Source: Pseudomonas fluorescens (lineage in GTDB: Bacteria; Pseudomonadota; Gammaproteobacteria; Pseudomonadales; Pseudomonadaceae). Taken from it: DNA of 64,000 nt. Made by a program: the position numbers and the translations under genes. The stretch's first letter is position 1, and each line of letters starts with the position of its first letter. The notes below the pieces were generated by a model, which worked only from the letters and a program-made list of their open reading frames with translations, had not been told where the DNA came from and ran no database searches. Below are positions 1 to 64,000 of the stretch, in pieces. The stretch covers positions 3,534,001-3,598,000 of the forward strand of contig NZ_CP015225.1 of the NCBI RefSeq assembly GCF_001623525.1, read 5' to 3'.

Positions 1-1060
<1,060 letters not shown>

Positions 1061-1293
1061 TTAAAGCGGTCCGAGCCGCCGGGGAAAGCGAAGGAAGGCC
1101 GAAGCCCCCGATCACCTGCATTAATCACAGTGCACCTTTCAAAAAAACCGCCGCGTTGGGACAGACCGGAAGTGAAATCACCGGTACGTTGCTCGCTACA
1201 CATTTTTTGGAATCGCCCAGCAAAGACTGCTTGGTAATCGGCAACTCCTGCAATTCAGGCGAATCCACAGAAGTTGTATCAAGAAGGGAGCGT

Positions 1294-1322
1294 AGTCTAC
1301 CGGAAAGCCCCTTTCAGCTCAA
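1294..1322 (-). promoter_or_regulatory. predicted sigma-70 promoter for pyrG
   Basis: On the minus strand TTGAGC (1322-1317) and TAGACT (1299-1294) are separated by exactly 17 bases, each matching the consensus at four of six positions. The promoter overlaps the 3' end of tilS and would give pyrG an untranslated leader of about 250 bases. Inferred from sequence only. Confidence 0.42.
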
Positions 1323-2639
1323 ACCCAGATCTTGGCTTCCTGGCGTCCAGATCAATTGCCAACTGCCATCAGCCTGTGCATCGAGCCCGGTCAGATTGGC
1401 CACCGCCAGCAATTGCTCGCCCTGATAGAGCAGCGGCAATCGGCCGCGAACGAACACCGGCACGGCCTTTTCATTGAGCAAACGCTTGAGGTCACGATGA
1501 CCACGACCCGCTAACACCATCACCTCGCCGCCTTGACGATAGCGCACGCTAAGCGGTCCCGCAGGCGGCGTGCCGTCGAGCACTACCCGACCATTGCCCG
1601 GCAAGCGCAGCGCAACCGCCGGATCGGCCCAGTCGACGGTGCCTGGCAGCGAACATAGCCAGTGGTCGGATAACCACCAGACCCGCCCGGCGGCGCGATG
1701 CAGCTCGCCACCGGCCAGGCGCCAGATCGGCCGGGCATCGTCGGCAGCATCGCGCAACGAGTCCCAGCCCGACCAGTGATCGGTGTCGGGCAGCAGGGTC
1801 ATCGGTGCCAGCCAGTGGCTCAAGGCGTTGCGCTGACGGGCCGGCGACAACGCCCGCAAAGGCGCCAGCGCCAGGGATTGCAGCCCGAGCCAGTCGAACG
1901 CGCCCGGGGTCGCGGCCTGGGCCAGGTCGATTTGCGCCAGATCGTCCAGCAACCCCTGGGCTTCGCCCATGTGCGCAGCGCTACGAGCCAGGGTCGTCGA
2001 AGCTTGGGGCCATTGCTTGGCCAACACTGGAAAAACTCGCTGGCGCAGGTAATTGCGCGCGTACCGATGGTCGTCGTTGGATGGGTCTTCGATCCAGCTC
2101 AAGCCATGCTGCCTCGCATAGGCTTCCAGCTCCGCCCGGGGCACATCGAGCAAGGGCCGCAGCAAATGCCCTTGACCCAAAGGACGCTGCGCCGGCATCG
2201 CCGCCAGGCCCTTCACCCCCGCTCCCCTGAGCAGGCGAAACAGCAGGGTTTCGGCCTGGTCATCGCGATGCTGGGCGGTCAGCAGCACTTCATTGCGGTG
2301 GATCGCCGCGACAAAGGCCGCGTAACGCGCTTCCCGCGCGGCGCGCTCGACACTGGGGCCTGGACGCACTTGCACAGCCACCACATCCAGCGGCACGCCC
2401 AGGGCCGCACAGACCGAACGGCAATGGTCCGGCCACGCCTCGGCCACCGCCTGGAGGCCGTGATGCACATGGAGAGCGCTCAGCGGGGGCAAGGGTTGGC
2501 GTTGAGAAAGGGTTACGAGCAGGTGCAGCAGGACGGTGGAGTCGAGGCCGCCGGAGAAGGCGATGCGCCAGTTGGCGGCGTTGCGCCAGGGGGATAGCTG
2601 TGTGAGGAGCCGGGTTGGCAGGTCCGTGCTGTGGTTCAT
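1314..2639 (-). CDS. tilS: tRNA(Ile)-lysidine synthetase TilS
   Basis: Modifies the wobble C34 of the AUA-decoding tRNA(Ile) to lysidine using ATP and lysine. The PP-loop ATP-binding motif SGGLDS is at residues 29-34, followed by the HVHHGLQ and ARYAAF segments of the N-type ATP pyrophosphatase domain, then the TilS substrate-binding and C-terminal domains; 441 residues is normal. The frame is open further upstream to 2705, but those 22 codons translate one arm of a REP hairpin, so the ATG at 2639 (MNHSTDLPTRLL) is preferred. It lies downstream of accA, with a REP pair between the two. Confidence 0.95.
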   Translation of the reverse strand: MNHSTDLPTRLLTQLSPWRNAANWRIAFSGGLDSTVLLHLLVTLSQRQPLPPLSALHVHHGLQAVAEAWPDHCRSVCAALGVPLDVVAVQVRPGPSVERAAREARYAAFVAAIHRNEVLLTAQHRDDQAETLLFRLLRGAGVKGLAAMPAQRPLGQGHLLRPLLDVPRAELEAYARQHGLSWIEDPSNDDHRYARNYLRQRVFPVLAKQWPQASTTLARSAAHMGEAQGLLDDLAQIDLAQAATPGAFDWLGLQSLALAPLRALSPARQRNALSHWLAPMTLLPDTDHWSGWDSLRDAADDARPIWRLAGGELHRAAGRVWWLSDHWLCSLPGTVDWADPAVALRLPGNGRVVLDGTPPAGPLSVRYRQGGEVMVLAGRGHRDLKRLLNEKAVPVFVRGRLPLLYQGEQLLAVANLTGLDAQADGSWQLIWTPGSQDLGLS

Positions 2640-2663
2640 AAGGGTTTGCCTTGGCACAAACAA

Positions 2664-2755
2664 ATGTGGGAGCGGACTTGCTCGCGAAAGCGGTGTACCA
2701 GTCAACGCATCTGTTGAATGTTAAACCGCTTTCGCGAGCAAGCCCGCTCCCACAT
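2664..2755. repeat. REP inverted pair (REPIN) between accA and tilS
   Basis: Two 31-base arms (2664-2694 and 2725-2755), starting ATGTGGGAGCGG and ending CCGCTCCCACAT, are inverted with one mismatch and separated by 30 bases. This is the GTGGGAGC-type REP common between Pseudomonas genes. It could fold in the accA-tilS transcript. Confidence 0.88.
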
Positions 2756-2771
2756 GGGTGTTGCAGTCAGA

Positions 2772-3719
2772 TCAGAGGCCGTAGCTCATCAACCGCTCGT
2801 AGCGACGAGCCAGCAGCGCTTCGTTGTCGAACTTCTTGAGCATCGACAGTTGCGAGCTCAGCTCGGCGCGGATCAGTGCCGCCGCTGCAGCCGGATCGCG
2901 GTGAGCGCCGCCGACTGGCTCGCTGATCACTTTATCGACGATACCCAGGCCTTTGAGACGCTCGGCGGTAATGCCCATGGCCTCGGCGGCATCCGGCGCC
3001 TTCTCGGCGGTTTTCCACAGGATCGAGGCGCAACCTTCCGGCGAAATCACCGCATAAGTGGAATATTGCAGCATGTTCAACTGGTCGCAGACGCCGATGG
3101 CCAACGCACCGCCGGAACCGCCTTCGCCAATCACGGTGGCGATGATCGGGGTTTTCAGGCGTGCCATGACGCGCAGGTTCCAGGCAATTGCTTCGCTCTG
3201 GTTGCGCTCTTCGGCGTCGATGCCCGGGTAGGCACCCGGCGTGTCGATGAAGGTCAGGATCGGCATCTTGAAGCGCTCGGCCATTTCCATCAGGCGGCAG
3301 GCCTTGCGGTAGCCTTCCGGACGCGGCATGCCGAAGTTGCGACGTACTTTCTCGCGCACTTCGCGGCCTTTCTGATGGCCGATCACCATCACTGGCTGGT
3401 CTTCCAGACGGGCGACACCGCCGACGATCGCGGCGTCGTCGGAGAAGTGACGGTCGCCATGCAGCTCATCGAACTCGGTGAAGATGTGCTCGATGTAGTC
3501 CAGGGTATAGGGACGACGCGGGTGACGCGCCAGGCGAGCGATCTGCCAGCTGGTCAGCTTGCCGAAGATGTCTTCGGTCAGCGTGCGGCTTTTGTCCTGC
3601 AGACGAGAGATTTCATCGCCGATATTCAGCGAATTGTCATTACCGACCAAGCGCAACTCTTCGATCTTGGCTTGCAGGTCGGCGATCGGCTGTTCGAAAT
3701 CTAGAAAATTCGGGTTCAT
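2772..3719 (-). CDS. accA: acetyl-CoA carboxylase carboxyltransferase subunit alpha
   Basis: Alpha subunit of the carboxyltransferase that moves the carboxyl group from biotin to acetyl-CoA, giving malonyl-CoA for fatty acid synthesis; it pairs with AccD. The 315-residue product begins [19 protein letters not shown] and contains the crotonase-like carboxyltransferase core ([36 protein letters not shown]). The start at 3719 is chosen over a codon nine residues upstream because [10 protein letters not shown] is the conserved N-terminus. It sits 149 bases downstream of dnaE, an association widespread in gammaproteobacteria. Confidence 0.98.
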
Positions 3720-3868
3720 AGGCGTCCGTCTTGGGTCGACGTCCAAGAGAGCTTGGGCCGGCCGGTTGTCTATTCGCGCCTACCTTAAGGGAGAGGCGCG
3801 TTCAGGTCGAGATTAAAAATTCGGGTCGAGATCAGGGGTATTCCGGTTTCAAGAATGGCCCCTGGCCG

Positions 3869-7390
<3,522 letters not shown>

Positions 7391-7410
7391 AGTGATCCTG
7401 CGTTAAGTCA

Positions 7411-7445
7411 TGAAAACAACAAGGCCCGGATTGTACCGGGCCTTG
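7411..7445 (-). terminator. intrinsic terminator between rnhB and dnaE
   Basis: Perfect 10-bp arms CAAGGCCCGG (7420-7429) and CCGGGCCTTG (7436-7445) enclose a 6-base loop. On the minus strand the hairpin is followed by TTGTTTTC. It would end the long bamA-lpx-rnhB transcript just before the dnaE start codon. Confidence 0.8.
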
Positions 7446-7490
7446 GGTAAAACATCAGCCTGCAACCCGTGCTCTTCAGGATGGAACCTC

Positions 7491-7578
7491 TGGCGAGGGA
7501 GCTTGCTCCCGCTGGGCTGCGCAGCAGCCCCCTTCTTATGGGCGCTTCGCACCCCAGCGGGAGCAAGCTCCCTCGCCA
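7491..7578. repeat. REP inverted pair, GGCGAGGGAGC type
   Basis: Perfect 26-base inverted arms (7491-7516 and 7553-7578) beginning TGGCGAGGGAGCTTGCTCCC. Each arm contains its own small stem (GGGAGCttGCTCCC). It lies 7 bases past the rnhB stop codon, beside the terminator ahead of dnaE. Confidence 0.88.
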
Positions 7579-7584
7579 CAATGA

Positions 7585-8238
7585 TCAGGCGAATCTCTCG
7601 ATTTCGATCACCCCTTCACGGGCTTCATAAGCCAGCCGCACCGGGGCGAACGAACGCCGATGGATGGGCGTCGGCCCAAGGCGCGCCAGGGCTTCCAGAT
7701 GAACGGGGGTCGGGTAACCCTTGTGACCGCCGATGCCATAGCCCGGGTAAATCAATTCGAAAGCGGCCATTTCCCGGTCGCGACTGACCTTCGCCAGGAT
7801 CGAGGCCGCCGCGATGGCCGGCACCTTGGCGTCGCCCTGGATCACCGCTTCGGCGCGCATCGACAGTTTCGGGCAGCGATTACCATCGATCATCGCCAGT
7901 TTCGGCGTGATGTGCAGGCCCTGCACGGCACGCTGCATGGCAAGCATGGTGGCGTGCAGGATATTGAGTTCATCGATTTCTTCCACTTCGGCCCGGGCGA
8001 TGCACCAGCTCAGGGCTTTCTCGCAGATCTCGTCATAGAGCTTTTCGCGACGGGCTTCAGTGAGTTTCTTCGAATCGTTGAGGCCCAGGATCGGCCGCTT
8101 CGGGTCGAGAATCACCGCCGCCGTCACCACCGCGCCGCACAACGGGCCACGCCCCACTTCATCGACACCAGCCACAAGTTCTTCCACTTCGGCGACCAGG
8201 TTGAAGTCCAGGCCCATCTGTAGCTTTGAGTTGCTCAT
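7585..8238 (-). CDS. rnhB: ribonuclease HII
   Basis: Endonuclease cutting the RNA strand of RNA-DNA hybrids and removing ribonucleotides misincorporated into DNA. Contains the RNase HII signature [14 protein letters not shown] (catalytic Asp-Glu), the motif [12 protein letters not shown] and [10 protein letters not shown]. The ATG at 8238 overlaps the lpxB stop codon by 4 bp (ATGA), favouring the 217-residue form, though an internal ATG at 8217 (MGLDFNL) would also give a normal-sized protein. The lpxB-rnhB-dnaE order is conserved in gammaproteobacteria. Confidence 0.96.
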
Positions 8239-9365
8239 GGTTTTGCGCCAATCAGGGTCAGTACCGCGTCAGCCGCCTGGTTGGAAGCATCACGACGCAA
8301 GGTACGGTGGATTTCGTCAAAGCCTCGGGTCTGCTCCTCGCCGCCGTCGATCAAGGGCGACAGCGTGGTGGCCAGCGCCTCGGCGGTCGCCTCGTCCTGC
8401 AATAGCTCCGGCACCAACAAGCGCTGGGCCAACAGGTTCGGCAAGGACACGTAAGGGCTCTTGACCATGCGCTTGAGAATCCAGAACGTCAGCGGCGCCA
8501 GGCGATAGGCGACCACCATCGGGCGTTTATACAGCAGCGCTTCAAGGGTAGCAGTGCCGGAGGCAATCAACACGGCATCGCAGGCCGCCAACGCTTCGTG
8601 GGAACGACCGTCGAGCAGCGTCACCGGCAAATCGCGACCAACCAGCAACGCCTCCAACTGCGCGCGACGCTGCGCACTGGCACACGGCAGGACAAAACGT
8701 ACACCGGGACGCAGCGCCCGAAGGCGCTCGGCGGCGTCGAAAAACAGCCCACCCAGGCGACTCACTTCGCCGCCCCGGCTGCCGGGCATCAAGGCCACCA
8801 GGGGGCCCTCGGGCAGGCCCAACGCCTGGCGGGCCGCATCGCGGTCGGCTTGCAGGGGAATGGTATCGGCCAGGGTGTGCCCGACAAATCGAACCGGCAC
8901 GCCCTTCTCTTCATAGAACCGGGCTTCGAACGGCAGCAGCGTCAGCATCAGGTCGCAACCTTCGCGAATCTTCAGCACCCGCTTCTGCCGCCAAGCCCAG
9001 ACCGATGGACTGACGTAATGCACGGTCTTGATACCGGCCTGACGTAACTTGAGTTCGATATTGAGGGTGAAATCCGGCGCATCGATGCCGATGAACACAT
9101 CCGGTTTTTCATCGATCAGGGTCTGGATCAGCTTCTTGCGCCGGGCCAGCAGCTCACGCAGGCGACCGAGTACTTCCACCAGGCCCATCACCGACAGGCG
9201 TTCCATCGGGAAATAGGACGTCAGCCCCTCGGCCTCCATCAACGGCCCACCAACACCAATGAATTCGACAGCGGGGTGCTGCGTCTTGAGCGCGCGCATC
9301 AGACCGGCGCCCAGAATGTCACCGGAAGCCTCTCCCGCCACCAGTGCAATACGCAAATTAGCCAT
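8235..9365 (-). CDS. lpxB: lipid-A-disaccharide synthase
   Basis: Glycosyltransferase joining UDP-2,3-diacylglucosamine and lipid X into the tetra-acyl disaccharide core of lipid A, at the inner face of the cytoplasmic membrane. The 376-residue product opens with [19 protein letters not shown], typical of LpxB, and carries the C-terminal [21 protein letters not shown] nucleotide-binding stretch. The frame extends upstream inside lpxA, but MANLRIALV at 9365, 2 bases after the lpxA stop, is the clear start. Confidence 0.98.
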
Positions 9366-9367
9366 GA

Positions 9368-10144
9368 TCAGCGAGTGATGCCGCGGGTCGAAGACTGTAT
9401 GGAATCGCGGAAGATCGCCACTTCCGGGTGTTGCGCTGAAGCCTCGGCCAGTTCGGCAAGTGCCTGTTCGACCGTCAGGCCCTGGCGATACACGACCTTG
9501 TAGGCGCGACGCAGTGCCGTGATCGCCTCTTCGCTGAAACCGCGACGACGCATGCCTTCGAAGTTCATGCTGCGGGCTTCGGCCGGGTTGCCGAACACCG
9601 TGACATAGGCCGGGACGTCCTTGCCGATGGCAGTGCCCATGCCAGAGAAACTGTGGGCGCCGATATGGCAATACTGGTGCACCAGGGTGAACCCGGACAG
9701 GATCGCCCAATCGTCCACGTGCACATGGCCGGCCAGGGCGGTGTTGTTGACCAGGATGCAATGGTTGCCAATCACGCTGTCATGGCCGATGTGCGCATAG
9801 GCCATGATCAGGTTATGGTCGCCCAGGGTCGTTTCGGAACGATCCTGAACGGTGCCACGGTGAATCGTCACACCTTCGCGGATCACGTTGTGATCGCCGA
9901 TGACCAGACGGGTTTCTTCACCTTTGTACTTGAGATCGGGCGTGTCCTCGCCTACCGAAGAGAACTGGTAGATGCGATTGTGCCGACCAATCCGGGTCGG
10001 TCCCTTGAGAATTACGTGGGGACCGATCACCGTACCCTCGCCGATTTCCACACCTGCGCCGACAATCGACCACGGGCCGACCTCGACATCGGCGGCCAAA
10101 ACGGCCGTCGGGTCGATGATTGCGCGAGGGTCAATCAAACTCAT
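9368..10144 (-). CDS. lpxA: UDP-N-acetylglucosamine O-acyltransferase
   Basis: First step of lipid A synthesis: moves 3-hydroxyacyl from ACP to UDP-GlcNAc. The 258-residue protein is a left-handed beta helix of hexapeptide repeats. The catalytic-site stretch [14 protein letters not shown] lies around residues 115-128, with H121 corresponding to the E. coli catalytic histidine. Its ATG overlaps the fabZ stop codon by 4 bp, placing it inside the lpxD-fabZ-lpxA-lpxB operon. Confidence 0.98.
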
Positions 10145-10581
10145 AGCTTGCGTTCCGCACAGATGATTTCAGCGGAGCAGACTGGCTTGCCGTCGACCGA
10201 AGCCTGGCATTCGAATTTCCAGATCTGGCGCTTGCAACTGATGAACTTGGCTTCGAGGATCAACTGATCGCCCGGGGTGACCGGCTGGCGGAAGCGCAGC
10301 TTGTCGGAGCCGACGAAGTAATAGAGCGTGCCGTCGGCAGGCTTTACGTCGAGCATTTTGAAACCAAGGATCCCGGCAGCCTGAGCCATCGCCTCGATGA
10401 TCAATACGCCCGGCATGATTGGATGCGCGGGGAAGTGACCATTGAAGAACGGCTCGTTGATGCTGACATTCTTATAGGCGCGAATGCGCTTGCCTTCAAC
10501 GTCCAGGTCCACCACCCGATCCACCAGCAGGAACGGGTAACGGTGAGGCAGGTATTCGCGAATCTCGTTGATGTCCATCAT
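10141..10581 (-). CDS. fabZ: 3-hydroxyacyl-[ACP] dehydratase FabZ
   Basis: Hot-dog-fold dehydratase of type II fatty acid synthesis. It competes with LpxA and LpxD for 3-hydroxyacyl-ACP, balancing phospholipid against lipid A, which explains its position between them. The 146-residue product starts [21 protein letters not shown]; the catalytic pair is His49 ([12 protein letters not shown]) and Glu63 (IIEAMAQ). The frame is open to 10641, but the conserved N-terminus fixes the start at 10581 or 10578. Confidence 0.97.
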
Positions 10582-10686
10582 TTCGGGGGGAAGCCTATGT
10601 AAAGATTGGGAGCGCACGAGTGACGCGCACTCCGCTAGCAAATCAAGATGCCCTAACGGCTGTGCACACTTGATATGGAAATGGTA

Positions 10687-11742
10687 TCAGCCATCTGATG
10701 AAGCATTACCGCCAGGGGTCACGTCCCCTACACGCTTTTCCACCTGCTTGAGGCGCCGCGCGATGTCGTCGAGCTGGCGGATACGCGCCGCGCTCTTGCG
10801 CCATTCGGCTGCCGGCTGCATGGCCGTACCGGAAGAATAGGCACCCGGCTCGGTAATCGAGTGGGTCACCATGGTCATCCCGGTCAGGAACACGTTGTCA
10901 CAGATATCGATATGGCCCACCAGCCCCACGCCACCGGCGAGCATGCAATGCTTGCCGATCTTGGTGCTGCCGGAGATGCCCACGCAGGCGGCCATGGCGG
11001 TGTGATCACCGACCTGGACGTTGTGGGCGATCTGGATCTGGTTGTCGAGCTTGACGCCATTGCCGATGACCGTGTCGGCCAGGGCGCCGCGGTCGATCGC
11101 GGTGTTGACGCCGATCTCCACGTCATCGCCAATGGTGACGCCACCGATCTGGGCGATCTTCTGCCAGATGCCTTTCTCGTTGGCGAAACCGAAGCCTTCG
11201 CCGCCCAACACCGCGCCGGATTGAATCACCACGCGCTTGCCGATGCGGACATCGTGGTACAGGGTGACCCTTGGGGCCAGCCAGCCACCTTCACCGATCT
11301 CGCTGCGTGCGCCAATGACACAATGGGCACCCAGCGTGACACCCGCACCAATGCGGGCCGCGCTTTCGATGACCACGAACGGACCGACGCTGGCCGTGGG
11401 GTCGACCACGGCATCCGCCGCGATCACCGCGCTGGGATGAATACCAGCAGCCGACTTGGGCTTGGGATCGAACAGATGGGAAATTCGCGCATACGCCAGG
11501 TACGGATCGGGCACGATCAGGGCATCGCCGGCAAACCCTTCGGCATCAGCGGCCTTGAGCAACAGCGCGGCGGCCCGGCTATCGGCCAGATACTTGCGAT
11601 ACTGAGGATTTGCCAGAAAGCTCAACTGAGCTGGGCCAGCCTCTTGCAAAGTGGCTAGCCCAGTAATTGCCTTCTCCGGGTCGCCACGCAGGGTGGCGCC
11701 GAGGAACTCGGCCAACTGGCCGAGCTTGATAGTCGCTGTCAT
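10687..11742 (-). CDS. lpxD: UDP-3-O-acylglucosamine N-acyltransferase
   Basis: Third enzyme of lipid A synthesis, adding the second hydroxyacyl chain from ACP to the glucosamine nitrogen. The 351-residue product has the N-terminal uridine-binding domain ([13 protein letters not shown]), then a long left-handed hexapeptide helix with the catalytic-histidine segment [12 protein letters not shown], and a C-terminal helical extension ([19 protein letters not shown]). It starts 3 bases after the skp stop, consistent with a bamA-skp-lpxD-fabZ-lpxA operon. Confidence 0.98.
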
Positions 11743-11745
11743 GGA

Positions 11746-12249
11746 TTACTTCAGCTGATTCATGCGCTCGATTACCTGGCGCGTGATGTCGTATTGAGGC
11801 TTGACATCGATCACTGCGCCACGCTCGAACACCAGGTCAAAACCACCTTTCTTGATGACTTCTTCCACGGCGCTGTCGAGTTTCGGCTTGAGTTGCTTGA
11901 GCATTTCGCGGTCGGCAACAGCTTTCGCTTCGTTCAGCTCCTTGGACTGGAACTGGAAGTCACGGGCCTTTTGCTTGAATTCAAGCTCCAGACGCTCACG
12001 CTCACCCTGGGCCATCTTGTCGCCACCGGCTACCAGACGATCCTGAATGCCCTTGGCGCTGCTTTCCAGGCCCTTGAGCTTGGTCAGTTGCGGACCGAAT
12101 TTCTTCTCCGCATCCACGGCGTATTTCTTCGCTGCGTCGGATTCCAGCAGGGCCATCTGATAATTCAGCACGGCAATCTTCATGTCGGCAAAAGCCGGAC
12201 CGGCGACCAGCACGGTGGCCAGGAGAACCAATTGAGTCAACTTACGCAC
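11746..12249 (-). CDS. skp: periplasmic OmpH/Skp-family chaperone
   Basis: Holds unfolded outer-membrane proteins in the periplasm for delivery to BamA. The 167-residue precursor has a signal peptide MRKLTQLVLLATVLVAGPAFA with cleavage after AFA, then the Skp core (MKIAVLNYQMALLESDAAK) and long charged helices (about residues 45-130) forming the tentacle coiled coil. The position between bamA and lpxD is the classic one. Confidence 0.95.
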   Translation of the reverse strand: MRKLTQLVLLATVLVAGPAFADMKIAVLNYQMALLESDAAKKYAVDAEKKFGPQLTKLKGLESSAKGIQDRLVAGGDKMAQGERERLELEFKQKARDFQFQSKELNEAKAVADREMLKQLKPKLDSAVEEVIKKGGFDLVFERGAVIDVKPQYDITRQVIERMNQLK

Positions 12250-12294
12250 GATGTACTCCTACAAAATCCATTGTCGTTATCTTGGGTCAGGCGC

Positions 12295-14682
12295 TTAGAA
12301 CGTCTGGCCGAGGGAGAATTGGAACACTTGGGTTTCAGCGTCATCCGGTTTCTTGATCGGCATCGCCAATGCGAAGCTCAAGGGGCCCAGCGCGGTGACC
12401 CAGGTCACGCCCACGCCGACGGAACTGGCCAGGTTGCTCAGGCTGATGTCGTTGCACTCCGTATTGGAGTTGCCCCCGTTAGAAGTAGTGGTGTCTTCGC
12501 ATGTGGAGTCGAATACGTTACCGACGTCCCAGAATACCGAAGTGCGCAGCGAGCGCTGATCCTTGACGAACGGCATTGGGAAAAGCAACTCCACGCCACC
12601 CTGAAGGAGGACGTTACCGCCGAATGGCAGCGGATCCTGGTCCGGATCACGGATTGTACCAGTGTTACCCGTGACACTCGCTCCCCGGCTCGGCGTACTG
12701 CGCGGCCCGAGCGTACTGTCCTTGAAGCCACGCACCGAGTTGAAACCACCGGCGTAGTAGTTCTCGTAGAACGGCAGGCCATCGGTCGAACCGTAGCCGT
12801 CGCCATAACCCAGTTCGGTGTGCAGGCGCATGGTGTAGTTGTCGGTCAACGGCTGGAACAGTTGGCCACGATAGTCGAGCTTGAAGAACGACAGGTCACT
12901 ACCCGGCACAGTCGTTTCCAGGACTAGGCTCTGGGAATGACCACGGGTCGCCAGCACGCCCTTGTTCAGGGTCGACTCGGACCAACCGGCAGACGCCTTG
13001 AAGTTCAGGTATTTGTCGCCTTCTTTCTCGACGAAATCGAAGATCTCGTCAACGGTATAGCGGCCAGTGCTGATCTCGTCCTGCTGGGCGGTGAGACCGA
13101 ATGTAAGCCGCGAAGTCTCGCTGATTGGATAACCCACGTTGACGCCGGCACCCAAGCTGTCTACTGCATAGCTGGAGACATCGGAATCGAGCTCGTCATA
13201 GTCGGTGGTACGGTAGAAGGCGTTATAGCCCAGGCTCACGCCGTCAGCGGTCCAGTAGGGGTCCACGTAACCGAAGTTGTAGCGGGTCTGGTACTCACTG
13301 CGAGTCAAGCCGATGCTGACCTTGTTACCGGTACCCAGGAAGTTGTTCTGGGTGATCGAGCCACCGAGGATCAGACCGGCACTCTGGGCAAAACCGACGC
13401 TGGCAGTGATCGAGCCGGAAGCCTGCTCTTCGACGCTGTAGTTCACATCCACCTGGTCATCGACACCGGGCACTGCCGGGGTCTCGACGTTGACTTCCTT
13501 GAAGAAACCCAGGCGCTCCAGGCGGGTCTTGGACTGGTCGATCAGGTAGGTCGAGGCCCAACCGCCTTCCATCTGGCGCATTTCACGGCGCAGCACTTCG
13601 TCCTCGGACTTGGTGTTGCCACGGAAGTTGATGCGGTTGACGTAGGCACGCTTGCCCGGGTCCACGGCGAAGGTGATGTCGACGGTGTGGTCTTCATCAT
13701 GCGGCTGTGGCACGCCGTTGACGTTGGCGAAGGTGTAGCCCTCGTTACCCAGGCGGCGGGTGATCAGCTCGGAGGTGGTGGTCATCAGCTTGCGCGAGAA
13801 CACCTGGCCCTTCTGCACCAAGAGCAGCGACTTGACCTGGTCTTCAGGCACTTTCAGGTCGCCGCTGAGCTTGACGTCACGAACGGTGTATTTCTCGCCT
13901 TCGTTGACGTTGACGGTAATGTAGACGTGCTTCTTGTCCGGGGTGATGGACACCTGGGTCGAGGCGATGTCCATGTTGATGTAGCCGCGGTCCAGGTAGT
14001 AGGAACGCAGGCGCTCCAGGTCACCGGAGAGTTTTTCACGGGCGTACTTGTCGTCGTTCTTGAAGAACGACAGCCAGTTGGTGGTCTTGAGTTCGAACAG
14101 GTCGATCAGGTCTTCGTCAGGGAAAACCGTGTTGCCCACCACGTTGATGTGCTGGATGGCTGCCACAGTGCCTTCGTTGATGTTGACCTTCAGGCCGACG
14201 CGGTTGCGCGGTTGCGGCACCACTTCGGTGTCGACGGTGGCCGAATAGCGACCCTGGGCAACGTACTGGCGTTGCAGTTCGTTACGTACACCTTCGAGGG
14301 TGGCACGCTGGAAGATCTCGCCTTCGGCCAGGCCGGATTGCTTGAGGCCTTTCATCAGGTCTTCAGTGGAGATCGCCTTGTTGCCTTCGATCTCGATACT
14401 GGCGACCGACGGGCGCTCGACAACGGTGATGACCAGGACATTGCCGTCACGGCCCAGTTGGATATCTTGAAAGAAGCCGGTCTTGAACAGCGCACGCGTG
14501 GATTCCACCAGGCGCCGATCATCCGCCTGCTCGCCGACGTTCAACGGCAAGGCACCAAAGACGCTACCCGCGGAGACCCGCTGGAGGCCATTGACGCGAA
14601 TATCAGAGATAGTGAAGGACTCGGCGTGAACTTCGGCGATCATCAATACGGTGAGAACCGCAGTTAGCAGCAGACGTTTCAT
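12295..14682 (-). CDS. bamA: outer-membrane assembly factor BamA
   Basis: Central Omp85 protein of the BAM complex, folding beta-barrel proteins into the outer membrane. The 795-residue precursor has a signal peptide (MKRLLLTAVLTVLMIAEVHA), five POTRA domains (about residues 22-425, beginning FTISDIRVNGLQRV) and a 16-strand barrel with the conserved VRGF lid-lock motif and a C-terminal aromatic signature ending QTF. The start at 14682 is set by the signal peptide; the frame is open 9 codons further upstream. It follows rseP after a small hairpin. Confidence 0.98.
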   Translation of the reverse strand: MKRLLLTAVLTVLMIAEVHAESFTISDIRVNGLQRVSAGSVFGALPLNVGEQADDRRLVESTRALFKTGFFQDIQLGRDGNVLVITVVERPSVASIEIEGNKAISTEDLMKGLKQSGLAEGEIFQRATLEGVRNELQRQYVAQGRYSATVDTEVVPQPRNRVGLKVNINEGTVAAIQHINVVGNTVFPDEDLIDLFELKTTNWLSFFKNDDKYAREKLSGDLERLRSYYLDRGYINMDIASTQVSITPDKKHVYITVNVNEGEKYTVRDVKLSGDLKVPEDQVKSLLLVQKGQVFSRKLMTTTSELITRRLGNEGYTFANVNGVPQPHDEDHTVDITFAVDPGKRAYVNRINFRGNTKSEDEVLRREMRQMEGGWASTYLIDQSKTRLERLGFFKEVNVETPAVPGVDDQVDVNYSVEEQASGSITASVGFAQSAGLILGGSITQNNFLGTGNKVSIGLTRSEYQTRYNFGYVDPYWTADGVSLGYNAFYRTTDYDELDSDVSSYAVDSLGAGVNVGYPISETSRLTFGLTAQQDEISTGRYTVDEIFDFVEKEGDKYLNFKASAGWSESTLNKGVLATRGHSQSLVLETTVPGSDLSFFKLDYRGQLFQPLTDNYTMRLHTELGYGDGYGSTDGLPFYENYYAGGFNSVRGFKDSTLGPRSTPSRGASVTGNTGTIRDPDQDPLPFGGNVLLQGGVELLFPMPFVKDQRSLRTSVFWDVGNVFDSTCEDTTTSNGGNSNTECNDISLSNLASSVGVGVTWVTALGPLSFALAMPIKKPDDAETQVFQFSLGQTF

Positions 14683-14710
14683 GAAGTCCTTTCTTATTCC
14701 AACTGGCAAT

Positions 14711-14736
14711 AAACAAACTGCCGCAAAATGCGGCAG
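14711..14736 (-). terminator. hairpin between rseP and bamA
   Basis: CTGCCGCA (14718-14725) and TGCGGCAG (14729-14736) form an 8-bp stem with a 3-base loop. On the minus strand it is followed by TTTGTTTATT. It looks like a weak or partial terminator downstream of rseP, which would leave bamA partly dependent on its own promoter. Confidence 0.5.
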
Positions 14737-14756
14737 ATTCGCAATTCAGCGAAGCG

Positions 14757-16109
14757 TTACAGACGACCCAGATCGTTGACGAGGGCAAGCAACATGACCC
14801 CGACCACCAAGCTGATACCGATCTGTATCCCCCAACCTTGCACCCGATCCGACAAGGGACGACCACGCGCCCACTCGATCAGATAAAACAGCAGATGCCC
14901 CCCATCCAGTACCGGGATGGGCAGCAAATTCAGAACCCCCAGGCTAATGCTCAGATAAGCAAGGAAATTCAGGAAATCAGCGACGCCCGACTGGGCAGAA
15001 GCGCCCGCCACTTTAGCAATGGTTATCGGTCCACTCAAGTTTTTTACCGAGAGCTCGCCGAACAACATTTTCTTGAGCGAGTCCAGCGTCAGGACGCTCA
15101 TGGTCCAGGTACGACGCGCACCCTCGCCAATCGCCGCCACCGGGCCGAAACTGACCTCGCGAATCATTTCCGGTGGCCAGTCGACCGCCTTGACGCCCGC
15201 CCCCAGGTAACCGCTCGGTGCCTTGCTCTCGCCACGGGCGGCCAGGGTCACCGGGACATCGATTGGAGCACCGTCGCGCTCGATGCGCAGCACAATTTTA
15301 GTATCAGGACGTACACGAACCGAATCGACCACCTGTTGCCAGTCGCTGACCGGCTGGCCGTCGAGGGCCAGCAACCGATCGCCGGTCTTCAGACCAGCAG
15401 CCTGGGCCGGGCCTTTCGGATCGAGTTCGGCGAGTATCGGTGGCATCGCCGGACGCCATGGCCGGATCCCCAGGGACCGGATCGGATCCGGCTCGTCGGC
15501 GCCCTTGAGCCAGTTGTCCAAGATCAGTTCGCGAGGCGAATCCACCGTGGAGCCCTGCTCGCGCACCATCAATTGCAACGAACCGCTCTCACCCAGGCGA
15601 CGCACCAGTTGCAGATTGACCGCCGCCCAGCCCGAGGTCGGCTCGCCGTCGATAGCGACGATTTCCTGCCCGACACCCAACCCGGCACGGGCGGCAACGC
15701 TACCCGACTCCACCGCACCGATGACCGGACGCACCTGCTCGCTGCCCAGCATGGCCAGGCCCCAGAAAAACACCATGGCCAGCAGGAAGTTGGCGATCGG
15801 CCCCGCGGCGACGATGGCAATACGCTGACGGACGGTCTTGCGATTGAAGGATTGATCGAGCTGGTCTGCCGGGACTTCACCTTCTCGCTCATCGAGCATC
15901 TTGACGTAGCCGCCCAGCGGGATGGCCGCCACGACGAACTCGGTGCCTTTCTTGTCGTGCCAGCGCAGCAAGGGCATGCCAAAGCCCACGGAAAAACGCA
16001 GGACCTTGACGCCACAGCGCCGCGCGACCCAGAAATGACCGAATTCGTGAAATGTGACCAACACCCCCAAGGCAACCAGGGTGCCGACAATCATATAGAG
16101 CGCGCTCAT
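14757..16109 (-). CDS. rseP: site-2 intramembrane protease RseP
   Basis: Zinc intramembrane protease that cuts the anti-sigma factor MucA (RseA) to release AlgU/sigma-E during envelope stress. The 450-residue product has the HExxH zinc motif HEFGH at residues 21-25 in the first membrane helix, two PDZ domains in the periplasmic middle part, and the C-terminal motif with NLLPIPVLDGGHL in a later helix, the third zinc ligand region. The start MSALYMIVG at 16109 is the conserved one. It lies in the usual dxr-rseP-bamA order. Confidence 0.97.
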   Translation of the reverse strand: MSALYMIVGTLVALGVLVTFHEFGHFWVARRCGVKVLRFSVGFGMPLLRWHDKKGTEFVVAAIPLGGYVKMLDEREGEVPADQLDQSFNRKTVRQRIAIVAAGPIANFLLAMVFFWGLAMLGSEQVRPVIGAVESGSVAARAGLGVGQEIVAIDGEPTSGWAAVNLQLVRRLGESGSLQLMVREQGSTVDSPRELILDNWLKGADEPDPIRSLGIRPWRPAMPPILAELDPKGPAQAAGLKTGDRLLALDGQPVSDWQQVVDSVRVRPDTKIVLRIERDGAPIDVPVTLAARGESKAPSGYLGAGVKAVDWPPEMIREVSFGPVAAIGEGARRTWTMSVLTLDSLKKMLFGELSVKNLSGPITIAKVAGASAQSGVADFLNFLAYLSISLGVLNLLPIPVLDGGHLLFYLIEWARGRPLSDRVQGWGIQIGISLVVGVMLLALVNDLGRL

Positions 16110-16161
16110 CTGTTTTCTCCGCAATCCTGTCCAGGGCAACCCTGGCTAACGTATCGCAGCT

Positions 16162-17352
16162 TCAACGCCCGTGGCGCTGCAGCCATTGGCCCGCCAATTC
16201 ACGAGCCCTGGCATCCGCCGTAAATACCGTGTCGAGGTCATCGACCGAAACCACGGCCTCGAGATTCAAGACTTCCTCGATGATACTCGCGATCTCGAGG
16301 TAACGGACACGTCCATCGAGAAACGCTGCAACCGCCACTTCATTGGCGGCATTAAGCATGGCCGGTGCGCTGTCGCCCGCCTCGGCCGCCTGTCGCGCCA
16401 GGCGCAGGCAGGGGAAACGCTGCTCATCGGGCGCCTGGAAATCCAGGCGAGCGATGGCGAACAGGTCCAGCGGCGCAACACCCGAATCGATGCGCTCCGG
16501 CCAGGCCAGGGCATTGGCGATCGGGGTGCGCATGTCCGGATTGCCCAGCTGGGCCAGCACCGAACCATCGACATAGTCCACCAGGGAATGAATCACGCTC
16601 TGGGGATGAATCACCACCTCGACCTGGGACGGCTTGGCATCGAACAGCCAGCAGGCCTCGATCAGCTCCAGGCCCTTGTTCATCATGCTGGCCGAATCCA
16701 CGGAAATCTTGCGCCCCATGGACCAGTTCGGGTGGGCACAGGCCTGCTCGGGTGAAACATGCACCAATTCTTCCAGCGGCGTCTGCCGGAACGGGCCACC
16801 GGAGGCTGTCAGCAAAATCCGCCGGACACCCACCGCGCCGAGGCCACGGGAAAAATCCTGCGGCATGCATTGAAAAATCGCATTGTGCTCGCTGTCGATA
16901 GGCAGCAACACCGAACCGCTTTTGCGCACAGCCTGCATGAACAGCGCGCCGGACATCACCAGCGCTTCTTTATTGGCCAGCAGGATCTTCTTGCCTGCTT
17001 CCACCGCCGCCAGCGTCGGACGCAAGCCCGCCGCACCGACGATTGCCGCCATCACGGCGTCGACTTCCGGGTCGGAAGCCACTTGGCAGAGGCCTTCCTC
17101 CCCCACCAGCACGCGAGTTTGCAGGCCGGCTGCGCGCAGATCGTCCTGCAGCGCCCGCGCCACAGCGGCCTCAGGCACCACGGCAAACCGCGGCGTGTGG
17201 CGTATGCACAAGGCCAGCAATTCACTCATGCGCGTGAAACCACTGAGGGCGAACACCTGGTAACGCTGCGGGTGCCGGCCGATGACGTCAAGCGTACTCA
17301 GGCCGATCGAACCGGTCGCACCAAGGACAGTGATCTGCTGGGGGCGACTCAC
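16162..17352 (-). CDS. dxr: 1-deoxy-D-xylulose 5-phosphate reductoisomerase
   Basis: Second step of the MEP isoprenoid pathway, making MEP from DXP with NADPH. The 396-residue product has the NADPH-binding motif [14 protein letters not shown] (residues 8-21) and the metal and substrate loops ([33 protein letters not shown]). The start is taken as GTG at 17352, which overlaps the cdsA stop (GTGA) and gives the conserved N-terminus [10 protein letters not shown]; an ATG five codons earlier inside cdsA is less likely. Its products feed UppS two genes upstream. Confidence 0.95.
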
Positions 17353-18155
17353 GACGCCGCCATCCACAACAGCACGGCAAAGATCGGAATCGCGGCGGTA
17401 AGGCTGTCGATGCGATCCAGCACGCCACCGTGACCGGGCAGCAGGTTACTGCTGTCCTTGATTCCCGACTGACGCTTGAACATGCTTTCGGTCAGGTCGC
17501 CAACCACAGACACAAATACGATCAAGGCGGCCCCCATAAGGCCCATCAGCAGCTGCGCGACCGTCCAGTCCCGCACGAAGCCGACCACAGTGGTGATCAC
17601 CAGGCTCAAGGCCAGGCCACCATAGACCCCTTCCCAGCTCTTGCCAGGACTGACCTTCGGCGCCAGCTTGCGCTTGCCGAAGGCCTTGCCGGAAAAATAG
17701 GCGCCGACGTCGGCACCCCAGACCAACACCATCACGGCCATGATCTGCCAGTTACCCAGCGGGTCTTGCTTGATCCAGATCAGCCCTTGCCAGGCCGGCA
17801 GCAGGATCAACAGGCCGATCACCAGCTTGGTCGCCGCATTGGCCCAATGATGGGTAGTCTGCGGGTAGGTCAGGACCAGGAAGGTCGCTGTCGCCCACCA
17901 CAGCACCGCGGCACCCAACACCCAAGGCGCGAGCCCGGGCATCACGTACATGATGAACAGCATGGCCGCCACGGCCGCTGCGTAGGCCACGCGCGCCGAC
18001 TGCGCAGGAAAACCCGCCAGCCGAGCCCATTCCCACGCCCCCAGGGTCACGACCAGTCCGATGAACAGCGCAAAACTGGCGCCTTCGAGCAGGAAGAAAC
18101 CGCCCAGGGCGATGGGCAACAGGATCAAGGCAGTGATGATTCGTTGTTTGAGCAT
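17349..18155 (-). CDS. cdsA: phosphatidate cytidylyltransferase
   Basis: Multi-pass inner-membrane enzyme making CDP-diacylglycerol from phosphatidate and CTP, the precursor of all phospholipids. The 268-residue product is strongly hydrophobic, with about seven or eight membrane segments, and carries the family signature [20 protein letters not shown] continuing GVLDR near the C-terminus. Its ATG shares one base with the uppS stop (TAATG), and its own stop overlaps the dxr GTG start, so the three genes are likely coupled. Confidence 0.97.
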
Positions 18156-18910
18156 TAAACCCGGGCTCCAGCTTCGATCTGCTCGCTCGTTTTACCGAAG
18201 CGACGCTGACGGGAAGCGAAATCGGCCAGTGCGGTGCGCATGGCATCGTGTTTGAAGTCCGGCCAGAACAGGTCGGAGAAGTACAACTCGGCATACGCCA
18301 ACTGCCAGAGCAGGAAGTTGCTGATGCGATGCTCGCCACCGGTACGGATGCACAGGTCCGGCAACGGCAGGTCGCCGGTCGCCAGGCAGGTCTGCAGCAG
18401 TTCCGGCGTGATGTCTTCCGGGCGCAGGTGCCCGGCCTGGACTTCCCGCGCCAGCCGCTGGGCAGCCTGGGCAATGTCCCACTGCCCACCATAGTTGGCG
18501 GCGATCTGCAGGACAAACCGATCGGCGCCCGCAGTCGCTGCCTCGGCTTCGCGCATCGCAGCCTGCAATTCAGGATGGAAGCGCGAGCGATCACCGATGA
18601 TCCGCAGGCTGATCTTGTTATCGTTGAGGCGCTTGGCCTCACGACGCAGGGCCTTGAGGAACAGGTCCATCAAGGCACTGACTTCATCGGCCGGACGCTG
18701 CCAGTTCTCACTGGAGAAGGCGAACAGGGTCAGCACCTCGACCCCTGCCTCGGCGCACACCTCGATGACCGCACGCACCGCATCGACACCCGCCTTGTGC
18801 CCGGCGACGCCAGGCATAAAGCGTTTCTTGGCCCAGCGGTTATTGCCGTCCATGATGATCGCCACGTGGCGCGGCACCGCGAACGGCACGGCCTGCTTGG
18901 TCTTTTCCAT
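18155..18910 (-). CDS. uppS: undecaprenyl diphosphate synthase
   Basis: cis-prenyltransferase making the C55 lipid carrier for peptidoglycan and O-antigen. The catalytic-Asp motif IIMDGNNRWAKKR is at residues 19-31, with the substrate-binding FAFSSENWQRP and the C-terminal ICIRTGGEHRISNFLLWQ motifs. 251 residues is normal. It sits 13 bases after frr and overlaps cdsA by one base. Confidence 0.98.
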   Translation of the reverse strand: MEKTKQAVPFAVPRHVAIIMDGNNRWAKKRFMPGVAGHKAGVDAVRAVIEVCAEAGVEVLTLFAFSSENWQRPADEVSALMDLFLKALRREAKRLNDNKISLRIIGDRSRFHPELQAAMREAEAATAGADRFVLQIAANYGGQWDIAQAAQRLAREVQAGHLRPEDITPELLQTCLATGDLPLPDLCIRTGGEHRISNFLLWQLAYAELYFSDLFWPDFKHDAMRTALADFASRQRRFGKTSEQIEAGARV

Positions 18911-18923
18911 GAAAACGAGACCC

Positions 18924-19481
18924 TTATACGGCCATCAGGTCTTTTTCTTTCTGCGCCAAATCCGCGTCGATCTTAGCCACGTACTTCTTGGTCAGGTCGT
19001 CGATCTCGCCAGTGGCACGACGCTCTTCGTCTTCGCTGATTTCCTTTTCCTTGACCAGGTCCTTGAGCTGGCTGTTGGCGTCACGACGGATGTTGCGCAC
19101 GGCAACACGGGCGTCTTCAGCCACGTCACGGGCCTGTTTGGTGAAGCCCTTGCGGGTCTCCTCGGTCAGGGCCGGCATGGAGATCAGCAGCAGCTCACCC
19201 AGGTTGGTCGGGTTCAGGTTCAGACCGGCACTACCGATGGCCTTGTCGACCGCAGCCAGCATGTTGCGCTCAAAGGCCACGACCTGCAGGGTACGCGCAT
19301 CCTTGACTGTGATGTTGGCCACTTGCTTGATCGGGGTATCGGAGCCGTAGTACGGCACCATCACGCCCTCAAGGATGCTCGGGTGCGCCTGGCCGGTGCG
19401 GATACGACCGAAGTTGTGCGCCAGGGACTCCAGGGATTTCTGCATGCGCTGTTCAGCGTCTTTCTTGATTTCGTTGATCAT
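18924..19481 (-). CDS. frr: ribosome recycling factor
   Basis: Splits post-termination ribosomes together with EF-G. The 185-residue, tRNA-shaped protein begins [18 protein letters not shown] and has the family motifs [10 protein letters not shown] and [20 protein letters not shown]. Its ATG overlaps the pyrH stop codon by 4 bp, the usual pyrH-frr pairing. Confidence 0.98.
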
Positions 19482-20221
19482 TGTTGAACTTCCTCGATCA
19501 GTGTTCCTTCGGCGCCGCCATGGACGATATTCAGCAGGGCACCGGGCTTGTTCATGTTAAAGACGCGCAGCGGCATCTTGTGGTCGCGGCAGAGACAGAT
19601 AGCCGTCAGATCCATTACCCCCAGCTTGCGATCCAGCACTTCATCGTAGGTCAGATGATCGAACTTCTCGGCATGCGGGTCCTTGAACGGGTCAGCGGTA
19701 TAGACGCCATCGACCTTGGTTGCCTTGAGCACGACATCGGCATCGATCTCGATCGCTCGCAGGCAGGCGGCCGAATCCGTGGTGAAGAACGGATTACCGG
19801 TACCGGCGGCAAAAATCACCACTTCCTTGGAGTTGAGGTGGCGCATGGCTTTGCGGCGGTCGTAGTGATCGGTTACGCCAACCATGGAAATGGCCGACAT
19901 CACGATGGCCGAGATATTGGCACGCTCCAGCGCGTCACGCATAGCCAGGGCGTTCATCACAGTAGCCAGCATGCCCATGTGGTCGCCCGTGACCCGATCC
20001 ATGCCGGCCGCGCTCAGCGCTGCGCCGCGAAACAGGTTGCCGCCGCCGATGACCAGACCGACCTGAACGCCGATCCCGACCAGCTGGCCGACTTCCAGGG
20101 CCATGCGATCCAGCACTTTCGGATCGATCCCGAACTCTTCCGAGCCCATCAGGGCCTCGCCGCTAAGCTTGAGTAGAATGCGTTTATAGCGAGCCTGATA
20201 ACCACTGCCCTGCTGAGCCAT
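19478..20221 (-). CDS. pyrH: UMP kinase
   Basis: Phosphorylates UMP to UDP; bacterial hexameric enzyme of the amino acid kinase family. Motifs: [13 protein letters not shown] (residues 14-26), [13 protein letters not shown] and the uridine-site region [17 protein letters not shown]. 247 residues is normal. It lies downstream of tsf but behind the tsf terminator, so it probably has a promoter within 20222-20373. Confidence 0.98.
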
Positions 20222-20373
20222 TGCGAATCTCTCCTGCGGCGTATTTTCGAAAATTCTTTGCAGGCTGTTTGCAGCCTGCGTCTACTCTAGTCTGACGCTG
20301 ACACAGCGCCATCGGAACACGGCTTTGTAAGCCAGTTCCGACAGGAAACCAATAAAAATCGGCATCCCCATCC

Positions 20374-20409
20374 AAAAAGAGGCTGCGCGCGTTAAGCGGG
20401 CAGCCTCTT
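20374..20409 (-). terminator. tsf terminator
   Basis: AAGAGGCTGC (20377-20386) and GCAGCCTCTT (20400-20409) form a perfect 10-bp stem; the 13-base loop may pair further. On the minus strand the stem runs into a TTTTT tract. It ends the rpsB-tsf operon before pyrH. Confidence 0.82.
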
Positions 20410-20434
20410 CAGGGCGACAGTTGTAAAAACCGTC

Positions 20435-21301
20435 TTATTGCTTGCTGGCAGCAGCTACCTGGGCAGCAACTTCTTCAGCGAAGTTGTCGACCGGCTTCTC
20501 GATGCCTTCGCCTACTTTGAAGTAGGTGAACGAAACGATTTCAGCACCGGCTTTCTTCGCCAGGTCGCCGACCTTGACTTCCGGGTTCTTGACGAAAGCC
20601 TGCTCAACCAGGCTAGCTTCGGCCAGGAACTTGGAGATACGGCCGCTGACCATTTTTTCTGCGATTTCAGCAGGCTTGCCTTTCAGCTTTTCTTCGTTCA
20701 GCTGCAGGAAAACGCCCTTCTCGCGCTCGATCGCTTCAGCCGAAACGTCCGAAGGCAGCAGGAACTCAGGGTTGGTTGCAGCAACGTGCATGGCGATGTC
20801 TTTCGCCAGCTCGGTATCGCCGCCCTTCAGGACAACCGCAACACCGATCTTGTTGCCGTGCAGGTAGGTACCGACCACGTCACCTTCAACACGAACCAGA
20901 CGGCGGATGTTGACGTTTTCGCCGGTCTTGCCAACCAGGACCAGGCGCGCTTCTTCCTGAGCTTCGATCAGCGGAGCTGCGTCGGTCAGTTTGTCAGCGA
21001 AGGCTTTTTCGACGCTGGCAGCGACGAATGCCTTGAAGTCATCCTGCAGGGCCAGGAAGTCGGTCTGGGAGTTAACTTCCAGCAGAACGGCAGCCTTGCC
21101 GTCGTCCTTGATGGCGATGGCGCCTTCAGCGGCAACGTTGCCCGCTTTCTTGGCAGCCTTGATGGCGCCCGAAGCACGCATGTCATCAATGGCTTTTTCG
21201 ATGTCGCCGCCAGCCTTGGTCAAGGCTTTCTTGCAGTCCATCATGCCTTCGCCGGTACGCTCGCGCAGTTCTTTGACCAACGCTGCAGTAATCTCTGCCA
21301 T
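20435..21301 (-). CDS. tsf: elongation factor Ts
   Basis: Guanine nucleotide exchange factor that recycles EF-Tu-GDP. The 288-residue product begins MAEITAALVKELRERTGEG with the UBA-like N-terminal domain, then the diagnostic LLEVNSQTDFLALQDDF motif of the core. It is cotranscribed with rpsB in nearly all bacteria; here the 194-base gap contains a strong hairpin. Confidence 0.98.
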   Translation of the reverse strand: MAEITAALVKELRERTGEGMMDCKKALTKAGGDIEKAIDDMRASGAIKAAKKAGNVAAEGAIAIKDDGKAAVLLEVNSQTDFLALQDDFKAFVAASVEKAFADKLTDAAPLIEAQEEARLVLVGKTGENVNIRRLVRVEGDVVGTYLHGNKIGVAVVLKGGDTELAKDIAMHVAATNPEFLLPSDVSAEAIEREKGVFLQLNEEKLKGKPAEIAEKMVSGRISKFLAEASLVEQAFVKNPEVKVGDLAKKAGAEIVSFTYFKVGEGIEKPVDNFAEEVAAQVAAASKQ

Positions 21302-21440
21302 TTCAAAATCCTCTTGGATAGGTTTTCAACCATTCCACCCGATCGAACGGGCGATCAATTCTTCCTGGAAAACCACTGCTTATAGGCCACGACAGGTTAC
21401 AAACAGATCACTGCGCTGGCGGCAAATGGTTTTCGAGGTG

Positions 21441-21469
21441 GCAAAAAGGGGGCCAAGCCCCCTTTTTGC
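21441..21469 (-). terminator. rpsB-tsf intergenic terminator/attenuator
   Basis: GCAAAAAGGGGG (21441-21452) and CCCCCTTTTTGC (21458-21469) form a perfect 12-bp stem with a 5-base loop. On the minus strand the stem closes with TTTTTGC. Its position suggests partial termination that sets the S2 to EF-Ts ratio. Confidence 0.75.
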
Positions 21470-21495
21470 TTACTGAGTCAACGCCAGGGCGTCAA

Positions 21496-22233
21496 TTACT
21501 CAGCGGCTGCTGCCGGAGCTTCTTCAGCGAAGACTTCGGTGCCGCCATTCACGTTGTTGCGACCACGGATAACAGCGTCAGCCATCGAACCCATGTACAG
21601 TTGGATGGCGCGGATGGCGTCATCGTTGCCTGGGATGATGTAGTCAACGCCTTCCGGGCTGCTGTTGGTATCGACAACGCCGATGACCGGGATACCCAGC
21701 TTGTTGGCTTCGGTGATCGCGATGCGCTCGTGGTCAACGTCGATCACGAACAGCGCGTCAGGCAGACCGCCCATGTCCTTGATACCGCCCAGGGAGCGGT
21801 CCAGCTTCTCAAGATCGCGGGTGCGCATCAGCGCTTCTTTCTTGGTCAGCTTGGCGAAAGTACCGTCTTCGGACTGGACTTCAAGGTCACGCAGACGCTT
21901 GATGGAAGCGCGAATGGTCTTGAAGTTGGTCAGCATGCCGCCCAACCAGCGGTGATCGACGTACGGCGAACCGCAACGTGCTGCTTCTTCAGCAACGATC
22001 TTGCCAGCGGAACGCTTGGTGCCGACGAACAGAATCTTGTTTTTGCCCTGGGCCAGGCGCTCTACGAAGGTCAGTGCTTCGTTGAACATCGGCAGGGTTT
22101 TTTCAAGGTTGATGATGTGGATCTTGTTACGCGCGCCGAAAATGTACTTGCCCATTTTCGGGTTCCAGTAACGGGTCTGGTGACCGAAGTGCACACCGGC
22201 CTTCAGCATATCGCGCATGTTGACTTGGGACAT
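21496..22233 (-). CDS. rpsB: 30S ribosomal protein S2
   Basis: Small-subunit ribosomal protein. The 245-residue product begins [25 protein letters not shown] and includes the S2 signatures [18 protein letters not shown] and [25 protein letters not shown]. It is the first gene of the rpsB-tsf operon, preceded by a leader of about 145 bases and a strong -10 element. Confidence 0.99.
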
Positions 22234-22373
22234 GATAGTTCCTTGATAAGTCGGGTTTGGCCTCCACGTATCCCAATGACCAACCAGCGGCTATATAAGC
22301 CAAAGGCACCCAGGTCATCGTGTCGACACGTGTGTGGATTTAAGCTTACGGGGTCATCCCCGGAAAGCGGCGC

Positions 22374-22381
22374 ATTTTATA
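22374..22381 (-). promoter_or_regulatory. predicted rpsB promoter (-10 element)
   Basis: The minus strand reads TATAAAAT followed directly by GCGCCGC, a near-consensus -10 with a GC-rich discriminator like those of stringently controlled ribosomal genes. No good -35 is visible. Transcription would give a leader of about 135-140 bases before rpsB. In some bacteria this leader is bound by S2; I cannot confirm a structure here. Confidence 0.5.
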
Positions 22382-22424
22382 CCACAGCAAGGGCGAAAAC
22401 GGAACATGGAATCTGAAAACCTCT

Positions 22425-22555
22425 TGTGGCGAGGGGATTTATCCCCGCTGGGACGCGTAGCGGCCCCATACCAGGCGATTCAATCGACTTGATACACCAT
22501 GCTGCCTGATTTGGGGCTGCTGCGCAGCCCAACGGGGATAAATCCCCTCACCACA
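22425..22555. repeat. REP inverted pair, GGGGATTTATCCCC type
   Basis: Inverted arms 22425-22447 and 22533-22555 (TGTGGCGAGGGGATTTATCC.. and its complement) have one mismatch in 23 bases. Inside them are the inner motifs GGGacGCGtAGCGGCCCC and GGGGCTGCTGCGCAGCCC. It belongs to the same sequence class as the pair at 53079-53194. Confidence 0.85.
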
Positions 22556-22680
22556 GAGTTCCAGCCTGGAGAGCTCATTGTACTGATCGTCTGTTAGAAT
22601 CGCGTTTTCAGGGCCGCCCGGATCCCCATCCGCCGCCCATTTCGTTTTGAACAGCGCCGTCGGGCGCAGAGAGAGCCTGT

Positions 22681-23463
22681 ATGACCGTTACCCTCAAGAC
22701 TCCCGAGGACATCGCCAAAATGCGTGTCGCCGGCAAACTCGCCGCCGATGTGCTGGAGATGATCGCCGACTACGTCAAGCCTGGCGTGACCACCGAAGAG
22801 CTGGACCGCATCTGCCATGACTACATCGTCAACGAGCAGAAAGCCATCCCGGCCCCGCTCAACTACAAAGGCTTCCCGAAGTCGATCTGCACCTCGATCA
22901 ACCACGTGGTCTGCCACGGCATCCCCAACGAAAAACCGTTGAAGGATGGCGACACCCTGAACATCGACGTCACCGTCATCAAGGACGGCTTTCACGGCGA
23001 CACCAGCCGCATGTTCCACGTCGGCAACGTGCCGGAGTGGGCCGAGCGCCTGTCCAAGGTCACCCAGGAATGCATGTACATGGCCATCGAACTGGTGAAG
23101 CCGGGCTGCCGCCTGGGGGACATCGGCGAAGTGATCCAGAAACACGCACAGAAGAACGGCTTTTCCGTGGTGCGTGAGTTCTGCGGCCATGGCATCGGCA
23201 AGGTGTTCCACGAAGAACCGCAGATCCTGCACTACGGCCGTGCCGGCACGGGCATGGAACTGCAGGCGGGCATGACCTTCACCATCGAGCCGATGATCAA
23301 CCAGGGACGCGCCGATACCAAGGTGCTGGGCGACGGCTGGACTGCCATCACCAAGGATCGCAAGCTGTCGGCCCAGTGGGAACACACCTTGCTGGTCACC
23401 GAGACCGGATACGAGATCTTTACCCTGCGCAGCGATGACACCATCCCTCGCGTTTCCGCCTGA
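22681..23463 (+). CDS. map: methionine aminopeptidase, type I
   Basis: Removes the initiator methionine from nascent proteins. The 260-residue product has the pita-bread fold with the metal ligands in NIDVTVIKDGFHGDTSRMF (two Asp), GHGIG (His) and FTIEPMI (Glu), plus a C-terminal Glu in SAQWEHTLLVTETG. It is divergent from rpsB and 42 bases upstream of glnD, as in other Pseudomonas. Confidence 0.98.
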   Translation: MTVTLKTPEDIAKMRVAGKLAADVLEMIADYVKPGVTTEELDRICHDYIVNEQKAIPAPLNYKGFPKSICTSINHVVCHGIPNEKPLKDGDTLNIDVTVIKDGFHGDTSRMFHVGNVPEWAERLSKVTQECMYMAIELVKPGCRLGDIGEVIQKHAQKNGFSVVREFCGHGIGKVFHEEPQILHYGRAGTGMELQAGMTFTIEPMINQGRADTKVLGDGWTAITKDRKLSAQWEHTLLVTETGYEIFTLRSDDTIPRVSA

Positions 23464-23505
23464 TCCGAACCCAGCCTATAGATAGATAGAAAGGAAAGTC
23501 ATTCA

Positions 23506-26208
23506 ATGCCGCAGGTGGATCCCGAACTCTTCGACCGCGGCCAGTTCCAGGCTGAACTGGCCCTGAAGGCAAGCCCCATCGCGGCGTTCAAGAAGGCGAT
23601 CCGCCAGGCCCACGAAGTGCTCGACCAGCGCTTTCGCAACGGCCGGGACATTCGGCGGCTGATCGAGGACCGTGCCTGGTTCGTCGATAACATCCTGCAA
23701 AAGGCCTGGGAACAGTTCAACTGGAGCGAGGATGCCGACATCGCCCTGGTGGCGGTCGGCGGCTACGGGCGCGGCGAACTGCACCCCTACTCCGACATCG
23801 ATCTGCTGATCCTGCTCGACAGCGCCGATCATGAAGTTTTCCGTGACTCCATCGAGCGGTTCCTGACGCTGCTGTGGGACATCGGCCTGGAAGTCGGCCA
23901 GAGCGTGCGCTCGGTGCAGGAATGCGCCGACGAGGCCCGCGCCGACCTGACGGTGATCACCAACCTGATGGAAAGCCGCACCATCGCCGGCCCCGAGCAC
24001 CTGCGCCAGCGCATGCTCGATGTCACCAGCACGGCGCACATGTGGCCCAGCAAGGACTTTTTCCTGGCCAAGCGCGCCGAGCAGAAGGCCCGCCACCACA
24101 AGTACAACGACACCGAATACAACCTGGAGCCCAACGTCAAGGGCTCGCCCGGCGGGCTGCGGGACATCCAGACGATCCTATGGGTCGCCCGGCGCCAGTA
24201 CGGCACGCTGAACCTGCGCGCCCTGGCCGGTGAAGGTTTCCTGGTGGAAAGCGAAAACGCCTTGCTGGCCTCGTCCCAGGAATTCCTGTGGAAGGTCCGC
24301 TACGCCCTGCACATGCTGGCCGGGCGCGCCGAAGACCGCCTGCTGTTCGACCATCAGCGCTCCATCGCCAGCCTGTTGGGTTTCGAAGGGCAGGATGCCA
24401 AGCAATCCATCGAAAACTTCATGCAGCAGTACTACCGCGTGGTGATGAGCATCGCCCAACTCAGCGAACTGATCATCCAGCACTTCGAGGAAGTCATCCT
24501 CGCCCCCGAAGACGAAGAACCGCCGCAGCCGATCAATTCACGTTTCCAACTGCACGACGGCTACATCGAGGCGCGCAACGCCAATGTATTCCGTCGCACG
24601 CCGTTCGCCATGCTGGAAATCTTCGTGCTCATGGCCCAGCAACCGGAAATCAAGGGTGTACGCGCCGACACCATTCGCTTGCTGCGGGAAAACCGTCACC
24701 TGATCGATGAAGATTTCCGTCACGACATCCGCAACACCAGCCTGTTCATCGAGTTGTTCAAGTGCAAGATCGGCGTGCATCGCAACCTGCGGCGCATGAA
24801 CCGCTACGGGATTCTCGGGCGTTATCTGCCGGAGTTCGGTTTCATCGTTGGGCAAATGCAGCACGACCTGTTCCACATCTATACGGTCGATGCCCACACC
24901 CTGAACCTGATCAAGCACCTGCGTAAGCTCCAGTACACCCAGGTCTCGGAGAAATTCCCGCTGGCCAGCAAGCTCATGGCCAAGTTGCCCAAGCCCGAAC
25001 TGATCTACATGGCAGGGCTGTATCACGACATCGGCAAGGGTCGTCAAGGCGATCACTCCGAGATTGGCGCGGTGGATGCCGAGGCTTTCTGCCAGCGCCA
25101 TCAACTGCCGCTCTGGGACAGCCGACTGATCGTCTGGCTGGTGCAGAACCACCTGATGATGTCCACCACCGCCCAGCGCAAGGATTTGTCCGACCCACAG
25201 GTGATCCACGACTTCGCCCAGATCGTCGGCGATGAAACGCGCCTGGACTATCTCTACGTGCTGACTGTGGCCGACATCAACGCCACCAACCCAAGCCTGT
25301 GGAACTCCTGGCGCGCCAGCCTGTTGCGCCAGCTCTACACCGAGACCAAGCGCGCCTTGCGCCGCGGCCTGGAAAACCCCGTGGATCGCGAAGAGCAGAT
25401 CCGTCGCACCCAAAGCGCAGCCCTGGACATCCTGGTGCGCGGTGGCACCGACCCGGACGACGTCGAGCAGCTCTGGTCGCAATTGGGCGATGACTACTTC
25501 CTGCGCCATACCGCCGGCGACGTGGCCTGGCACAGCGATGCGATCCTGCAGCAACCGGCCGATGGCGGGCCGCTGGTGCTGATCAAGGAAACCACCCAGC
25601 GCGAGTTCGAGGGCGGCACGCAGATCTTCATCTACGCCCCGGACCAGCACGACTTCTTCGCCGTGACCGTGGCAGCGATGGACCAGCTCAACCTCAACAT
25701 CCATGACGCCCGGGTCATTACCTCGAGCAGCCAGTTCACCCTCGACACCTACATCGTGCTCGACACCGACGGCGACTCGATTGGCGACAACCCGGCGCGG
25801 GTCAAGCAGATTCGCGATGGCCTGACCGAAGCCCTGCGCAACCCGGCGGACTACCCGACCATCATCCAGCGCCGGGTGCCGCGCCAGCTCAAGCATTTTG
25901 CGTTTGCCCCACAGGTGACGATCCACAACGACGCCCAGCGCCAGGTCACCGTCCTGGAACTCAGCGCCCCGGACCGCCCGGGCCTGCTGGCGCGAATCGG
26001 CCATATTTTCCTGGAGTTCGACCTGTCGCTGCAAAACGCGAAGATCGCCACCCTCGGCGAACGGGTGGAAGACGTCTTCTTCATCACCGACGCACATAAC
26101 CAGCCGCTGTCCGATCCGCAGCTGTGCAGCCGCTTGCAGGAAGCGATCGTGCAGCATTTGAGCGTCAACCAGGAACCCGATGCTCACATGACACGTATCA
26201 GCATCTGA
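23506..26208 (+). CDS. glnD: bifunctional uridylyltransferase/uridylyl-removing enzyme GlnD
   Basis: Nitrogen sensor that uridylylates PII proteins when glutamine is low and removes UMP when it is high. The 900 residues comprise a nucleotidyltransferase domain with [19 protein letters not shown] at 85-103, a central GlnD PII-UTase linker, an HD phosphohydrolase domain ([16 protein letters not shown], about 504-519) and two C-terminal ACT domains that bind glutamine ([14 protein letters not shown] and [19 protein letters not shown]). The start at 23506 follows an AAGGAAAG ribosome-binding site. Confidence 0.98.
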
Positions 26209-26224
26209 ACGAACACATTCCCCC

Positions 26225-26252
26225 TGTGGGAGCGGGCTTGCTCGCTCCCACA
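26225..26252. repeat. single short REP hairpin between glnD and dapC
   Basis: TGTGGGAGCG (26225-26234) and CGCTCCCACA (26243-26252) enclose an 8-base loop. It is a minimal copy of the GTGGGAGC REP and sits 16 bases before the dapC ATG, so it will fold close to the ribosome-binding region. Confidence 0.8.
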
Positions 26253-26268
26253 TTGAACGAGGCCCTTG

Positions 26269-27468
26269 ATGAACAACGCTTTGAACCAGTTGCAGCCCTA
26301 CCCGTTCGAAAAGCTCCGCGCCTTGCTTGGCAGCGTCACGCCCAACCCGGACAAGCGCCCGATCGCCCTGTCCATCGGCGAACCCAAGCATCGCTCGCCC
26401 AGCTTCGTGGCTGAAGCCCTGGCCAGCAACCTGGAAAAAATGGCCGTGTACCCGACCACCCTCGGCATCCCGGAATTGCGTGAGGCCATCACTGGCTGGT
26501 GCGAGCGTCGCTTCAACGTGCCGAACGGCTGGCTAGACCCGGCGCGCCACGTGCTGCCGGTCAATGGCACCCGTGAAGCCTTGTTCGCCTTCACCCAGAC
26601 CGTGGTCAACCGTGGCGACGATGCGCTGGTGGTCAGCCCGAACCCGTTCTACCAAATCTACGAAGGCGCGGCGTTCCTGGCCGGGGCCAAGCCGCACTAC
26701 CTGCCGTGCCTGGACGAAAACGGCTTCAATCCGGATTTCGATGCCGTCTCACCCGACATCTGGAAGCGCTGCCAGATCCTGTTCCTGTGCTCCCCTGGCA
26801 ACCCGACCGGCGCGTTGATCCCGGTGGACGTGCTGAAAAAACTCATCGCCCTGGCTGACGAACATGACTTCGTCATCGCGGCAGACGAGTGCTACAGCGA
26901 ACTGTACTTCGACGAACAGACCCCGCCGCCGGGGCTGCTCAGCGCCTGCGTCGAACTCGGTCGCAAGGATTTCAAGCGCTGCGTGGTGTTCCACAGCCTG
27001 TCCAAGCGCTCCAACCTGCCAGGCTTGCGCTCCGGTTTCGTCGCTGGCGACGCGGACATCCTCAAGGGTTTCCTGCTGTACCGCACCTACCACGGCTGCG
27101 CCATGCCGGTTCAGACCCAACTGGCGAGCATCGCGGCGTGGAACGACGAAGTCCATGTACGGGCCAACCGTGCGCTGTACCGGGAAAAATTCGACGCAGT
27201 GCTGGAAATCCTCAGCCCGGTGCTGGACGTGCAGCGTCCCGATGGCAGTTTCTATCTGTGGCCAAACGTGGCCGGCGATGATGCAGCGTTCTGCCGCGAC
27301 CTGTTCGAACAGGAACACGTGACCGTGGTGCCAGGCTCCTACCTGTCCCGTGAAGTGGATGGCGTCAACCCAGGCGCCGGGCGCGTGCGCATGGCCCTGG
27401 TCGCGCCGCTGGCTGAATGCGTGGAAGCGGCGGAGCGGATTCGCGCGTTTATCCAGCGTCGAGGTTGA
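26269..27468 (+). CDS. dapC: succinyldiaminopimelate transaminase
   Basis: Class I/II PLP aminotransferase making N-succinyl-LL-diaminopimelate in the succinylase route to lysine and peptidoglycan DAP. The 399-residue product starts MNNALNQLQPYPFEKLRALL. It carries the fold-type I motifs SPGNPTG, ADECYSEL and the Schiff-base lysine motif FHSLSKRSNLPGLRSGF. The ATG at 26269 is preferred to the TTG just before it. dapD and dapE follow within 11 kb; glnD-dapC adjacency is a Pseudomonas trait. Confidence 0.95.
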   Translation: MNNALNQLQPYPFEKLRALLGSVTPNPDKRPIALSIGEPKHRSPSFVAEALASNLEKMAVYPTTLGIPELREAITGWCERRFNVPNGWLDPARHVLPVNGTREALFAFTQTVVNRGDDALVVSPNPFYQIYEGAAFLAGAKPHYLPCLDENGFNPDFDAVSPDIWKRCQILFLCSPGNPTGALIPVDVLKKLIALADEHDFVIAADECYSELYFDEQTPPPGLLSACVELGRKDFKRCVVFHSLSKRSNLPGLRSGFVAGDADILKGFLLYRTYHGCAMPVQTQLASIAAWNDEVHVRANRALYREKFDAVLEILSPVLDVQRPDGSFYLWPNVAGDDAAFCRDLFEQEHVTVVPGSYLSREVDGVNPGAGRVRMALVAPLAECVEAAERIRAFIQRRG

Positions 27469-27492
27469 TGGCTGTCTCGGACTGAAGCGGAC

Positions 27493-27541
27493 CGCTGTTG
27501 TGGCGAGGGAGCTTGCTCCCGCTGGGCTGCGCAGCGGCCCC
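27493..27541. repeat. REP half-element, left copy of a 49-bp direct repeat
   Basis: A lone REP arm (GGCGAGGGAGCTTGCTCCCG and flanks) is identical over 49 bases to 28289-28337. The two copies lie on either side of the toxin-antitoxin genes in the same orientation. Its inverted partner arm is missing here. Confidence 0.85.
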
Positions 27542-27632
27542 AACAGCAACATCCGTACCGGCCACCTCCCCCTGTACAAATCCTCAGTGCTGCCTGGGTT
27601 GCGCAATGCACCTATTTCGGTACACTTCATTC

Positions 27633-27974
27633 ATGGTTGATATTGCCCCAATACTGAACGTACGTTTTTTCCGCACAGACGCTGGGAATGAACCCGTTCG
27701 CGAATGGTTGACTGACCTGCCTCGCGAGCACAGACGGATGATCGGGACCGACATCAAGACTGTTCAGATTGGTTGGCCAATAGGTATGCCGGTGGTTCGC
27801 AAACTGGACACCGGGCTGTGGGAGGTCAGGATTGACCTTGGAGATACCATTGCCCGTGTTCTCTTCACCGTGGCGGGCTCCGATATGGTTCTACTCCACG
27901 GTTTCATCAAGAAAAGTCAAAAAACGCCAGCCACCGACATGGCAACCGCCAAGCAGCGCAAAGCAAGATTATGA
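27633..27974 (+). CDS. HigB/Gp49-like type II toxin
   Basis: 113-residue protein of the phage-derived Gp49-like / HigB group in the RelE superfamily, whose members cut mRNA on the ribosome. Supporting features are the N-terminal EPVREWLTDLPREHR helix, the core PVVRKLDTGLWEVRIDLGDTIARVLF and the basic tail HGFIKKSQKTPATDMATAKQR. An in-frame ATG at 27606 would add nine residues; the start at 27633 (MVDIAPIL) is chosen for fit to the family. The XRE-type antitoxin gene starts 10 bases downstream, the reversed order typical of higBA. Toxin activity is inferred, not shown. Confidence 0.85.
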   Translation: MVDIAPILNVRFFRTDAGNEPVREWLTDLPREHRRMIGTDIKTVQIGWPIGMPVVRKLDTGLWEVRIDLGDTIARVLFTVAGSDMVLLHGFIKKSQKTPATDMATAKQRKARL

Positions 27975-27984
27975 GGTACCGCAA

Positions 27985-28287
27985 ATGAACAAGCATATTG
28001 GATCGGATTTTGACGATTTCCTCGCCGAGCAAGGCATCGCCGAAGAAGTTTCCGCCGCTGCGCTCAAACGCGTTATTGCCTGGCAGATTGCCGAAGCCAT
28101 GAAGCTTCAGAAAGTGACCAAAAAGGCCTTGGCACAACGGATGCACACCAGTCGCACCGCTGTTGATCGTGCGCTGGATCAGAACGATGCAGGAATGACG
28201 CTGGCAACGCTTGCGAGCGCGGCGCGTGCGCTGGGTCAGAGGGTGGAAGTACGGTTGGTGCCTGAGCAGGAAGAGGCCCACGCATAA
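27985..28287 (+). CDS. HigA-like XRE-family antitoxin
   Basis: 100-residue DNA-binding protein. A helix-turn-helix lies about residues 36-65 (AEAMKLQKVTKKALAQRMHT, then SRTAVDRALD). The N-terminal 30 residues (DFDDFLAEQGIAEEVSA) probably wrap the toxin. Homologues neutralise the HigB-type toxin and repress their own promoter. The start ATG at 27985 follows the weak GAGG ribosome-binding site 27973-27976, which overlaps the toxin stop, so translation is probably coupled. Confidence 0.85.
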   Translation: MNKHIGSDFDDFLAEQGIAEEVSAAALKRVIAWQIAEAMKLQKVTKKALAQRMHTSRTAVDRALDQNDAGMTLATLASAARALGQRVEVRLVPEQEEAHA

Positions 28288-28288
28288 G

Positions 28289-28428
28289 CGCTGTTGTGGC
28301 GAGGGAGCTTGCTCCCGCTGGGCTGCGCAGCGGCCCCCACGGCAGTCAACTCAATTTGCCTGACACACCGGGTTGCCTGTTTTTGGGGGCGCTTCGCGCC
28401 CCAGCGGGAGCAAGCTCCCTCGCCACAA
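28289..28428. repeat. REP inverted pair after the antitoxin gene
   Basis: Perfect 29-base inverted arms at 28294-28322 and 28400-28428, with inner GC-rich stems (GGGCTGCGCAGCGGCCCC and GGGGGCGCTTCGCGCCCC). The first 49 bases (28289-28337) are a direct copy of 27493-27541. It begins immediately at the antitoxin stop codon. Confidence 0.88.
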
Positions 28429-28443
28429 TTAGCTTTGCGCAAT

Positions 28444-30090
28444 CTATTTACCCAACCCCAAATTCGCCTCCGCCAGATCCAACTCCCCCAGCACCTCACG
28501 CAACACATCATCGCCAATCTGGTGGTGACGACTGAGGCGATACAACTCCAGCCGCTGTGCCCGAAAAGCCTTCAGGCGCAGCCGGCGCTCCAGCAGGTCC
28601 ATCTCGAATGCCAACGCCTGGGCCTCGGCGGAGTCGTTGAACACGTCCAACTGATGACGATACTCAGACATCAACCGCGCCTTGACCTCGGTCGCCAGCG
28701 CCGCCTGGGCTGCATCCGGTGTACTGGGCAGCTCAGCCGGCTCCTCCACTTCCAGCGCGCGGATCGCCGCTTCAGCGGTCTTGCGCCAGGCCTCGCGGAC
28801 TTCATTGCGCCGTTTGTCATCAGGGCTTTTTTCGATGCCCCGCAGCAACAATGGCAAGGCAATGCAGGCCGCAATCAGCGACAGCAGAATCACCCCGGCG
28901 GCGATGAAGATCAGCAGGTCCCGCTCGGGAAACGCCTCGCCCGCGCTCAGTAGCAATGGCACCGACAGCACGCCCGCCAGTGTCACCGCGCCGCGCACGC
29001 CACCGAAAGTCAGCAACCAGCAAGAACGTGCGGTCGGCACCGGGGTCAGTTCGCCCTGGCCACGCCAGCGTCGCAACAGCCCGGACAGGCGCCAGATGCT
29101 TTGCACCCAGACAAACCGCAGCACCAACAACACCAGGAAAATCGCCAGCACATCCAGGCAACGGTAGAACAACGTCGGCCAGAGCGTGGTTTCGAGGCGG
29201 GTCACCGCCTTGATGATGTCCGGCAGCTGCAAGCCCAGCAGCAGGAAGATCAAGCCATTGAAGGCAAACTCCAACAGCGACCAGACACTGCGATTGAGCA
29301 GCCGCGTGCCGGTCTGGCGCGGCAGCAGGTCGAGCCAGCTCTGCATCATCCCCGCTGCCACCGCCGAGAGAATCCCCGAGGCGCCCAAGCGCTCAGCCAG
29401 CACATAGGCCGCGAACGGCAGCAGCAACATGAACACCACATGGGTAGCCGGGTCGTCCCAGCCCCGGGCAATCATCCAGGCCCGCAGCCGCCCCAACAAC
29501 CAGCTCAAGGCCACGCCGACCAACAGGCCGCCAACCGCCACCAGCACGAATGTCAGGCTCGCGCCCGCCAGGGAAAATACCCCGGTGATAGCCGCCGCCA
29601 AGGCGAACTTGAAGGTCACCAGGCCCGACGCATCGTTCGTCAGCGCCTCGCCCTGGAGCATGTGCATCAGCGGCCCGGGCAAACGGTCCCGGGCAATCGC
29701 CGACACCGCCACCGCATCGGTCGGCGACAGCACCGCAGCCAGGGCGAAGGCCACCGGCAACGGGATACTCGGCAGCAGCCAATGAATGAAATAACCGGCG
29801 CCCACCACGGTAAACAACACCAGCCCCACCGCCAGCGTCAGGATCGGCCCGCGCAAGCGCCAAAACTCGCGCTTGGGCATCCGCCAGCCGTCGGAGAACA
29901 GCAACGGTGGCAGGAAGAGAAACAGGAACAGTTCGGGATCGAGGGCCACGTGCAAGCCCAGGGACGGCCAGGCCAGCAGCGCACCCGCGCCGATCTGCAC
30001 CAGGGGCAACGGTAATGGCACCAACCGTCCGAGCAGGCGCGAAACGCCCACCAGCATCAACAGGATCAGGACGGTATAGGCGCTTTGCAT
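28444..30090 (-). CDS. CPA1-family Na+/H+ antiporter (NhaP-like)
   Basis: Inner-membrane sodium/proton exchanger of the monovalent cation:proton antiporter-1 family. The 548-residue product begins with membrane segments (MQSAYTVLILLMLVGVSRLL) and has roughly 11-12 helices, including the family motifs FLFLPPLLFSDGWR, AALSPTDAVAVSAIA-like VLSPTDAVAVSAI and EALTNDASGLVTFKFA, which carry the transport carboxylates. A soluble tail of about 150 residues follows the last helix (after LPLLLRGIEKSPDD). The start is set at the ATG 30090 by the first membrane helix. The P. aeruginosa counterpart also lies near dapC. Confidence 0.88.
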   Translation of the reverse strand: MQSAYTVLILLMLVGVSRLLGRLVPLPLPLVQIGAGALLAWPSLGLHVALDPELFLFLFLPPLLFSDGWRMPKREFWRLRGPILTLAVGLVLFTVVGAGYFIHWLLPSIPLPVAFALAAVLSPTDAVAVSAIARDRLPGPLMHMLQGEALTNDASGLVTFKFALAAAITGVFSLAGASLTFVLVAVGGLLVGVALSWLLGRLRAWMIARGWDDPATHVVFMLLLPFAAYVLAERLGASGILSAVAAGMMQSWLDLLPRQTGTRLLNRSVWSLLEFAFNGLIFLLLGLQLPDIIKAVTRLETTLWPTLFYRCLDVLAIFLVLLVLRFVWVQSIWRLSGLLRRWRGQGELTPVPTARSCWLLTFGGVRGAVTLAGVLSVPLLLSAGEAFPERDLLIFIAAGVILLSLIAACIALPLLLRGIEKSPDDKRRNEVREAWRKTAEAAIRALEVEEPAELPSTPDAAQAALATEVKARLMSEYRHQLDVFNDSAEAQALAFEMDLLERRLRLKAFRAQRLELYRLSRHHQIGDDVLREVLGELDLAEANLGLGK

Positions 30091-30273
30091 AACGGACTTC
30101 CAATGACAGCCATATACATCTGCGGCAACCGCTGGCCGGTGAAGTGCCATATTAACTGCCAAGGTGAACCGTTGCCGTTGCACATTGGTCGCACCTCAGC
30201 GGCATCAATGCGCAGTCGTCCCTTGGCCGCTCCTAACCTCCACGCGGCAGGAGCGACCGCGGATTATCGGAAG

Positions 30274-31629
30274 CTAAACAGCTCGCTCAGCGGCACTGAG
30301 CGTTGAGCGGGCCGAGACAAAATCGACGTCGTCACCCTCATTGTCGCTATCTTCCCCGATCTGTTCGGCCGTCGACATTTCGACCAAGGGCAACATTCCC
30401 TGCAGCTCATCTGGATGAGCGGGACCGGCGGATAGCCTGTCCAATGCGGCAGAGGCCTTGTCCGCCAACGGCTGGGTCATCACTCCCGTTGTCACCCAGG
30501 CGGCGAGCACCGGGGCCATCGTGGCTGTAACCGTCGCCTTACCAGCCGCCGCAACACCCGCAGGCGAAATCCCGGCGCTCCTGGCTGCGTTGACAGCGGC
30601 GGTCTGCGCCATACCGATCGCAGTAATACCACCGGCCAACGCTCCGAGACCACTGACCAAACCTGTCGGCGTAACCAAGGCTTGCAGCGATTTGCTGCCA
30701 TCACGCATCGCGTCCAGCGGCAGGCTGCCAACTCGCTTCGCAATGCCCATCGCAGCACTCCCTACACCATAATTCTTGAGGTCTTTGTAACGCTGATGCC
30801 AGTCTTGACGCCCCAACAGGTATTCCGGGCCAATCCGGTGTTTCGATTTATCGATGGAATGTTGCAGGTCATAGGCGGCCATGCCTGAAAGCGGAGAACC
30901 GACGGCAGCTATCACAGAGTCCACCTTGCTGCCCGTTTGCGCATCAACGGTCTTCGTCACGACGGGTTGGATGACCGTGCGCAACACGTTTCGCGCGGAG
31001 AAGGTCTGGAAAGTCAGGCTGCCTTCAATAGCCTGAGTCGTCAGGCTCGGCTTCACCGCCTGGGCGGCTTCCTGCATGACCGGCTCCAGATCGGCATTTT
31101 CGGCCACCAGCCACTGGGTGTCGCTGGTGGCGCGCTTGATCAGGCCATTGCCGACCGTGTCGGCGGCGCTGCTGACCAGGCCGGCAATCGCCGACAGCGC
31201 CAACGGCGCGGTAATCGAGCCATTGCCGGTCACCGCCGGGGCGAAGTCCAGCGCGATGGACGCCGCGCCGAAGGGAACCGAACGAAGGAATCCAACGGTG
31301 TCATGGGCCGCGCGATCCAGCCGCGAGCCTTTGGTCAGCACGGCATCGACGCTTTCCGCGGTTTCCCCGTCATTGGCCAAGGTACGTGAACGATCGTCGA
31401 TCAGTGCTTCGAAGGCCTCGCGATTGGCACCGTTTATATGCGGCTCGAATACCCGGGTGAGCTGGGCCTTGATTGCACCAGTCCGATTTGCCAGGTCCTG
31501 TGCAGCCGTGACAGGGCCGATCGGGATGGATGCAGCGGTCCCGGTAGTCGATGTCGTTGAATGGGGCGGGAGCGTCTCTTCAGTCTGAAGCGTCAGTGGA
31601 TGGGGCGGTGTCAGGGAGATGGAATCCAT
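30274..31629 (-). CDS. ropAA: HopAA1/RopAA-family type III secretion effector
   Basis: 451-residue protein resembling P. syringae HopAA1 along most of its length. From memory of that family the matching stretches are TFSARNVLRTVIQPVV, LDRAAHDTVGFLRSVPFG and the KRVGSLPLDAMRDGSKSLQA region. The N-terminus is rich in Ser, Thr and Pro (MDSISLTPPHPLTLQTEETL), as expected of a type III secretion signal, and the C-terminus is acidic. Two long Ala/Gly-rich stretches are amphipathic or membrane-like. A consensus Hrp box lies 44 bases upstream, indicating HrpL control. No secretion apparatus or chaperone gene is in the window, so it is an orphan effector locus. Family members act inside plant cells; the activity of this one is unknown. 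Confidence 0.82.
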   Translation of the reverse strand: MDSISLTPPHPLTLQTEETLPPHSTTSTTGTAASIPIGPVTAAQDLANRTGAIKAQLTRVFEPHINGANREAFEALIDDRSRTLANDGETAESVDAVLTKGSRLDRAAHDTVGFLRSVPFGAASIALDFAPAVTGNGSITAPLALSAIAGLVSSAADTVGNGLIKRATSDTQWLVAENADLEPVMQEAAQAVKPSLTTQAIEGSLTFQTFSARNVLRTVIQPVVTKTVDAQTGSKVDSVIAAVGSPLSGMAAYDLQHSIDKSKHRIGPEYLLGRQDWHQRYKDLKNYGVGSAAMGIAKRVGSLPLDAMRDGSKSLQALVTPTGLVSGLGALAGGITAIGMAQTAAVNAARSAGISPAGVAAAGKATVTATMAPVLAAWVTTGVMTQPLADKASAALDRLSAGPAHPDELQGMLPLVEMSTAEQIGEDSDNEGDDVDFVSARSTLSAAERAV

Positions 31630-31673
31630 GGGCGGGTCTCATGTGCGAAAAAAAGTGCCGGGTTTACCTGTGC

Positions 31674-31702
31674 TGTGTGGTCACCTCTTTCCTATCGGTT
31701 CC
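31674..31702 (-). promoter_or_regulatory. Hrp box (HrpL sigma-factor promoter) for ropAA
   Basis: The minus strand reads GGAACCGA - 14 bases - CCACACA, an exact match to the hrp-box consensus GGAACCNA-N13/14-CCACNNA. It ends 44 bases before the ropAA start codon. HrpL itself must be encoded elsewhere in the genome. Confidence 0.88.
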
Positions 31703-31807
31703 GCCTCGTCCGATCCGTCGCGACAGTCAAGGCACTGAAAGGAACGACGTGGCATAATCGTCCGCTGATTTTCAGGACGATACCGGGAACGTTTTGGGGG
31801 AGCATTC

Positions 31808-32170
31808 ATGCCCAAGGAAAACAAGCACTTACAGCTTTTCGGCATCAAAGCCTGCGATACGATGAAAAAAGCGCGTACCTGGCTCGATGAGCACGCTGTA
31901 CGCTACGACTTTCACGATTACAAGACCGCCGGCATCGACCGTGAGCACCTGACCCAATGGTGCAACGAGCATGGCTGGCAAGTGGTGTTGAACCGTGCCG
32001 GTACGACCTTTCGCAAACTCGACGACGAACGCAAAGCCGATCTCGACCAGACGAAAGCCATCGAACTGATGCTCGCCCAACCCTCGATGATCAAGCGCCC
32101 GGTGCTCGATCTCGGTGACCGAACCCTGATTGGCTTCAAGCCAGACATCTATGCGGCAGAAATCAAGTAA
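31808..32170 (+). CDS. ArsC/Spx-like family protein (YffB type)
   Basis: 120-residue thioredoxin-fold protein of the ArsC-like family. It has one candidate reactive cysteine in FGIKACDTMKKARTWLD (C17), followed by the family pattern (DYKTAGIDREHLTQW, AGTTFRKL, PSMIKRPVLD, IGFKPDIY). The YffB subgroup lies beside the succinyl-DAP genes in many proteobacteria, as here, 32 bases before dapD. True arsenate reductase activity is unlikely, and its actual substrate is not known. Confidence 0.88.
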   Translation: MPKENKHLQLFGIKACDTMKKARTWLDEHAVRYDFHDYKTAGIDREHLTQWCNEHGWQVVLNRAGTTFRKLDDERKADLDQTKAIELMLAQPSMIKRPVLDLGDRTLIGFKPDIYAAEIK

Positions 32171-32202
32171 ACCTGCCCAGTCCATTTTGTAGAGGTAATT
32201 TC

Positions 32203-33237
32203 ATGTCCACTACCCTGTTCAGCCTGGCCTTCGGTGTCGGCACTCAAAACCGTCAAGGCGCCTGGCTGGAAGTGTTCTACGCACAGCCATTGCTCAACCC
32301 GTCGGCTGACATCATCAAGGCCATCGCGCCGATCCTCGGCTACAGCGAAGGCAACCAGGCCATCACCTTCACCACCACCCAGGCCTCGCAACTGGCTGAA
32401 GCCCTCAAGGGCGTCGATGCCGCACAGGCTGCCCTGCTGACCCGCCTGGCTGAAAGCCACAAGCCGCTGGTCGCCACCCTGCTGGCCGAAGATGCCCAAC
32501 TGAGCTCCACCCCTGAGGCCTACCTCAAGCTGCACCTGCTGTCCCATCGCCTGGTCAAGCCCCACGGCCTGAACCTGGCTGGCATCTTCCCGCTGCTGCC
32601 GAACGTGGCCTGGACCAGCCAAGGCGCGATCGACCTGGCCGAACTGGCCGAGCACCAGCTCGAAGCCCGCCTGCGTGGCGAACTGCTGGAAGTGTTCTCG
32701 GTGGACAAGTTCCCGAAAATGACCGACTACGTGGTCCCGGCCGGCGTGCGTATCGCCGATGCCGCGCGGATCCGCCTGGGCGCCTACGTGGGCGAAGGCA
32801 CCACCGTGATGCACGAAGGTTTCGTCAACTTCAACGCCGGCACCGAAGGCCCGGGCATGATCGAAGGCCGCGTATCGGCGGGTGTGTTCGTCGGCAAGGG
32901 CTCGGACCTGGGCGGCGGTTGCTCCACCATGGGCACCCTGTCGGGCGGCGGCAACATCGTGATCAAGGTCGGCGAAGGCTGCCTGATCGGCGCCAACGCC
33001 GGCATCGGTATCCCGCTGGGCGACCGCAACACCGTGGAGTCGGGCCTGTATGTGACCGCCGGCACCAAAGTGAAGCTGCTGGACGAAAACAACCAACTGG
33101 TCAAAGTGGTCAAGGCCCGCGACCTGGCTGGCCAGCCCGACCTGTTGTTCCGCCGCAATTCCGAGACCGGCGCGGTGGAATGCAAGACGCACAAGTCGGC
33201 CATCGAGCTGAACGAAGCACTGCACGCTCACAACTAA
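32203..33237 (+). CDS. dapD: tetrahydrodipicolinate N-succinyltransferase
   Basis: Transfers succinyl from succinyl-CoA to tetrahydrodipicolinate, committing to the succinylase branch of DAP/lysine synthesis. The 344-residue product is the longer Pseudomonas-type form. It has an N-terminal domain (FSLAFGVGTQNRQGAWLEVF) and a left-handed beta-helix with hexapeptide repeats from about residue 180 (VGEGTTVMHEGFVNFNAGTE, KGSDLGGGCSTMGTLSGGG). It works between the DapA/B steps and DapC (26269) and DapE (36179). Confidence 0.96.
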   Translation: MSTTLFSLAFGVGTQNRQGAWLEVFYAQPLLNPSADIIKAIAPILGYSEGNQAITFTTTQASQLAEALKGVDAAQAALLTRLAESHKPLVATLLAEDAQLSSTPEAYLKLHLLSHRLVKPHGLNLAGIFPLLPNVAWTSQGAIDLAELAEHQLEARLRGELLEVFSVDKFPKMTDYVVPAGVRIADAARIRLGAYVGEGTTVMHEGFVNFNAGTEGPGMIEGRVSAGVFVGKGSDLGGGCSTMGTLSGGGNIVIKVGEGCLIGANAGIGIPLGDRNTVESGLYVTAGTKVKLLDENNQLVKVVKARDLAGQPDLLFRRNSETGAVECKTHKSAIELNEALHAHN

Positions 33238-33267
33238 GCGTCACACCACCACCTGTGGGGGCGAGCC

Positions 33268-33382
33268 TTTGTGGGAGCTGAGCTTGCTCGCGATGAACGA
33301 TGACGCGGTCTTGCAGTTGAACCGTGTCGCTGCCATCGCGAGCAAGCTTGGCTCCCACAAAAAAAGCCCGCTCCCACAGGGT
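33268..33382. repeat. REP inverted pair plus partial third arm
   Basis: Arms at 33268-33294 (TTTGTGGGAGCTGAGCTTGC...) and 33335-33361 are inverted with few mismatches. They are followed by a partial arm AGCCCGCTCCCACAGG (33365-33380). A stub GGGGGCGAGCC precedes them at 33257. The cluster fills the dapD-csdA gap. Confidence 0.8.
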
Positions 33383-33411
33383 CCGGCGTAACTCCAGCAG
33401 GGCCCGAAAGC

Positions 33412-34617
33412 ATGTTGATTCCCTCCCCCTGGCGCACCGACTTCCCGGCCATCGCCGCCCTGCAACGGCAAGGCCAGACCTACCTGGACAGCGCCGCCAC
33501 CACGCAAAAACCTCAAGCACTGCTGGACGCCCTGACGCATTACTACGCCAATGGTGCGGCCAACGTGCACCGTGCGCAGCATTTGCCGGGGGCCCATGCC
33601 ACCCAGGCGTTCGAGGACAGCCGCCTCAAGGTGGCGCAATGGCTCAATGCCGGAAACTGCGGGCAGGTGGTCTTCACCCACGGCGCGACTTCGGCGCTGA
33701 ATCTGCTGGCCTACGGGCTGGAACATTTATTCAACCCGGGCGACGAGATCGTCATCAGCACCCTGGAACACCACGCCAACCTGCTGCCGTGGCAGCAATT
33801 GGCCGAACGTCGTTCGTTAACCCTGGTGGTGTTGCCACTGGACGCCGACGGGGTGATCGACCCTGGCGCCGCCGCCGAACTGATCGGCCCGCGTACGCGC
33901 TTGCTGGCGGTGAGCCAGTTATCCAATGTGCTGGGGGCCTGGCAGCCAGTGCCGGCGCTGCTGGCGCTGGCCAAGGCCCAAGGCGCGTTGACGGTGATCG
34001 ACGGCGCCCAAGGCGTGGTCCATGGTCGCCATGACGTGGGGGCATTGGGCTGCGACTTTTATGTGTTTTCCAGCCACAAACTTTACGGCCCCGACGGGCT
34101 GGGCGTGCTGTTTGGCCGTACCGAAGCCTTTGGCAACCTGCGTCATTGGCAATTCGGCGGCGAAATGGTGCAACAGGCCGATTACCACAGCGCCACCTTC
34201 CGTCCGGCGCCGCTGGGCTTCGAAGCCGGCACGCCGCCGATTGCCAGCGTGATCGGGCTGGGGGCAACCCTGGATTACCTGTCCGCCCTCGATCCGCAGG
34301 CGGTCATCGACCACGAGGCGGCGCTGCACGACTACCTGCTCCATGGCCTGCGGGCCCGCAACGGCGTGCGCCTGGTGGGCAACCCGCGCCTGGCCTTGGT
34401 CAGCTTCGTGGTCGAAGGCATCCACAACGCCGACTTGGCCCACCTGCTGACCGAGCAAGGCATCGCCGTACGCGCCGGACATCACTGCGCCATGCCGCTG
34501 TTCAAGCACCTGAAGCTGTCCGGGGCGATCCGCGTGTCGCTGGCGCTGTACAACGACTCCGCCGACATCGAACGCTTCTTCGACGCCCTCGATCAGGCCT
34601 TGGAGATGTTGCGATGA
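33412..34617 (+). CDS. csdA: cysteine desulfurase CsdA (class V aminotransferase)
   Basis: PLP enzyme that takes sulfur from cysteine as a persulfide and passes it to CsdE and on to tRNA-modification or Fe-S pathways. The 401 residues contain YLDSAATTQKP, NVHRAQHL, the PLP-lysine motif FSSHKLYGPDGLGVLFG and the catalytic cysteine loop RAGHHCAMPLF. The group II (CsdA/SufS) loop and the adjacent csdE and tcdA genes favour csdA over sufS. Confidence 0.93.
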   Translation: MLIPSPWRTDFPAIAALQRQGQTYLDSAATTQKPQALLDALTHYYANGAANVHRAQHLPGAHATQAFEDSRLKVAQWLNAGNCGQVVFTHGATSALNLLAYGLEHLFNPGDEIVISTLEHHANLLPWQQLAERRSLTLVVLPLDADGVIDPGAAAELIGPRTRLLAVSQLSNVLGAWQPVPALLALAKAQGALTVIDGAQGVVHGRHDVGALGCDFYVFSSHKLYGPDGLGVLFGRTEAFGNLRHWQFGGEMVQQADYHSATFRPAPLGFEAGTPPIASVIGLGATLDYLSALDPQAVIDHEAALHDYLLHGLRARNGVRLVGNPRLALVSFVVEGIHNADLAHLLTEQGIAVRAGHHCAMPLFKHLKLSGAIRVSLALYNDSADIERFFDALDQALEMLR

Positions 34618-35021
34618 ACCTGCCCGCCGAGGCTGCCACAGCGCTGCAGATTTTCCAGGACGCGTCAGGTTGGGAACAACGGGCCCGGCTGCTGATGCAA
34701 TGGGGCGAGCGTTTGCCGCCCCTGAGCGACGAGGACAAGTGCGAAGCCAACCTTGTTCACGGCTGTGAAAGCCAGGTGTGGTTGGTGGGCCAGTTGGTCG
34801 ATGGGCATTGGCAGTTTTGCGCCAGCAGCGATGCGCGGTTGATCCGTGGGCTGGTGGCGTTGCTGCTGGCGCGGGTCAACGGGTTGTCCGCCGAGGCGTT
34901 GCAGCAGGTGGATCTGCCAGATTGGTTCAACCAGTTGGGATTGTCGCGGCAGCTGTCGCCGTCCCGTAGCAATGGCTTGAATGCGGTGTTGAAGCGGATG
35001 CGCGAGTTGACCCGCCAATGA
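34614..35021 (+). CDS. csdE: SufE-family sulfur acceptor CsdE
   Basis: Accepts persulfide sulfur from CsdA. The 135-residue product has the SufE-fold pattern with the active cysteine in LVHGCESQVWLVGQ (about residue 51) and the helix LIRGLVALLLARVNG. Its ATG overlaps the csdA stop by 4 bp, so the pair is translationally coupled. tcdA lies next to it on the opposite strand, matching the known functional link. Confidence 0.94.
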   Translation: MNLPAEAATALQIFQDASGWEQRARLLMQWGERLPPLSDEDKCEANLVHGCESQVWLVGQLVDGHWQFCASSDARLIRGLVALLLARVNGLSAEALQQVDLPDWFNQLGLSRQLSPSRSNGLNAVLKRMRELTRQ

Positions 35022-35141
35022 TTGTGGCGAGGGAGCTTGCTCCCGCTCGGCTGCGAAGCAGCCGCCTTGGATTCAGCATGATTGACGCCGCCAATGGGGG
35101 GCCGCTTCGCGGCCCAGCGGGAGCAAGCTCCCTCGCCACAA
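35022..35141. repeat. REP inverted pair between csdE and tcdA
   Basis: TTGTGGCGAGGGAGCTTGCT.. at 35022 and its complement ending 35141 form long inverted arms, with inner stems CGGCTGCGAAGCAGCCG and GGCCGCTTCGCGGCC. It lies between the two convergent gene ends and could stop transcription from both sides. Confidence 0.87.
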
Positions 35142-35147
35142 AAGCGC

Positions 35148-35960
35148 TCACTGCCCAGGCTTGACCCTGTCAGCCGGTCGCCGCACTCCGGCTACGATCT
35201 TATCCACAGCCTTGGTCGCCGCAACCATGCCAAACGTCGCCGTGACCATCATCACCGCGCCAAACCCACCGGCGCAGTCGAGCTTGACGCCGTCGCCGAC
35301 AAAACTTTTCTGCAGGCAAATGCTGCCGTCCGGTTTCGGGTAGCGCAGTTGTTCGGTGGAGAACACGCAAGGCACGCTGTAGTGGCGGGTCACGGTGCGG
35401 GAAAAGCCGTAGTCGCGGCGCAAGGTGGAACGTACCTTGGAGGCCAGTGGATCGTTGAACGTGCGGTTCAAGTCGCAGACCTGGATCAGCGTCGGGTCGA
35501 TCTGCCCGCCCGCGCCACCGGTGGTGATGATCTGGATCTTGCGGCGCTTGCACCAGGCGATCAGCGCAGCCTTGGCGTTGACGCTGTCGATGCAGTCGAT
35601 CACGCAGTCAATGTTCGGTGTGATGTATTCGGCCATGGTGTCGCGGGTGACAAAGTCGGCCACCGCATGCACCGTGCAATCGGGGTTGATCCCGCGCAGC
35701 CGCTCGGCCATGACCTCGACCTTGGGCTTGCCGACGGTGCTGTCCAGTGCGTGCAACTGACGGTTGGCGTTGCTGACGCAAACATCGTCCAGGTCGAACA
35801 GCGAGATCTCGCCCACGCCGCAACGGGCGATGGCTTCCGCCGCCCAGGAGCCGACACCGCCAACCCCGACAATCGCCACATGGGCCGCCCGCAGGCGCGC
35901 CAGGCCTTCGATGCCATACAAACGGGCGATGCCGGCAAACCGTGGATCTTCTGTACTCAT
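35148..35960 (-). CDS. tcdA: tRNA threonylcarbamoyladenosine dehydratase TcdA
   Basis: E1-like (ThiF/MoeB superfamily) enzyme that cyclises t6A37 of tRNA to ct6A with ATP; CsdA-CsdE support it. The 270-residue product has the nucleotide-binding motif AIVGVGGVGSWAAEAIARCG, LFDLDDVCVSNANRQLHAL and DCVIDCIDSVNAKAALIAWC, and ends with the hydrophobic AVMMVTATFGMVAATKAVD helix seen in TcdA. The start is set at MSTEDPRFAG (35960); an in-frame ATG two codons earlier is possible. Confidence 0.94.
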   Translation of the reverse strand: MSTEDPRFAGIARLYGIEGLARLRAAHVAIVGVGGVGSWAAEAIARCGVGEISLFDLDDVCVSNANRQLHALDSTVGKPKVEVMAERLRGINPDCTVHAVADFVTRDTMAEYITPNIDCVIDCIDSVNAKAALIAWCKRRKIQIITTGGAGGQIDPTLIQVCDLNRTFNDPLASKVRSTLRRDYGFSRTVTRHYSVPCVFSTEQLRYPKPDGSICLQKSFVGDGVKLDCAGGFGAVMMVTATFGMVAATKAVDKIVAGVRRPADRVKPGQ

Positions 35961-36023
35961 GACCATTACCCCAAACACCGGCGCGCATTATAGGGCTTTG
36001 CTGGAGCAAATTAAGCAAAACCT

Positions 36024-36049
36024 CTGTGGGAGCGAGCTTGCTCCCACAG
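36024..36049. repeat. single short REP hairpin upstream of dapE
   Basis: CTGTGGGAGC (36024-36033) and GCTCCCACAG (36040-36049) form a perfect 10-bp stem with a 6-base loop between the divergent tcdA and dapE genes. A GTTTTGTG stretch follows on the plus strand. Confidence 0.8.
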
Positions 36050-36178
36050 GTTTTGTGTTCCACCTGTCCCGCACCAGGGGCCCATGGTGGTCGTTTTGCT
36101 ATAAGATAACTGCCATTTTGCGCGAGCCTGCCCGCGCCTGTACAAGCCTTGCGTCCATTCTATATTTCCGGAGCTTCC

Positions 36179-37330
36179 ATGACGGCCCACGCCGACCTCT
36201 CGCCGACCCTGCAACTCGCCTGCGATCTGATCCGCCGTCCGTCCGTGACGCCAGTGGATGCCGATTGCCAGAAACTGATGATGCAGCGCCTGGGCAACGC
36301 AGGCTTTACGCTCGAACCGATGCGCATCGAGGATGTGGATAACTTCTGGGCCAGTCACGGCAAGCATGACGGCCCGGTGCTGTGCTTCGCCGGGCACACC
36401 GACGTGGTGCCGACCGGTCCGGTGCAGGCCTGGCAGCTCGACCCGTTCGATGCGGTCATCGACGAGCATGGCATGCTCTGCGGTCGTGGCGCGGCGGACA
36501 TGAAAGGCAGCCTGGCGGCGATGATCGTGGCGGCCGAGCGCTTCGTCGCCGACTACCCGGACCACAAGGGCTCGCTGACCTTCCTGATCACCAGCGATGA
36601 AGAAGGCCCGGCGCACCACGGCACCAAGGCCGTGATCGAGCGCCTCAAGGCCCGTCAGGAACGACTGGACTGGTGCATCGTCGGCGAACCGTCGAGCACC
36701 ACGCTGGTGGGCGACGTGGTCAAGAATGGCCGGCGCGGTTCCCTCGGCGCGAAGTTGACCGTGCGCGGCAAGCAAGGCCACGTGGCTTATCCACACCTGG
36801 CGAAAAACCCGATCCACCTGGCCGCTCCAGCGTTGGCAGAATTGGCCGCCGAGCATTGGGACCACGGCAACGACTTCTTCCCGCCCACCAGTTTCCAGAT
36901 CTCCAACCTCAACGCCGGCACCGGCGCGACCAACGTGATCCCGGGTGACCTGGTGGCGGTGTTCAACTTCCGTTTCTCCACCGAGTCCACCGTCGAAGGC
37001 TTGCAACAACGCGTCGCCGACATCCTCGACAAGCACCAGTTGGACTGGCACATCGACTGGGCGCTGTCTGGCCTGCCGTTCCTCACCGAACCCGGTGCGC
37101 TGCTCGACGCCGTATCGTCGAGCATCAAGGACGTTACCGGCCGGGAGACCCAGGCGTCCACCAGCGGCGGCACGTCCGACGGTCGCTTCATCGCCACCAT
37201 GGGTACGCAAGTGGTGGAACTGGGGCCGGTCAACGCGACCATCCACCAGGTCAACGAACGCGTACTGGCCGCCGATCTCGACGTACTGACTGAGATCTAC
37301 TACAAGACGCTGATCAAGTTGCTCGCCTGA
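36179..37330 (+). CDS. dapE: succinyl-diaminopimelate desuccinylase
   Basis: Di-zinc M20-family hydrolase releasing LL-DAP and succinate. The 383-residue product has the metal-site motifs [41 protein letters not shown] and the C-terminal [15 protein letters not shown]. The start at 36179 follows CCGGAGCTTCC. It completes the dapC-dapD-dapE set in this region and overlaps rlmA by one base. Confidence 0.97.
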
Positions 37331-38139
37331 TGCTCGCCTGCCCTATTTGCAGTGAACCGCTGAACGCGGTGGACAACGGCGTGGTGTGCCCGGCCGGCCA
37401 CCGCTTCGACCGCGCGCGGCAGGGTTACCTGAACCTGTTGCCGGTGCAGCACAAGAACAGCCGCGACCCCGGCGACAACCTGGCGATGGTCGAAGCCCGG
37501 CGCGATTTTCTCAACGCCGGGCATTACGCCCCGGTCGCACGGCGCCTGGCCGAACTGGCCGCCGAGCGTGCACCCGGGCGTTGGCTGGACATTGGCTGTG
37601 GCGAGGGCTACTACACCGCGCAAATCGCCGAAGCGCTGCCCAACGCCGATGGTTATGCCCTGGACATTTCCCGCGAGGCGGTCAAGCGCGCCTGCAAACG
37701 CAATCCGCAGCTGACCTGGTTGATCGCCAGCATGGCCCGGGTGCCGCTGGCGGACGGCTGCTGCCAGTTCCTGGCCAGCGTGTTCAGTCCGCTGGACTGG
37801 CAGGAGGCCAAGCGCTTGCTCAGCCCCGGCGGCGGCCTGATGAAAGTCGGCCCCACCGCCGGCCACCTGATGGAATTGCGCGGGCGCCTGTACGACGAAG
37901 TGCGCGAATACATCGACGACAAGCACCTGGCCCTGGTGCCGCCAGGCATGGTGCTGGATCACAGTGAAACCCTCGAATTCAAGCTGACCCTCAACGGTGG
38001 CCAGGACCGCGCCAACCTGCTGGCCATGACGCCCCACGGCTGGCGCGCCAGTGCCGAACGCCGTGCCAGCGTGATCGAGCAGGCCGAGCCGTTCCAGGTC
38101 ACGGTGTCGATGCGCTACGATTATTTCGTTCTTCAATAA
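37330..38139 (+). CDS. rlmA: 23S rRNA (guanine-N1)-methyltransferase RlmA-like
   Basis: SAM-dependent methyltransferase of the RlmA/RrmA family, which methylates G745 of 23S rRNA or a neighbouring guanine. The N-terminal zinc finger is visible as C4, C7, C20 and H24 (CPIC...CPAGH), followed by FDRARQGYLNLLPVQHKNS, the SAM motif WLDIGCGEGYYTAQIAEALP, and the SPLDWQEAKRLLSPGGGLMKV core. 269 residues is normal. The start codon overlaps the dapE stop codon (TGATG). Confidence 0.9.
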   Translation: MLACPICSEPLNAVDNGVVCPAGHRFDRARQGYLNLLPVQHKNSRDPGDNLAMVEARRDFLNAGHYAPVARRLAELAAERAPGRWLDIGCGEGYYTAQIAEALPNADGYALDISREAVKRACKRNPQLTWLIASMARVPLADGCCQFLASVFSPLDWQEAKRLLSPGGGLMKVGPTAGHLMELRGRLYDEVREYIDDKHLALVPPGMVLDHSETLEFKLTLNGGQDRANLLAMTPHGWRASAERRASVIEQAEPFQVTVSMRYDYFVLQ

Positions 38140-38221
38140 CCTTTTGATCCCGGGCCCGGGCAACCGCTCGAGCCCCGTTAAATCCGCGAATGGATTTTTC
38201 AAGACCGCAGCGAGGATATCC

Positions 38222-38599
38222 ATGCGCCAACCCGATATCGAGATTTACCTCAAAGACGCCGACGTCGACCACAAGGCCATCGCCGCCTGGCTCGGCCAGG
38301 CCCTGGGCCCGTGCAGCGACTGGGTCCAGAAAGGCCAGACCTACAAGTGCAAGGCCGGCAACATCCCGGTGACCTGGCTGCCCAAGGCCGTGGGCAAATG
38401 GAACAGCCTGTACCTGGAAAGCGACCAGACCCCGTGGGAAGACGACATCGCCTGCGCCCGCGCCGCCTTCGCCGCACTGAACGTCGAAGTGCGCTGCGCG
38501 CCTGGTTCATGGGTGGAGGAAGAAGGGGAAGAATCGGCGGACCGCTGGATTCGCATCAGCGTTGACGGGGAAGAAGAGATTACCTGGAAGACGGCCTGA
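38222..38599 (+). CDS. small conserved hypothetical protein
   Basis: 125-residue cytoplasmic protein beginning MRQPDIEIYLKDADVDHKAI, with no signal peptide or membrane helix. It is acidic, especially toward the end (EEEGEESADRWIRISVDGEE), and has several Trp residues. The start is the ATG after a GAGGATATCC ribosome-binding site; an upstream in-frame ATG at 38144 is less likely because it abuts the rlmA stop. I do not recognise a domain. It probably forms a unit with dapE and rlmA. Confidence 0.75.
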   Translation: MRQPDIEIYLKDADVDHKAIAAWLGQALGPCSDWVQKGQTYKCKAGNIPVTWLPKAVGKWNSLYLESDQTPWEDDIACARAAFAALNVEVRCAPGSWVEEEGEESADRWIRISVDGEEEITWKTA

Positions 38600-38628
38600 C
38601 GCAGACTTCCAGCCCACCGAAGAGCCAA

Positions 38629-38717
38629 TGTGGGAGCGAGCTTGCTCGCGATAGCGATAGATCAGCCAGATTAGACGTGACTGAGACACCGCTATCGCGA
38701 GCAAGCTCGCTCCCACA
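38629..38717. repeat. REP inverted pair between two gene ends
   Basis: Arms 38629-38656 (TGTGGGAGCGAGCTTGCTCG..) and 38690-38717 are perfectly inverted over about 28 bases, with a 33-base centre. It separates the convergent ends of the 125-residue gene and the cold-shock gene and may act as a bidirectional terminator. Confidence 0.88.
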
Positions 38718-38746
38718 ATGGGTTTTGTGTAGCCAGTGAACGCGGT

Positions 38747-38956
38747 TTACAACCCCACCACATCCTCAGCCTGCAAGCCCTTCTGCCCTTCCACGACTGC
38801 GTATTCGACCTGCTGGCCTTCGGTCAGGGAACGGTGGCCTTCACCGCGGATGGCGCGGTAATGCACGAACACATCCGCTCCACCTTCGCGTTGGATGAAG
38901 CCGTAACCCTTGGCGTCGTTGAACCACTTCACACTGCCGGTTTCCCGTGCTGCCAT
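38747..38956 (-). CDS. cold-shock-domain protein
   Basis: 69-residue single OB-fold nucleic-acid chaperone. RNP1 is KGYGFIQ and RNP2 is VFVHYRAI (Tyr replaces the usual Phe). The start [14 protein letters not shown] at 38956 fits the family; an ATG five codons earlier is possible. It has a long divergent leader region of 234 bases shared with plsB, as usual for cold-shock genes with structured 5' UTRs. Which Csp paralogue it is cannot be decided from one window. Confidence 0.93.
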
Positions 38957-39190
38957 GATGCTCACTCCCATTTTTATCTTATAAGTCGGCTTTTCGATGG
39001 AAAGCCGTACGAACTTTCACCACCGTCAGGCCGTCCATGGGGAGGCCGGGTAGCAACCTGGCGAGTATATGACACCCGGAAAAACTCTCAACTGACTTTA
39101 CTTCGGCGCTTTTTTGCCGATTTTCGATGAATCCGGCACACTAGCGAGCCCGAGCAGCCGCTCGGTTTTATTCACTCATGCAGAAGCCGT

Positions 39191-41689
39191 ATGACCCGCT
39201 CCCCGTTCCGCCGTCTTGTGTTTGGCACCCTGCGCCGACTGTTGTACCTCTGGGTTCGCTCAGAGACGATCAACCAGTCGTCCTTCACCCTCAACCTCGA
39301 CCGCAGTCGCCCGGTGTTCTACGTCCTGCAAGATCCTTCGCTCACTGACCTGGCGGTGCTCGACACCGAATGCACCAAGGCCGGCCTGCCCCGTCCGGTG
39401 CTGCCGGTCTCGGTGGGTAACCTGCTGGAGCCGGCGGCGTTTTTCTACCTGACGCCGGCGCCGGACTGGATCGGGCGCCAGGACAAGCGCGGTGCGCCGC
39501 CCACCCTGACGCGGCTGGTCAACGCCCTGACCCACAATGCCGCCGAAGACGCGCAGATCATCCCGGTCAGCGTGTTCTGGGGCCAGTCGCCCGACAGCGA
39601 GTCCAGCCCCTGGAAGCTGTTGTTCGCCGACAGTTGGGCCGTCACCGGGCGCCTGCGTCGCCTGTTGAGCATCATGATCCTGGGGCGCAAGACCCGCGTG
39701 CAGTTCTCCGCGCCGATCCATCTGCGCGAGCTGATTGAACACGATAAGGGCCACGAACGCACCGTGCGCATGGCCCAACGGATCCTGCGGGTGCACTTTC
39801 GCAACCTGAAGGCCGCGGTCATCGGCCCCGACATTTCCCATCGGCGCAACCTGGTCAAGGGCCTGCTGAACCAGCCGCTGGTCAAGCAGGCGATTATCGA
39901 CGAGGCCGAGCGGGAAAAGATCACCCCGGAAAAAGCCAAGGCCCAGGCCCTGCGCTATGGCAACGAAATCGCCTCGGACTACACCTACACCGCGATCCGC
40001 TTTCTGGAAGTGGTGCTCAGCTGGTTCTGGAACAAGATCTACGACGGCATCAAGGTCAACCACATCGAAGGTGTGCAAAACGTTGCCCAGGGCCACGAAG
40101 TCATCTACGTGCCGTGCCACCGCAGCCACATCGACTACTTGCTGCTGTCGTACCTGTTGTTTCGCAACGGCCTGACGCCGCCGCACATCGCCGCCGGCAT
40201 CAACCTCAACATGCCGGTGATCGGTGGCCTGCTGCGCCGTGGCGGGGCGTTCTTCATGCGTCGCACCTTCAAGGGCAACCCGCTCTACACCGCCGTGTTC
40301 AACGAATACCTGCACACGCTGTTCACCAAAGGTTTCCCGGTGGAGTACTTCGTCGAGGGTGGGCGTTCGCGCACCGGGCGCATGCTGCAACCCAAGACCG
40401 GCATGCTCGCCATCACCCTGCGCAGTTTCCTGCGTTCATCGCGCATGCCCATCGTGTTCGTGCCGGTCTACATTGGTTATGAGCGCGTACTGGAAGGCCG
40501 CACCTACCTGGGCGAACTGCGTGGGGCCAGCAAGAAAAAAGAATCGATCTTCGACATCTTCAAGGTCATCGGCGCCCTCAAGCAACGCTTCGGCCAGGTG
40601 GCGGTGAACTTCGGTGAACCGATCAAGCTGGCGGAATTCCTCGACGGCGAACAACCGGGTTGGCGCCAACAGGAGCTGGGCCCGCAGTTCAAGCCGGCCT
40701 GGCTCAACGCGACCACCCACCGCCTCGGCGAGCGCGTGGCCCGGCACCTGAACGAAGCCGCTGCGATCAACCCGGTCAACCTGGTCGCCCTGGCGCTGCT
40801 GTCCACCAGCCGCCTGGCCCTGGACGACCGCGCCATGGCCCGGGTGCTGGACCTGTACCTGGCGTTGCTGCGCAAGGTCCCGTACTCGCCCCACACCACC
40901 CTGCCCGAAGGCGATGGCCGGGTGCTGATCGAACATGTAAAAGGCATGGACCTGCTGTCGGAACAGAGCGATGCCCTGGGCAAGATTCTGTACCTGGATG
41001 AGCAGAACGCGGTACTGATGACCTACTACCGCAACAACGTCCTGCACATCTTCGCCCTGCCGGCGTTGCTGGCGAGCTTCTTCCAGAGCAGCTCGCGCAT
41101 GAGTCGCGAGCAGATCCTGCGCTACACCCATGCGTTGTACCCGTACCTGCAATCGGAATTGTTCATTCGCTGGTCGCTGGAAGAACTGGACGGCGTGGTC
41201 GACCAGTGGCTTGAAGCATTCGTCGAACAAGGGCTGCTGCGTTTCGAAAAAGACCTGTACCTGCGTCCGGCGCCAAGTTCGCGGCATTTCGTGCTGCTGA
41301 CCCTGCTGTCAAAAAGCATCGCCCAGACCTTGCAGCGCTTCTACATGACCGTCTCGCTGCTGCTCAACAGCGGCCAGAACACCATCAGCGCCGAAGAACT
41401 GGAAGACCTCTGCACCGTCATGGCCCAGCGCCTGTCGATCCTGCATGGCCTGAATGCGCCGGAGTTCTTCGACAAGAGCCTGTTCCGCCACTTCATCCAG
41501 ACGATGCTCGACCTCGATGTACTGCGCCGCGACGAAGCCGGCAAACTCAGCTACCACGAGCTGCTGGGCGAACTGGCCGAAGGCGCAGCCAAGCGGGTGC
41601 TGCCAGCGGAAATTCGCCTGTCGATCCGTCAGGTGGCGCTGCATCGCAGTGACGATGCAGCGGACGTCGCCATCAGCCCCGACAGTTGA
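39191..41689 (+). CDS. plsB: glycerol-3-phosphate 1-O-acyltransferase
   Basis: Membrane-associated enzyme acylating the sn-1 position of glycerol-3-phosphate, the first step of phospholipid synthesis. The 832-residue length matches the PlsB type. The acyltransferase blocks are seen in order: [17 protein letters not shown] (block I, HxxxxD), GAFFMRRTF (II), [14 protein letters not shown] (III) and [10 protein letters not shown] (IV). The start at 39191 gives the conserved [19 protein letters not shown]. Confidence 0.97.
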
Positions 41690-41876
41690 AGGTTGCCGAT
41701 CACTCACCGAGAAGCATGGAAGGTTCCGGTGAGTTGATGGGGCAGTCAACGAGTTTACTCCGACACCGCGCAGCGGCTAAGGTGACGTCAAACGAAGAAA
41801 AGGCCTACAGAGAACTTTGGAGCAGGCCTCTAGGATGGGTTCACGTCAATGTCGACGTACTGAAAAGGAATTCAGC

Positions 41877-42251
41877 ATGAACATCATCACGTTAACCCTG
41901 CAACTGCCCGAAGGCTTTCAACTCCCGGAAGACGCTCGCACCGAAGTCAGTGTGCGAAATGCAGCCGGTGCACAGATCAGCGCCAGCGGCGGCCAGGGCT
42001 CCAATGTGGCGCCTAAGGAGCCAGTGGCCCAGCAGCCTTGGCAATATCGCTTTCTTGTCGAGCCCAAGATGACACCCGTAGGGGAGAAACTCTCGGTCAA
42101 GGCACAAGCGTACCGAGGCGACACCGCTCTTTTTCTTGAAACCGAACAGGCCTTCACCTGGGATGGCGGCAATCAACACGTTGACATCCCGCTGAGCCTG
42201 GCGCCAGCATCGCTGGCTGAAACTGTTCAAGCACCCGCGTTCGGTTCCTGA
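41877..42251 (+). CDS. small protein, possibly YscW/YbaY-like beta-sandwich
   Basis: 124 residues, no signal peptide or lipobox. It starts MNIITLTLQLPEGFQLPEDA and reads as alternating beta strands (WQYRFLVEPKMTPVGEKLSV, TFAWDGG-like FTWDGGNQHVDIPLSL). The strand pattern and the next gene, a YbaY-type lipoprotein, suggest a degenerate relative of that fold, but this is an inference. The start follows an AAGGAAT ribosome-binding site. Bases 41690-41876 upstream show no recognisable gene. Confidence 0.65.
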   Translation: MNIITLTLQLPEGFQLPEDARTEVSVRNAAGAQISASGGQGSNVAPKEPVAQQPWQYRFLVEPKMTPVGEKLSVKAQAYRGDTALFLETEQAFTWDGGNQHVDIPLSLAPASLAETVQAPAFGS

Positions 42252-42295
42252 ACCGCGACGTTACGAATGGATGCTTGGACGCAAATCCGCTAAAT

Positions 42296-42330
42296 GCTCA
42301 TTGACGCCCGTGTGGCTGGCGTCAATGAGC
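42296..42330. repeat. perfect 13-bp inverted repeat in a gene leader
   Basis: GCTCATTGACGCC (42296-42308) and GGCGTCAATGAGC (42318-42330) enclose a 9-base loop. There is no T tract after it. It ends 12 bases before the ATG of the YbaY-like lipoprotein gene and does not match the REP families of this window. Confidence 0.8.
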
Positions 42331-42342
42331 CAGGTGCATCCA

Positions 42343-42747
42343 ATGAAAAAACTTGCTCTGCTTGCATCCATGGCATTACTGGCCGCTTGCCAATCGGCAA
42401 CGCCCCCCTCCACGACCGTTGCGGCCCTCGATGGCGAAGTGTTCTATCTGCAACGCATTGCCCTGCCACCCAACGCTACCTTGAGCGTGAGCCTGCAGGA
42501 CGTTTCCCTCGCCGACGCCCCTGCGGTGGTCCTCGATGAGCAGAGCGGCCCGATCAAAGGCCAGGTCCCGCTGCCGTTCCACCTCAGTTATGATCCAACC
42601 CAGGTCAAGCCCGGCCACCGTTATGCCGTGAGCGCCCGCATCGAAGTGGACGGCCAGTTGATGTTCATCACCACCGAACAACACACCGTGCAACTCGATG
42701 GCAAGGATCCGCAGCCGTTGAAGATTCGCGTCAACGCCGCACGCTGA
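42343..42747 (+). CDS. YbaY-family lipoprotein
   Basis: 134-residue precursor. The lipoprotein signal is MKKLALLASMALLAACQSA, with lipobox LLAAC (Cys16). The mature part (LDGEVFYLQRIALPPNATLS, then VSLQDVSLADAP, and LPFHLSYDP, ITTEQHTVQLDG) fits the YbaY/YscW beta-sandwich family. Its exact role is unknown; relatives include chaperone-like lipoproteins of the type III pilotin family. The start is fixed by the signal peptide; another in-frame ATG at 42271 would spoil it. Confidence 0.83.
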   Translation: MKKLALLASMALLAACQSATPPSTTVAALDGEVFYLQRIALPPNATLSVSLQDVSLADAPAVVLDEQSGPIKGQVPLPFHLSYDPTQVKPGHRYAVSARIEVDGQLMFITTEQHTVQLDGKDPQPLKIRVNAAR

Positions 42748-42779
42748 GTCCTTTTCAAATTCTCTTCAAGGAAGCCCTC

Positions 42780-43469
42780 ATGCTCCGTCCTACTCTCCGT
42801 TTCACCGGCCTGTGCGCGGGCCTGCTGATCTGCGCCAATGCCATGGCCCTGTCCTTGGGCGACCTGTCGCAAAAAGACGCCACCGGCGGTCTCAAGGACG
42901 CCTTGACCCAAGGCGCGCAGGTGGCGGTCAAGCAACTGGGCACACCCGGCGGCTTCAGCAACAACCCGGATGTGAAAATCGAACTGCCAGGCAAGCTGGG
43001 CAAAGTCGCCAGCAAAATGAAGGCCTTCGGCATGGGTGAACAGGTCGATCAACTGGAAACCAGCATGAACCAGGCCGCCGAGGCCGCCGTGGTCCAGGCC
43101 CAGCCGATCCTGGTCAATGCCGTGAAGAACATGAGCGTGGACGATGCCAAGGGCATTCTCAGCGGCGGCCAAGACTCCGCCACGCAATACCTGAACAAGA
43201 GCAGCCGCGAGCAGATCCGCGCCAAGTTCCTGCCCATCGTCAAGCAAGCCACCGACAAGGTCGGCCTGGCGCAGAAATACAATGCCTTCGCCGGCCAGGC
43301 CGCGACCTTCGGTGTGCTCGACGCCAAGAGCGCCAACATCGAGAACTACGTGACCGAACAGGCGCTGGACGGCTTGTTCGAGATGATCGGCAAGCAGGAA
43401 GCCACCATCCGCCAGAACCCGGCGGCGGCGGCGACCAGCTTGGCGAAGAAGGTTTTCGGCACCCTCTGA
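42780..43469 (+). CDS. DUF4197 periplasmic protein
   Basis: 229-residue precursor with signal peptide MLRPTLRFTGLCAGLLICANAMA, cleaved after AMA. The body is mostly helical and matches the DUF4197 pattern, with repeats of long amphipathic helices (ALTQGAQVAVKQLGTPGGFS, KFLPIVKQATDKVGLAQKYN) and the end QALDGLFEMIGKQEATIRQN. Function is unknown. It follows the YbaY-like lipoprotein gene by 32 bases, so the two are probably cotranscribed. Confidence 0.85.
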   Translation: MLRPTLRFTGLCAGLLICANAMALSLGDLSQKDATGGLKDALTQGAQVAVKQLGTPGGFSNNPDVKIELPGKLGKVASKMKAFGMGEQVDQLETSMNQAAEAAVVQAQPILVNAVKNMSVDDAKGILSGGQDSATQYLNKSSREQIRAKFLPIVKQATDKVGLAQKYNAFAGQAATFGVLDAKSANIENYVTEQALDGLFEMIGKQEATIRQNPAAAATSLAKKVFGTL

Positions 43470-43540
43470 GCCCCAACCCGAACCAACTGAAGGAGCTTGC
43501 TCGCGATGAACACACTGCCTAGCTGACAAACCACGATCCC

Positions 43541-43632
43541 GTGGCGAGGGAGCTTGCTCCCGCTCGGTTGCGCAGCAACCGCAAAAGCTTGGGGCCGCTA
43601 CGCAGCCCAGCGGGAGCAAGCTCCCTCGCCAC
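43541..43632. repeat. REP inverted pair between two gene ends
   Basis: GTGGCGAGGGAGCTTGCTCC.. from 43541 and its complement ending 43632 form inverted arms, with inner stems CGGTTGCGCAGCAACCG and GGGGCCGCTACGCAGCCC. A REP fragment AAGGAGCTTGCTCGCGATG precedes it at 43490. It separates the convergent DUF4197 and RND genes. Confidence 0.86.
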
Positions 43633-43654
43633 AGGTTCGGTGTGCAGTTGTTGA

Positions 43655-46600
43655 TCAGGTTTTCTTGACCCTGAACCAAGCCGCATACAACGCGGGCAAA
43701 AACAGCAACGTCAACGCCGTCGCCACGATCAACCCGCCCATGATCGCCACGGCCATCGGGCCGAAGAACAGGCTGCGGGACAGCGGAATCATCGCCAGCA
43801 CCGCCGCCAGTGCCGTGAGCACAATCGGGCGGAAGCGGCGCACTGTCGCTTCGATGATCGCCTGCCAGGGCGACAGTCCCGCCTTGATGTCCTGTTCGAT
43901 CTGGTCCACCAGGATCACCGAGTTGCGCATGATCATCCCCGACAGCGCGATCGTGCCGAGCATGGCGACAAAACCAAACGGTTGGCGGAACATCAACAGG
44001 AACAGCGTGACACCGATCAACCCCAGCGGCGCGGTCAGGAACACCATGGCCGTGCGCGAAAAACTGCGCAGTTGCAGCATCAGCAAGGTCAGCACCACCA
44101 CGATGAACAACGGTACTCCGGCGTTCACCGATTTCTGGCCGCGGGCCGAATCCTCTACCGTACCGCCCACCTCCAGCAGGTAACCGTCCGGCAGTTGCGC
44201 ACGAATCGGCTCCAGGGTCGGGAAGATCTGCTGCACCAGGGTCGCCGGTTGTTCCTTGCCATAGATATCGGCCCGTACGGTCACGCTCGGCAAGCGGTTG
44301 CGGTGCCAGATCACGCCTTCTTCGAAACCGTATTCCAAGGTCGCGATCTGCGACAGGGCAACGCTCTTGCCGTTGTCGGTCGGCACCGCCAGGCTCGGCA
44401 GCAACGACAGCTCGGTGCGCTCATGCACCGTGCCACGCAGCAGGATCTCGATCAGTTCGTTATCTTCCCGGTACTGGCTGACGCTGGACCCGGTAAGGGA
44501 GCTGCGCAGGAAGCTTGCCAGGGTGGCCGTGCTCACGCCGAGGGCTCGGGCACGGTCCTGATCGACGTTCAGGTACACCACCTTGCTCGGTTCTTCCCAG
44601 TCCAGGTGCACATTGGTCACGTAAGGGTTTTCGCGAACTTTTTCCGCCACTTTGCGCGCCAGGGCGCGAACCTTTTCAATGTGCTCGCCCGTGACGCGGA
44701 ACTGCACCGGGTAGCCGACCGGCGGGCCGTTTTCCAGGCGAGTGACCCGCGAGCGCAGGGTCGGGAACTGTTCGTTCAGGGTCGCGATCAACCAACTGCG
44801 CAAAGGCTCGCGGTCTTCGATGGTCTTGGCCAGCACCACGAACTGGGCAAAGCTGGACGCCGGCAGTTGTTGATCCAGCGGCAGGTAGAAGCGCGGTGAA
44901 CCGGTGCCGACGTAGGCCACGTAATTGTCGATGCCCGCGTGGTCCTTGAGCAGCGCTTCAAGGCGCTTGACCTGCTCGGCGGTGTTGCTCAGGGAGGCGC
45001 CTTCCTGCAGCTTCAGGTCGACCATCAGCTCCAGCCGCCCCGATGCCGGGAAAAACTGCTGCGGCACAAAACGGAACAACACCACCGAGCCGACGAACAA
45101 CAGCACGGTCAGGATGATGACGGTTTTGCGGCGACGTACGCACCACTCCACCATCCGCCGGACACGCTGATAGAACGGCGTGCCGTACGGGTCGGCCTGG
45201 CCGTCAGCCGTGCCATGTTTGGCCGCGTGAATTTTCGCCAGGTCCGGCAGGAGCTTTTCCCCCAGGTACGGCACAAACACCACGGCAGCCACCCAGGATG
45301 CCAGCAATGCCAGGGTCACGACCTGGAAAATCGAACGGGTGTATTCGCCGGTGCCCGATTGCGCGGTGGCGATTGGCAGGAAGCCGGCCGCGGTGATCAA
45401 CGTACCGGTGAGCATCGGGAATGCCGTGCTGGTCCAGGCAAAACTGGCGGCCTTGATCCGGTCGAAGCCCTGCTCCATCTTGATCGCCATCATCTCCACC
45501 GCGATGATCGCGTCGTCCACCAGCAGCCCCAGCGCCAATACCAGCGCGCCGAGGGAAATCTTGTGCAGGCCGATGCCCAGGTAGTACATCGCGGCAAACG
45601 TCATTGCCAGCACCAGCGGGATCGCCAGGGCCACCACCATCCCGGTGCGCAGCCCAAGGGAGAAGAAGCTCACCAGCAACACAATCGTCAGCGCTTCCAC
45701 CAACACCTGGACGAACTCACCGACCCCGGTCTTCACCGCCGCTGGCTGGTCCGACACCTTGCGCAATTGCATGCCGGCCGGGAGCGTGTTCTGGATCCGG
45801 GCAAAATCGACCTCGAGGGCCTTGCCCAGCACCAGGATGTCACCACCGTCCTTCATGGCCACGGCCAGGCCGATGGCATCTTCACCCATGAAACGCATGC
45901 GTGGCGCCGGTGGGTCATTGAACCCCCGGCGCACATCCGCCAGATCACTGATACGGAACGTACGATCGGCGACCCGGATCGGAAAGTTGCGGATCTCTTC
46001 CACGGTCTGGAAATTCCCGGAAACCCGTAGCTGCAGTCGCTCGCTGCCGGTTTCGAAGAAGCCAGCGGTCGACACGGCGTTCTGCTCTTCCAAGGCCTGC
46101 TGGACAGCCGCCAAGGGCAGGCCGAGGGTCGCCAGCTTCACGTTCGACAACTCGATCCAGATCTTCTCGTCCTGCAAACCGAGCAGTTCGACCTTGCCCA
46201 CGTCCTTGACCCGTTGCAGCTGGATCTGGATGCGGTCGGCGTAGTCCTTGAGCACGGCGTAGTCGAAGCCGTCACCGGTCAGCGCATAGATGTTGCCGAA
46301 GGTGGTGCCGAATTCATCGTTGAAAAATGGCCCTTGGATACCCGGCGGCAAGGTGTGGCGGATGTCACTGATCTTCTTGCGGATCTGGTACCACAGCTCG
46401 GGGATCTGTACCGAATGCAGGGAGTCACGGGCCATGAAGGTCACCTGGGACTCGCCCGGACGGGAGAACGAGACGATCCTTTCGTAATCGCCGGTTTCCA
46501 TCAGCTTCTTTTCGATGCGCTCAGTGACCTGTCGCGAGACTTCCTCGGCCGTGGCGCCCGGCCAGTTGGTGCGGATGACCATGGCCTTGAAGGTGAACGG

Positions 46601-46720
46601 CGGGTCTTCGCTCTGGCCGAGCTTGGTGTAGGAAAGCGCGCCAACGACGGCCAGCAACAACATCAGGAACAGTACGATCTGGCGGTTGCGCAGCGCCCAT
46701 TCGGAAAGATTGAAACCCAT
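43655..46720 (-). CDS. RND-family multidrug efflux transporter
   Basis: 1021-residue inner-membrane pump of the AcrB/HAE1 family. It starts MGFNLSEWALRNRQIVLFLM with the first membrane helix, then a periplasmic loop, six helices, a second loop and five more helices, 12 in all. The proton-relay Asp pair is in LGLLVDDAIIAVEMM (TM4). The sequence has more of a TriC/MexK-type feel than of MexB, but no specific substrate can be assigned. It lies 6 bases after the adaptor gene and is divergent from a TetR gene. No outer-membrane channel gene accompanies it, so it must share one encoded elsewhere. Confidence 0.93.
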   Translation of the reverse strand: MGFNLSEWALRNRQIVLFLMLLLAVVGALSYTKLGQSEDPPFTFKAMVIRTNWPGATAEEVSRQVTERIEKKLMETGDYERIVSFSRPGESQVTFMARDSLHSVQIPELWYQIRKKISDIRHTLPPGIQGPFFNDEFGTTFGNIYALTGDGFDYAVLKDYADRIQIQLQRVKDVGKVELLGLQDEKIWIELSNVKLATLGLPLAAVQQALEEQNAVSTAGFFETGSERLQLRVSGNFQTVEEIRNFPIRVADRTFRISDLADVRRGFNDPPAPRMRFMGEDAIGLAVAMKDGGDILVLGKALEVDFARIQNTLPAGMQLRKVSDQPAAVKTGVGEFVQVLVEALTIVLLVSFFSLGLRTGMVVALAIPLVLAMTFAAMYYLGIGLHKISLGALVLALGLLVDDAIIAVEMMAIKMEQGFDRIKAASFAWTSTAFPMLTGTLITAAGFLPIATAQSGTGEYTRSIFQVVTLALLASWVAAVVFVPYLGEKLLPDLAKIHAAKHGTADGQADPYGTPFYQRVRRMVEWCVRRRKTVIILTVLLFVGSVVLFRFVPQQFFPASGRLELMVDLKLQEGASLSNTAEQVKRLEALLKDHAGIDNYVAYVGTGSPRFYLPLDQQLPASSFAQFVVLAKTIEDREPLRSWLIATLNEQFPTLRSRVTRLENGPPVGYPVQFRVTGEHIEKVRALARKVAEKVRENPYVTNVHLDWEEPSKVVYLNVDQDRARALGVSTATLASFLRSSLTGSSVSQYREDNELIEILLRGTVHERTELSLLPSLAVPTDNGKSVALSQIATLEYGFEEGVIWHRNRLPSVTVRADIYGKEQPATLVQQIFPTLEPIRAQLPDGYLLEVGGTVEDSARGQKSVNAGVPLFIVVVLTLLMLQLRSFSRTAMVFLTAPLGLIGVTLFLLMFRQPFGFVAMLGTIALSGMIMRNSVILVDQIEQDIKAGLSPWQAIIEATVRRFRPIVLTALAAVLAMIPLSRSLFFGPMAVAIMGGLIVATALTLLFLPALYAAWFRVKKT

Positions 46721-46726
46721 CGGGGA

Positions 46727-47827
46727 TTACTCCTTGGCCGTCAGATTGACCACGCGGTTGGAGCGATCCACCGGCCGCACCTGCTGGCCGTCGAGGAGCA
46801 CATGCACGCCGGCCGCCACGACCCAATCATCGGGGCCCAGGCCTTCCAGCACCGGTACGGTCTTTTCGCCGAAGGCGCCGACCCGCACCGGGACCTTTTT
46901 CAGGGTGTTGTTGGCGTTGACGACCCAGACATAGGTCGCGCCATTTTCAGCCGTCAAAGCCGACAGGGGCACCGACAGCGGCACCTTGTCGGCGGTCTGG
47001 ATAAACACCCGCGCACTCTGGCCCAGCTCGGCCGGAACATTGCCGGCGGTGAAGGCCACACGGGCGGCGAAGGTGCGAGACTTGGGATCGGCGGCCGGCG
47101 ACAGCTCGCGAATGCGTCCGCTGAAGCGCTGGTCGGGCTGGCTCCACAGTTCGACCGAAACCGGCTGGCCGATCTTGAACCGGCCAAAACCCTGCTCCGG
47201 CAGGCTGATCAGCACTTCACGCTCGCCGTCGGTGGCCAGGGTAAAGACGGTTTGCCCGGCCGACACCACCTGCCCGACTTCCACCGAACGCCGGGCAACG
47301 ACGCCATCCTGGGGCGCACGCAATATCGAATAACTGGCCTGGTTGTTGGCGACGTCGAACTCGGCCTTGATCTGCTTGAGCCGCGCGGTGCCGGATCGGT
47401 AAAGGTTTTCGGCGTTGTCGTACTGGGAGCGGCTGACCATCTGCCGTTCCATCAAGGTTTTGTAGCGGTCACGCTCGGCGCGTACCAGGTTCAGGTTGGC
47501 CTCGGCGGCGGCGACCTGGGCACGGGCGGCTTCCAGTTGCAGGCGCACATCTTCGGGATCGAGTTCAGCCAGCGGTTGATTGGCCTTGACCCGCTGACCC
47601 TCTTCGACCAGTCGTCGACTCACCTTGCCGCCAATACGAAAGGCCAGGTCGGGCTCGAACCGTGCTCGCACTTCACCGGGGTAACTGTCCATCGCCTGGA
47701 CCGAAGGCTGTGGTTTCACCACCATGGCGGGGCGCACGGCGACCGGGACCGGCTCGTCATGACCGCACGCAGACAATAAAAAAGCCAGGGTGACTGGCAC
47801 GGCGAGGGGCAAGGCATAGCGGAACAT
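46727..47827 (-). CDS. RND efflux periplasmic adaptor lipoprotein
   Basis: 366-residue membrane-fusion protein linking the RND pump to an outer-membrane channel. The lipoprotein signal MFRYALPLAVPVTLAFLLSA ends in lipobox LLSAC (Cys21). It then has the biotinyl-lipoyl-like half motifs (FRIGGKVSRRLVEEGQRVKA and APQDGVVARRSVEVGQVV), an alpha-hairpin between them (about 90-165) and beta-barrel and membrane-proximal domains. It is the first gene of the two-gene operon; its promoter -10 (TATAAT, 47867-47862) abuts the putative TetR operator. Confidence 0.93.
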   Translation of the reverse strand: MFRYALPLAVPVTLAFLLSACGHDEPVPVAVRPAMVVKPQPSVQAMDSYPGEVRARFEPDLAFRIGGKVSRRLVEEGQRVKANQPLAELDPEDVRLQLEAARAQVAAAEANLNLVRAERDRYKTLMERQMVSRSQYDNAENLYRSGTARLKQIKAEFDVANNQASYSILRAPQDGVVARRSVEVGQVVSAGQTVFTLATDGEREVLISLPEQGFGRFKIGQPVSVELWSQPDQRFSGRIRELSPAADPKSRTFAARVAFTAGNVPAELGQSARVFIQTADKVPLSVPLSALTAENGATYVWVVNANNTLKKVPVRVGAFGEKTVPVLEGLGPDDWVVAAGVHVLLDGQQVRPVDRSNRVVNLTAKE

Positions 47828-47861
47828 GGCGAGTGACCTTTCGCTAATGGTGCTTGGAATA

Positions 47862-47902
47862 ATTATACTGGCGAGTATGTTATTAATAGCAAACTCACCA
47901 GT
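47862..47902. promoter_or_regulatory. TetR operator palindrome and divergent promoters
   Basis: Bases 47867-47902 form a 36-bp near-palindrome: 15 of 18 base pairs match, from ACTGGCGAGTATG inward to the centre TATTAATA. A consensus -10 TATAAT for the efflux genes (minus strand, 47867-47862) overlaps its left end, and a possible tetR promoter (TTGGAA, 16 bases, TATGTT) runs into it on the plus strand. Binding of the adjacent TetR regulator would block both. Confidence 0.78.
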
Positions 47903-47920
47903 CCAGTATTAAAGCGAAGA

Positions 47921-48556
47921 ATGTCGAACAATCCTCCAATCCCCTCCGGTCCCGGCCGTCCCAAGGATCTGGCCAAGCGCCAGGCCATTCTCGACGCGGC
48001 GAAGCGCTTGTTCGTGAGCATGGGTTACGCCAGTACCAGCATGGACGCCGTCGCTACCGAGGCCGGGGTCTCGAAGCTGACGGTCTACAGTCACTTCAAC
48101 GACAAGGAGACGCTGTTTTCCGCTGCCGTGATAGCCAAATGTGAAGAGCAGGTGCCGCCGCTGTTTTTCGAATGGCCGGACGGCGTTCCGATCGAACACG
48201 TGCTGCTGAACATCGCCCGTGGCTTTCACCTGCTCGTCAGCAGCGAGGAATCGTTGAACCTGCATCGGCTGATCATGGCCCTGGGCAGCCAGGACCCGAA
48301 GCTCTCGACGATTTTCTACGAAGCAGGCCCACAGCGGATGCTCTCAGGCATGGAGCGGCTGCTGATCAAGGTCAATCAGAGCGGTGCCCTGAACATTGAT
48401 AAACCGCGCAATGCCGCCGAGCATTTTTTCTGCCTGATCAAGGGCGCGGCGAATTTCCGGTTGTTGTCTGGCTGCGGCCCGGCCCCGGAACCGGAAGCCG
48501 CCGAGGCCCATGTACAGGAAGTGGTGGGGTTGTTCATGCGGGCTTATCGGCCTTAG
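47921..48556 (+). CDS. TetR-family transcriptional regulator
   Basis: 211-residue repressor, divergent from the efflux pair. The N-terminal HTH is KRQAILDAAKRLFVSMGYAS followed by TSMDAVATEAGVSKLTVYSHFNDKETLFSA (about residues 19-69), a clear TetR signature. The C-terminal ligand domain resembles the AefR-like group (FFCLIKGAANFRLL). It likely binds the 36-bp palindrome ending 19 bases before its start and represses both itself and the pump. The ligand is unknown. Confidence 0.92.
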   Translation: MSNNPPIPSGPGRPKDLAKRQAILDAAKRLFVSMGYASTSMDAVATEAGVSKLTVYSHFNDKETLFSAAVIAKCEEQVPPLFFEWPDGVPIEHVLLNIARGFHLLVSSEESLNLHRLIMALGSQDPKLSTIFYEAGPQRMLSGMERLLIKVNQSGALNIDKPRNAAEHFFCLIKGAANFRLLSGCGPAPEPEAAEAHVQEVVGLFMRAYRP

Positions 48557-48592
48557 CTCGACCGGTAGCCTTTCGCTGACTGGAAGAGCCTC

Positions 48593-48612
48593 ATCGCGAG
48601 CAAGCTCGCGAT
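48593..48612. repeat. truncated REP hairpin between convergent gene ends
   Basis: ATCGCGAG (48593-48600) and CTCGCGAT (48605-48612) with a 4-base loop. It is the inner part of a REP element and sits between the tetR and rsmJ stop codons, where it could help termination. Confidence 0.6.
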
Positions 48613-48627
48613 ACAGGCGACACGGTC

Positions 48628-49410
48628 TCAGGGCTTGAGCGCTTTCTTGGGGTAGATGTCGTAGCGACTGGATTTGCCATCGAGCCCATGACTTGGCTTC
48701 GGCCCTTCGATACATGGGGCCTTGCGTGGGCGCTTGACCACCACTCGGTGAGTCGCCAGGGCCAGGGCCGCGGCCAGCAGCGCCGGGGCGTCCGGGTCAT
48801 CGCCCACCAGGGGGCGGAACAAGCGCATTTCCTTCTTCACCAGGGCGGTTTTCTCCCGATGGGGAAACATCGGGTCCAGGTAGATCACCTGGGGCGGCTC
48901 GCCTTCCCAGTCGCGCATCACCTCGATGGAATTGCCCTTGAGCAAGCGCATGCGCGCCACGATGGGCGCCACGTCGAAATCCTCCGCCCCACGGGCCAGG
49001 CCATCCTCCAACAGCGCTCCAATCAGCGGTTGACGCTCGATCAGGCTCATCTCGCAGCCCAGGCTGGCCAGCACAAACGCATCCTTGCCCAACCCGGCGG
49101 TAGCATCCAGCACTCGTGGCCGCACACCTTGGGCAATGCCGACCGCCTTGGCGATCATCTGGCCGCTGCCGCCACCGTACAAACGCCGATGGGCCGCTCC
49201 GCCCTCGACGAAGTCCACCCGCACCGGCCCTGGCGCGTCCGGGCCCAGTTGCTGCAACTGCAACCCCAGCTCGCCGACCTGCAAGGCAAACTCGCCATCG
49301 TCCACCTGCAAAGGCAGACCAAGCCGCTCGGCCCAGTGCTCGGCCTGCGGTTGAAAGGCCGGGGCCAGGGCCTCGACATGGATGCGGCAGGCCGCGGGTT
49401 GCTCACTCAT
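48628..49410 (-). CDS. rsmJ: 16S rRNA m2G1516 methyltransferase RsmJ
   Basis: SAM-dependent methyltransferase that modifies G1516 of 16S rRNA. The 260-residue product has the SAM motif [20 protein letters not shown], the catalytic-site DPMFP in [20 protein letters not shown], and the C-terminal [20 protein letters not shown] typical of RsmJ (YhiQ). The start at 49410 is a good ATG, 91 bases from the divergent next gene. Confidence 0.95.
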
Positions 49411-49501
49411 GGAAACATGCTCAAAAAATTAAGGATCGGCAAAAACGGCCGATAACAACGGTGAACGGCATTTTGCCAGAGCTGAGCGTCGACCGAGAAA
49501 A

Positions 49502-50122
49502 ATGTCAGACATTCAATCCACATCGATAGGCGTTATCTCCCCTTACGGCGATTACAGCCTGCGCAACACCCAAGCGCTGAGCGGCGTCAGTCACCTGTGG
49601 CAGGATTTTTTCGCCCGGGCCCTGGCCGATCAACTGGGTGATAACGCACCGGCACCTGGCAGCTACCAGCCAGTGCCTCTCGATGAAGCGGTTGAACCGA
49701 CCCTCGGCGCCGAACTGCTGGAACACATCATCAGCCAGCGCACCTGCGAAGTGACCGATACACCGGTCAAGCCGCCTGAGCCGTTGTTCCTGCCCATCGC
49801 CGAATTCGAACTCGATCTGCTGGACAAGCCGTTCCCACCTTTCCCAGCGGAAGAAATCGCCGCCCAGCAAAAACAGCAGACCTTCGAAAGCAACTGGGTT
49901 CGTCCACTCGTTCTCACCGCCGGCCAACCGCTGCCGGAGCCCGGCCCGGCACCGCAACCGCGCCCACTGCACCTGCCAATCGCCGAGTTCGAACTCGACT
50001 TGCTGGACAAGCCGTTCCCGCCCTTCCCGGAAGAGGAATTGGTGGCACAACAGAAACAACTGGACTTCGACATCCGCTGGGCACGTCCGATCGTGCTGCA
50101 GAATCTGCGTATCGCCGCCTGA
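49502..50122 (+). CDS. hypothetical protein with a duplicated 45-residue block
   Basis: 206 residues, no signal peptide. Residues 94-138 and 155-199 are two near-identical copies (period 61) of a block starting LPIAEFELDLLDKPFPPFP and ending in WVRPLVL or WARPIVL, separated by a Pro-rich linker (GQPLPEPGPAPQPRP). The N-terminal 90 residues differ. It is acidic and aromatic-rich. I recognise no domain; the repeated short motif may be a peptide bound by a partner. It is divergent from rsmJ and convergent with the extensin-like gene, 1 base away. Confidence 0.8.
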   Translation: MSDIQSTSIGVISPYGDYSLRNTQALSGVSHLWQDFFARALADQLGDNAPAPGSYQPVPLDEAVEPTLGAELLEHIISQRTCEVTDTPVKPPEPLFLPIAEFELDLLDKPFPPFPAEEIAAQQKQQTFESNWVRPLVLTAGQPLPEPGPAPQPRPLHLPIAEFELDLLDKPFPPFPEEELVAQQKQLDFDIRWARPIVLQNLRIAA

Positions 50123-50123
50123 A

Positions 50124-50822
50124 TCAGCGACAGATCCACCATGGTCCCACGTCCAGATGAAAATGGTTGCGGTGCGCCGCGTTGTAATCCGGACTCAAGA
50201 CCACACTGAACATATCGCAGGCGCCCTCGCGTGCCTGGCGCAGGAACCGCGCGTCGGCGTTGTCCTTCGGCCAGTCCCTGAGCACGCTGATCGTGCGGCC
50301 ATCGGCCAGGCGAAACCCGGCGATGTCCAGCGCACTGGCGGTGGCGTGCTGGCTGCGCGAGCCGCTTTCCCGACCGTACATGTTGCGGCAGGCAAAACTG
50401 CCGAGATGATCAACCCGTGCCACTCTCTGGCCATAGGTCGCGACTGCCGCCGGCTGCAACGCATGGCGCTCGAATAGCGCGAACGCCACCGCCAACGGGC
50501 AACTGGCAAGGAAACTGCTGCTCAGGGCCACCTCGCCGCCCTGCACTCTCAGCACGTTGGTCAGCGGGCAATCTGTATGGGCACCGCTATCAGCCTGGCG
50601 AGCGGTGCGCAGCCCCGAGGTGGCGAGGGCCTGATCGCAGAGCTGCGGGTCATTGCGCAGGGCCATGAGTTTGAAACGGGTCAGCAGGTTCGGCGCAAGG
50701 TTGACGTCCAGCGGCGCCCAGGGATTCCATTGGGGCGGCAGCGACACCCAGCCGCGCCATACCCCCAGCACTGCGACGCCAACGAGCAGTGCCACGACAG
50801 CCAGAACTTTCAAAAACCGCAC
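50124..50822 (-). CDS. extensin-like domain protein
   Basis: 232-residue protein with an N-terminal membrane anchor or signal (VLAVVALLVGVAVLGVW) and an extensin-like C-terminal domain, a relative of the peptidase M15 fold. The metal/active-site style motifs are QHATASALDIAGFRLADG and HRNHFHLDVGPWWICR. Cysteines in CPLTN, SCPLA, SFACRNMYG and GACDMF suggest disulfides in the periplasm. The start is GTG at 50822 with a GAGG ribosome-binding site 7 bases before; no ATG fits. A peptidoglycan role is inferred from the fold only. Confidence 0.82.
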   Translation of the reverse strand: MRFLKVLAVVALLVGVAVLGVWRGWVSLPPQWNPWAPLDVNLAPNLLTRFKLMALRNDPQLCDQALATSGLRTARQADSGAHTDCPLTNVLRVQGGEVALSSSFLASCPLAVAFALFERHALQPAAVATYGQRVARVDHLGSFACRNMYGRESGSRSQHATASALDIAGFRLADGRTISVLRDWPKDNADARFLRQAREGACDMFSVVLSPDYNAAHRNHFHLDVGPWWICR

Positions 50823-50838
50823 GACGTTGCCTCGGGCA

Positions 50839-51660
50839 TCAACCCTTGAATAATTGGTTGGCCTGCTTGAACGGCATCGAGTGGCGCGTGAAGGTGAACG
50901 TGCCCTGCTGCTGGATTTCTTCGGCGGCGCGGAAGAACTCGCCATAGGCAGCCAGAGCCAGGGCCGATCCGACGCTGATGCGCTTGACCCCCAGTTCACT
51001 CAATTGTGTCACTGTCAGGTCCAGCGCCCCGGACATCAGCACGTTCACCGGTTTCGGCGCCACGGCCCGCACCACTGCAAGCACTTGCTCGGCGCTGCTC
51101 AGCCCCGGGGCGTACAACACGTCGGCCCCCGCGTCTGCGAAGGCCTTCAAGCGGCGAATGGTGTCGTCCAGGTCCGGATTGCCGTGCAGGAAGTTCTCCG
51201 CCCGGGCGGTCAACAGGAAGGGGTACGGCAAGCTGCGCACTGCGTCGGCGGCGGCCTTGACCCGTGCCACCGCATGCTCGAAGCAATAGATCGGGCTGTC
51301 TTCGCGCCCCGTGGCATCCTCGATCGAACCACCCACCGCACCGGCCTCTGCCGCACGGAGCAGGTTACGCGCGCAATCGTCGGGGGCATCGGCAAAACCA
51401 TTTTCCAGGTCCACGGCTACGGGCAGGTCGGTGGCCGCCACAATCGCCCGCACATTGGCCAGCGTGTCCTCCAGGCCCAGCGCTCCATCGGGCCGGCCCA
51501 AGGAAAAAGCGTGCCCGGCACTGGTAGTCGCCAGGGCTTCAAAGCCGAGGCTGGCCAACATCTTGGCCGAACCGACATCCCACGGGTTGGGAATGACAAA
51601 AGCCCCTTCACGTTCGTGCAAGGCCTTGAACGCCTGGGCTCGACGAGTTTGCGCATCCAT
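50839..51660 (-). CDS. isocitrate lyase/PEP-mutase family protein
   Basis: 273-residue TIM-barrel protein of the isocitrate lyase/phosphoenolpyruvate mutase superfamily. Motifs include FVIPNPWDVGSAKMLASLGF, the metal-site region VAVDLENGFADAPDD, GGSIEDATGRED and the LLTARAENFLHGNPDLDDTI stretch. The isocitrate lyase KKCGH signature is absent, so it is more likely an oxaloacetate- or acylpyruvate-type lyase than an aceA product. The exact substrate is unknown. It precedes the extensin-like gene by 16 bases on the same strand. Confidence 0.88.
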   Translation of the reverse strand: MDAQTRRAQAFKALHEREGAFVIPNPWDVGSAKMLASLGFEALATTSAGHAFSLGRPDGALGLEDTLANVRAIVAATDLPVAVDLENGFADAPDDCARNLLRAAEAGAVGGSIEDATGREDSPIYCFEHAVARVKAAADAVRSLPYPFLLTARAENFLHGNPDLDDTIRRLKAFADAGADVLYAPGLSSAEQVLAVVRAVAPKPVNVLMSGALDLTVTQLSELGVKRISVGSALALAAYGEFFRAAEEIQQQGTFTFTRHSMPFKQANQLFKG

Positions 51661-51691
51661 GTAGTTCGCTCCTGGGCAGAGAGTGTTGGCC

Positions 51692-52552
51692 TCAGAGCAA
51701 ACCCAGTTGCTCGGCGGCGGGCTCTCTATATAGCTCAGGCAGGGCCGGCAAGCCAGGCAAACGACTCATCAGGTGAGTGTGGAAGCGTTGCGCGAGTTTC
51801 GCCGCCAGCAGGTTGTCGGCGGTGTGCAGGAAGATATAAGGCGTGCGCCCTTCTTCGATCCATCCGGCGATTTTCTCTACCCAGGGCGTCAGGAACGGTT
51901 CATTGGCTTCCAGCACCGGATGGCCGATGAAGCGCACCTGCGGGCACTGGGTGAAGGCCGTCGGTCGCGGTGGCACTCGCGGTTTTTTCGATTGGGCATG
52001 GAGCACGCCAGGGTCGGTGGAGGTGCAACTGAACAGCGCCCGGGGATCGAGGCAGATACGTTCGATACCGCGGTCGAGCAACAAGCGGTTGAGTCGCCGT
52101 TCGGCATCGCCCTTGGCAAAGAACTCATCGTGGCGCACTTCCACGGCCAACGGTCGCTCGAAAGCGTCGATGAACCCCGCCAGCTCGGGCAATCGATTGG
52201 GGGTAAAGGCCTTGGATAATTGCAGCCAGAACGGTGAAACCCGGTCACCCAGGGGGCTGAGCAATTGCACGAAGGTTTCGGTGGCTGTCAGCCGCTCACG
52301 CAAGTCGCCGTTGTGGCTGATGTCACCGGGCAGTTTGGCGGTGAAGCGAAAATGCCCGGGCATGGTTTCGGCCCAACGCTGGACGATGGCCGCAGAGGGA
52401 CTGGCGTAGAAAGTCGTATTGCCTTCCACGGCATTGAATACTTGGGAATAGAGATTCAGGAAGTCGGAGGTTTTGGCGTCCTGGGGATAAAGATAATCGC
52501 GCCAGGCGTTTTCGCTCCAGGACGGGCAGCCCAGGTAGTAAGGCAAGAGCAT
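51692..52552 (-). CDS. DUF72 family protein
   Basis: 286-residue predicted TIM-barrel protein of the DUF72 (YecE) family. The N-terminus LPYYLGCPSWSENAWRDYLYP and the block VEGNTTFYASPSAAIVQRWA are diagnostic, with LAVEVRHDEFF and PYIFLHTADNLLAAKLAQRF further on. The biochemical function is unknown. The ATG at 52552 shares a base with the stop of the upstream 103-residue gene (TGATG), implying coupling. Confidence 0.9.
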   Translation of the reverse strand: MLLPYYLGCPSWSENAWRDYLYPQDAKTSDFLNLYSQVFNAVEGNTTFYASPSAAIVQRWAETMPGHFRFTAKLPGDISHNGDLRERLTATETFVQLLSPLGDRVSPFWLQLSKAFTPNRLPELAGFIDAFERPLAVEVRHDEFFAKGDAERRLNRLLLDRGIERICLDPRALFSCTSTDPGVLHAQSKKPRVPPRPTAFTQCPQVRFIGHPVLEANEPFLTPWVEKIAGWIEEGRTPYIFLHTADNLLAAKLAQRFHTHLMSRLPGLPALPELYREPAAEQLGLL

Positions 52553-52863
52553 CAGATGTAGAGATCGAGACCCAGCACTTCCATATCCCAATCGACGAAA
52601 CCGGCGGTACTCAGGTAGCTCGCCAGGGCCGTGGCGACACTGCGGCTCATCGCACGGTGGTAAAGCATGTCTTGCTGGCGGGCGGGAAGATTGCTCAGGC
52701 GTTGCGCGGAGGCTTTGGCGGCGCGGGCAGCCAGTTGCTCTTCAGACGGAAACTCCAGTTCGCCATCGATATCTTCATCGAAGGACTCTTGCTCAGCGAT
52801 TTTGCCTGCACGAGGCTTGCGCTTGATGGGATAGGACTGGGATGAAAAGCCGTCTATACGCAT
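52552..52863 (-). CDS. small conserved hypothetical protein
   Basis: 103 residues with a charged N-terminal half (RKPRAGKIAEQESFDEDIDG) and a helical C-terminal half (LPARQQDMLYHRAMSRSVAT, then ALASYLSTAGFVDWDMEVLG). No signal peptide. Its stop overlaps the DUF72 start codon by one base, so the two genes form an operon. I do not recognise the family. Bases 52864-53078 upstream are AT-rich and hold its promoter but no clear gene. Confidence 0.72.
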   Translation of the reverse strand: MRIDGFSSQSYPIKRKPRAGKIAEQESFDEDIDGELEFPSEEQLAARAAKASAQRLSNLPARQQDMLYHRAMSRSVATALASYLSTAGFVDWDMEVLGLDLYI

Positions 52864-53078
52864 AACAGAATGCTCGGTATCAATGATGGCAATTTAGCGG
52901 CACTTTCGCAGCCGCGCAAATGCGCAAGTGATAACTAGAACACATAAAGTCCAAAAGGTTTAAAAACGGGCTGAAAAAGTGACGACTGGCAATATTGGGT
53001 GTGACTTTTGGCAGAGGAAATGACTTTGGATGGGGGGCCGGATGTGCATGAAACAATCCACAGTGTCAGGGAATGCTT

Positions 53079-53194
53079 TTGTGGCGAGGGGATTTATCCC
53101 CGTTCGAGTGCGCAGCACTCGCCAAATAAGTGCATGGCCCAACACCGTCGGGGGGTGCTTCGCGCCCCAGCGGGGATAAATCCCCTCGCCACAA
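53079..53194. repeat. REP inverted pair, GGGGATTTATCCCC type
   Basis: TTGTGGCGAGGGGATTTATC.. from 53079 and its complement ending 53194 form inverted arms of about 24 bases, with inner stems around GAGTGCGCAGCACTC and GGGGTGCTTCGCGCCCC. It is the same REP subclass as 22425-22555. Confidence 0.86.
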
Positions 53195-53226
53195 CGGTGT
53201 TCGCTTGAATACCCGTTGCTGTCGAG

Positions 53227-53904
53227 TTACCGCTCGGACTTGGGCGTTGCCACCTTGTCCCGCAGGTACACCGGCTGCGCATCATCGGCGGGAATGGCCT
53301 CGCCGCGTTCCCAGGCGAAGCGCGCCAGGGCCAGCAGGTCTTCGGCGTGAGGCAGCAGGGTGGCGTCCTGGCCGGTCAGGCTGACGGCGATGCGTTCGCC
53401 GTAGCCCCAACCGGTACCGGCGCCGAACCAGTCACCGTCGGCCCCGCTTGGCAACGCCGCCGCTTCGGGTGGCAATACCGCCTCAGCACCGACCAGGCGC
53501 ATCTCGCCGTCGGTTTCGCGATAGCAGCCCCAGTACACCTCGTCCATGCGCGCATCGATGGCCGCTGCGACTTGGCGGGCGCCCTGTTCACGCAAGGCGC
53601 GCTGGGCCAGCACCGCCAGGTTCGACACCGGCAACACCGGCCGCTCCAGGGCAAACGCCAACCCTTGCACCACGCCGATGGCGATGCGCACGCCGGTAAA
53701 AGCCCCCGGCCCGCGACCGAAGGCAATCGCATCCACTGCCTGCAAGGTCGTCCCGGCATCGCTCAGCAATTTCTGGATCATCGGCAATAGTTTCTGCGCA
53801 TGCAGGCGCGGGATCACCTCGTAATGGCTCGTGACCTTGCCGTCGTGCAGCAAGGCAACGGAGCAAGCTTCAGTCGCGGTGTCCAGGGCCAGCAAGGTGC
53901 TCAT
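53227..53904 (-). CDS. tsaB: tRNA threonylcarbamoyladenosine biosynthesis protein TsaB
   Basis: Non-catalytic partner of TsaD needed for t6A37 formation on tRNA. The 225-residue product has the ASKHA-fold N-terminus LLALDTATEACSVALLHDGK, the motif ARLHAQKLLPMI-like IPRLHAQKLLPMI, and AFGRGPGAFTGVRIAIGVVQGLAFA. It supplies t6A to the pathway finished by TcdA (35148). It lies 93 bases after adk, beyond a terminator. Confidence 0.96.
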   Translation of the reverse strand: MSTLLALDTATEACSVALLHDGKVTSHYEVIPRLHAQKLLPMIQKLLSDAGTTLQAVDAIAFGRGPGAFTGVRIAIGVVQGLAFALERPVLPVSNLAVLAQRALREQGARQVAAAIDARMDEVYWGCYRETDGEMRLVGAEAVLPPEAAALPSGADGDWFGAGTGWGYGERIAVSLTGQDATLLPHAEDLLALARFAWERGEAIPADDAQPVYLRDKVATPKSER

Positions 53905-53948
53905 CGATGTGTCCGTAAATCAGGTGGAAAAAAGTGCGCCAGTATAAA

Positions 53949-53978
53949 CAACTACGGCCCGCAAGCGGGCCGTAGTTG
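53949..53978 (-). terminator. adk terminator
   Basis: CAACTACGGCCCGC (53949-53962) and GCGGGCCGTAGTTG (53965-53978) form a perfect 14-bp stem with only 2 loop bases formally unpaired. On the minus strand it is followed by TTTATACTGG. It ends adk transcription before tsaB. Confidence 0.75.
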
Positions 53979-53997
53979 ATGCAACTGATCAGACTTT

Positions 53998-54936
<939 letters not shown>

Positions 54937-57567
54937 TTAGCCGGTATTGCGCAAACCGGCGGCAATCCCCGCCACAGACACCAGCAACGCCTGTTCCACG
55001 GGGCTGCCCTGGGCCACATCCTGCTGCCGTGAGCGCGCCAACAGTTCGGCCTGCAACAGGTGCAGAGGGTCGAGGTAAGTGTTGCGCAGGCGAATGAATT
55101 CCAGCGTGGCTGGGCTATGTGCCAGTAGCTGCGACTGACCGGTCAACCCAAGGACCACCGAGCAGGCCTGCGACAATAGGTCGCGTAAATGCGCACCCAA
55201 AGGCAGCAGCCCAGGTTCCACCAAACGCTCGTCGTAGGAGCGGGCAATGTCGGCGTCGGCCTTGGCCAGCACCATCTCCAGCATGTCGATGCGGGTCCGG
55301 AAGAACGGCCATTGCTCGCGCATTTGCCCCAGCAACTCGCCTTCGCCACGCTCCAGGGCCTTGCTCAGTGCGGTTTCCCAGCCGAGCCAGGCCGGCAGCA
55401 TCAGGCGGGTCTGGGTCCAACCGAAGATCCACGGGATCGCCCGCAGGCTTTCGATGCCACCGGCCCGACGCTTGGCCGGACGGCTGCCCAGGGGCAGGCG
55501 CCCCAGCTCCTGCTCGGGGGTGGACTGGCGGAAGTACTCGACAAATTGCGGGTTTTCCCGCACCACGGCGCGGTAGGCACGGACGCCATCGGCCGCCAGT
55601 TCGTCCATCAGGTCCCGCCACTGCGGCGTGGGCGGCGGCGGTGGCAGCAGCGTCGCTTCGAGCACGGCGGCGAGATAAAGGTTGAGGTTCTGTTCGGCGA
55701 TGTCCGGCAGACCGAATTTGAAACGAATCATTTCGCCCTGCTCGGTGGTGCGGAAACGCCCGGCCACCGAACCCGGTGGCTGGGACAGGATCGCCGCGTG
55801 CGCCGGACCACCACCACGGCCCACGGTGCCGCCGCGACCATGGAACAACAGCAGTTCGACTTGCTGCTCGCGGCAGATGTCCACCAGCCGCTCCTGGGCC
55901 CGATACTGCGCCCAGGCCGCCGCAGTGGTCCCGGCATCCTTGGCCGAATCGGAATAGCCGATCATCACTTCCTGAGGGCCTTGCAACCGCGAGCGATAAC
56001 CGGGCAGCAGCAACAAGCGCTCGATCACCGGCCCGGCGTTGTCCAGGTCGGCCAGTGTCTCGAACAGCGGCACCACGCGCATTGGCCGCAACACGCCGGC
56101 GTCCTTCAACAACAGCTGCACCGCGAGGACATCGGAAGCCGCACCGGCCATGGAGATCACGTAGGAACCCAGGGACGCCGCTGGCGCCGCGGCCACTTCC
56201 CGGCACGTCGCCAAGACTTCCGCCGTATCGGCCGATGGCTTGAAATGGGCCGGCAGCAGCGGACGCCGGTTGCTCAGTTCCGCCAGCAAGAAGCTGATGC
56301 GCTGCTCCTCGTTCCAATCCTCATAGCGCCCCAGACCCAGGTAGTCGGTTATTTCCGTCATGGCGGCGGTATGGCGCGTCGAGTCCTGGCGCACATCGAG
56401 GCGCACCAGAAACAGGCCGAAGGTCACCGCCCGGCGCAGGCAATCGAGCAGCGGCGCGTCGGCAATCACGCCCATGCCGCATTCGTGCAACGAGTGGTAG
56501 CACAGCTCCAGGGGGTCCAGCAGCTCGCGGTTGTGCTGTAACACGTCGGCGCTTGGCGGCGTGGCGGCACTCAAGGAGGCGTGGGCCCAGTTGCGGGTGG
56601 CGCGCAGGCGTTCACGCAATTGCTTGAGCACGGCGCGATAAGGTTCGGCGCTGTCGCCGGCCTGGGCACGCAAGGCCTCGCTGGCGTGTTGCATGGACAA
56701 TTCGGCCGCCAGTTGATCGACATCACGCAGGTACAGGTCCGCCGCCATCCACCGCGCCAGCAACAGCACCTCGCGGGTCACGGCAGCGGTGACATTCGGG
56801 TTGCCGTCACGGTCGCCGCCCATCCACGAGGCAAAACGGATTGGCGCGGCCTCCAGCGGCAGGCGCAAGCCGGTCGCGGCATGCAGGGCCTGGTCGGCCT
56901 TGCGCAGGTAATTGGGAATGGCCTGCCACAACGAGTGCTCGATCACCGCGAATCCCCACTTGGCCTCGTCCACCGGGGTCGGCCGGGTGCGGCGGATTTC
57001 TTCGGTGTGCCAGGCTTCGGCGATCAAGCGTTGCAGGCGTTCGTGAATCTGCGCGCGCTCGGCGCTGGTCAGGTCGCGGTGATCCTGGGCCGCCAGTTGC
57101 GCGGCGATGGCGTCATATTTCTGGATCAGCGTACGGCGAGCCACTTCCGTGGGGTGGGCCGTGAGGACCAATTCGATCTCCAGCCGCCCCAATTGCCGGG
57201 CCAGGGCCTCGGCGCCATGGCCTTCGGCCCGCAACCGGGCGAGCAGCTCGGGCAACACCCGCGCCTCGAAGGGTTCCGGCTGCGATTCTTCGCGGCGGTG
57301 GATAAGTTGGTATTGCTCGGCGATATTGGCCAGGTTGAGAAACTGGTTGAACGCCCGCGCCACCGGCAACAGTTCGTCCTCGCTCAACTGGTTGAGGCTG
57401 GCGCTGAGTTCGGCGTCCACGGAACCGCGTCGGTCAGCCTTGGCGCCCTTGCGGATCTGCTCGATCTTGTCGAGAAACGCATCCCCGTATTGTTCGCGGA
57501 TGGTGTTGCCCAATAACTCACCCAGCAGGTGAACGTCTTCGCGCAAGCGTGCATCGATATCGGTCAT
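54937..57567 (-). CDS. ppc: phosphoenolpyruvate carboxylase
   Basis: Anaplerotic carboxylation of PEP to oxaloacetate. The 876-residue product has the catalytic-His motif [14 protein letters not shown], the second signature [36 protein letters not shown] and the C-terminal LRNTG, where the terminal Gly binds the aspartate inhibitor. The start [15 protein letters not shown] at 57567 is taken; an ATG two codons earlier is possible. The space to adk (54646-54936) carries the adk promoter region and no clear gene. Confidence 0.97.
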
Positions 57568-57746
57568 CAGCATTTCTCCAGCAAAAAGTCCGGACAGCTC
57601 TTGGATTAGAGAGTGCCGATGCCCACCGTTTCTGACAAGCGACGAAGGGACTTTAAACCTTGCAGGACAAAGCTAGTCTCATGATTAAGCCACACAACGG
57701 CTTGTCACTCACCGCGCCTGCCACGAGCAGGCTTATTGAGGTCATC

Positions 57747-58055
57747 ATGAAAATTCGTGAGCTTGCCCAGCATTGGGAAGAAAACGCCAAGGGCCGTCTG
57801 ACCGAGACTGGCTACACGATTCACCTGGACGTGGAAGCCGCCGCCCGGCTGGCAGCAATCTGCGACATGTACCCCAAGCGCCAGCCCGAGGAGCTGCTCG
57901 GCGAGCTGATCGGAGCGGCACTGGAAGAGCTGGAAGCCAGCTTCCCCTACATCAAGGGCTCGCAAGTCGTCGCCACCGATGAAGAAGGCGACCCGCTGTA
58001 CGAAGAAAGCGAGCACGCAATAGGAAAAACTCAATATCTCTTGAAAGCCGCGTAG
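57747..58055 (+). CDS. small conserved protein (PA3688-like)
   Basis: 102-residue cytoplasmic protein beginning MKIRELAQHWEENAKGRLTE, conserved next to ppc in Pseudomonas (from memory, like P. aeruginosa PA3688, sometimes called a pilus tip component without clear grounds). The middle VEAAARLAAICDMYPKRQPE and the helix LIGAALEELEASFPYIKG resemble a ribbon-helix-helix-like or small helical fold. The start is placed at 57747 because upstream codons to 57660 do not look coding. A divergent paralogue follows at 58144. Confidence 0.8.
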   Translation: MKIRELAQHWEENAKGRLTETGYTIHLDVEAAARLAAICDMYPKRQPEELLGELIGAALEELEASFPYIKGSQVVATDEEGDPLYEESEHAIGKTQYLLKAA

Positions 58056-58143
58056 AACATGGCTTCGCGATCATTTCAGAGAACAATGAGTGATAAAGAC
58101 AGTCCTAGATTTACGACACATGTAGCCACGCCGGAGATACCCC

Positions 58144-58464
58144 ATGGACACCTTCAAAACGATGCTCAGCAACTGGGAAAACAAAGCTCACGAAACCTCG
58201 AAGCTTGTTGAAATCACCCTGACCATTCGCCAACAAGACCTAGTGAAAATCAAGGCGTTTGCGGAAGCCTATGGACTAGATCAAAGCATCATCACGGAAG
58301 GTCTGATTCACTCTGCTATAAAAGAAGCGGAAACAGCCATGCCCTACGTCAAAGGGACTGAGGTGATCCGAGTGGAGGAAGGTGAAGAGATTTTTGCCGA
58401 CGCTGGTAAGACACCTGCCTACGTCGAAGCTGAACAAGCAATTTCAAAGACCCTACGGGGATAG
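58144..58464 (+). CDS. divergent paralogue of the preceding small protein
   Basis: 106 residues, alignable with the product of 57747-58055 across its length. Matching points are W-E-N-K-A near the start, I-x-A-F-A-E-A-Y-G versus I-C-D-M-Y-P, and the shared AMPYVKGTEVIRVEEGEE versus SFPYIKGSQVVATDEEGD region. The sequence is more AT-rich than its neighbour, hinting at a different origin. Its stop codon lies inside the terminator stem that follows. Function unknown. Confidence 0.75.
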   Translation: MDTFKTMLSNWENKAHETSKLVEITLTIRQQDLVKIKAFAEAYGLDQSIITEGLIHSAIKEAETAMPYVKGTEVIRVEEGEEIFADAGKTPAYVEAEQAISKTLRG

Positions 58465-58471
58465 GGTCTTT
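58446..58471 (+). terminator. terminator overlapping the end of the 106-residue gene
   Basis: AAAGACCCTA (58446-58455) and TAGGGTCTTT (58462-58471) form a perfect 10-bp stem with a 6-base loop. The stop codon TAG (58462-58464) is in the right arm. It lies between convergent genes and can act in both directions. Confidence 0.7.
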
Positions 58472-58498
58472 GAGACGGAACACTAGCCTCGCAAGGGG

Positions 58499-60271
58499 CT
58501 ATTCAACCTTACCTTGGCGAGAGAGTATTTCCTTTTCAATCTGTGCATAAAGCTTTTCGTAACCTTGAAATTTACTCATTCTGGCTTTATTTAGCAGAGA
58601 GCCTTCGCACATTTTCATTAGGCAACGGTACATCTTGAAAAAAATATCATGATAACCATCCTGAATATCTTTATCAGGAGAACTAACCTGACCGCATTTC
58701 AAGCACATCCGCACAAGGTTTGTAAAATTATAATCATCTAAGCTTGAAAAATATTTTAAGAATTCAGCTTCTGTTTTTTTGGCAACGCTATTTCTAACAT
58801 CAGTATTCTCAAAACCAGAAACGTTATAAGCGTAGTTTATAAGGTCAGGCAGACTCTTTTCTATCACCAGACCATCAAAGTATTCTTCAAGCTTCTGTTG
58901 AATATAGGCATTCGCGGGCCAGCGAAAAACATCATTTTTTTCACGCATATCACTGGGTGCAACAACTTCATTAAAATACCTATCTATGTCGCTATTTATT
59001 TTATCGACCCGTCCTAAATCATAATAGATAGAAGCAACCGAATCTAAATCATTTATTGAGAAATTAACCAAAGCCACATCTATAGCCAAATCAAATGCGG
59101 CAAAAACCTCATCATCATTTTTTGAAAAAGAAGCATGAAAGACATTCCAAGCTCTCTGTAACAAAGCAATATCTTGATCATGCTTAATTTTAGCTTCCAA
59201 CGAGGTAACTAGATCTAGCATTGACTGATCGTCAGCATAACCCTTTCTAACTAAATTTATGATCGCAACGTCAAATTCATCAATGGAACTTAATCCATAA
59301 TCTTGCAGATATTCAATCTTAAGGTCTAGTTCAGCGAGTAATTTTATTTCTTCTGGTGACCGATCATCATCAGGCATACGATAACCAGATAAGCTACCTT
59401 GATAAGTCAACAGAAAATCAATATCTACGCCAGCCGAATTCCCGCCATAGATTGTAAGAACAGCAAGAGGCAGGGTTCTATAAGCCTGCTGCTGCACAAG
59501 CTCATTACAACCATTCAGCCGCTCATCCAGAAGACCTGCAAAATAATCAATCTTTTTGAGCAAACGAACATTGTTTATTTTCAGTTTAATGGCGTTATCC
59601 GATACTATCTTACGTGCTTCCCCTGATGAATTAAAAACTAAAGAGGCAGACTCTTGCACTGACGGACTAAAAACAATCTCATAATCGAAAACTTTTTCAC
59701 TGTATGTGAAAAACTCATCATCCGGCTTTAGTGACCCTTCATTTAAAATCAAGATGACCGAGCAATTCTTTTTCTCGATCAAATTTGACACCAATCCTAA
59801 TACATCCCGTGCAGATAAAGAATTACCGCGACGTTCAAAATCGTCGATACATATTATTGTTTCTGTTACCAGAGAGTATTGAATTGAATCAATAACTCCG
59901 CCAAAACTCCCTACATAAGGAATTTTTGCTTCTCTTCCATAGCCAAAGATTTTTCTTAAACCTACAACCCCATCACTGAAATCAAGCTTCTTGATATTTT
60001 CGACAACAGAGTTTTTGGTAGTGACAACACCGGCACTTTTGCTAGGAACAGAATTATCAAAAATTGAACGCTTCAAGTCAGCTAGCGAATTGATACCGAA
60101 AAGTGAAACGTAAGAATAGTTGACGCGAGCAAAATTAAGTCGATGCTTCTCAATCACAGAGTTCCAGAGATAGGTTTTTCCGGTTCCCCACTCCCCTTTC
60201 AAGACAATTGCTGAACCCATTCTTTTAACAGCGAAATCATGCAGTGCTTTTTCAACTTGAATGACAGACAT
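58499..60271 (-). CDS. KAP-family P-loop NTPase, third gene of a putative defence operon
   Basis: 590-residue NTPase. Walker A is LKGEWGTGKT (GxxxxGKT at residues 26-33), Walker B is IICIDDFERR (D143, D144) and a sensor-like Asn is in VILILNEGS. This layout fits KAP/AAA-type STAND-like NTPases; no membrane helices are obvious, unlike classical KAP proteins. The C-terminal 380 residues are helical with no domain I recognise. The codon choice is AT-rich, unlike the flanking core genes. The ATG shares a base with the stop of the PD-(D/E)XK gene (TGATG). A defence role is inferred from the context; the family alone does not prove it. Confidence 0.85.
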   Translation of the reverse strand: MSVIQVEKALHDFAVKRMGSAIVLKGEWGTGKTYLWNSVIEKHRLNFARVNYSYVSLFGINSLADLKRSIFDNSVPSKSAGVVTTKNSVVENIKKLDFSDGVVGLRKIFGYGREAKIPYVGSFGGVIDSIQYSLVTETIICIDDFERRGNSLSARDVLGLVSNLIEKKNCSVILILNEGSLKPDDEFFTYSEKVFDYEIVFSPSVQESASLVFNSSGEARKIVSDNAIKLKINNVRLLKKIDYFAGLLDERLNGCNELVQQQAYRTLPLAVLTIYGGNSAGVDIDFLLTYQGSLSGYRMPDDDRSPEEIKLLAELDLKIEYLQDYGLSSIDEFDVAIINLVRKGYADDQSMLDLVTSLEAKIKHDQDIALLQRAWNVFHASFSKNDDEVFAAFDLAIDVALVNFSINDLDSVASIYYDLGRVDKINSDIDRYFNEVVAPSDMREKNDVFRWPANAYIQQKLEEYFDGLVIEKSLPDLINYAYNVSGFENTDVRNSVAKKTEAEFLKYFSSLDDYNFTNLVRMCLKCGQVSSPDKDIQDGYHDIFFKMYRCLMKMCEGSLLNKARMSKFQGYEKLYAQIEKEILSRQGKVE

Positions 60272-61269
60272 CAGTTTATCCCTTGAGCTTTATCATCATC
60301 CTTTATGAAATCAGGATATTTTTGTGGCTGTTGAATAAAAATGTATTTAACAAGTTTTTGACGAAGAGCTTCGTCCAACGCACTTTGAAAATTCGAAATG
60401 GAGTGAAGGGGCGATTCATCAACGAGCAAAGATCGCCAATGAATATTATTTTCAGCATCAGACTTTTTCAGCCTCAATAAAGTTTGTATTGCCCTATGTG
60501 CGACATTACCAACCCCGGCTCGCACAGTAAAACTTTGCCTAATAATTTCATCGTCAATTTCTGAACTCTCATCAAGCTCGCAGGTATTTAATATCGAAAG
60601 CGTCCTTGGCGAAAACGTGTAATTTTTGTCCCCATTGTAATCCTGCAAATAGATGTCTTCTATCCTAGTTTTCCACGTCTCTGTATCACCATTACTTTCA
60701 TGAATTTCATCTTTGCGGAATTTCAGGTGAAGCCCCACGCCATCACCTAGCTGGTAATGCATATCACCGGCTAGCAGACTCATCAAACTATTCGACAAAG
60801 CTGAAAAGAAATTCACACGATAGTTTTTATTAAATCTCTCAAATAGAGAAATATCGAAAAGCGTCCAAATACTGTGACGCTTCCAAGCGAACAATATCGG
60901 TATACCCAACAACTCACTATACTTGATTAGTTTTTCCCGATCTTTCGCTCTAAGAGTTAGGTTTTCATCCTGCTTAGTTTTTACTTCGATCAAAACTCTG
61001 TATTGACTATTATCCGTGTTGAAAACGGCCAACAAATCAGGAACCTGAAAGGTATCTTTAGAAGATTTCGGAATTTGTTGCTGATCCAATTTATGGACAA
61101 GCGAACATTTGCCGAGCCAGCTACAGATGACGGCGAATTCGTCCTCTGCAGGTAAACCGAGATCTAGACGTAGAACCCGCTGAACCACTTCATCAGCATT
61201 TTCCCACCCACACTGTTCAAGTGCCTCATGAAGAATTCGACTCCGATCCATCAGCACAAGCTCATCCAT
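60271..61269 (-). CDS. PD-(D/E)XK nuclease-like protein, second gene of a putative defence operon
   Basis: 332 residues. A PD-(D/E)XK-type active site is visible: PDLLAVFN (D78), then EVKTK (E95 and K97) on the next strand, with an acidic E42/E44 in an upstream helix and FAWKRHSIW further on. Such folds occur in restriction and DNA-repair nucleases. The rest (about 150-332) is not recognised. The start overlaps the end of the HNH-like gene by 8 bp and the stop overlaps the NTPase start by 1 bp. It is AT-rich like its partners. A DNA-cutting role is inferred. Confidence 0.8.
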   Translation of the reverse strand: MDELVLMDRSRILHEALEQCGWENADEVVQRVLRLDLGLPAEDEFAVICSWLGKCSLVHKLDQQQIPKSSKDTFQVPDLLAVFNTDNSQYRVLIEVKTKQDENLTLRAKDREKLIKYSELLGIPILFAWKRHSIWTLFDISLFERFNKNYRVNFFSALSNSLMSLLAGDMHYQLGDGVGLHLKFRKDEIHESNGDTETWKTRIEDIYLQDYNGDKNYTFSPRTLSILNTCELDESSEIDDEIIRQSFTVRAGVGNVAHRAIQTLLRLKKSDAENNIHWRSLLVDESPLHSISNFQSALDEALRQKLVKYIFIQQPQKYPDFIKDDDKAQGIN

Positions 61270-62917
61270 GTATCACGTCCTCATCATTACAGAGCATTGG
61301 CATTTCATCAGGTGCGATGGAGATTACAGAATCGCTAGACTGGTTAGCCCTTCCAACACACCATAATGATTGCCAGTCTTCTTCCCTTATACTTGAAAAG
61401 AAAACAATATCGAAACACGACACTTTTTTAGACATTCTAGGAAGCGTTATATTATTACCGAAGAAATCTATTGTTGGTGACTTGGCTATGGTTACCTCAG
61501 GCTCGTTTTCGGAGCAAAAAGTTTTGATGGCCTTACTTTCTTTAGCATCAACACGAGCAGTGAAAATATTCTCGCCATAATCGAGCTTGCGAATGACATC
61601 ACCTTTGAAAAGCTGGGCGTAAAGTTCGATATATCGCTCATCCTGCTGCGTCAAGTCTAGGGTTTTCAATCTGAGCTGCTCAGGGATTTTCGAGGCAATA
61701 ATTCTGGAGCACTCAGCAACCTCTACTATTTTTTTCAATCGACCAAAAATTTCAGTGTAGTCACCATACGTCCCATCCCAAAGACGCATAGGTTCACCGT
61801 TAAAAACAATTTCAACCGAAATCCTAGACTTCGGATATTTTACAACGAAGTCATAGGCTCTTTTAATACGGTGATAATGCCTTAAATTATTGAACGGTTG
61901 TCCTAACCAACCAGCAACGTCGAACGTGTAGGTTGCGTCTACTTTATAGCGGTCATGAATGAAATACCGATAAGTCAAAAATCCGTCTAAAGCAGAACCT
62001 TCAATATCAAATTGTTTTGAACCCTTACCCATGAATGACTCAGTAGCAGCCAGCTCAAATTCTGCTTCATCACTGACAAAATAGATGCACGTTTCAAGTC
62101 GTCTTTTTCCGGGAGTGAGCGTTAGCACCCCCCCAACAATAACCTCATTCAGATGTTCAAATAGTTTCGACCCAACAAACTTGAAATCCTTTGTAGGTAT
62201 GTGAATCGGCTCACCCACTTCAGTCATGTTTTGCCATGCCTGATCAGCAGAAGCATTGGCTTCATCATCATTAAAAACTATCTGAATTTCTGGTGCAGGG
62301 TCAGTGATCGGAATCAGCTCATGCACGACAGAACCGCTTGTAGCAGTGACTACAACCTTAAAGTTTGGATCAATGCTATTTATTGATTGTTCATAGCCTT
62401 CAACGACCGCCGAGACGTCGAAATTTCCCGGACTACCTGCCTTCGTAATCAGGGATATGGTTGCTTCGATAATCCCCGCACGAATTTTGTTTTCAGCCTC
62501 AAATGGTGCCATCGGAATCACACCAACCAGCGAAGAAACGTAGGATTGATGAACGGCCTTCATCTCTTTCAAATGAGCGACAGTGTGAAACGTTTCTTCG
62601 TTGTCGATTAGCTTGGAGCACGAATAGCACATCCAAATACCGTTATCGAAATGTCGTCTTTGGGCTTTTGTCTGATTTGGGTCATACCGTTTGGCACCCG
62701 GCCCGCTCGCAGCAGCACAAATATGTGCAGCGACACCGATACTATTTTTCCTGTCACCCGCATCCGTTGAGCCAATCGTGAAGACACGACAACGAGAACA
62801 GAGGTTCGCGGCCCTCACAAGCAACTCAATCTTTGTCGTTTCAGAAAAGTCGTCACGGGTGCTCACGCTGGCCCCTTCTTCAACAACCCTTGTTGCTTTG
62901 TTCTTCCGTGGTGCCAT
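61262..62917 (-). CDS. HNH-like zinc-domain protein, first gene of a putative defence operon
   Basis: 551 residues. The N-terminal 115 residues form an HNH-type zinc module: CSRC (C40, C43), AAHICAA (H65), RYDPNQTKAQRRHF, NGIW (N92) and CYSC (C97, C100), a pattern used by many bacterial HNH-like domains that sit on top of other sensor or effector domains. Residues 120-551 are unrecognised, with strand-rich stretches (TFDVAGWLGQPFNNL, SRISVEIVFNGEPMRLWDGT). It is the first gene of the operon, with a candidate promoter just upstream. Its AT-rich sequence suggests transfer. Nuclease activity needs proof. Confidence 0.8.
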   Translation of the reverse strand: MAPRKNKATRVVEEGASVSTRDDFSETTKIELLVRAANLCSRCRVFTIGSTDAGDRKNSIGVAAHICAAASGPGAKRYDPNQTKAQRRHFDNGIWMCYSCSKLIDNEETFHTVAHLKEMKAVHQSYVSSLVGVIPMAPFEAENKIRAGIIEATISLITKAGSPGNFDVSAVVEGYEQSINSIDPNFKVVVTATSGSVVHELIPITDPAPEIQIVFNDDEANASADQAWQNMTEVGEPIHIPTKDFKFVGSKLFEHLNEVIVGGVLTLTPGKRRLETCIYFVSDEAEFELAATESFMGKGSKQFDIEGSALDGFLTYRYFIHDRYKVDATYTFDVAGWLGQPFNNLRHYHRIKRAYDFVVKYPKSRISVEIVFNGEPMRLWDGTYGDYTEIFGRLKKIVEVAECSRIIASKIPEQLRLKTLDLTQQDERYIELYAQLFKGDVIRKLDYGENIFTARVDAKESKAIKTFCSENEPEVTIAKSPTIDFFGNNITLPRMSKKVSCFDIVFFSSIREEDWQSLWCVGRANQSSDSVISIAPDEMPMLCNDEDVIHG

Positions 62918-62948
62918 CGTGCGTAACTCGCCATCGTGTGAGCGGAAT

Positions 62949-62989
62949 CCTGTACAGGCGTTTTAACATCGAACGCTTGGGCACACCAA
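62949..62989 (-). promoter_or_regulatory. candidate promoter and palindrome for the three-gene operon
   Basis: On the minus strand TTGGTG (62989-62984) and TTAAAA (62966-62961) are 17 bases apart. A 10-bp palindrome CCTGTACAGG (62949-62958) lies just downstream of the -10, where a repressor could bind. The start codon is 32 bases further on. The match to consensus is only moderate. Confidence 0.35.
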
Positions 62990-63335
62990 GAAATGGTGCT
63001 GGGATCGACACCCGAAAACGACCACAACCCAAGACAGAATTGGGCTACGCTGAGCTGTGCTGGCTTACCTCGACCGCAAAATTTTCCTTCGTAGTCCCGC
63101 TTTCCGAAGACGTAGGTCCGACCCCACGCTTCCTCGCCTTGTCCCGGCGGCATCTGCACGACCTTTCTTCGCAGAACGACAAATCCAAACACTGACCGCT
63201 TTCATTCCTGGTTGCGACTTTCCGGCGCGGGGGCTTTCCACCCGCGCCGCAATACCGCTGCGCGCCTTGAAAGTTCAGCTTTTTTGCCGCTGACCGATCA
63301 GTCAGTAATTCTTTTGGCGAATGGCCATCTTCGCT

Positions 63336-63363
63336 GAACTTTTGAAAAACGCCTCGGGTCACA
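63336..63363 (+). promoter_or_regulatory. possible AlgU (sigma-22) promoter
   Basis: GAACTT (63336-63341), a perfect AlgU -35, is followed after 17 bases by TCACA, a partial match to the -10 TCTGA. The PA3691-lptF genes of P. aeruginosa belong to the AlgU regulon, which supports the call; the weak -10 does not. Confidence 0.42.
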
Positions 63364-63478
63364 CCGAGTAACCATACTGGAACGGTTGTTTAAATAAACG
63401 CGCCTTGGCGCCAGCGCCAAACCAGACGTCACGGCTTCGGTCCCAGCATGGATTTGTCGTTTTTTCAGGAGTTTTCCA

Positions 63479-63892
63479 ATGGAGTTGAAGCCTATGAATA
63501 CCTGCACTGCCAAACCCTCATCCACTGGCCTGCGCGGCTTGAAGTTGGCTGCCCTGGCGATCGGTAGCAGCTTCATTCTCGCCGGTTGCGCCGGTAATCC
63601 ACCTTCGGAGCAGTACGCGGTGACCCAATCGGCGGTCAACAGCGCCGTCAGCGCCGGCGGTACCGAATTCGCTGCTGTGGAAATGAAATCGGCCCAGGAC
63701 AAACTCAAGCAGGCGGAAATCGCCATGCATGACAAGAAGTACGACGAAGCCAAGCGTCTGGCCGAACAGGCCGAGTGGGACGCCCGCGTCGCCGAGCGCA
63801 AGGCTCAGGCCGCCAAGGCCGAACAAGCACTCAAGGATTCTCAGAAAGGGGTTCAGGAACTGCGTCAGGAAGGCATGAACAAGGTTCAGTAA
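63479..63892 (+). CDS. DUF4398 lipoprotein (PA3691-like)
   Basis: 137-residue precursor. The hydrophobic signal LAALAIGSSFILAGC ends in lipobox LAGC (Cys37). The mature part is a long charged helix with Ala/Lys/Glu-rich heptads (EMKSAQDKLKQAEIAMHDKK, WDARVAERKAQAAKAEQALK), typical of DUF4398 proteins. The start ATG at 63479 has AGGAG 7 bases upstream; an ATG at 63494 is also possible. It is followed by an OmpA-like lipoprotein gene, as at the P. aeruginosa PA3691-PA3692 locus. Confidence 0.88.
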   Translation: MELKPMNTCTAKPSSTGLRGLKLAALAIGSSFILAGCAGNPPSEQYAVTQSAVNSAVSAGGTEFAAVEMKSAQDKLKQAEIAMHDKKYDEAKRLAEQAEWDARVAERKAQAAKAEQALKDSQKGVQELRQEGMNKVQ

Positions 63893-63940
63893 GCCGTTCA
63901 CGCCATGACGTACTTCTCATTGATAAAAGGACGACAGACT

Positions 63941-64000
63941 ATGATGCACAAACACTTGATGATGCCCGCCCTGCTCGCTGCCTGCGTAGCCCTGGCCGCT
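63941..64000 (+). CDS. lptF: OmpA-family lipoprotein (LptF-like), start only
   Basis: Only 20 codons are in the window: MMHKHLMMPALLAACVALAA, the beginning of a signal peptide; it continues past the edge. An ATG one codon later is an alternative start. The call as lptF rests on gene order after the DUF4398 lipoprotein, so it is an inference. Ribosome-binding AAAAGGACG lies upstream. Confidence 0.5.
   Translation, partial: MMHKHLMMPALLAACVALAA

Follow-up and report, generated by a model that had tools for sequence, protein, structure and literature searches.

Combining an NTPase with nucleases is a common and already known theme in immunity. Qat comprises the KAP-type QatA together with QatB, QatC and QatD, and KAP proteins of the Tmn or membrane type carry membrane-spanning segments. 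The canonical HNH nuclease motif consists of three residues, H, N and H, and Cap5 is the HNH-SAVED effector of CBASS. In SPARDA, a PD-(D/E)XK nuclease is accompanied by a short Argonaute, and the PADLOC candidates include the single-gene PDC-S49 as well as PDC-M68, whose part A is an HNH protein and whose part B belongs to DUF2326.

We here analyse a three-gene cassette from Pseudomonas fluorescens, located in a 64-kb stretch of DNA that is referred to in its entirety as the window. The cassette encodes an HNH protein, an Hjc-like PD-(D/E)XK nuclease and a soluble KAP NTPase. The original prediction of three minus-strand genes overlapping by 8 bp (HNH/nuclease) and 1 bp (nuclease/KAP) is confirmed, as is the AT-rich composition unlike that of the flanking core genes, with a GC content of 40% for the trio and 60% for the window, supporting the view that the trio was probably acquired horizontally. 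Likewise, the three-gene set has no name in the defence libraries and literature searched, in agreement with the same prediction. The trio is arranged as follows.

61262..62917, minus strand: gene 1, HNH protein, 551 aa, with a Cap5-like HNH domain (residues 22-133, approximately) and a C-terminal region of about 400 aa
60271..61269, minus strand: gene 2, Hjc-like PD-(D/E)XK nuclease, 332 aa, with P77-D78, E95 and K97
58499..60271, minus strand: gene 3, KAP P-loop NTPase, 590 aa, with an NTPase part (about 1-200) and an exchangeable C-terminal region (about 200-590)

At the sequence level, the trio genes are evidently under purifying selection, with dN/dS values of 0.06-0.16 in 14 of the 18 pairs compared.

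The three proteins and their described relatives

The domain calls made at the outset (HNH, PD-(D/E)XK and KAP) are upheld by profiles, structures and motifs; the canonical HNH active site is not. The HNH protein possesses a Cap5-type HNH domain, and in a PDB search with its predicted structure Cap5 chains align over model residues 22-133 only. H65 and N92 are invariant in all 26 sequences, whereas the third canonical His, at the position given by alignment to 7rwk, is absent and replaced by Ser (23/26; Ser101 in the window protein) or Ala (3/26), which distinguishes this family from Cap5. Cap5 has a C-terminal SAVED nucleotide sensor; the aligned Cap5 chains reach no further than the HNH part of the model, in which the C-terminal region was included together with the rest of the protein. 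This region of about 400 aa gave no convincing PDB match, which does not by itself indicate a novel fold, and the predicted structure matched no viral structure at E<=0.001. The PADLOC candidate family PDC-M68A matches the protein (E 8.4e-17) by its HNH domain only, and PDC-M68B has no PADLOC match in the cassette. CD-NTases gave no match in the trio or in ORFs 57660-58055, 58144-58464 and 63479-63892, the window ORFs scanned.

The nuclease belongs to the Hjc branch of PD-(D/E)XK proteins, as judged from a PF01870 match above the profile cut-off, the D...ExK residues and a predicted structure that adopts the Holliday-junction resolvase fold in a PDB search. However, it scores 27.1 bits against the cut-off of 70 of the NCBIfam Hjc equivalog NF040854, and at 332 aa it is considerably longer than the archaeal Hjc chains listed, of about 110-130 aa. 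The remainder of the protein, C-terminal to the Hjc-like part, likewise found no convincing PDB match with the predicted structure, again without implying fold novelty, and no PADLOC model matches the nuclease. The SPARDA nuclease is akin to it, but SPARDA includes a short Argonaute partner; no pAgo match was detected in the trio, which has ppc, orfX, orf106 and the lipoprotein gene as its neighbours.

The KAP protein matches PF07693 at 30.2 bits (gathering score 20), and its Walker A and Walker B motifs are invariant in 25 of 25 sequences; K32 and D143/D144 are its active-site residues. A Tmn-type or membrane KAP was considered and rejected, as no membrane span is apparent by a simple hydropathy test (highest 19-residue Kyte-Doolittle mean 1.58). 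PDC-S49 matches at E 6e-24, with the best stretch at residues 18-227 of 590; in contrast to this single-gene candidate, the KAP of the window lies in an operon with nucleases, and its C-terminal two thirds fall outside the best stretch. Qat and the cassette both contain a KAP-superfamily NTPase, but the window KAP returned only PDC-S49 models at E<=1 and not QatA, and QatB, QatC and QatD are not among the adjacent genes. That the cassette merely represents Qat, CBASS, SPARDA, Tmn or another system already named is thus very improbable, considering that PADLOC assigns the KAP only to PDC-S49, the nuclease to nothing and the HNH protein by its HNH domain alone, in addition to the soluble KAP and the nature of the neighbouring genes.

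The insertion site between ppc and a lipoprotein gene

The surroundings of the trio consist of the following features.

54937..57573, minus strand: ppc (phosphoenolpyruvate carboxylase), core gene and left flank, named from the PF00311 match of the L140 homologue
57747..58055, plus strand: orfX, resident at the site, with the insert supplying a new 3' end in place of its own (...LYEESEHAIGKTQYLLKAA), listed as a 131-aa ORF from 57660
58007..63095, no strand: insert of about 5.09 kb holding orf106 and the trio, delimited against the empty site of the close relative G039 (L188)
58144..58464, plus strand: orf106, a small paralogue of orfX inside the insert, convergent with the KAP gene
63096..63195, plus strand: detached original 3' end of orfX (SEDVGPTPRFLALSRRHLHDLSSQNDKSKH)
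63479..63892, plus strand: DUF4398 lipoprotein, core gene and right flank

All seven distinct Pseudomonas loci with at least two adjacent trio genes, from several Pseudomonas species, share this one site, and in each of them the orfX tail has been replaced on one side and the original tail persists as a remnant on the other. The site is empty in close relatives of the window genome and in 53 of the 59 genomes sampled, with ppc-to-lipoprotein gap lengths read by hand. None of the 25 stand-alone HNH or KAP loci carries any of the flank genes. In P. aeruginosa, low-GC defence genes occupy fixed places between core genes, cDHS1 and cDHS2, and have probably moved via conserved flanks (PMC10250203). 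The present site resembles these in harbouring low-GC genes at a constant position flanked by core genes, and probably in their movement by way of conserved flanks, and differs in being small and empty in most genomes sampled; the text searched mentions neither 'ppc' or 'phosphoenolpyruvate' nor 'PA3687'. The ppc-DUF4398 site offers a small, precisely bounded place in which to seek further Pseudomonas defence genes.

The other six site loci (L003, L004, L140, L147, L151 and L194) all carry orf106, with identities of 66-96%, and it was found in 9 of 219 genomes at E<=1e-15. As a marker of further cargo at the site, orf106 was considered and set aside. Apart from the window genome and G030, the seven genomes with orf106 show no match to a trio gene within the region analysed. 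In L207, L209 and L210, orf106 directly adjoins the lipoprotein gene, and in L211 it adjoins orfX together with other genes, three without a PADLOC match and two without a Pfam match.

Five site loci (the window, L003, L004, L140 and L147) share an identical 20-mer on the orfX side, which was not found in L151 and L194; it is single copy in its own genome and absent from viral contigs. None of the listed ORFs of the insert is recombinase-like. A transposon was considered as one possible origin of the insert: it would suit this 20-mer and an imperfect 15-bp direct repeat (13/15, read by eye) at both insert junctions of the window, where two BLAST pieces overlap. Against it, the 20-mer is lacking in two loci, the other end varies between loci, no recombinase is apparent and a repeat search yielded no convincing terminal repeats.

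Recurrence, module exchange and competing readings

Among the seven site loci, all three genes are found in the window, L003, L004, G227 and, in degraded form, G359. The nuclease branch of the trio adjoins a KAP gene in all six distinct loci (these five and G358), accompanied by the HNH gene in five of the six. G358/L006 has the nuclease and KAP and lacks HNH, and G030/L140 has HNH and KAP and lacks the nuclease, so no gene pair is obligatory. The anticipated recurrence of the trio is therefore borne out as genes recurring together, not as a fixed unit.

The genes also exchange parts. L003 and L004 encode HNH and nuclease proteins 86-92% identical to those of the window beside KAPs with P-loop or C-terminal parts exchanged, at 44% and 54% identity, respectively, hence there is no sign of tight co-adaptation. 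The KAPs of L003 and L004 are 95% identical over residues 1-200 and 46% beyond, while that of L003 and P0049 share 49% in the P-loop part and 65% after. The N-terminal and C-terminal groupings conflict, both being well supported, and as read from these alignments the P-loop part and the C-terminal two thirds evidently recombine as separate modules. Similarly, the HNH protein mixes its nuclease-domain and C-terminal ends between loci.

We consider it slightly better than even that the cassette was acquired horizontally as a composite defence against phages (foreign DNA) and is kept at one Pseudomonas site, with a KAP switch and two nuclease effectors. The three proteins would then act as one machine, akin to the NTPase-gated system with two nuclease modules proposed at the outset. 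In it, the KAP may switch in a nucleotide-dependent manner, while the C-terminal region that is exchanged between strains may recognise an infection-specific signal. Upon recognition, the KAP would license both nucleases, leading to degradation of phage or cell DNA. A further and rather doubtful extension is that of a polymorphic three-part immune cassette with a fixed address, whose specificity would be altered through domain swapping (KAP C-terminal region, HNH ends) at one insertion point that rewrites a core-gene end, and not through new systems. With natural KAP chimaeras at hand, the part responsible for phage recognition in an immune NTPase can be sought by direct tests.

A possible, if less probable, explanation is that a permissive site has accumulated, within one operon, three self-sufficient single-gene defences, each protecting alone: the KAP in the manner of candidate PDC-S49, the HNH protein as an effector by itself and the Hjc-like protein as a separate nuclease. 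Each family indeed occurs without the other two nearby, at 11 examined loci for the full-length HNH protein, at 14 for the KAP, including seven distant relatives (L152-L158), and at 54 of 58 named loci for the nuclease. Of these 54, 32 are flanked by 5 kb or more to either side, and in one, L032, the distance to a KAP relative is 5.6 kb. The original prediction had named such single occurrence as evidence against itself, and this is partly what is found. Of 34 genomes matched by the HNH protein, 19 were matched essentially over the HNH domain only; those with fetched loci (9/19, L131-L139) were left out of the locus classes, and KAP locus L159 (G122) was dropped as it gave no gene match. The replacement of the KAP beside a constant HNH and nuclease also suits separate defences, as do the surroundings of the stand-alone relatives described below, but the trio's nuclease branch has not been seen without a KAP, and the gene overlaps argue against mere stacking.

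In all three families, stand-alone relatives have known defence genes in their vicinity (PADLOC, E<=1e-10), which supports the defence reading; the trio's own flanks do not follow, since its immediate neighbours (ppc, orfX and the lipoprotein gene) are not defence genes and the site consequently gives no guilt by association. The comparison comprised 80 HNH neighbour proteins (10 of the 11 stand-alone loci, leaving out L126 as a near-copy of L125), 56 KAP neighbours (7/14, the seven closest), 136 nuclease neighbours (34/54) and, as a control that is not a random draw, 120 proteins from nine loci beside the ppc site. Family counts (85, 7, 154 and 7, respectively) are inflated by related models, and the families named are among the matches listed (at most 25). 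The seven control families have one member each: PDC-M72A (1.5e-24), three MotB/ZorB models, one ankyrin and two phospholipase effector models. Matches were assigned to individual neighbours by rescanning: HNH relative L121 is directly upstream of QatA-QatB-QatC, and 177 bp separate KAP relative L142 from a PDC-M68B gene. The three PD-Lambda-2 loci were taken as L143-L145 from gene sizes.

Outside immunity, the cassette could persist at a safe site by serving DNA repair or recombination or by maintaining itself selfishly, for instance through an Hjc-like resolvase paired with an NTPase, and the resolvase fold of the nuclease would agree with this. We regard it as improbable, as immunity better accounts for the sporadic distribution, the low GC, the exchange of modules and the defence genes near the relatives, and the Hjc equivalog cut-off is not reached.

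Loss and carriage of the cassette

Among 398 Pseudomonas genomes, the nuclease is present in 4 and the KAP in 20. The stop inside the nuclease reading frame of G227 and the degradation of all three genes in G359 indicate that the cassette also gets lost. Carriage of this very cassette by phages was considered and rejected, as 50,697 phage records hold no DNA match to it and the relatives on viral contigs are distant (nuclease up to 39%, KAP up to 36%, the one near-full-length HNH protein at 29% and the HNH domain alone up to 49%). Plasmid relatives are below 60% identity.

Occupied and empty forms of the chromosomal site

The cassette occupies an insert of ~5.09 kb between ppc and a DUF4398 lipoprotein gene, with the following features.

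57747-58055 and 63096-63195: orfX, a small core gene beside ppc, its C-terminus swapped by the insert
58007..63095: insert in the 3' end of orfX
58144..58464, plus strand: orf106, an orfX paralogue within the insert, with a similar new tail
58499..60271, minus strand: KAP P-loop NTPase
60271..61269, minus strand: Hjc-like PD-(D/E)XK nuclease
61262..62917, minus strand: HNH protein

In 7/7 occupied loci the cassette is bordered by the lipoprotein gene at its HNH end and by orf106, orfX and ppc at its KAP end; the genomes G227 (locus L005), G358 (L006) and G030 (L140) each carry the site on two contigs, with continuity inferred from matching ends. In 25 loci of stand-alone HNH or KAP relatives, covered for 8-9 kb per side in most, ppc, the lipoprotein gene, orfX, orf106 and the nuclease had no match. 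Among 59 Pseudomonas genomes searched for both flanks, ppc and the lipoprotein gene share a contig in 53, with a gap, read by hand, of 0.27-1.65 kb (for G043, with two lipoprotein copies, the nearer one was used); the distance in the window is 5.9 kb. The flanks are split in G030, and no lipoprotein copy was found near ppc in G014, G021, G041 and G042.

An intact orfX is present in G039, G010 and G035, three close relatives with 96-99% ppc identity, and in G046 and G058; in these genomes it ends uninterrupted in ...LYEDVGPTPRFLALSRRHLH... and window base 58006 is joined to the equivalent of 63096-63097. At occupied sites the tail reads ...(L/V)YEESEH(A/T)IGK... (window, L003, L004, L140, L147, G227) or ...VYEDVEPAIGK... 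(G358), while the original tail, ED(V/I/A)GPTPRF..., is kept beside the lipoprotein gene (window, L003, L004, L005, L006, L147, L195), such that both the replaced and the leftover tail are present in 7/7 loci. As the orfX C-terminus is replaced by the insert, an altered orfX protein is expected in the host. At the orfX-side end a 20-mer is identical in five loci despite differing surrounding orfX coding sequence, and was not found in the other two of the seven. No recombinase is apparent within the insert, and the simplest guess is that it moves by exchange through the conserved flanks.

Distribution, module exchange and selection

Of 398 Pseudomonas genomes, 34 match the HNH profile (in 15 the match extends along most of the profile, in 19 it is essentially confined to the HNH domain), 20 the KAP profile and 4 the nuclease profile. 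A scan with the nuclease alignment returned 58 loci from named genomes, 4 in the trio branch (L003-L006, all Pseudomonas) and 54 others, where HNH and KAP relatives are absent from the flanking DNA covered (5 kb or more on each side in 32/54), except in L032 on Rhizobium plasmid pRL10, where a KAP relative lies 5.6 kb from the nuclease.

At least two trio genes are adjacent in seven distinct loci (window, L003, L004, G227, G358, G359, G030), and all three in five of these (window, L003, L004, G227, G359). The G359 trio is degraded: KAP and nuclease both contain stops, and the HNH gene is split. In G227 the nuclease has an internal stop and KAP is truncated by the contig end. Several members of the three families also have longest contigs of equal length in the protein-database matches, which would fit co-occurrence. 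The original prediction is partly supported: the genes recur together, but the trio as a fixed unit is not supported. G358 has nuclease and KAP without HNH, G030 has HNH and KAP without nuclease, and each family also stands alone, with full-length HNH proteins in 11 examined loci (L120-L130) and KAP without either partner in 14 (L141-L145, L148, L149 and the seven distant relatives L152-L158).

Protein identity to the window (%)
L003: HNH 86, nuclease 90, KAP 44
L004: HNH 88, nuclease 92, KAP 54
L005: HNH N-part 89, HNH C-part 68, nuclease 74, KAP 59
L006/G358: nuclease 74, KAP residues 1-190 81, KAP residues 190-575 42
L140: HNH 32, KAP 62

Groupings of the N- and C-parts of KAP conflict, each being well supported. 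The first 200 residues place L003 with L004 and the homologue P0033 (support 96/87; L003 and L004 95% identical), whereas the region after residue 200 places it with P0049 (65% identity, support 99/100), and L004 and P0033 there join the window's group (87/97). Across 406 pairs the N-part averages 55.8% identity and the C-part 34.0%, with a correlation of 0.56. Ends are also mixed in the HNH protein: in P0295 the first 150 residues are foreign and the remainder window-like, and P0299 shows the reverse. dN/dS is 0.06-0.16 in 14/18 pairs, the other pairs being saturated.

Defence context and interpretation

Neighbours were scanned using PADLOC (E≤1e-10). Stand-alone HNH genes have among their neighbours three defence-type reverse transcriptases and, in L121, QatA, QatB and QatC directly downstream. 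Neighbours of KAP relatives include genes B and C of PD-Lambda-2 (three members each) and, in L142, the adjoining candidate PDC-M68B, and those of stand-alone nucleases include a SIR2-type Argonaute-associated protein, Argonaute, AbiE, PD-T7-1, a Lit-like protease, a TIR protein and DrmC. The control set matched seven PADLOC families, each in 1/120 proteins, the best being PDC-M72A at 1.5e-24 and the rest ZorB/MotB, ankyrin and phospholipase models. No other defence gene lies directly beside the site cassette, hence for the trio the defence-context evidence is by family.

Defence is the best reading for each family and for the acquired, shuffling cassette. The sequences show its anatomy, recurrence, site, exchange, selection and family context. 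We favour, at roughly even odds, a model in which KAP is a switch that licenses two nucleases and whose exchangeable C-terminal region serves for recognition. The C-terminal region would perform recognition, KAP would activate both nucleases, their target would be DNA, and the cassette would have an antiviral effect. The main rival, three independent defences stacked together, is less likely but quite possible.

The original view that the gene set is not a named system was borne out, as the best PADLOC 2.0.0 matches are the candidate labels PDC-S49 and PDC-M68A only, and NCBIfam and Pfam assign no system. Open-access full text yielded no paper joining a KAP NTPase with an HNH endonuclease in anti-phage defence, on PDC-S49/PDC-M68, or linking phosphoenolpyruvate carboxylase to a Pseudomonas anti-phage hotspot; more recent or paywalled work might carry a name for the set. 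One paper matching both KAP family NTPase and phage defence was found, on Tmn (PMC11846954). The term 'KAP' is absent from the open-access text of PMC12839542, PMC10952713 and PMC7159879, as are ppc, phosphoenolpyruvate and KAP from that of the Pseudomonas hotspot papers PMC10250203 and PMC12629846. Cap5 structure and mechanism are treated in PMC8568899.

Other settings of relatives

The HNH relative directly upstream of QatA-QatB-QatC (L121:4230-10114) is distant, at 26% identity. In L041, L043, L044 and L045 (e.g. L044:5233-7673) a stand-alone Hjc-like nuclease is followed gaplessly by a 475-492 aa gene, in L044 matching PD-T7-1 (7.6e-70), possibly a two-gene defence unit. A candidate different KAP operon is found in L141:9011-12303, where a KAP relative overlaps a ~246 aa gene, itself overlapping a ~270 aa gene with a DUF7946 match. 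A KAP relative adjoins genes for phage lysis, namely Rz and a chitinase-like one (L148:8872-11649), and a nuclease relative a phage portal gene (L030:8792-10969); prophages may thus be a further vehicle for both families. E. coli plasmid records of ~110 kb are among the matches for KAP, with a relative at 27%, and, perhaps as the same records, among those for HNH, with an HNH-domain protein at 40% over 136 residues. Elsewhere in the window, positions 29001-30000 have a strong AT skew (0.443) amid an otherwise ordinary high-GC stretch.
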